A stretch of 32,968 bases of DNA. Source: Thermodesulfovibrionia bacterium (lineage in GTDB: Bacteria > Nitrospirota > Thermodesulfovibrionia > JACRGW01). Both the position numbers and the translations under genes were made by a program. Under the pieces are notes generated by a model, which was given only the letters and a program-made list of their open reading frames with translations, searched no databases and was not told where the DNA came from. Numbering within the stretch: position 1 is the stretch's first letter; each line of letters starts with the position of its first letter. Positions 1 through 32,968 of the stretch are shown in pieces. The DNA lies in assembly GCA_919902995.1 (NCBI GenBank), contig CAKKSD010000012.1, positions 1-32,968 of the forward strand, written 5' to 3'.

Positions 1-243
1 TGTATCGCAGTGATTACGAATTAATTTCACTATGCGTATTGGCGCCAGCATATCACCGCCGCTTGTGTATAAGAACAAACTTATCTTCTTTGCTTTGCCA
101 ATTTTCTCAAGATGCCTACTTAACAGTGGGACAACATCACCTGCAATCCTCGTAGCAAAAGGCTGCCTATCGCCAGTTATATATGTAATAAGTCGAGAGT
201 CCTGCTCTTTTTCTAATTGTTGAATGAGGTCTTTTTTACCCAT
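1..243 (-). CDS. SDH_sah family (ClpP-fold) serine protease, N-terminal part, truncated by window edge
   Basis: Reverse complement of 1-243 is 81 uninterrupted codons from ATG at 243: MGKKDLIQQLEKEQDSRLITYITGDRQPFATRIAGDVVPLLSRHLEKIGKAKKISLFLYTSGGDMLAPIRIVKLIRNHCDT. The YITGDR, LFLYTSGGD and IRIVKLIR pattern is typical of SDH_sah/Clp-fold serine proteinases. Not in the ORF track because it is open at the left edge. Confidence 0.8.
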   Translation of the reverse strand, partial: MGKKDLIQQLEKEQDSRLITYITGDRQPFATRIAGDVVPLLSRHLEKIGKAKKISLFLYTSGGDMLAPIRIVKLIRNHCDT

Positions 244-290
244 GATCTGATGCAAGTATAGCAAAAAATATTCTTTTCAGCAATATTAAT

Positions 291-3200
291 TTATATCTTC
301 TTATTTCTCCCCTCCACAATTGCAATCTCCTCTGGCGTGAGGCCGTAGAGGGCATAGACCATTTTATCAATCTGCTGTTCAAGGGTGGAGGTGTCGGCGT
401 TGGGGTCTTTCTTTTTGGCGGTGAGGATTTGGTCAACGAGGGTGATGAAGGGCTGCTGGGCTGATTCTGGGATTATTTTTATTGGAAATTCAATAACAGT
501 TTCGTATTTTAATGTGAAGGCACCTCCTGCTGTCATAATTCCAATAAAACCAAAATAAAACTCCATCAGCTTGCTATTCATTAAAGCCAAAAGATATTTT
601 ATGGGAATTGTTTTAGAAGTAAGAATATATCCGTTGCTGGGCAAGAAATGATTTTCGTTGTCATAAGCAAATGCCCATTTATCGGCTGTAAGTCCCCATA
701 TAATTTTTTCTTTTTCAAATTCAGGATAATAAGAAGCAGCACATCTTTGAAGAGAATACCATTCATATCTAATTCCTGTTTCCTCTTTATTTCTTTCAGA
801 AAGTTCATTTTTAAATTTCTGTAAGTGTTTATAAAGCGAAGAATATTCGGTTTTCAATTTTTTTTCGGCTTTTTCGGAAGCGCCAGAAATTGAAGCATCA
901 TTATGTAAAGGGAAATGCCAAGGCACAAACAATAAATTCTCATTGTTGCTTTCAAAAATCCACTTCTTAATATTACGACCTTGAAGCAAGGGCTTGATGA
1001 TATCCTTGTTTGCTTTATCTTCTTTGATTAGTTCTTTTCTTTTTTCATCATCAATAATAAAAGCAGAGTTATAGCCAGTGGTAACACCTCTATAAATATT
1101 TATTGTTCCCATTTCGCTCATTCGAACAGACCCTGCTTCAATTTTCTCTTTCAAGGAAAGATTAGTCTCATTGTCCAATTGCCAAATTTTCTCGCTAAGA
1201 TTACTTTGTTTCAAAAAGAATCGGTTTCTATCAACAAACGCGTTTAAATCGGGAAAATCTACCAAAATATCATTGACATAAACTATTTTGACTTTATTGT
1301 CTAAGTTTTTGTTTTTTGAAATAACAACAATACAACTGGCAACTAATGCTTCAAAAACATGGACATCAGTGAAATCAATAATTTCATTGATATTAAAAGT
1401 TGTGAAATATTGTCTCAATTTTTCTCCGTAGCTTGTTTTTATAAACTTGTTTGAAGTGATATAAACAAGTGCTCCATTATCTCTCAAGTTTTTTATTCCT
1501 TTTTCATAGAAATAAACATATAAATCGGCTGTGCCTGAATATGTTGAATAACACTTTTTCAATTCAGAAGATATGCCTTTTAATTTTTTATGTTCAACAT
1601 ACGGCGGGTTTGCAATCACCACATCAAATCCTCCTTTATGATGAAAAACTTCAGAAAAATACACCTCAAAATCAAATTCTTTATGCCCTTTGGTAATCTT
1701 GCCTATCAGTTCATCAATTCTGTTTTTATATTCCTGTTTTTTGGTGGGATTGGTTTCGTTAAAGTAGAGTGGTTTTAGCCGTTCCAGTTCATTAAATAAA
1801 TCACTGTTAAACAAGTTTTTCTCCACGCCTAACAGTGAATTACCACAGACAATCTTATAATCCAGATTCGGCAGGGGCTTGATGTTTTTTATATCATCTT
1901 CATCCACAACAAGCGACAGCCACAAACGGAGCTTGGCGATCTCTACCGCCCCAGGGTCTATGTCCACGCCATAGAGCGATCTTTCTATGCATTCGCGCTT
2001 AAAGTTATAGATGGTTCTGTGCTGGTCTTTAATAAAAGCAGACAGTACATTCCTTGTCTTTACTATCTCTGCCATCATGCCGACAGGAAACGCGCCGCTG
2101 CCTATGGCGGGGTCGCAAACTGCTATGTCCTCAAGCTTATTGTCAATGAGTTCTGCGTTTTGCCTGATGCTTTCAGGGAGTTTGTAAAAATAGGTCTTGG
2201 TCTCTTTCCCTCTTGCTTCAACGGTTGCTTCATTTTCTCCGAGCTGTTCGCCGTATTTGATGAGCATTTCAATGTCCTCGCGAGAGATCTTCTTGACAGA
2301 TTCATCTTCCTTTAATTGTTCTGTCATGCCGGCTTGTCCGGCATCCTTCTTCAAGAAAGATTCCCGACGAGCGGGAATGACTGAAGATGGAAAGTTTTCA
2401 GCCATAACACTATTCATGTCCTCATTTAATGCCGAGTAAAGGTAATATATAAGGCTCTGCTGACACATATAATGCACAATCTCACGCGGTGTGTAGTAGG
2501 TTCCTTTTGATTTGCGGTCTTTTACCTCAAGCAGGTTTTCAAAGACCTTGCCGAGCATCTCAGGGTCAACCGCCACCTCTTTTTCAAGCGGCTCATCTTC
2601 CTTGACTGTGAAGTTGTAACGGTCAAATATGTCCAGGATACCGTTGCCAGTGTCACCTTCCTTTGTCTTAAAAGAATTGGAAAAGAGTTCATTTGGCAGC
2701 AGAATATCTGTTTTCACCCAGTCATAGCCGTTTATAGGGTCAAACAGACCGCCGTTTAAAAAGGGGATTTTGCAGTTGAAGCGGCTGTAATAATAATCGT
2801 CCTGCTTCCGTTCTTCACCAACCCGCAGGGCTTCATAAAAGAGCGGCTCCAGAATGTCATTAAAGAAATTTTTATAATCACTGTGTTTTTTCTTAAAGAG
2901 TTCACGCAAAAAATGTTTTGAGCCTGTTCCCCATTCTGCATCACGGCCTACGCCAAACCAGCCCTTTTTCTGAAGAAAGTAGAGGAAGACTATCTGTCCC
3001 AGCAGCTTCTTTGCAAAGTCAACGGTATTTATGCCTTTGTTCTCAAACTCGGCCTTTATCTTTTTGTCCCCTGAGACAACTTCATCAAGTATTTCCTTTG
3101 TCCATAGAAAAAGGTCGCGATATTTCTCAAAAAACTCTTTGGTGACTTTTTCGATGTTGAAGGCTTCTTCAAGCTCTGCAAGAGCGGGGTCGTGCTCGTC

Positions 3201-3728
3201 ATCGGCAATAATAGGATAAAGTTTGCTTTGAGCGGTGTGGCTGTTTTCGTTTGCACCAACAAGAAAAGACCATCTGCGGGCTGGAGTAAATTCTTCCTTA
3301 ACTTTGACCCTACCGCCTTTCCCTTCTTCAAAGCGGTAGTCCATTTTGACAAGCGAAAAACGCCAGTCCTCTTCATTGGGCGAGACAAACGCCGCAAGTG
3401 CGGCGTCTTTCAGCTCACCGCCCCGGCTGCCATTTAGATACCATGCGACAAAGTTTCTCTGCATGGTGCGGGCTCGTTCAAGGGAAGTCTCTTTCTGGAG
3501 TTTTATGACAAGAATATCAATCCTGTTTTCACCGTCATTGAATTTCCCTATTCGCTCCAGACTGCTGATATATACCTTGTAGGCGTCAGGAATGTATTGC
3601 CCCTGATAAGTAAAGGGGGCTTCTTCAATATGGTTTAAAAGGTCCTTGATAAATCTGGTAAACCTGCTCTTATCAAAAGTATTTTCAAAGGTTTCTTTAA
3701 TGAGATTCCGTGCCTGTTGTTTATCCAT
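291..3728 (-). CDS. Eco57I-like N6-adenine DNA methyltransferase / restriction-modification protein (type IIG-like)
   Basis: 1145 aa; motif I VCDPAIGSGAFPVGMM, motif IV FDVVIANPPYVEH, C-terminal target-recognition-like region. Confidence 0.9.
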   Translation of the reverse strand: MDKQQARNLIKETFENTFDKSRFTRFIKDLLNHIEEAPFTYQGQYIPDAYKVYISSLERIGKFNDGENRIDILVIKLQKETSLERARTMQRNFVAWYLNGSRGGELKDAALAAFVSPNEEDWRFSLVKMDYRFEEGKGGRVKVKEEFTPARRWSFLVGANENSHTAQSKLYPIIADDEHDPALAELEEAFNIEKVTKEFFEKYRDLFLWTKEILDEVVSGDKKIKAEFENKGINTVDFAKKLLGQIVFLYFLQKKGWFGVGRDAEWGTGSKHFLRELFKKKHSDYKNFFNDILEPLFYEALRVGEERKQDDYYYSRFNCKIPFLNGGLFDPINGYDWVKTDILLPNELFSNSFKTKEGDTGNGILDIFDRYNFTVKEDEPLEKEVAVDPEMLGKVFENLLEVKDRKSKGTYYTPREIVHYMCQQSLIYYLYSALNEDMNSVMAENFPSSVIPARRESFLKKDAGQAGMTEQLKEDESVKKISREDIEMLIKYGEQLGENEATVEARGKETKTYFYKLPESIRQNAELIDNKLEDIAVCDPAIGSGAFPVGMMAEIVKTRNVLSAFIKDQHRTIYNFKRECIERSLYGVDIDPGAVEIAKLRLWLSLVVDEDDIKNIKPLPNLDYKIVCGNSLLGVEKNLFNSDLFNELERLKPLYFNETNPTKKQEYKNRIDELIGKITKGHKEFDFEVYFSEVFHHKGGFDVVIANPPYVEHKKLKGISSELKKCYSTYSGTADLYVYFYEKGIKNLRDNGALVYITSNKFIKTSYGEKLRQYFTTFNINEIIDFTDVHVFEALVASCIVVISKNKNLDNKVKIVYVNDILVDFPDLNAFVDRNRFFLKQSNLSEKIWQLDNETNLSLKEKIEAGSVRMSEMGTINIYRGVTTGYNSAFIIDDEKRKELIKEDKANKDIIKPLLQGRNIKKWIFESNNENLLFVPWHFPLHNDASISGASEKAEKKLKTEYSSLYKHLQKFKNELSERNKEETGIRYEWYSLQRCAASYYPEFEKEKIIWGLTADKWAFAYDNENHFLPSNGYILTSKTIPIKYLLALMNSKLMEFYFGFIGIMTAGGAFTLKYETVIEFPIKIIPESAQQPFITLVDQILTAKKKDPNADTSTLEQQIDKMVYALYGLTPEEIAIVEGRNKKI
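2323..2381. repeat. Dispersed palindromic repeat inserted in frame in the methylase gene
   Basis: GTCAT..ATGAC ends enclosing two hairpins (GCCGG-CTTGT-CCGGC and ATTCCCG-ACGAG-CGGGAAT); encodes VIPARRESFLKKDAGQAGMT inside the methylase. Confidence 0.7.
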
Positions 3729-3737
3729 AAATTTTTA

Positions 3738-3765
3738 TTGACAAGGCGCCTTTTTATGCTATACT
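3738..3765 (+). promoter_or_regulatory. Predicted sigma70 promoter with extended -10, opposite to the operon
   Basis: TTGACA (3738-3743), 16-bp spacer, TGC-TATACT (TATACT 3760-3765). Confidence 0.6.
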
Positions 3766-3770
3766 AATTT

Positions 3771-3828
3771 TAGAATCACGATAAGAGGCTATCCAAAGGG
3801 TTTCGTCCCGCGGTAATGCCTCTTTTTT
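3771..3828 (+). ncRNA. Candidate ~58-nt small RNA antisense to the NYN-methylase intercistronic region
   Basis: Starts at the expected TSS of the promoter above; contains hairpin AAGAGGC (3783-3789)/GCCTCTT (3818-3824) with an internal GGG-TTTCGT-CCC hairpin, followed by a T-tract. Confidence 0.5.
3783..3828 (+). terminator. Rho-independent-type terminator
   Basis: 7-bp perfect stem AAGAGGC/GCCTCTT running into TTTTTT on the + strand. Confidence 0.55.
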
Positions 3829-4318
3829 ATTGTCTTTTATATTCCATTTTGCCTCTTAAATCATTCATAAAAACAATATCTTGAGAAAACTTCCTGAGCA
3901 GAGACGAATACCGGTTTCTGTTAGGAATCATTAATTTCAACAACTTATCTTTTCTCTTGAGATAATCGACCAGACAATAAAAGTCGCCGTCTCCCGAAAC
4001 AATGAGGGCTTTGTCGTAATTGGGATATTCTACCATTGTGTGAAGCACTAACTCTGCATCAACGTTACCTTTTGCTTTGCCTTCCGGCAAATTCAAGGTT
4101 GGCTTAAAAACAAGAATATACCCATCTTTTTGTAGCGATGTATATAGGTTCTGGTTCGTATTAATATATCCAATAAAAATAAAGGCCTTGCTGATGCTGT
4201 ATTTATCCTCGAGATATTTTCTAAAACGTCTAAAATCGAGAATCCATCCTTGGTCGCGAATTGCAAGGTTTACATTCTGGCTATCTATAAAAGCATAATT
4301 ATTCTGGTTTTCACTCAT
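3827..4318 (-). CDS. NYN domain (PIN-like, LabA/DUF88) putative RNase
   Basis: AFIDSQNVN, KGNVDAELVLHTM and ALIVSGDGDFYCLVDYL carry the NYN acidic residues. Confidence 0.88.
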   Translation of the reverse strand: MSENQNNYAFIDSQNVNLAIRDQGWILDFRRFRKYLEDKYSISKAFIFIGYINTNQNLYTSLQKDGYILVFKPTLNLPEGKAKGNVDAELVLHTMVEYPNYDKALIVSGDGDFYCLVDYLKRKDKLLKLMIPNRNRYSSLLRKFSQDIVFMNDLRGKMEYKRQ

Positions 4319-4320
4319 AA

Positions 4321-7300
4321 TTATTGTCCGATAAGATACTCCGACAAAATAACCTCTCTTGGTCCAAAGGTCTGTGCCGCGCTTTCTGAAATATGTTCCT
4401 TGAGAAACTCGGAAGGAATATTCTTCTGTAATACTGCCAACAGTTTTAAAGGATTTATGCCGTTTTTTAATTCCTTATTTATTTCTTGGAGTGCTTTCCT
4501 TGCGGTTTGTTTAGGCAAACCTCCTTCTTCAAGCTGTCTTATAACTGTTTTAAGATAAACTTCCTGCTCATCAGTAAATTGCCTGAAATCCCGGATAGCC
4601 TTTAATATTTTCAGTAACTGTACTGCACTTTCCCTACTACCTCCTGCTTTATGTTCGGGCATTTCCTCTGCTGTTGCAAATTCAAAGGCTTTTTTATTTT
4701 TCTCTAATAAATCGTAATAATCTTTACCGAGTATCTCACGCTGAACATTTTCATCTGTCTCTAATATTTTTGCTGATGTCATGAAATCCAGTTCTTCAGG
4801 TTCGCTTTTGCCGACTAAGAAGAATTTCTGTAGCTTCCCTTTGCGGAAATAAGTCAAAAGTCTGTTAAATCCCCCCTTGCCCCCCTTTACTAAAGGGGGG
4901 ATGGGGGGATTACATTTTCGGGCTGTTCTTGCTTTTTTCGGAAGATGCTTAATCTGGACAAACAAATCAGGATTATTATCACGGATATCTCTAATTACCT
5001 GCAGATATTTAAGTTCACTTTCTTCATGTTCATCTTCGCCGGTGATTGTTTTCTTGGAAATCAAACGATTGAATAATTCAAAAGATTCTATAGGCTCACC
5101 CTCTGTTAAAAGACGGGCGTCTGTCCCAAGCATAGTAATAAAAGCGTGAATTTTTGCCTCTGCTGCTTCTCTTAACTTTATCTGGTCATTTGATTGCTTT
5201 GTTGGAAAAAAGTTAAAAGTATATATCTCATCAAAATTCGTATCTACACGATTAACACGCCCCACCCTTTGCATTAAACGTGTCGGATTCCACGGTATGT
5301 CATAATTAATAACAATATTTGAACGGTGAAGGTTCACGCCCTCGGACAAGACCTCTGTTGCAACAAGTATTCTATAATCATCTTTTGGGAAACGCGCCCT
5401 TGCATCAAAATTATCAATTACCTTATCACGAACAATTGCGCTCGATGCGCCAGTAAAGGTAAGAACTTCTTCTGGGAATTTCTTTAGCAGGTTTTTGGAA
5501 AGATACTCGGCGGTCTCTTTTGATTCAGTAAAAACAATTAATTTATTCTTTTTTAATATTGCCCTATGTAAAAGAATATCAATAAATTTCAGGAGTTTTG
5601 GATCACGCTCAATTTGTTCCCATGACTTTTGAATCTCTGACAATATTTTTAAATCATGTTCTAAGTTTTGTTTTAATTCCTTTCCGAAATCCTTTGCTGG
5701 ATATTCCTTTGCCTTATCCTCTTCAATAAGCCTTTGAACTGCTTCATCATCGCCATTTTCAAGAAATTCAAAGATTTTGTTTATGTGCTTTTTGCTAACA
5801 TAAACTCTGCCTTTTTTAAATTCTTCAAGAAATCTTGTATATGAGGCAATAAAACGGTCAATGGTATTCTTGAAGGCATGGAAGCTACTTTCCAGCCGTT
5901 TGACCAAAAGAATTTTCATGAAAGTGCCCATATTCCTTTGTGACTGCAACTCTAACTGGTCTATCGCCTGCTCGCCTATATAAAAAAGCAACGGTGTATA
6001 ACGGGCATATTTGAATTCATGTGCAATCAATTTAATAGTAGTGTTGAATATTCTGTCTTCTTCTTCGTTTAATTCATAGAATACTGGTTCCGGATCATTT
6101 ACTTCAGGAAATTTAAGATTTTGTTCTTTAAGGTCTTCACCATAATATTTTTCAACCTCTGTTCTTGTCCTTCTGACCATTAAATACTTGAGAACATTTT
6201 CCCTGATATCTTTTGCATTTTCCTTAGCAGTTTTAATGTATTTTTCATAATCTTTTTGCCTGTCCAAGTCTTTAATTTTCTTTTCAAGCCTTGAAAAGAA
6301 CGATTTTAAATCGGAGACATTAGGAATAGTGCTTCTTCGTTCTTTCTGGAATAGTTTTAACTGGCTTAGGATATCCCTTGGGGTATTGTTGAGCGGTGTA
6401 GCGGTAACCAGAGCAATCCTTTTGCCCCGACAAATCTGTGCAAGTTTCTCATAGGTTATATTTGTCTCTGTCCTGAAACGATGGGCTTCATCTATAAAAA
6501 TATTCTTATATTTTTCAGTTCCGCGTCTAATCAAATGTTCCAACTTGCCTATTGACTCAAAATCAGCAGGGATTCGGAAGTCAGAAAACACATTAGGCCA
6601 GGAGCCGGGGTTGTTCTTTTCCAATAAAACAGGCGGGGCAATAACTAATGTTCGTCCATCAAGCTGATTGGCAAGCATAGCTGATACATATGTTTTTCCA
6701 AGACCAACTACATCTGATATAAAAACACCGCCATATTCTTCAAGAATCTTTTTTGCATTTAAAACAGCCTGCTCCTGATATTCCAATTTTTTAAAGTCAA
6801 TAGGAACATATTTATAAAAGACTTCATCGGTCTGACTTATCTCGTCTTTGAAGTACTCATACAAAAACTTTAGGTATAGTTGATAAGGTGTGATGGTGTT
6901 ATTTAACCAGGTTTTTGATTGAATGGTTTCATTATACTTATCCTTTATATCAACGGCGTTTACCCAGAGTTCGTTAAATTTCTTAATGGCAAAATCATAA
7001 TCAGTCCTATTTTTAAGTTCAACATTGAACTCCAGATTATCTATTAAGCCAGATTGAGTAAAATTGCTTGAGCCTGTAATAACCCTTCCAATATCCCTGT
7101 CGCCTTCGGTAAAGGTCATTATATAAAGTTTAGCGTGGATATTTTGAGTGGGATATGCCTTTATTTCCAACTTGCCTGTCTTTAACCATTCCAAGAATTT
7201 CAAGACGCCTTCTTCAACATATCTGTTGTCTTCAGAATTTCCCATTTCATGCACAACACCTTCTGAAAACTGTTCTTTTACTTCTGCATGGGAAAATTGT

Positions 7301-7545
7301 AAGTGCTGCTGTTGTGGAGATTGCGCTTGCCGAATAATATCAAAGGCCTGCCTATTGGTACTTATTCCTATAAGAATTCTGATTTTTTGTGTTTTCTCTA
7401 AAGATTTGTAAATCGCATAAAAACCACTTGTGAAAAAATAACCAACCAATACGTCAAATAGTTCAGTGTCTTTGATAAGAACTTTGAATCTGTCTAAAAG
7501 ATTTCTATCGGGTTCGTTAGTGATAAAAGTTAAGTCGGTGTTCAT
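4321..7545 (-). CDS. Phospholipase D-like domain + SNF2/SF2 helicase fusion
   Basis: N-terminal HAKLYIMTF..GSSNFTQSGL (PLD half-motif); helicase motifs DVVGLGKT, IDEAHRF, VTATPLNNT, VATEVLSEGVNL, MQRVGRVNRVD. Confidence 0.9.
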   Translation of the reverse strand: MNTDLTFITNEPDRNLLDRFKVLIKDTELFDVLVGYFFTSGFYAIYKSLEKTQKIRILIGISTNRQAFDIIRQAQSPQQQHLQFSHAEVKEQFSEGVVHEMGNSEDNRYVEEGVLKFLEWLKTGKLEIKAYPTQNIHAKLYIMTFTEGDRDIGRVITGSSNFTQSGLIDNLEFNVELKNRTDYDFAIKKFNELWVNAVDIKDKYNETIQSKTWLNNTITPYQLYLKFLYEYFKDEISQTDEVFYKYVPIDFKKLEYQEQAVLNAKKILEEYGGVFISDVVGLGKTYVSAMLANQLDGRTLVIAPPVLLEKNNPGSWPNVFSDFRIPADFESIGKLEHLIRRGTEKYKNIFIDEAHRFRTETNITYEKLAQICRGKRIALVTATPLNNTPRDILSQLKLFQKERRSTIPNVSDLKSFFSRLEKKIKDLDRQKDYEKYIKTAKENAKDIRENVLKYLMVRRTRTEVEKYYGEDLKEQNLKFPEVNDPEPVFYELNEEEDRIFNTTIKLIAHEFKYARYTPLLFYIGEQAIDQLELQSQRNMGTFMKILLVKRLESSFHAFKNTIDRFIASYTRFLEEFKKGRVYVSKKHINKIFEFLENGDDEAVQRLIEEDKAKEYPAKDFGKELKQNLEHDLKILSEIQKSWEQIERDPKLLKFIDILLHRAILKKNKLIVFTESKETAEYLSKNLLKKFPEEVLTFTGASSAIVRDKVIDNFDARARFPKDDYRILVATEVLSEGVNLHRSNIVINYDIPWNPTRLMQRVGRVNRVDTNFDEIYTFNFFPTKQSNDQIKLREAAEAKIHAFITMLGTDARLLTEGEPIESFELFNRLISKKTITGEDEHEESELKYLQVIRDIRDNNPDLFVQIKHLPKKARTARKCNPPIPPLVKGGKGGFNRLLTYFRKGKLQKFFLVGKSEPEELDFMTSAKILETDENVQREILGKDYYDLLEKNKKAFEFATAEEMPEHKAGGSRESAVQLLKILKAIRDFRQFTDEQEVYLKTVIRQLEEGGLPKQTARKALQEINKELKNGINPLKLLAVLQKNIPSEFLKEHISESAAQTFGPREVILSEYLIGQ
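4868..4911. repeat. GC-rich palindromic repeat inserted in frame in helicase
   Basis: AATCCCCCCTTGCCCCCCTTTACTAAAGGGGGGATGGGGGGATT; encodes CNPPIPPLVKGGKGGF. Confidence 0.75.
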
Positions 7546-7856
7546 AACACTGTTATTTTCCCATAAATTTCCTCATTTTTCATGCAAAATATTACTTGGC
7601 TTGAGAAGATGCCTGCTGTTATCCAGACATCCTTTAACGGATTTGGCTGTGTTTTTTTATAGGACATAGCCATTTACTATTGAAACACATTTTATACTAA
7701 AGTAAAGCATTTTCAGCCTAAGATTTCACTGTTGCTCAAGATCAGAGCTTTGCTGAAACTTTCTGAAGGCAGTCGCATCTGCCCCTGCGATTTATCCTCT
7801 TTTATCATACTTTTCCCTATTATACAAGAACTTCCCTTTGAGTTTAAAAATATTTC

Positions 7857-7885
7857 TTGACAGGCAATCTTTGTCGGTGTATGTT
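7857..7885 (+). promoter_or_regulatory. Promoter of the TetR/efflux operon
   Basis: TTGACA (7857-7862), 17-bp spacer, TATGTT (7880-7885). Confidence 0.5.
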
Positions 7886-7914
7886 GAACATCAGTTCACA
7901 TGAACAAGCGTTCA
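7885..7914. promoter_or_regulatory. Twin TetR-type operators
   Basis: Two perfect inverted repeats of the same form TGAAC-N4-GTTCA at 7885-7898 and 7901-7914, 16 bp centre to centre, the second just inside the regulator start codon. Confidence 0.65.
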
Positions 7915-8481
7915 GGTATAGAGTCAAAGAAGAGGATCCTCGATGTAGCTATGCGGGTGTTTTCAGAGCATGGCTACGAAAAGGCAAGTATGAGGGCGAT
8001 TGCAAAGGCTTCCGGTATAAGCATCGGAGGCCTTTATATTTATTTTAAGAATAAGGAAGACCTATATCTTACTCTTATCAAATCAAGGCTGGATGACCTT
8101 GCAGAAAAAACAAAGGAGACACTGAAAGATACCAAGGACCCTGCAGAGGCCATCAACACCTTTATATCAACACACCTTAATTATGCAAAAAGACACAAAG
8201 AGCTTATTCTTATTCAGGGAAGGGAACATGGCTTTGCATTCGGCATTGACATGAAAAAGAAGTTTTTTAAAAGTCAGCGGAGCCTTATGGAAGATATTAT
8301 CAGAAAAGGGATAAGGATGGGTATATTCGGTAAGTGTAATGTAAAAGAGTCTGCAAAGATCATTATCAATGTCATGAGGGGTTTCGTTTTATCTATCGTT
8401 GTAGAATCAGAGGCACTCTTTTCACCGGAGGAATGTAGTAAACTTATACTTCATGGCTTACTCAGGAGGAATAACAGATGA
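7900..8481 (+). CDS. TetR/AcrR family transcriptional regulator
   Basis: N-terminal HTH SKKRILDVAMRVFSEHGYEKASMRAIAKASGISIGGLYIYFKNKEDLY. Confidence 0.95.
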   Translation: MNKRSGIESKKRILDVAMRVFSEHGYEKASMRAIAKASGISIGGLYIYFKNKEDLYLTLIKSRLDDLAEKTKETLKDTKDPAEAINTFISTHLNYAKRHKELILIQGREHGFAFGIDMKKKFFKSQRSLMEDIIRKGIRMGIFGKCNVKESAKIIINVMRGFVLSIVVESEALFSPEECSKLILHGLLRRNNR

Positions 8482-9857
8482 GACAATTTATTCTTTCTTT
8501 TCTATTCATTTTTTTAATTCCGTCATATACCCTTGCAGTCGAAGACCCGACCCTTAGGGTGGAATACAGCCTCGAAGACCTATACAGAATTGGGCTCGAA
8601 CTCTCTGAAAGGGTGAAGATATCCGAGGAAGACCTCTTTATTGCGGAAAGGGAAAGAGATAAGGCGGTATCTTCACTCCTGCCAAAACTTTCTGCCTACG
8701 GGAATTATACGAGGTATACGGAAGAAAAACTATCCTCAACAGGTTCGGTGAGCCAGCCAGAAACATCAAGGTCCTGGGGTTTACGACTTGATCAGTCCTT
8801 TTCTTTAGGTGGAAGGGAATTTACTGCCTTTTCAATATCAAAGAATAATATCGAAAGATCCAGATATTATCTATATTCGGTTAAGGAGGATTATCTTCTT
8901 GTAATTGCCTCTTCCTACTATGATGTCCTCAGAGCAAAGAAGGCACTTGAGATCGCAATCGCCAATGTTGGGAGATTAACCAAACACCGCGATGCCGCTG
9001 CTATAAGGCTTAAGGTTGGTGAAGTTACAAAGACCGCCCTTCTCAGGGCAGAGGCAGAGTTATCAGGTGCGCAATCAGAAGAGATAAAGGCTAAAAATGG
9101 TTTAGAGCTTGCAAAGGCTGTTCTTACAAGGGTTGTTGGAATAGAAAGAGATTATGAAGTCAAGGAAGGTCCTCAGTCCTCGGCCAATAGTCCCCAGTCT
9201 GATATTAATTCTTTGATAGCTGACTGCCGACTGCCGACTGTTGACTGCCTTAAACAAATTGCCCTATCAGAAAGGGCAGAGATAAAGGGCCTCGAGTTTC
9301 AGAAGAAGGTTGCAGAAAGTCAAGTCACATATGCGCAGGGGGCACACCTGCCTACCCTCTCAATAGAAGGTGTTTATTCAAAAAAAGATGATGACCCTGC
9401 CTCTGCTTTCTTTGTTGAGGAAAGTATATACGGAGGTTTAAAATTAAACTTCCCATTCTTTGAAGGTGGTCTGAGAATAGCAGAGGTGAGAGAGGCAAAG
9501 GCGAAAATGAGACAGGCGATACTTGTCTATAATGATAAAAAAAGGTCAGTTAATGTTGAAGTAGAAAATGCCTATCTCAATCTGATAACACAGAAGGGGA
9601 TTTTGGAAAAGTTTGAGGCACAGGTAGCCTTTGCAGGGGATAACTATAAGGCCGTATCAAAACAGTTCGAACATGGTGTTGCGAACAGTATAGACGTGAT
9701 GGATGCAAATACTCTACTTGTCACAGCTGAAAGGCAGCTTGCGGATGCAAGATACAACTATCAGTTATCTATTCTTGCTTTAAAAAGGGCAACAGGAACG
9801 CTGTTAAAGACAGTCCTTAGTCAGGGGGCAGGGGTCGGCGGTCAGAAGAAGGACTAA
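8478..9857 (+). CDS. TolC-family outer membrane efflux protein
   Basis: Signal peptide, paired helical repeats, ANSIDVMDANTLLVTAERQLADARYNYQLSILALKRATG; adjacent pump genes. Confidence 0.9.
   Translation: MRQFILSFLFIFLIPSYTLAVEDPTLRVEYSLEDLYRIGLELSERVKISEEDLFIAERERDKAVSSLLPKLSAYGNYTRYTEEKLSSTGSVSQPETSRSWGLRLDQSFSLGGREFTAFSISKNNIERSRYYLYSVKEDYLLVIASSYYDVLRAKKALEIAIANVGRLTKHRDAAAIRLKVGEVTKTALLRAEAELSGAQSEEIKAKNGLELAKAVLTRVVGIERDYEVKEGPQSSANSPQSDINSLIADCRLPTVDCLKQIALSERAEIKGLEFQKKVAESQVTYAQGAHLPTLSIEGVYSKKDDDPASAFFVEESIYGGLKLNFPFFEGGLRIAEVREAKAKMRQAILVYNDKKRSVNVEVENAYLNLITQKGILEKFEAQVAFAGDNYKAVSKQFEHGVANSIDVMDANTLLVTAERQLADARYNYQLSILALKRATGTLLKTVLSQGAGVGGQKKD
9171..9250. repeat. AGTCNGC/GACTGCC-family repeat, in frame in TolC-like gene
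   Basis: GTCCTCAGTCCTCGGCCAATAGTCCCCAGTC followed by inverted GACTGCCGACTGCCGACTGTTGACTGCC; encodes GPQSSANSPQSDINSLIADCRLPTVDCLK. Confidence 0.65.
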
Positions 9858-9876
9858 ATTACAGGAGCAATTAAAA

Positions 9877-11127
9877 ATGAAAAACAGAAATTACATGGCA
9901 AGACAAATCCTCCCTCATTCCCCTTTAGTAAAGGGGGAACGGGGGAATCTTAAAAATAAAAAAAGTTTATTATTGATTGTTATTTTCTGTCTACTGTTTA
10001 CTGTGTACAGTCTACTTTTTCTTTCTGGTTGCAAAAAAAAGGAAGTAAAGGCGCCTCCAGAAAAGATGATAAATATACAGGTTCAGGCTGCCGAGAAAAG
10101 GTCTCTTCGGCCATTTGTTGAGACAGTTGGTACACTGAATCCATACGAAGAGGTTATAGTAAGCGCTGAGGTAGAGGGGATATTAAGAGATGTAAAAGTG
10201 GATGAAGGGACAGCAGTTACAAAAGGCGGGATTATAGCAGTAATCGATGATACGGATTATAGCCTTGAGGTTAAGAGGTCAGAGTCTGCCCTGAAACAGG
10301 CAGAGGCGAACCTTGCAAATACAAAACTCGAATTTCAGAGGAAAGAGGCACTCTACAAGGAGGAACTTATAACCAAACAGCAGTATGATGATATATCAAC
10401 AAGGTTATCCCTTACTGATTCAGATGTGGATAGGGCAAAGGCTTCCCTTGCACTTGCAAACCAGAGGCTTTCGAAGACAAAGATTGTCTCTCCTTTGTCT
10501 GGTGTTGTTAAGGAAAGTAAGGTAGAACGGGGGAATTATGTAAGAAACGGAACAGCCCTGTTCGTTATTATAAAGACCAACCCCCTTAAGCTCAATTTTA
10601 CAGTCACAGAAAAGGATGTAGGAAAGTTGAAAGTTGGACAGGATGTTCTCTTCAAAGTAGATGCCTTGCCTGACAAGGAATTTAATGGAAAGCTGAGTAT
10701 CATCTATCCAAGTCTCGAAGAGAAAACAAGAACGCTTCAGGTCGAGGCACAGTCCCAGAATCCTAAAGGAATTTTAAAGCCAGGGCTTTTTGCCCATATT
10801 ATACTCTATACCGATGAGGCAAGGGATACCATTATTGTTCCTGTTACATCCCTCCTTTACGAGGCAGACAAGATAAAGGTCTTTGTTGTTGAAGGAGAGA
10901 GGGCAAAAGAAAGGTCTGTAAAAATAGGGCGGAAATATAAGTTACAGTCCTCAGTTGGCAGTCCTCAGCCTGAAGCCAGAGAATTCACAGAGATTACTGA
11001 GGGAGTTAAAGAAGGAGAGTTGGTTGTCACGGTAGGACAGCAGAGTCTGTTTGAGAATGCTAAAGTAAACATAGTCGGCAGTCCTCAGTCGGCAGTCAGC
11101 AGTCCAAAACCAGCAGTCGAAAAATAA
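9877..11127 (+). CDS. RND efflux periplasmic adaptor (MFP) lipoprotein
   Basis: Lipobox LLFLSGC; VSAEVEGILRDVKVDEGTAVTKGGIIAVID biotinyl-lipoyl-like region; VPVTSLLYEADKIKVFVV. Confidence 0.93.
   Translation: MKNRNYMARQILPHSPLVKGERGNLKNKKSLLLIVIFCLLFTVYSLLFLSGCKKKEVKAPPEKMINIQVQAAEKRSLRPFVETVGTLNPYEEVIVSAEVEGILRDVKVDEGTAVTKGGIIAVIDDTDYSLEVKRSESALKQAEANLANTKLEFQRKEALYKEELITKQQYDDISTRLSLTDSDVDRAKASLALANQRLSKTKIVSPLSGVVKESKVERGNYVRNGTALFVIIKTNPLKLNFTVTEKDVGKLKVGQDVLFKVDALPDKEFNGKLSIIYPSLEEKTRTLQVEAQSQNPKGILKPGLFAHIILYTDEARDTIIVPVTSLLYEADKIKVFVVEGERAKERSVKIGRKYKLQSSVGSPQPEAREFTEITEGVKEGELVVTVGQQSLFENAKVNIVGSPQSAVSSPKPAVEK
9906..9948. repeat. Second copy of the GC-rich palindromic repeat
   Basis: AATCCTCCCTCATTCCCCTTTAGTAAAGGGGGAACGGGGGAATC; encodes ILPHSPLVKGERGN, cognate of the helicase insert. 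Confidence 0.65.
11072..11124. repeat. AGTCGGC-family repeat at 3' end of adaptor gene
   Basis: GTCGGCAGTCCTCAGTCGGCAGTCAGCAGTCC; encodes VGSPQSAVSSPKPAV. Confidence 0.65.
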
Positions 11128-11128
11128 A

Positions 11129-11518
11129 ATGGGGAAGATAGAGCGTTTTGAAGATATTAAGGCATGGCAGGAAACAAGAAACTTAGTAAAAGCGATTTAC
11201 AATCGCACAAATAATAATTCGAAGTTTAATCAGGATTTCGCCTTAAAAGACCAGTTAAGAAGGGCATCGATTTCAATAATGAGTAACATTGCCGAAGGAT
11301 TTGCAAGGAGAACCGATAAAGATTTTGCAAGATTTTTGTATATCGCTCTTGGATCGGTCTCAGAAGTACAAAGCCAGGTGTATGTTGCATTAGATTCAGG
11401 GTATATTACAAAAACTGAATTTAACGAATGTTACAGAAATACATCAGAAACAGCTAAATTAATTGTAGGGTTTCTTAAATACTTGACTGCTGACCGTCGA
11501 CTGGGAACTGAGGACTGA
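11129..11518 (+). CDS. Four helix bundle protein (S23 / 23S rRNA intervening sequence-like)
   Basis: FEDIKAWQETRNLVKAIYNRT..KDQLRRASISIMSNIAEGFARRTDKDFARFLYIALGSVSEVQSQVYVALDSGYI is the characteristic family pattern. Confidence 0.92.
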   Translation: MGKIERFEDIKAWQETRNLVKAIYNRTNNNSKFNQDFALKDQLRRASISIMSNIAEGFARRTDKDFARFLYIALGSVSEVQSQVYVALDSGYITKTEFNECYRNTSETAKLIVGFLKYLTADRRLGTED

Positions 11519-11519
11519 T
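11485..11519. repeat. Inverted copy of the AGTCGGC-family repeat at the end of the four-helix-bundle gene
   Basis: GACTGCTGACCGTCGACTGGGAACTGAGGACTGA, reverse complement related to 11072-11104. Confidence 0.6.
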
Positions 11520-11522
11520 TTT

Positions 11523-14500
11523 ATGTGGCTCGCTGATACATCCATAAAAAGACCTGTATTTGCAACAATGATTATCCTCGGGCTTGTTGTGCTCGGTGTT
11601 GTGAGTTATCCAAGAATCGGCGTTGACCTGTTCCCAAAGGTTGATTTTCCGATTGTCAATATCAATACCACGCTTAGAGGTGCGAGCCCTGAGATAATAG
11701 ATATTGACGTAACAGACAAAATAGAAGAAGCGGTTAATACTATCAACGGCGTAAAGACAATCGCCTCTACAAGCACGGAAGGGATTTCAACTGTAAGTGT
11801 TGAATTTGTCCTTGAAAGAGACATTGACCTCGCAGTTCAGGATGTAAGGGAAAAAATTTCCGTAATAAAAGGGAAACTGCCCAAAGACATAGATGAGCCG
11901 ATAATACAGAAAGTTGACCCCGATGCAAACCCTGTTATGTGGCTTGGACTGACAGGGCAGCGATCTGTCAGGGAACTGTCTACCTATGCTGACGAGGTTC
12001 TAAAGGAACAGCTTCAGAGGATAAACGGTGTCGGAGCCGTAAGGCTTGTGGGAACAAGGCTCAGACAGGTAAGAATCTGGCTTGATGCGGCTAAACTGAA
12101 TGCATACCAGATTACAGCAAATGATGTCATGAATACGCTTCAGAAGGAGAATGTTGAGCTGCCCGGAGGGAGGATTGAGAGCGATTCAAAGGAGTATTCC
12201 ATAAATGTAAAGGGTGAGATCAGGAGAGTTTCTGATTTCAATGATCTTATAATTGTCTATCATAAGGGGGCGCCTGTAAAGATAAGACATGTCGGCAGAG
12301 CAGAAGACGGCATGGAGGAAAAGCGCACTATTGCCAGATTTAACGGGATGCCCGCTATCGGCATAGGGATACAGAAACAATCAGGAACCAATACAGTTGA
12401 AGTTGTAGATAGGATAAAGAAGGAACTTTCAAACATCGCAAAGACACTTCCTCCGGGCATGAATATCGGAATAAACTTTGATCAGTCCACATTCATAAGG
12501 CGCTCTATAAAAGAGGTTCAGCATCACCTGATTTATGGAGGCATACTTGCAGTCTTTGCAGTATTTATTTTTCTTAAAAACATAAGGACTACCCTTATCA
12601 GCGCACTCGCAATCCCTACCTCTATTATTTCAACATTTACACTGATGAATGCATTTGGTTTTACGTTCAATAACATGACCATGCTCGGACTTTCACTTTC
12701 GATAGGCATTCTAATTGATGACGCAATTATTGTAATAGAAAATATCCACAGAAATATTGAGGCAGGGATGAAACCCATGGAAGCTGCTTCTTTTGCCACA
12801 GCAGAGATAGGGACAGCGGTTATGGCGACGACCTTTGCTATTGTTGCAATATTTCTTCCAGTGGCATTCATGAAGGGGATAATCGGCATGTTCTTTCTTC
12901 AGTTTGCACTCACAGTTGTATTTGCAGTGCTGGTGTCGCTCTTTGTTTCATTCACTTTGACGCCTATGATGGCATCACGGTACCTGAAAAGTCATAAATC
13001 GGAAGTCAAAAGTCAGAAGTCAAAAAACATGCTGCTATCTAAAATATCTAATAAACTTGAAGATTGGTATAAGAAGACAGAAGAGTTTTACAGGGAACTG
13101 TTACAGGTCTCACTCAACCATAAAGCGCTTGTAATAATTACGGCAGCAGGTTTGTTTGCTGTCAGCATTTTCATCACAAGGTTTATCGGTAAGGAGTTTG
13201 TGCCTCAGGAAGATCAGTCAAGGTTTTTTGTAAGGCTGAGGGCGCCGATAGATTATTCTGTTGATGAAGTTGACAGGATGTTCAGGCAGGCAGAGGAGAT
13301 AGCCCGGAATATACCTGAATTAAACACTGTCTATTATTCTCAAAGTGGAGGTCTCGCTAGAGAGACTAATAAGGCTGCGCTGATCATAGGGCTTAAACCA
13401 AAATCAGAGAGGGCAAGGACACAGCAGCAGATAATGGTGGATATAAGAAAAAAAATCAGGCAGATCCCAGGGCTTAAAGGAACTGCCGAGGATATTTCAC
13501 TTATTGGAGGTGGGCAGAGAAACGTGCCTGTACAGTACAGTATTAAAGGAAGAGACCTTGAGACTCTTGAGACATATACAAAACAGATTGTGAGTGAGTT
13601 TTCAAAATTGCCCGGGATTGTTGATGTGGATACGTCTCTTGAGACCGGCAAACCCGAGGTGAGGGTGTTCATTGACAGAGACAAGGCGGCAGATTTAGGA
13701 GTAAATGTTTCCACAATTGCAGAGGCAGTAAATTTTCTGATAGGCGGCGAAGTGGATATGACAAAGTTTAAGGATGAGGCGAGGGGAAGGAGGTACGATG
13801 TGAGGGCGAGGCTTATACGGCAGGACAGGTCAAAACCTGAGGACATAGGAAGGCTTTATGTAAGGGCGAAAGACGGCCGCCTTGTCGAACTCTCTAATAT
13901 CGTCGATATTCAGGAAGGTGGAGGCCCAAGTGTAATTAACAGGGTCGACAGACAGAGGGCAATAACTCTCTTTGCGAATCTTGAGGGGAAGCCCCTCGGC
14001 CAGGCAAAATCAGAACTCGATGCAATCTCAGCGAAGACCCTCCCCCCTGACTATTCCGGGATATACAAAGGAATGGCTGACATTATGGGTGAGTCCTTTG
14101 GTTATCTTATTTTCGCCCTTGTACTCGGGATCATCCTGGCGTATATGATCCTTGCATCACAGTTTGAGAGTTTTATCCATCCAATAATTGTGTTACTTTC
14201 GATGCCCCTCTCATTCATCGGAGCCTTCGGTGCCCTGCTGATAACCGGCAAAACCCTTAATGTCTTCAGTTTCATCGGGCTTATTCTTCTTATGGGGCTT
14301 GTTAAAAAGAATGCGATTCTTCTTGTGGACTATACAAACACACTGAGGGCAAGGGGGATGGAAAGGAGGGAGGCCATCTTAAAGGCTGGGCCTGTCAGAC
14401 TCAGGCCGATACTCATGACAACCTTCGCTATGATATTCGGTATGCTGCCTATAGCACTTGGTATTGGCGAAGGTGCCGAGACCCGTGCACCAATGGCGAT

Positions 14501-14657
14501 CTCAACTATCGGAGGGCTTCTAACATCGCTTTTCCTTACCCTCGTGGTCGTTCCTGTTGCATATGACCTATTTGATGAACTTCAATCAAAGTTTATGAAA
14601 AAGTCGAGATTCGAGAACCAAAAGTCCAAAGAGGAAGGATCGTATGGAAGAGATTAA
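11523..14657 (+). CDS. RND efflux permease (HAE1/AcrB-like)
   Basis: 1044 aa; MWLADTSIKRPVFATMIILGLVVLGVVSYPRIGVDLFPKVDFP; GILIDDAIIVIENIHRNIEAGM; GLILLMGLVKKNAILLVDYTN. Confidence 0.97.
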   Translation: MWLADTSIKRPVFATMIILGLVVLGVVSYPRIGVDLFPKVDFPIVNINTTLRGASPEIIDIDVTDKIEEAVNTINGVKTIASTSTEGISTVSVEFVLERDIDLAVQDVREKISVIKGKLPKDIDEPIIQKVDPDANPVMWLGLTGQRSVRELSTYADEVLKEQLQRINGVGAVRLVGTRLRQVRIWLDAAKLNAYQITANDVMNTLQKENVELPGGRIESDSKEYSINVKGEIRRVSDFNDLIIVYHKGAPVKIRHVGRAEDGMEEKRTIARFNGMPAIGIGIQKQSGTNTVEVVDRIKKELSNIAKTLPPGMNIGINFDQSTFIRRSIKEVQHHLIYGGILAVFAVFIFLKNIRTTLISALAIPTSIISTFTLMNAFGFTFNNMTMLGLSLSIGILIDDAIIVIENIHRNIEAGMKPMEAASFATAEIGTAVMATTFAIVAIFLPVAFMKGIIGMFFLQFALTVVFAVLVSLFVSFTLTPMMASRYLKSHKSEVKSQKSKNMLLSKISNKLEDWYKKTEEFYRELLQVSLNHKALVIITAAGLFAVSIFITRFIGKEFVPQEDQSRFFVRLRAPIDYSVDEVDRMFRQAEEIARNIPELNTVYYSQSGGLARETNKAALIIGLKPKSERARTQQQIMVDIRKKIRQIPGLKGTAEDISLIGGGQRNVPVQYSIKGRDLETLETYTKQIVSEFSKLPGIVDVDTSLETGKPEVRVFIDRDKAADLGVNVSTIAEAVNFLIGGEVDMTKFKDEARGRRYDVRARLIRQDRSKPEDIGRLYVRAKDGRLVELSNIVDIQEGGGPSVINRVDRQRAITLFANLEGKPLGQAKSELDAISAKTLPPDYSGIYKGMADIMGESFGYLIFALVLGIILAYMILASQFESFIHPIIVLLSMPLSFIGAFGALLITGKTLNVFSFIGLILLMGLVKKNAILLVDYTNTLRARGMERREAILKAGPVRLRPILMTTFAMIFGMLPIALGIGEGAETRAPMAISTIGGLLTSLFLTLVVVPVAYDLFDELQSKFMKKSRFENQKSKEEGSYGRD
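12989..13027. repeat. AAAGTC-type short repeat tract in the RND permease
   Basis: AAGTCATAAATCGGAAGTCAAAAGTCAGAAGTCAAAA; encodes KSHKSEVKSQKSK. Confidence 0.55.
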
Positions 14658-15744
14658 AACACCTACCCATGGTAATCAGAAGAGAAAGACTATCGCTATC
14701 TCAGCCCTCGCAATAATTGTGATTATTGTAGGCATCTCAGGCTATTTTTATATACAGTATAAAAAGAACCATATCTCAACAGATGATGCCTTTGTTGATG
14801 GACGTATCCATACTGTGAGTTCCAAGGTGCCAGGGACAGTAAAGAATATATATGTAACAGATAATCAGTTTGTAAAAAATGGAGAGGCACTTCTTGAGAT
14901 AGATTCACAGGATTTTGATATGCGGTTAAAAGAGGTATCCTCAGGACTCGATGTGGAAAAGACAAGGCTTTCGGAACTAAGGTATAAGCTTGATACAGCG
15001 AAAAAGCAGTTAGAAGAAATTAAATCTGCAGTCGAAGCTGCAAAGGCATATCTTGAACTTCAGGAAGCAAATATGAAACAGGCAGAGATAGATTTGAAAA
15101 GGGCAGAGGACCTTCTTAAGGAGGATGTCATCCCAAAGGAAAGATATGAAAAAACAAAGACAGGGTATGACATTGCAATTGCGCAGGTTAAATCTGCCAG
15201 AGAGAGTTTAAGACAGGCAGAGGCACGTCTTGTGACCCAGAAGGCACTAATAAAACAGACAGAGGCTTCACTGGAACCTCAGAAGGCATTGATCAGACAG
15301 CGGGAGGCTTCATTGGGCGCTGCTGAACTCAACTTGAATTATACAAAGATTTATTCACCATCAGATGGCTATATAACAAGGAAATCTGTCGAGAGAGGTA
15401 ACCAGGTTCAGACAGGTCAGCCACTTATGGCTGTTGTGCCACTTGATGATATATGGATTGTAGCGAACTACAAGGAAACACAGCTTGAGAGGGTAAAACC
15501 AGGACAGAAGGTAAAGATAAAGGTGGATACATATCCTGGCAGGATATTCAAAGGCAAGGTCGAAAGTATCATGGCTGGTACAGGTGCTGTTTTCTCCTTA
15601 TTCCCTCCTGAGAATGCAACAGGAAGTTTTGTAAAGGTCGTCCAGAGGGTCCCTGTCAAGATCGTCTTTGAAAAAGGCACAGACCCTGAGCACCTCCTTA
15701 GAGTCGGCATATCTGTTGTGCCGACGATAATTGTTGAAAAATAA
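14644..15744 (+). CDS. HlyD/EmrA-family secretion adaptor
   Basis: Single N-terminal TM; DDAFVDGRIHTVSSKVPGTVKNIYVTDNQFVKNGEALLEID; long coiled-coil; overlaps the RND gene by 14 nt. Confidence 0.92.
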   Translation: MEEIKTPTHGNQKRKTIAISALAIIVIIVGISGYFYIQYKKNHISTDDAFVDGRIHTVSSKVPGTVKNIYVTDNQFVKNGEALLEIDSQDFDMRLKEVSSGLDVEKTRLSELRYKLDTAKKQLEEIKSAVEAAKAYLELQEANMKQAEIDLKRAEDLLKEDVIPKERYEKTKTGYDIAIAQVKSARESLRQAEARLVTQKALIKQTEASLEPQKALIRQREASLGAAELNLNYTKIYSPSDGYITRKSVERGNQVQTGQPLMAVVPLDDIWIVANYKETQLERVKPGQKVKIKVDTYPGRIFKGKVESIMAGTGAVFSLFPPENATGSFVKVVQRVPVKIVFEKGTDPEHLLRVGISVVPTIIVEK

Positions 15745-15745
15745 G

Positions 15746-15831
15746 ATACAAGATGCAGGATTCAAGATTTAAGATTTAAAATATATCTATCATGCATCAT
15801 GTATCTTGCATCGTGAATCATAAGATTCAAA
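15746..15831. repeat. Imperfect inverted repeat between EmrA- and EmrB-like genes
   Basis: GATACAAGATGCAGGATTCAAGATTTAAGATT and CATCATGTATCTTGCATCGTGAATCATAAGATTC are related in inverted orientation. Confidence 0.5.
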
Positions 15832-15832
15832 G

Positions 15833-17356
15833 ATGAACAAATGGCTCATTGCAGTAACAGTAATGCTCCCTACTCTCATAGAGATAATAGATATCTCTAT
15901 TGTGAATGTTGCTCTCGGCCATATAAGGGGGAGCCTATCTGCGGGCATTGAAGAATCCACATGGGTTATAACATCTTATCTTGTAGCGAACGCAATAATA
16001 ATTCCTATCTCAGGATGGCTTAGCAGGCTCTTTGGAAGAAAGAATTACCTCATATTCTCAATCGTACTTTTTACATTCAGCTCATTCATGTGCGGTTCAG
16101 CGTGGAGCCTTGATTCCCTCATATTTTTCAGGATAGTGCAGGGTATAGGCGGCGGGGGGCTCCAGCCACTTTCCCAGGCCATCCTCTTCGAGACATTTCC
16201 GGTAGAAAAGCGTGGTATGGCGATGGCTATCTACGGAATCGGGATTATGTTCGGGCCTATAGTCGGACCCCTCCTTGGAGGATGGATAACGGATAACTGG
16301 TCATGGCCATGGATATTCTACATAAATCTCCCGATAGGTATTGTCTCTATTATAATGGCGTTATTTTTTATTATAGACCCCCCTTATATGAAGAGGATAA
16401 AGATGAAGATAGATTATACGGGGATTTTCTTTTTAGTTCTTGGTATCGGATCACTCCAGGTTATTCTTGACCTCGGTCAGAGGAAGGAATGGTTTGAATC
16501 CTACCTGATTTCCTGGCTTGCTATAATCTCTGTAACATCTCTTGCGACATTTATCGTAGTTGAACTTTTTTTTGCAGAACATCCGGTAGTAAATCTCAGA
16601 CTTTTTAAAAACATCTCCTTCAGCACAGGGAATACTGTAATGTTCTTTACGTTCTTTAACCTCTTTGGAAGTATCGTTTTACTCCCTATATATCTCCAGA
16701 CACTTATGGGTTATACCGCAACCCTTGCAGGACTTGTCCTTGGTCCCGGGGGTTTTGCAACAATGGTTACTATGCCTTTAGCAGGGAGGCTTGTTACAAA
16801 GATTAACTCGAAGGGGATTCTCGCATTCGGTATAATCATCTGTGCCTATTCAACATATCTGATGTCTGGATTTAACCTCCAGGCAGATTTTTATTCGATT
16901 TCCTGGCCGAGAATAGTTCTCGGTATAGGTATGGGATTTACGTTCATACCACTTATGACCCTTGCCTTTTCATCAATAAAAAAAGAAGAGATGGGTAACG
17001 CAACGGCGATATTCAATTTCCTGAGAAACCTTGGCGGAAGTTTTGGTGTTGCCCTTGTTACCACAATGCTTGCAAGGCGTTCACAGTTTCACCATGTCCA
17101 TCTTGTAGAGAATCTTACCCCCTTTGATAGGAGCTACCAGATAGCCACATCACAGGCTTCACAGTTCTTACAGTATAGGGGATTTGATGCAGTGACTTCC
17201 CAGCAGGGAGGTCTGGGTGCTATCTACGGGCAGTTAATGAGGCAGGCATCAATGCTATCCTTTAACGATGCCTTTTATCTACTGAGTATTCTTATGATCT
17301 GTACCCTGCCCCTTATGATGCTTATGAAGAGCGGCCAATCTCAAACTCCAAGGTAA
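15833..17356 (+). CDS. DHA2-family MFS multidrug transporter (EmrB-like)
   Basis: 14-TM-like protein; LIEIIDISIVNVALGHIRGSL, WVITSYLVANAIIIPISGWLSRLFGRK. Confidence 0.94.
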   Translation: MNKWLIAVTVMLPTLIEIIDISIVNVALGHIRGSLSAGIEESTWVITSYLVANAIIIPISGWLSRLFGRKNYLIFSIVLFTFSSFMCGSAWSLDSLIFFRIVQGIGGGGLQPLSQAILFETFPVEKRGMAMAIYGIGIMFGPIVGPLLGGWITDNWSWPWIFYINLPIGIVSIIMALFFIIDPPYMKRIKMKIDYTGIFFLVLGIGSLQVILDLGQRKEWFESYLISWLAIISVTSLATFIVVELFFAEHPVVNLRLFKNISFSTGNTVMFFTFFNLFGSIVLLPIYLQTLMGYTATLAGLVLGPGGFATMVTMPLAGRLVTKINSKGILAFGIIICAYSTYLMSGFNLQADFYSISWPRIVLGIGMGFTFIPLMTLAFSSIKKEEMGNATAIFNFLRNLGGSFGVALVTTMLARRSQFHHVHLVENLTPFDRSYQIATSQASQFLQYRGFDAVTSQQGGLGAIYGQLMRQASMLSFNDAFYLLSILMICTLPLMMLMKSGQSQTPR

Positions 17357-18093
17357 GCCTCTCTTATATCGGTGAGTGCCCTTATTTCCTTAGGTGTCCC
17401 TTCTGCCTTTATACTTCCCTCATGCATTATATATACATAATCCGAGATATCGAGGGATGTTTCGACATTCTGCTCAACAAAAAGTACCGAGAGACCTATC
17501 TCCCCCCTCATCCTTTCGATAGCCTCAAAGACCTGTATCACTAACCTCGGAGCAAGACCCTGAGAGGGTTCATCGAGCATCATAATCTTTGGTCTCACCA
17601 TCAACGCCCTTCCTATAGCAACCATTTGCTGTTCACCACCGCTTAGTGAACTAGCCCTCTGTTTTGTTCTCTCTTTGAGAACAGGAAAAAGAGAGTATAC
17701 AAGCTCGAAGGATTCTACTTGTCGTTTTGCTGCCTCTTCAGAATAGGCACCCATAATAAGATTTTCCTTAACGGTCATATTAGGAAAGAGATGCCTTCCC
17801 TCGGGAACGAGGACAATACCTTTTTCTACCTTACTATGAGTTGGAAGTTCTGTAATATCCATCCCTTCGTAAAGAATCTTTCCGTTCCAGGGTAGTACCG
17901 AACCAAAGACAGTTTTAAGGGTTGTACTCTTTCCGGCACCATTAGGACCAAGCAAGGAGGTTATTGAACCTTTTTTTACTTCGAGATTCAAACCCCATAA
18001 CACCTGCATAGGTCTATATCCGGATTCGAGATTATCTACCTTAAGCATCTCTGATTCCCTTCCCAAGGTAAACCTCAATAACCCTCGGATCAT
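17341..18093 (-). CDS. livF: Branched-chain amino-acid ABC transporter ATP-binding protein LivF (likely start at internal Met, ~18048)
   Basis: LLGPNGAGKSTT, LSGGEQQMVAIGRALM, MLDEPSQGLAP; MLKVDNLESGY is the likelier N-terminus. Confidence 0.93.
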   Translation of the reverse strand: MIRGLLRFTLGRESEMLKVDNLESGYRPMQVLWGLNLEVKKGSITSLLGPNGAGKSTTLKTVFGSVLPWNGKILYEGMDITELPTHSKVEKGIVLVPEGRHLFPNMTVKENLIMGAYSEEAAKRQVESFELVYSLFPVLKERTKQRASSLSGGEQQMVAIGRALMVRPKIMMLDEPSQGLAPRLVIQVFEAIERMRGEIGLSVLFVEQNVETSLDISDYVYIMHEGSIKAEGTPKEIRALTDIREAYLGV

Positions 18094-18778
18094 TCAATGC
18101 CTCTTGAGCAGGTGCGTCAACAAGTTTTGCCCCTCTGTACATTACTATTACTCTCTTGGCAAATCCGATAACAGCACGCATTATATGTTCAACCATAGAG
18201 ACAATGGCTATCTTTTCTTCCTCGCTAACTTCCTTGAGCAATCTAATCATCTTCTCTATACTTTCAGGGTGCATCCCAGCCATGACCTCATCGAGAAGGA
18301 GAAGTTTCGGCTTCATTGCAAGGGCACGGGCAATCTCTATAAGCTTCTTCTCTGTAGGAGTCAATGCACCTGAGATCTTGTCACGATGTGCTTTGAGACC
18401 AACAAGCCCGATATAGTAGTCAGCTGTCTCAAGGGATTCTTCTACATTGACGCTCAACCTTCCAAACATAGCCCCCACTGCTACATTCTCTCTCACAGTG
18501 GCTGAACTGAAAGGTCTTGGAATCTGGAAGGTTCTTCCTATCCCGAGGTGTGCCCTTCTATAAGGAGGAAGTTTTGTAATATCGCTTCCTTCAAATATGA
18601 TACTACCATTCTCAGGAAAGTATACACCACTTATCACATTATAAAGCGTTGTCTTTCCGCTTCCATTCGGACCAACAATGCCGATAAACTCACCCTCTTT
18701 AATCTCAAGGCTCATCTTATCCACAGCCACAAGCCCACCGAACCTCTTTGTAACATTTTCGAGTTTGAGCAATGCCAT
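18041..18778 (-). CDS. livG: Branched-chain amino-acid ABC transporter ATP-binding protein LivG
   Basis: MALLKLENVTKRFGGLVAVDKMSLEI, GPNGSGKTTLYNVISG, LLLDEVMAGMHP. Confidence 0.93.
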   Translation of the reverse strand: MALLKLENVTKRFGGLVAVDKMSLEIKEGEFIGIVGPNGSGKTTLYNVISGVYFPENGSIIFEGSDITKLPPYRRAHLGIGRTFQIPRPFSSATVRENVAVGAMFGRLSVNVEESLETADYYIGLVGLKAHRDKISGALTPTEKKLIEIARALAMKPKLLLLDEVMAGMHPESIEKMIRLLKEVSEEEKIAIVSMVEHIMRAVIGFAKRVIVMYRGAKLVDAPAQEALNDPRVIEVYLGKGIRDA

Positions 18779-18786
18779 AGAGTCTC

Positions 18787-19821
18787 CTATGCTATGTACC
18801 TTTCCAAAACTGTGCCTTTTATCTTTTTCTTCATCGTCCCCACTATCCCTTCCGGAAATGCCACTATGATAATTAATATTATCGGTGCAAAGATGAGTAA
18901 CTGGATACCCGGAAACATCGCACCAAGCCAGTATTTTGAGAGTCCGTAGAGCAATCCTCCGGCAGCTGGCCCAAGGAGTGTGCCTGCTCCACCGAGAAGG
19001 ATAATAACAATACCCTCAACAGTATAATGAATCTCGAATACATCTGCAGGGAAGACATGAGTATACTTGAGACCCCATGAAGTAGCCCCGAGCATACCTG
19101 CCATTGAAGCGCTTGTGATAAAGGCAAGTATCTTATATTTAGTAACATTTATCCCCATAACCTTTGCTGCATCCTCGTCTTCTCTCAAAGCAGTGAGTGC
19201 ATAGCCTATCTTGCTCCTCATATAATAGAGGGTAATAAAGGCGGAGATAGCAGCAATGACGAGGACAAAAACATCAGCCCAGAAGGTAACAATAACATTC
19301 GTCTTTTCCCTGCCCATCGCCTCATTAAGCTGTCTGAAATATATAAGACCCTCAGAACCACCCCAGAGCTTTGCACCTTCAATGAGATACCTGAATCCCT
19401 CATTAACACCAATAGTGGCAATCGCAAAATAGGCACCCCTTAGCCTTAAGGCAACCGCACCTACAACCAGGGAAAGTAAAGTTGCCATGAGAAGACCGAG
19501 GATAATGCCAATGAAAATGATACCTATATTGAGTCCTGTCTGATGTGAAACATCTATTCCGAGTGCCATGCCGTAGGCACCGAGGCCCAAAAAGGCGACA
19601 TAGCCGAAGTCCACATAACCTGTCATACCTAAGAATATGTTAAAGGCCTGTCCCAATGCACAGTAAAAGGCAAGCAGTGTCACTACTGACCACATCTCTG
19701 GGTAAATTATTCCGATGAGGAACAATAGAAGGTATATTCCATAAACAGGTAATAGAGGAAAATATTTTTTTATGTTGACTATCGATTGTTGACTATTGAC
19801 TGATTTTCCGACTGATATCAT
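18787..19821 (-). CDS. livM: Branched-chain amino-acid ABC transporter permease LivM
   Basis: GYVDFGYVAFLGLGAYGMAL, ALREDEDAAKVMGINVTKYKILAF, GGAGTLLGPAAGG. Confidence 0.93.
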   Translation of the reverse strand: MISVGKSVNSQQSIVNIKKYFPLLPVYGIYLLLFLIGIIYPEMWSVVTLLAFYCALGQAFNIFLGMTGYVDFGYVAFLGLGAYGMALGIDVSHQTGLNIGIIFIGIILGLLMATLLSLVVGAVALRLRGAYFAIATIGVNEGFRYLIEGAKLWGGSEGLIYFRQLNEAMGREKTNVIVTFWADVFVLVIAAISAFITLYYMRSKIGYALTALREDEDAAKVMGINVTKYKILAFITSASMAGMLGATSWGLKYTHVFPADVFEIHYTVEGIVIILLGGAGTLLGPAAGGLLYGLSKYWLGAMFPGIQLLIFAPIILIIIVAFPEGIVGTMKKKIKGTVLERYIA

Positions 19822-20720
19822 TTTACCCCCAGAAGTCCTGTGGGACGGACAAGAAGGATAATTAGCAATATAAAAAATGTTACAAATCTTGTGAGGCTGA
19901 AAGGTTCAATTCCAGGTATCAGTGAGAGCAGTGTATAAGACCCATTTTCGACAAGACCGAATATTACGCCTCCGAAGAAAGCACCAAGCGGAGAGCCGAG
20001 CCCGCCAAGTACTGCTATCACGAAAGCCCTTAGCGTATAGGCACCACCCATATATGGATTGAGCCCTACCGAGATAAAAAAGGTGAGGATGACGCCGCTC
20101 ATTACTGTAAGACCGATACCGATCGAAAAACTGAGGGCATACATCCTGTCTACATTTATTCCGCAGACTCTTGCACCTTCTTTGTCTTCTACCACAGCCC
20201 TCAGGGCAGTTCCTGACCTTGTCATACGGAGCCAGAGATAAAGGGCTATTACTACTAAAATACTGATTATAAAGGCGTAGATCTTGGTTATTGGTAAAAC
20301 TGTAAAAGGTAATGTTACCCTTCCCACATCCCAGGTGAACCCCCTCCACTCAGAGCCAAAAATAAACTTTGTAACCTCTTCGATGAGCATACCTATAGCG
20401 AAGGTAGCAAGAAGTGAGTTGAGTTCAGGTGCATTTGTGAGTTTTCCTATGATGAAATAAAAAAATAAAGATCCTAATGCAAACCCTACGATAAAAGCCA
20501 GGGGGATAGCTACTATGGGTGTGAGACCGAGATAGGTGAAGATTGCGAAGGATACAAAAGTACCAAGCATTATAAAGGCACCATGGCCCACATTCACAAT
20601 CTTCATAACACCGAATATGAGGTTGAGTCCCATGGTAGCCATCCCGTAGATGGCACCGAGGATCAGACCCTGCGTGAGGTTTCCGGATAGTTGCTGTAAA
20701 AGCATAAGTGGAATTGTCAC
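19818..20720 (-). CDS. livH: Branched-chain amino-acid ABC transporter permease LivH (true start possibly ATG at 20705)
   Basis: LILGAIYGMATMGLNLIFGVMKIVNVGHGAFIMLG; VIAVLGGLGSPLGAFFGG. Confidence 0.93.
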   Translation of the reverse strand: MTIPLMLLQQLSGNLTQGLILGAIYGMATMGLNLIFGVMKIVNVGHGAFIMLGTFVSFAIFTYLGLTPIVAIPLAFIVGFALGSLFFYFIIGKLTNAPELNSLLATFAIGMLIEEVTKFIFGSEWRGFTWDVGRVTLPFTVLPITKIYAFIISILVVIALYLWLRMTRSGTALRAVVEDKEGARVCGINVDRMYALSFSIGIGLTVMSGVILTFFISVGLNPYMGGAYTLRAFVIAVLGGLGSPLGAFFGGVIFGLVENGSYTLLSLIPGIEPFSLTRFVTFFILLIILLVRPTGLLGVK

Positions 20721-20794
20721 CCTGAACTCATTTCTCTATGAGTCGTAGACAGGGTCTCCTTTTCTTAGATGCTGAATCAAGTTCAGCATGACAA
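20714..20794. repeat. Dispersed repeat with imperfect terminal inverted repeats between livK-like and livH
   Basis: Left TTGTCACCCTGAACT; right AAGTTCAGCATGACAA (reverse complement TTGTCATGCTGAACTT). Confidence 0.65.
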
Positions 20795-20829
20795 GTAAAA
20801 AAAGGTTTCTCCTCGATTTCGGATTATAT

Positions 20830-22113
20830 TTACTTACATGTCTTCCCGGCGATTATATCTTTAATTGTAGGTCTTGGATAGCATGGTTTAGCAGTTGCTG
20901 CTTCTTCAGGCCATACAATGACCTTCTTACCTCCCTGCCACTGTAAATCAATGCTCGAGTGCCCTATCTGTAACCCTGTATCATCATCTACATCCCAGAT
21001 CCCGTAGACAGACATGAATTTCAGTTTCCCGAGTGCATACCTCACTTTATCTGACTGAATACTGTTTGCATCTTCTATTGATAGTACGAGTGCGAATACA
21101 CCTGATGCAGCAGAGGCACCGTGATAATCAGGTTCTACCCCTTTTGAGACATCCTTAAATAATTTTCTATATTCTTCCTGGGTAGGTCCAATCCATTTCA
21201 TACCTGTCTTCTTTGCTACATCAGGACTGAACTTCGCTCCCCTCTCCCAGTGGGCAGGACCCATTATGCCTTCTGCAAGTTTTCCGAGCGTCTCACCATA
21301 AGCAGGGAGTGCAGGACCGACAACCAGGTTTATTGCCTTAACATCTATCCCGAGGTCAGCAATCTGTTTCCCAAGAAGCTGTGTATCACTGAAGTGGCCT
21401 CCACCGAGGATTATATCAGGTTTTGTTGCTGAGAGGTCAGAGAGGATTGGTGTGAGGTCGGTAGCCCCCTTCGGATAAAACCTGTCAAAGACAATAGTAT
21501 ATCCGAGTTTCTCAGCATGTGCCTTCGCTCCCCTTGCTACAGAGCGAGCGAATTCATCGTCTTCATAAACAAAAGCGAGCCTCTTTAACTTAGGGTCGAG
21601 TTTCTTAAACATATCGAGGGCACCAACATGGTATCTACTACCGGGGACATAACACTGGACAGCATATTTAAATCCCTGCTCGTGGATCCTATCACTTGCC
21701 CCACCATGATTTATGTAAACCACACCGTATTTTTCTGCAACAGGTGCCCCGGCAAGCACAAGAGGTGAACTATATGGGCTCATTACCGCATGGACTTTAT
21801 CAACTGTGATTGCCCTCTCAATATAACTCGTGGTAAGTTCCCTCTTTGATTCGTCATCATAATATTTGTATTCTATAGGAACCTTTTTACCTCCGATTTT
21901 AACACCGCCATAAACCTCATTTATCCATTTAACTGCTGCCTGGGTACCCCTTAGTCCCTGCTCTCCTTCCTTCGCAAGCTTGCCCGAAAAGCTGATTGGC
22001 CCTCCGATTATTATTTTGTCAGGTGCCTGGGCAAGGGCATCCCCTGCTCCGAAGGATCCTGCGGAGAGGAATAAAAGAATTAATGCCATACAAAATAACC
22101 ATCTCCCTTTCAT
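20830..22113 (-). CDS. livK: Branched-chain amino-acid-type ABC transporter substrate-binding protein
   Basis: Signal peptide; KIIIGGPISFSGKLAKEGEQGLRGTQAAVKWINEVYGG; SD GAAAGGAGG upstream; adjacent to livHMGF. Confidence 0.88.
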   Translation of the reverse strand: MKGRWLFCMALILLFLSAGSFGAGDALAQAPDKIIIGGPISFSGKLAKEGEQGLRGTQAAVKWINEVYGGVKIGGKKVPIEYKYYDDESKRELTTSYIERAITVDKVHAVMSPYSSPLVLAGAPVAEKYGVVYINHGGASDRIHEQGFKYAVQCYVPGSRYHVGALDMFKKLDPKLKRLAFVYEDDEFARSVARGAKAHAEKLGYTIVFDRFYPKGATDLTPILSDLSATKPDIILGGGHFSDTQLLGKQIADLGIDVKAINLVVGPALPAYGETLGKLAEGIMGPAHWERGAKFSPDVAKKTGMKWIGPTQEEYRKLFKDVSKGVEPDYHGASAASGVFALVLSIEDANSIQSDKVRYALGKLKFMSVYGIWDVDDDTGLQIGHSSIDLQWQGGKKVIVWPEEAATAKPCYPRPTIKDIIAGKTCK

Positions 22114-22171
22114 AACAGCCTCCTTTCAATTAGATTTTATTTACCAAAAATTATATAATAAATAAAAAGAT

Positions 22172-23578
22172 ATGTCAAAGATTCCTACACCAAGCTACAG
22201 TATAACGATCAGGGTCTCTATTGATAACAGGATAGGTATGTTCGCAAAACTCGCCACCGCAATAAGTACTGCCGGTGGTGATCTTGGTGCGATCGATATC
22301 GTAAAAGCAGAAAAGGGCAGAATCATAAGGGATGTAACAGTAAATGCCAGGGATGAAGAACATGAAAAACAGATAGTGAATGAGATCAGGAAGGTAGATG
22401 GGGTTGATGTACTCAGGGTATTCGATAGAACCTTTACATCACATCTCGGAGGAAAGATAGAGATAACAAACAGGCATCCTTTAAGGGACAGGGATGACCT
22501 CTCGAGACTTTACACACCAGGAGTAGCGAGGATCTGCAATGATATCGCCAACTATAAAGACCATGCCTATGCCTATACAATAAAGGGAAACTCGGTTGCC
22601 ATTGTTACTGATGGAAGTGCTGTGCTCGGCCTTGGAGATATAGGGCCTGAGGCGGCTCTACCGGTTATGGAAGGAAAGGCAATGATATTTAAAGAGTTTG
22701 CTGGGATAAATGCCTTCCCGATCGTTCTTAGCACAAAGAATCCTGATGAGATTATCAGAACAGTTCAGAACATATCCACTGGATTTGGTGGTATTAATCT
22801 CGAAGATATCTCTGCACCGAGGTGTTTCGAAATAGAGAGGAGACTGAGAGAATCGCTCGATATCCCTGTTATCCATGATGATCAGCATGGTACTGCTACT
22901 GTGGTGCTTGCCGCATTTATTAATGTGGCAAGGCTGATTAAGAAAGACACCAGAGATTTTAACATCCTGATGGTCGGTGCAGGTGCAGCAGGGACAGCGA
23001 TAGCAAAGACACTCCTTGCCTATGGAGTGAAAAATATCATCCTTTGTGACAGGGCAGGCGCTATTTACAGAGGAAGAATTGAGGATATGGACTCCCATAA
23101 AGAGGAACTCTCTCGTATTACCAATCCGAAGGTCCTAAAGGGAAAGATATCAGATGTAATAAGCGGGGCTGATCTCTTTATCGGAATTTCTGCCCCGAAT
23201 GTATTAACACCTGATGATATAAAAAAGATGTCAAAAGACCCTGTGGTCTTTGCCCTTGCAAACCCTGAACCTGAGATAGCCCCGGAGGATGCCCTTCCAC
23301 TTGTCAGGGTCCTTGCGACAGGAAGGTCTGATTATCCAAACCAAATAAATAACATGCTTGCCTTCCCAGGCCTCTTCAGAGGACTCCTCGATATAAAGGC
23401 AAAGGGTGTTAATGAGGAGGTAAAGTTTGCTGCAGCCCGTGCCATAGCATACTATCTTAAGGACGATGAACTTTCTGAAGACCATATACTCCCAAGCATA
23501 TTCGATAAGAGGATAATATCCCAGGTAGCCCATGCAGTGGCTGAAGAGGCGAAGAGGACAGGCCTTGCAAGGATATGA
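22172..23578 (+). CDS. NAD(P)-dependent malic enzyme with N-terminal ACT domain
   Basis: [32 protein letters not shown] (ACT); [56 protein letters not shown]-like [16 protein letters not shown]. Confidence 0.95.
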
Positions 23579-25299
23579 GGCATCAATTCGATACGGTCAT
23601 AATCGGTTCAGGACTTGCAGGTCTGAGGGCGGCCTTGGAAGCATCAGGTGAAGGAAGTGTTGCAGTGCTTTCGAAACTTTATCCTACCAGAAGTCACTCC
23701 ACTACAGCACAGGGTGGCATCGGTGCTGCCCTCGGGAATGAAGAGCCTGACAAACCAGAGTGGCATTTTTATGATACCGTAAAGGGAAGTGATTTTCTTG
23801 GAGACCAGGATGCAATTGAGATAATGTGTGAGGATGCCATAAGGGCGATCATTGAACTTGAGCATCTTGGTGTACCTTTTTCAAGAACAAAGGAAGGCAG
23901 AATAGCCCAGAGGCATTTTGGAGGGCATACAAGGGATTTTGGTGTGGCACCGGTAAGGAGGGCCTGTTATTCTGCAGACAGGACAGGTCATGCCATTGTA
24001 TTCGCCCTCTATGAGCAGTGTCAGCTTAAGGGGGTGAAGTTCTTCCCTGAATTTTTTGTTTCAGATATTGTTATCGATAACACGAGATGTCATGGTGTTA
24101 TCACCCTTGAGATCTCTACTGGTGAATTCCATATCTTTTCTTCAAAGGTAACACTTATTGCAAGCGGTGGTTATGGCAGGGTCTTTAAAACAACATCCAA
24201 TGCCTATGCAAGCACAGGAGACTGTCTGAGTATTCTGTACAACAGAGGGATTCCTCTGGAAGATATGGAATTCTTCCAGTTTCATCCTACAGGGCTTTAT
24301 GGTCTCGGGATACTTATTACAGAGGGTGCAAGGGGAGAGGGTGGTATATTGATAAATGGAAAAGGCGAACGCTTTATGGAGAGATATGCGCCTACTATTA
24401 AAGACCTTGCACCGAGGGATATGGTTTGCAGGGCGATTCTGACAGAGATCAAAGAGGGGAGAGGGATCGATGGAAAGGATTACGTATATCTTGATATAAG
24501 AAATATCCCGAAAAGGACATTACAGGAAAGACTTCCTGAAATAACCACATTCTGCAAGATCTATATGGGTGTTGATCCGTCGGAGCAACCAATACCTGTT
24601 TTCCCTACTGCCCATTATGCTATGGGTGGAATCCCGACAGATATTGATGGAAGGGTCTTTATGGATGAAAAGGGTTCTGTTGTGAATGGTCTCTTCGCTG
24701 CGGGTGAATGTGCCTGTGTATCTGTCCATGGTGCAAACAGGCTTGGCTGTAACTCCCTCCTCGATACTGTGGTCTTCGGGAGGAGGTCAGGTAAGGCTAT
24801 AAGAGGTGAGATCAGAGATATGGAATATGGGAGGATAAGAAATAACGAACTCGAAAGATCAAGGATGCTTATAGATTCTATCCTTACAAATGATGGAAAA
24901 GAAAAGATCGCGAATATAAAGACAGATCTTCAGGATAGAATGATGGAGCATTGCTCTGTCTTCAGAGAGGAGAAAAATCTTAAAGGATTAATCGATTCAA
25001 TCAGGATACTTAAAGAAAGGGCAGAGGATATAGGTTTAAAGGATAAGACAAGAAAATTTAATACCGAACTCATCGATGCGCTGGAATTAAAACACATGCT
25101 TACCCTTTCCGAAGTGATTGCCTCTTCGGCTTTAGAAAGAAAAGAGAGCAGGGGTGCTCACTACAGAGTGGATTGTCCGAAGAGAGATGATACAAGCTGG
25201 CTCAAGCACACTTTCGCATTTAAAACCGAGGGGGCAATAGAGTTTAGATATAAGCCTGTAGCGATAACAAAATTTCAACCAGAGGAGAGGCAGTATTGA
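23575..25299 (+). CDS. sdhA: Succinate dehydrogenase / fumarate reductase flavoprotein subunit
   Basis: DTVIIGSGLAGLRAAL, RSHSTTAQGGIGAALGN, HFGGHTRDFGVAPVRRACYSADRTGHA, HPTGLYGLGILITEGARGEGG; ATGA overlap with malic enzyme. Confidence 0.92.
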   Translation: MRHQFDTVIIGSGLAGLRAALEASGEGSVAVLSKLYPTRSHSTTAQGGIGAALGNEEPDKPEWHFYDTVKGSDFLGDQDAIEIMCEDAIRAIIELEHLGVPFSRTKEGRIAQRHFGGHTRDFGVAPVRRACYSADRTGHAIVFALYEQCQLKGVKFFPEFFVSDIVIDNTRCHGVITLEISTGEFHIFSSKVTLIASGGYGRVFKTTSNAYASTGDCLSILYNRGIPLEDMEFFQFHPTGLYGLGILITEGARGEGGILINGKGERFMERYAPTIKDLAPRDMVCRAILTEIKEGRGIDGKDYVYLDIRNIPKRTLQERLPEITTFCKIYMGVDPSEQPIPVFPTAHYAMGGIPTDIDGRVFMDEKGSVVNGLFAAGECACVSVHGANRLGCNSLLDTVVFGRRSGKAIRGEIRDMEYGRIRNNELERSRMLIDSILTNDGKEKIANIKTDLQDRMMEHCSVFREEKNLKGLIDSIRILKERAEDIGLKDKTRKFNTELIDALELKHMLTLSEVIASSALERKESRGAHYRVDCPKRDDTSWLKHTFAFKTEGAIEFRYKPVAITKFQPEERQY

Positions 25300-25349
25300 G
25301 AAAAAGCCAATTGTTTAAGTGACATAGTTAGTGCTATAAATTATTGCCC

Positions 25350-25383
25350 TTGACTACAATAATAATCGTGCTATAATTGTAGT
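25350..25383 (+). promoter_or_regulatory. Promoter overlapped by an inverted repeat, upstream of the DUF4143 ATPase
   Basis: TTGACT (25350-25355), 16-bp spacer, TATAAT (25372-25377); ACTACAAT (25353-25360) and ATTGTAGT (25376-25383) form an 8-bp perfect inverted repeat. Confidence 0.6.
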
Positions 25384-25385
25384 AG

Positions 25386-26657
25386 ATGAAAAAGAAAGTT
25401 CTTATAAAAAGAGAGATATTCTCCCAAATTGTCAGGCATATTGCAAAGGAAGAGGTTACGGTAATTACTGGGGCTCGCCAAACAGGCAAAACAACTATTC
25501 TCCTGCAGCTAAAGGCCCATCTGATTCATGAGAAAAAAATAAATCCGTCACGGATAAAAATCTTTAATCTTGATTTATTGAGCGATCTGGAAGGCATAAG
25601 AAACCAGACCGATTTTATCAAATTCCTTCGCGAAGAACTGAATAAAGAAAAATTTCTTTATGTATTTATTGATGAAATTCAGAGGCTGGAAAGTCCAGGC
25701 AGGTTCTTAAAAGGAATTTATGATTTAAAACTGCCCTTAAAATTACTTGTTACAGGCTCCTCGTCATTAGAGATAAAATCAAAGGTTTTTGAGTCCCTGA
25801 CCGGGCGAAAAAGGGTCTTTCATGTCTGGCCATTTTCTTTCTCAGAGTATCTTTCCTGTTATAACCCAAAGCTATCAGAACTAATTAAGAAAAAATCCGT
25901 CTCTACTATTAATAAGCGAGCCATTTTGGATCATCTTTTTGATTTTATTATATTTGGAGGTTATCCCCGTGCGGTTTTAGCCAAAAGCAAAGAGGAAAAG
26001 ATTCAGGTGCTAAATGAAATTTATTCAAGCTATGTAGAAAAGGATATAGTTGGTCTAATAAAAATCAAGAACCCTTTCAATTTCTCAAAATTAGTTGCAC
26101 TTCTGTCTGACCAGATCGGAGGAATTATTAACCTTAAAGAGGTAAGCAGCACACTGGGGATTAATCATAGGACATTAGAGCACTACCTATCAGCCCTTGA
26201 GAATACCTTTGTTATTAATATTACAAGGCCATTTTTTACTAATATCCGCAAAGAACTCACCAAAATGCCAAAGGTCTATTTTGTTGATAATGGGATGAGA
26301 AGTCTGGCATTAAAGTATTTTACAAAATTTATGGACAGCCGCGACAAAGGCGAGCTTCTTGAAAATTTCGTTTTGTCTTCGTTATTGAAAAAGGGCGATT
26401 TGACAGTTAACTATTGGAGGACTAAGGATAAAAGCGAAGTTGATTTTATTTGCAGGGATTACGATGGGAATACGATTCCTCTTGAAGTTAAAGCGGCTGA
26501 ACTAAAAAAGCCGGAGATCACTAAAGGGCTGAGGTCTTTTATAGAGAGGTATAATCCTGTTAGGGCATTTTTAATTAACCTTTCTTTAGAAGAAAAGATA
26601 AAATTTAAGAATACCCAGATTGAATTTATCCTTCCCTATAGCATAGAAAGGATATAA
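25386..26657 (+). CDS. AAA ATPase with DUF4143 nuclease-like C-terminal domain
   Basis: VITGARQTGKTTIL, YVFIDEIQRLESPGRFLKGIYD, LLVTGSSSLEI; C-terminal VNYWRTKDKSEVDFICRDYDGNTIPLEVKA. Confidence 0.92.
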   Translation: MKKKVLIKREIFSQIVRHIAKEEVTVITGARQTGKTTILLQLKAHLIHEKKINPSRIKIFNLDLLSDLEGIRNQTDFIKFLREELNKEKFLYVFIDEIQRLESPGRFLKGIYDLKLPLKLLVTGSSSLEIKSKVFESLTGRKRVFHVWPFSFSEYLSCYNPKLSELIKKKSVSTINKRAILDHLFDFIIFGGYPRAVLAKSKEEKIQVLNEIYSSYVEKDIVGLIKIKNPFNFSKLVALLSDQIGGIINLKEVSSTLGINHRTLEHYLSALENTFVINITRPFFTNIRKELTKMPKVYFVDNGMRSLALKYFTKFMDSRDKGELLENFVLSSLLKKGDLTVNYWRTKDKSEVDFICRDYDGNTIPLEVKAAELKKPEITKGLRSFIERYNPVRAFLINLSLEEKIKFKNTQIEFILPYSIERI

Positions 26658-26665
26658 AGAGCAGC

Positions 26666-26890
26666 ATGGCAAAAGGCAGAAAGCCGAAATATTCAGGCAA
26701 TAACAGCATAGAAGCCTGTCGGCATGAAACCGATAGCCGCAAAAATGCTGTCTCTGTTGGCCTTGCCTCTTACGACACATCAAAGCCAAAACCAAAGAAG
26801 TATGGGTATGACCTGCACCTTGATCCGCAGCTTGTCTGGTTGGGGAAGAAAGAGCATACTTCTCTTGAAAGGTTGACATGGCTCGTTTGA
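26666..26890 (+). pseudogene. Truncated N-terminus of type III Mod-like adenine methyltransferase, copy 1
   Basis: EACRHETDSRKNAVSVGLASYDTSKPKPKKYGYDLHLDPQLVWLGKKEHTSLE; no methylase motifs follow; homologous to 27498-27746. Confidence 0.65.
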
Positions 26891-27237
26891 GATTCCTTGC
26901 AGATGTGAACATAGAAAAGCCCATTGTGGATGAATTAAAAAGGATGGGACATAATATTATTTGGATTGCCGATTTAGACAGGTATTTGGACGACATGAAT
27001 ATTTTCAAGATAGCAAGAAAGGAACACCGCATCCTCTTAACTAATGACAAGGATTTTGGTGAGATTGTATGCAGGCAAAAGCTTGTACCTACTGGAATTG
27101 TCCTTTTCAGGATTAAGGGGCAAGATGTAAGAGAAAAGGTAAAATTATTAAAGAAGCTTTTGACTGCCCATAGTGATAAAATAGTTAATCATTTTGTTGT
27201 TGTGGCCAAGGAAAAGTTTAGATTTATTCCTATATAA
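26878..27237 (+). CDS. DUF5615 PIN-like domain protein (putative toxin)
   Basis: RFLADVNIEKPIVDELKRMGHNIIWIADLD..RILLTNDKDFGEIV. Confidence 0.88.
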   Translation: MARLRFLADVNIEKPIVDELKRMGHNIIWIADLDRYLDDMNIFKIARKEHRILLTNDKDFGEIVCRQKLVPTGIVLFRIKGQDVREKVKLLKKLLTAHSDKIVNHFVVVAKEKFRFIPI

Positions 27238-27255
27238 CCAGAAGGAGGTAACAAG

Positions 27256-27486
27256 ATGAAAGCAAGGCTGCTGAACAGGATAGAAACAAACCCGAATATA
27301 ATGTTCGGGAAGCCTGTAATAAGGGGTTCAAGATTACCAGTAGAGATAATCCTTGAAAAGCTTGCCTATGGCGAGACAGAGGATGAGATATTGAAGGAAT
27401 ATCCATTTCTTAAAAAAGAAGATATAAAGGCTGCTCTCTTATTTGCCGCTAAGACAATATCGCTTGAAGAAGTCATGCAGACATAG
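27256..27486 (+). CDS. DUF433 domain protein (putative antitoxin)
   Basis: RIETNPNIMFGKPVIRGSRLPVEIILEKLAYGETEDEILKEYPFLKKEDIKAALLFAA; strong SD GGAGG. Confidence 0.93.
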   Translation: MKARLLNRIETNPNIMFGKPVIRGSRLPVEIILEKLAYGETEDEILKEYPFLKKEDIKAALLFAAKTISLEEVMQT

Positions 27487-27497
27487 AGGAGGTTTAT

Positions 27498-27746
27498 TTG
27501 GGAAGGAAAGCGAAGAAAAACGAAGACCTTGAAGCCTGTCGGCATGAAACCGATACCCGCAAGAATGCCGTGCCTGTTGGCCTTGCCTCTTACGACACAT
27601 CAAGACCTAAACCTAGGGAATACGATTATGACCCGCACCTTGACCCGCAGTTAGTCTGGGCAGGCAAAAAAGAGCATACCTCTTTTGAAGTCCCTACTGT
27701 ATCCCTTCATATACACGAAAGAGTAGCGTTGGAGGATATGATCTAA
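27498..27746 (+). pseudogene. Truncated N-terminus of type III Mod-like adenine methyltransferase, copy 2
   Basis: EACRHETDTRKNAVPVGLASYDTSRPKPREYDYDPHLDPQLVWAGKKEHTSFEVPTVSLHIHERV, then stop. Confidence 0.7.
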
Positions 27747-27803
27747 AATATTGAAATCAAAGAGACATATGACACTTAAGGGTAATTGAAAGGTTAAAAC
27801 ACT

Positions 27804-30485
27804 ATGCCTAACGACCAAGTGATAGTTGATGAAGACAAAGACCGAGCTATTAGGTTATTCAGCTATTTAAAAGAATTTGTCCGACTTCGGTCAACAATCA
27901 CACGAGACATATCATCCTATGAAGAAGTGCTTTGGCTTCACGAAATACCTAACGAGCATGGCTGGTATTCTGCGCATTGGGGAATTCAAGATGAGAGAAC
28001 GGATGACATTTGGGTTGAAGCAAAAAAGCCTAAAGTTCCTGAATGTCCACAGCCTCCAACCATGTGTGACGGTTGGTACTCAAGGGACGAATTAATCAAT
28101 ACAAGAGATATCCCAGCAATTCAAAAAATTCGGCATGTGACTATTCAAACAAATGATACAGATAGTAAAACCGAAACACAAAGAATAGAAGATCATCCCG
28201 ATGTTGAAAATGAATGGAACAAGTATATTGAGCAAAAATGGTTCCCATGGATGGAATTATATGAAAAGATTCGTCCATCACAAGAAATATATGGGAAATT
28301 ATTTAGGATGTATCAGTTATCAAACAAGCTTGGTGAATCGTACGAACTTATTATAGGTCTTGGATTTTTAACATGGAAAACCCGACAAAACCAAGAAGTG
28401 CGCAGACATATAATAAGTGCACAAGCAAGACTTGAATTTGACTCTAACACGGGAACTCTTACAATACGCCCCGGGATAGACGGGGCAAGAATGAATTTTG
28501 AAGATGATATGCTTGACCCATCTGAATGTCCTCCTTATGATGAACTTCAAGCTATTCAAAGTGCTCTGCAAGATAATAGTGAAAATCCATGGGATAGTTC
28601 AATAATACATTCTATAATTAGAAGTTGGGTTCATTCTTTAAGTTCAGAAAGCGCATTCTCACCCGATAATATTCCACCTAAAGTTGTTACCGCTGATCCG
28701 AAATGCAGTTTTGCACCTGCAATTATACTGAGAAAAAGAACACAGAGGGGCTGGATAACCGCATTCGACAACATAATAACACGATTAAAATTAGAGAAAA
28801 ATATCCCGAATAATATAAAATTATTGGTTAACATTTCGGATAGCATTAACGGTTCTACAAGAAGACAAACAGACACTTCACTTTTAGAACAGAATACTTA
28901 TACAAAAAAAATTGAAGATTCACATGTATATTTCCCTCTACCTACAAACGACGAGCAACTTAAAATCATACAGAAGCTTCATTCTTCAAATGGCGTGAGA
29001 GTTCAGGGACCTCCCGGAACAGGAAAGAGTCATACTATTGCCAATATCATTTGTCATTATCTTGCAACTGATAAAAAGGTACTTGTAACCGCCTATGCTC
29101 CAAGGGCATTAAAAGTATTGCAAGATAAAATACCTCAGGAACTTTTGGCATTATGTGTAAGTGTCTTGGGTCACGACACACAATCTATGGAAAATCTACA
29201 GAGAGCTGTTAATGAAATTACCGAGAAATTTAACGATTGGAATGAAGAAAGGAATAACCAAAATATTCATGAACTCCAGAAAGAGCTTAATCAGTATAAA
29301 GAAGAATCGGCAATTATAAAGAAAAAGCTAAGGGAATTAAAAGAAAAAGATACATATAAATTCTGCGATATTGTTGGTTATGAGGGGACTGTACAGGAAA
29401 TTGCAAAATTAATTAAAGCAAATGAGGAGAATTTTGGTTGGATTCCTGACAGGGTAGAATTCGGAACAACTGCACCATTATCTAATCTTGAATTCAAAAA
29501 ACTTTTATACCTGCTGCGTGATATTGAAAAATCAGAAGAGAAGGAATTAACCCTTCACAGGATTAAAAGCAACGAGGTCGATGACCCTGATTTAATGAGA
29601 AACCTATTCAATGATGAAAAGAATGTGAAAGAGGAGCTTAACGCCTATCAACACTATTCTTTAAATGATTATCACTTTAAGATATTAATGGAAGTTGATG
29701 TTAATAAAAGACAGTTTGCATTAGAATTAATTACAGAACTGAGAAAGGCAATAGATGAAGGCTTAAGAAGGTCTTTTGCTTGGTTAACGCAAGCAGTTTT
29801 TGATATATTGGCTGACAATAGCCAACCTCTACAACGTTTATTCGAAACTACCCGCAGAAGGATTAAAGGATTGAATGAAAAAGCACAAATAGTTGATGAT
29901 TATCAGATCAAATTGCCTGACATAGATAAGGCTCAAATTTCTGCAGATGCAAACGACCTGCTTGAATATTTAAAATCCGGCAAAAAAATATATTTCTGGC
30001 CATTTCAGCCAAAGGTAATCAGAAGAACCAAGTATTTGTGGCATGAAACATATATAGATGGACGACCCTGCGACAATATTATCAGCCTCGAGAAAATTCT
30101 GGATTATTTGGACGTTGATAAAATAGTTAATCAATTATGGGTTGACTGGGGCAACATGGTCACAAAAGCAGAAGGCTCTTATGTGTCTCTGGTAGCACTT
30201 ATCTCTGAACAATCAAAAGCGCTTGAGAGTATTTTAGCTATTGATACCCCGCTTCAGGAATGTAAAAAAGCAATAAAAGACCTTTCTGTTATAAGTGAAC
30301 CAAAATGGCACGAATCAAATGAACTGTTTGAATTAGAAAAACGTCTCAAGGCATCGGTAGCTTTTGAATCAGAAAAGAATATCAAGAGTAAATTTGAAGA
30401 TATTGAGGATATTATTGATCACTATGTAAATCTCAATAATTCAAGTGCTATCAATTTAGAGTTTAGCAATTCAGTAAAGCAGTGA
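27804..30485 (+). CDS. SF1 (Dna2/NAM7/COG1112-like) helicase, N-terminal part with Walker A, ends at in-frame TGA
   Basis: VRVQGPPGTGKSHTIANIICHYLATDKKVLVTAYAPRALKVL; followed by TGA at 30483-30485 and continuation in the same frame. Confidence 0.88.
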   Translation: MPNDQVIVDEDKDRAIRLFSYLKEFVRLRSTITRDISSYEEVLWLHEIPNEHGWYSAHWGIQDERTDDIWVEAKKPKVPECPQPPTMCDGWYSRDELINTRDIPAIQKIRHVTIQTNDTDSKTETQRIEDHPDVENEWNKYIEQKWFPWMELYEKIRPSQEIYGKLFRMYQLSNKLGESYELIIGLGFLTWKTRQNQEVRRHIISAQARLEFDSNTGTLTIRPGIDGARMNFEDDMLDPSECPPYDELQAIQSALQDNSENPWDSSIIHSIIRSWVHSLSSESAFSPDNIPPKVVTADPKCSFAPAIILRKRTQRGWITAFDNIITRLKLEKNIPNNIKLLVNISDSINGSTRRQTDTSLLEQNTYTKKIEDSHVYFPLPTNDEQLKIIQKLHSSNGVRVQGPPGTGKSHTIANIICHYLATDKKVLVTAYAPRALKVLQDKIPQELLALCVSVLGHDTQSMENLQRAVNEITEKFNDWNEERNNQNIHELQKELNQYKEESAIIKKKLRELKEKDTYKFCDIVGYEGTVQEIAKLIKANEENFGWIPDRVEFGTTAPLSNLEFKKLLYLLRDIEKSEEKELTLHRIKSNEVDDPDLMRNLFNDEKNVKEELNAYQHYSLNDYHFKILMEVDVNKRQFALELITELRKAIDEGLRRSFAWLTQAVFDILADNSQPLQRLFETTRRRIKGLNEKAQIVDDYQIKLPDIDKAQISADANDLLEYLKSGKKIYFWPFQPKVIRRTKYLWHETYIDGRPCDNIISLEKILDYLDVDKIVNQLWVDWGNMVTKAEGSYVSLVALISEQSKALESILAIDTPLQECKKAIKDLSVISEPKWHESNELFELEKRLKASVAFESEKNIKSKFEDIEDIIDHYVNLNNSSAINLEFSNSVKQ

Positions 30486-30488
30486 GAT

Positions 30489-32618
30489 TTGAAAGGCTGG
30501 TCAACTGCTTATTACAAATTGAAAGAATTAGAAGCGCGTTCTAAATTGTTATCTGAGCGGAAATTGTTATATCAAACTCTCAAAGACCGTCTGCCTGAAT
30601 TAGCCGATGAATTAATCAATAGCTATCAGAATGTGCAATGGAATCATCGCGGTGAACAGTTTGAAGAAGCTTGGAACTGGTCATTGGCTGATACATGGCT
30701 ACAAGATTATGAGGCAAAGCATGATTCAGAAAAATTAAATGCATCTTATGTAAGGCTTCAACAAGACATCGGTAGAACCATAGCTAAACTTGCGGCAAAA
30801 ATGGCTTGGGCTCATTGTTTAAATAATATGACGAATGAACAACGAACTGCTCTTTTAGCATGGCAGTCTGCAATCAGGAGAATTGGATCTGGTAAAAGGA
30901 AAGGAAGTGTTCAAGCTCAGAGGGATGCCGCACAACATATGAAAGAATGCAGAAAAATAATACCTGCATGGATTATGCCACTATATAGAGTGATTGAAAC
31001 TATTAGTGAGACACGCTCAATAGAGCCAGAAATATTTGATATGGTCATCGTTGATGAGGCAAGTCAATGCGGGCCGGAGGCACTGATTGTTCACTTTTTA
31101 GCTAAAAAAGTTATTATTGTAGGAGACGAGGAGCAGGTTGCTCCTGAAAATATTGGTGTGCAAGAAGAGGATGTCCAACGCCTGAGAACACTTTATCTTG
31201 ATAATATTCCAGCACCAGTTGCACTTGGCAGGGACAGTACTCTTTTTGAAAATGCAGGCTTGCGATTAAGAGAAAGAGTTTTTTTACGCGAGCACTTTAG
31301 ATGCATGCCCGAGATTATCCAATTCTGCAATGACTTGTGCTATGCACCGCTTGGGAAGACGTTGATACCATTACGTCAATATGGTACTGACCGTTTAGAG
31401 CCTCCGATAGTAACCGAATATGTTGAATCCGGCTATAGAGACAGATCGTCAAGCGGGAGCCTTATTAAAATGAATCATTCGGAAGCTAAGAGAATTGTAG
31501 ACAGAATCATAGAATGTTGTAATGACCAGAAATATGCGAATAAAACAATGGGGGTCATATCAATGTTGGGGGATGAACAGGCAAGGCTGATTGAAGGGAT
31601 GCTAATGAAAAATCTTTCCCCTACTGAATATGAAAAAAGGAAATTATTATGCGGGACATCAGCTTCTTTTCAAGGCGATGAACGGGACGTAATTTTCATT
31701 TCTATGGTAGATGCACCACCATCTCAATTTAAGGCGATAACAAAGGATACAGATAAAAGGCGATTCAATGTAGCTGTGAGCCGTGCAAAAGACCAGCTTT
31801 GGGTTTTTCATAGCTTTCAATTATCAGATATTAAGAGTAATTGCTTCAGACATAGATTGTTGCGGTATTGTAAGAATCCTCACAGACCGATTGTACCCGG
31901 GGGAATTGAAAAGTGTAAGACACAATTCGAAAGAGATGTATTCTTTAAGATAACTCAGCGTGGATACAGTGTAATCCCACAAGTTGAAATTGCCGGGAAA
32001 TTTATTGACTTGGTTATTGAAGGAATGCGTGCACGACTTGCCGTAGAATGTGATGGTGATGAGTGGCATGGCCCCGAACGTTGGGAAGAAGACATGGAAA
32101 GACAAAGAACTCTCGAACGATGCGGTTGGAGATTTTGGAGGGTCAGAGGGAGTGAATTTTTTAGGAGTCAAGATGAAGCGATGAGTACTCTATGGGATCA
32201 GTTGGACGGTATGCAGATATATCCATATAGAGAAGATAGAAGTCGTTCTTCTGAGAGGGAGGAAGATGAAGAGCTAATAGAAAAAGAGATAGAGATAGAG
32301 GACAATATCGAGTCAGATGATGAAATGGAGATCAAGAACGCAATATCAGATATTGTACAAATCAGCATAAATTCAATGAAAGATTTAGATAAAAAGATAA
32401 TCCGAGAAATCATTATCCACTTATTAAATGAAAATAGCAGAGGAAAAGATCTGTTACCAACGGCTGTAATTCGAAGGTCAGGCTTGGCCGTAAGAGGGCA
32501 TAATCGTTCAAGAGTCGTTAACAGGATCAATAGAGTCGTAAATGAAATGCTTAAGAATGGTGAGGTACAGCAATATAAGACTCAAAAAAGGATAAGGTTT
32601 AAGCTGCCGGATAAATAA
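30489..32618 (+). CDS. SF1 helicase C-terminal part with Vsr/DUF559-like endonuclease domain
   Basis: Walker B DMVIVDEASQCGPEAL, FLREHFRCMPEIIQFCND, ASFQGDERDVIFISMV, RRFNVAVSRAKDQLWVFHS; nuclease FERDVFFKITQRGYSVIPQVEIAGKFIDLVIEGMRARLAVECDGDEWHG..RQRTLERCGWRFWRVRGSEFF. Confidence 0.88.
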   Translation: MKGWSTAYYKLKELEARSKLLSERKLLYQTLKDRLPELADELINSYQNVQWNHRGEQFEEAWNWSLADTWLQDYEAKHDSEKLNASYVRLQQDIGRTIAKLAAKMAWAHCLNNMTNEQRTALLAWQSAIRRIGSGKRKGSVQAQRDAAQHMKECRKIIPAWIMPLYRVIETISETRSIEPEIFDMVIVDEASQCGPEALIVHFLAKKVIIVGDEEQVAPENIGVQEEDVQRLRTLYLDNIPAPVALGRDSTLFENAGLRLRERVFLREHFRCMPEIIQFCNDLCYAPLGKTLIPLRQYGTDRLEPPIVTEYVESGYRDRSSSGSLIKMNHSEAKRIVDRIIECCNDQKYANKTMGVISMLGDEQARLIEGMLMKNLSPTEYEKRKLLCGTSASFQGDERDVIFISMVDAPPSQFKAITKDTDKRRFNVAVSRAKDQLWVFHSFQLSDIKSNCFRHRLLRYCKNPHRPIVPGGIEKCKTQFERDVFFKITQRGYSVIPQVEIAGKFIDLVIEGMRARLAVECDGDEWHGPERWEEDMERQRTLERCGWRFWRVRGSEFFRSQDEAMSTLWDQLDGMQIYPYREDRSRSSEREEDEELIEKEIEIEDNIESDDEMEIKNAISDIVQISINSMKDLDKKIIREIIIHLLNENSRGKDLLPTAVIRRSGLAVRGHNRSRVVNRINRVVNEMLKNGEVQQYKTQKRIRFKLPDK

Positions 32619-32820
32619 AAAGGTGGAAAGAGAATTCCTCAAATTATGTGTAATTGATGCTTTGAAAATATGTACTGCATTTTTTTGAGACAAGAAGCAG
32701 TAAAACGCATCATGCGGATTATTGCTGAGATTTGGGGCGGGGAGGAATAGTTATGAAGAAATAATTACTTTTCAAAAATAAGTAGTCAAAAATTATAAAA
32801 TTGTCTAAAGGAGGCAAGTA

Positions 32821-32968
32821 ATGACTTTTGAAAACAAGATTATCAATGCAATTAAATCAACAAAGGGTGTAGGAAGCGTAATGGAATATGTAAGAGAATG
32901 CTCAGACTCTATAGAAATACTGCTTCAAAGAGTTCTTGCTTTAATAAATCCAGATATGAATAGGTTAA
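32821..32968 (+). CDS. Hypothetical protein, truncated by right window edge
   Basis: SD AAAGGAGG then MTFENKIINAIKSTKGVGSVMEYVRECSDSIEILLQRVLALINPDMNRL with no stop before the edge. Confidence 0.5.
   Translation, partial: MTFENKIINAIKSTKGVGSVMEYVRECSDSIEILLQRVLALINPDMNRL

Follow-up and report, generated by a model that had tools for sequence, protein, structure and literature searches.

A putative helicase–nuclease defence gene interrupted by one in-frame stop codon, most likely a recent loss, in a Thermodesulfovibrionia genome

In the draft genome of a Thermodesulfovibrionia bacterium (2.01 Mb, 69 contigs), a gene for a large helicase–nuclease is interrupted by a single in-frame TGA, and we consider it very probable that this locus is a single-gene defence effector that was recently inactivated by a nonsense mutation. 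The gene lies on contig C12, which was analysed in its entirety (32,968 nucleotides) and is called the window below. Since related genes are single and intact, the case is most likely that of an ordinary, mildly interesting, recently broken immune gene.

Results

ORF reading of the window gave one frame of 1605 codons with one internal stop (Table 1), as the first-pass annotation had described it. The two ORFs lie in the same frame with only TGA and GAT between them, and the read-through translation has 1604 residues without a further stop. In residue numbers of this translation, Walker A (402) is followed by the stop (894), Walker B (1080) and the nuclease D...ExD (about 1400–1419). The TGA thus lies between the two Walker motifs, in agreement with the earlier assignment of Walker A to the first half and of Walker B, the later helicase motifs and the nuclease to the second. 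Both halves align end to end with one continuous protein (41% identity over residues 12–1496 of the closest homologue in the class), and the ORF pair is hence a split gene rather than a chance arrangement. A search of the genome's contigs found no second copy.

Table 1. Features of the broken gene and of the remnant directly upstream
Feature	Position	Strand	Basis or remark
DNA methylase remnant (82 aa, N-terminal part)	27498..27746	+	homologue of 874 aa in Planktothrix
Broken gene, predicted 1604-residue UPF1-like SF1 helicase–PD-(D/E)XK nuclease	27804..32618	+	one frame, one stop; full-length homologues
First ORF, 893 aa	27804..30485	+	
N-terminal region, residues 1–361, family-conserved, no DUF4011	27804..28886	+	Pfam, AlphaFold
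Walker A GPPGTGKSHT, invariant across the family	29007..29036	+	motif reading
All-helical insertion of ~590 residues that separates Walker A from Walker B	29178..30950	+	AlphaFold core model
Internal TGA (codon 894), predicted to fall in an inter-helix loop of the insertion	30483..30485	+	alignment of relatives, AlphaFold core model
Second ORF, 709 aa, called from TTG	30489..32618	+	no Shine-Dalgarno sequence; first in-frame ATG 105 codons downstream
Walker B VIVDEASQ	31041..31067	+	motif reading
Later helicase motifs GDEEQ, REHFRCMP, FQGDERD, RRFNVAVSRAKD	31113..31793	+	motif reading; Pfam AAA_12
MTES_1575 PD-(D/E)XK nuclease domain, D...ECD residues intact	31926..32204	+	Pfam PF18741, E 1.8e-32

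By its motifs I–VI and its modelled fold alike, the helicase part is a UPF1-like SF1 helicase. A profile built from 14 relatives matched UPF1, SEN1, DNA2 and SMUBP-2 in the PDB, the AlphaFold core model matched UPF1 and SEN1 by fold, and Pfam AAA_11 matched around Walker A in the first half; with a pTM of 0.46 for the core model, the relative placement of its domains is not trusted. The N-terminal region (residues 1–361) gave no Pfam match even at E 0.1 and no match in a fold search against the PDB at E≤0.001, with a mean AlphaFold pLDDT of 70. Earlier doubt about a DUF4011 N-terminus was thus well placed, with no Pfam match at E 0.1 in residues 1–359. The nuclease had been called Vsr/DUF559-like. 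Here Pfam returned DUF559 far more weakly than MTES_1575 (E 1.1e-5 versus 1.8e-32) and Vsr not at all, and the best assignment is MTES_1575, with 111.7 bits against a gathering cut-off of 38.2 and D...ECD present.

Among 231 genomes of the class Thermodesulfovibrionia, 43 had matches, many of them to the shared helicase core alone. Copies aligning along the query comprised 14 unbroken frames, three whose visible part is unbroken up to a contig end, and three, this one included, that are broken. Each of the 17 unbroken homologues from the class whose sequence covers the stop site has a sense codon in its place. In the aligned relatives this column holds Arg (11), Lys (5) or, once or twice each, other residues; intact plasmid homologues have a sense codon as well, and relatives on viral contigs have Arg, Gly or Pro there. 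Intact environmental relatives include a Fusobacteria ZRK30 gene and a Variovorax plasmid gene. The site hence tolerates change, and nowhere else is it a stop. The sense codon that had been predicted for homologues at 30483–30485 was thus found, mostly as Arg or Lys. On viral contigs, a query with the second half found no relatives, whereas the family alignment found 14; a scan of the genome-wide collection gave just one, weak relative. Of 81 residues invariant in the family, the broken gene has kept 80, and its motifs are all preserved. A native two-gene organisation was ruled out, as none of the relatives is natively split at this point, and an apparent start near the split in one genome (G021) belongs to a copy that is actually cut by a contig end.

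TGA is the normal stop of six other genes in the window, none of which has an internal TGA, and among the scanned tRNA loci only tRNA-Sec has an anticodon for UGA, with CCA in tRNA-Trp. The genome uses the standard code; on the evidence of the normal TGA stops and the scanned tRNA loci, an alternative code was rejected, and so was a suppressor tRNA. Readthrough or recoding of the TGA, for example as selenocysteine, would restore a full-length protein, and both the tRNA-Sec of this genome and the intactness of every downstream motif would suit it. However, no aligned relative, viral-contig relatives included, has Cys at the stop column, which makes selenocysteine insertion unlikely; moreover, the RNA folds downstream of the UGA are weak and by eye not SECIS-like, no other copy carries a stop here, and no opal-suppressor tRNA was found among the tRNA loci scanned. 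We hence regard readthrough, which the first-pass annotation had listed among its options, as extremely improbable.

Two polypeptides might also be made and then reassemble, given that a split in an insertion loop could be tolerated. The second ORF is open, and the core model predicts a loop between helices at the stop, but the ribosome-site energy of the TTG restart is −1.3 kcal/mol compared with a gene median of −4.2, and neither the TTG nor nearby starts are preceded by a Shine-Dalgarno sequence. The first RecA domain, furthermore, would have to be shared between two chains, an arrangement with no natively split counterpart among the relatives. Complementing halves, as had been proposed, are thus very improbable. 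We hold to be just as doubtful a functional split in which the stop limits a costly helicase–nuclease via rare readthrough or two-chain assembly, that is, an off-switch that one mutation could reverse, in a family with repeated breakage.

Broken relatives carry lesions of several kinds. One class member (G076) has an in-frame TAA shortly after motif III; in another (G156) the frame shifts near query residue 953 and is broken near 1228. A Deinococcus actinosclerus plasmid copy (L056 5174–11547) combines two in-frame TAG codons with an IS701 insertion, and an in-frame TAA interrupts a copy on a viral contig (L117). These lesions all lie at differing places, which argues against a programmed site, and as judged from the aligned copies breakage in this family recurs independently. 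Left out of the count was a truncated prophage copy (L122) that ends at about query residue 739 and whose later part was not found. Six unannotated, near-identical Acinetobacter copies were rejected as broken and remain uncounted: each lesion is an indel of a single base, mostly within a homopolymer, and probably a long-read error.

Such indels can make an intact copy look broken, as in some Acinetobacter records, and the stop described here might likewise stem from a base-calling or assembly error, or be a minor allele in a mixed population, with the gene intact in the living organism. The many contigs of the draft genome and the absence of a second lesion in 4.8 kb would agree with this. Yet the lesion is a substitution-type stop and not a homopolymer indel, and AcrB, taken from the window as a control, had no internal stop in the same 231 genomes among about 150 listed matches (roughly 150,000 codons), where flagged stops were taken as natural ends from the reported open-frame lengths and not one by one. 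An error, also among the options of the first-pass annotation, is therefore unlikely, although it keeps a small share of the probability. Compared with AcrB, the broken fraction of the family (3 of ~19 copies) gave a Fisher p of ~0.001, a comparison that controls for sequence error and not for selection. A few damaged copies were also found for the defence controls taken from the window, the SNF2 helicase included. Breakage may thus be common to defence genes in these genomes, and we make no claim that it is unusually frequent here for a defence gene.

A recent nonsense mutation, the remaining option, fits both the sense codon in homologues and the absence of a second lesion. A random substitution in this frame generates a stop in about 5% of cases. 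Under assumed indel-to-substitution ratios of 0.03 to 0.15, the 4.8 kb without another lesion imply that neutral divergence after the loss has reached at most roughly 0.3–0.8% substitutions per site. Apart from the stop, no decay is visible, although a working readthrough or split protein would predict the same.

Upstream, the gene is preceded by a DUF5615/DUF433-like pair and by the methylase remnant, which is a second broken defence gene directly adjacent to it. In the pair (26878–27486), the DUF5615 ORF comes first and is followed by a DUF433-like ORF; together they are probably a toxin–antitoxin pair. Downstream, a further ORF starts with a good ribosome site and is cut by the contig end (32821–32968). 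Elsewhere in the window, the minus strand at 291–7545 encodes a Type IIG Eco57I-like enzyme, an NYN-domain ORF and an HKD/PLD-SNF2 helicase; in about 20 genomes of the class the two large genes share a contig and lie near each other, which suggests a conserved module. An ORF of the 23S rRNA-intervening-sequence-protein family (11129–11518) sits inside an RND efflux operon, between the membrane fusion protein and AcrB. In G060, the closest relative overlaps a HipA_2 kinase-like gene, after which comes a DUF3037 gene (L094 4975–6683). No BREX genes were found on this contig. Relatives on Acinetobacter plasmids, by contrast, lie within a type I BREX locus (pglX, pglZ, brxL), where they follow brxL at a distance of 63 bp. 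This segment is described in a paper on GR13 plasmids (PMC9455709), in the text of which the words helicase and AAA are absent.

Discussion

In its intact form, the gene would encode one protein of ~185 kDa with an N-terminal region, an SF1 helicase and a C-terminal MTES_1575 nuclease, in which the first RecA domain of the UPF1/SEN1/DNA2-like helicase would carry the helical insertion of ~590 residues. From its domains and context, we propose that the protein would load onto nucleic acid that is foreign or abnormal, use ATP to translocate along it and cut it. The nonsense mutation in the insertion would end translation at residue 893; the truncated product would keep Walker A but lose Walker B, the second RecA domain and the nuclease, and should hence be inactive. 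An antiphage role of the family is putative and is suggested by gene context and by resemblance to other families.

If the loss is recent, the locus offers a clear, small case of bacterial immune-gene turnover, in which a large defence gene next to a methylase remnant was caught just after its loss, and whose family has been broken repeatedly across unrelated hosts. It also points to a candidate helicase–nuclease family that some plasmids carry within BREX operons; the Acinetobacter relatives share the position after brxL with auxiliary genes of type I BREX.

Among known systems, Hhe (helicase-DUF4011-Vsr) is likewise one large protein in which an SF1 helicase precedes a PD-(D/E)XK-type nuclease, and the first-pass annotation had seen a resemblance to it. 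Our query, however, lacks DUF4011, its nuclease is MTES_1575, and the NCBIfam Hhe score of 138.9 bits is far below the cut-off of 2000, which rules out membership. The best NCBIfam match was antiphage ProA (NF058533; E 9e-58), where 195.7 bits against a curated cut-off of 1500 exclude membership as well; our literature search found no paper describing it. UPF1, SEN1 and DNA2 are alike in their helicase core by sequence and fold, whereas the query is bacterial, with a C-terminal MTES_1575 nuclease and a large helical insertion that is predicted to separate Walker A from Walker B. The best PADLOC match was PDC-S37, a single-gene phage defence candidate for which the literature search found neither a paper nor a published mechanism. 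It is like the query in length (1550) and layout, but matches with only 203 bits (E 2.1e-60) in two stretches, best over residues 844–1587 and with no curated cut-off given, and the query family may thus be a sister family. We file the gene as a broken member of a PDC-S37-like helicase–nuclease family.
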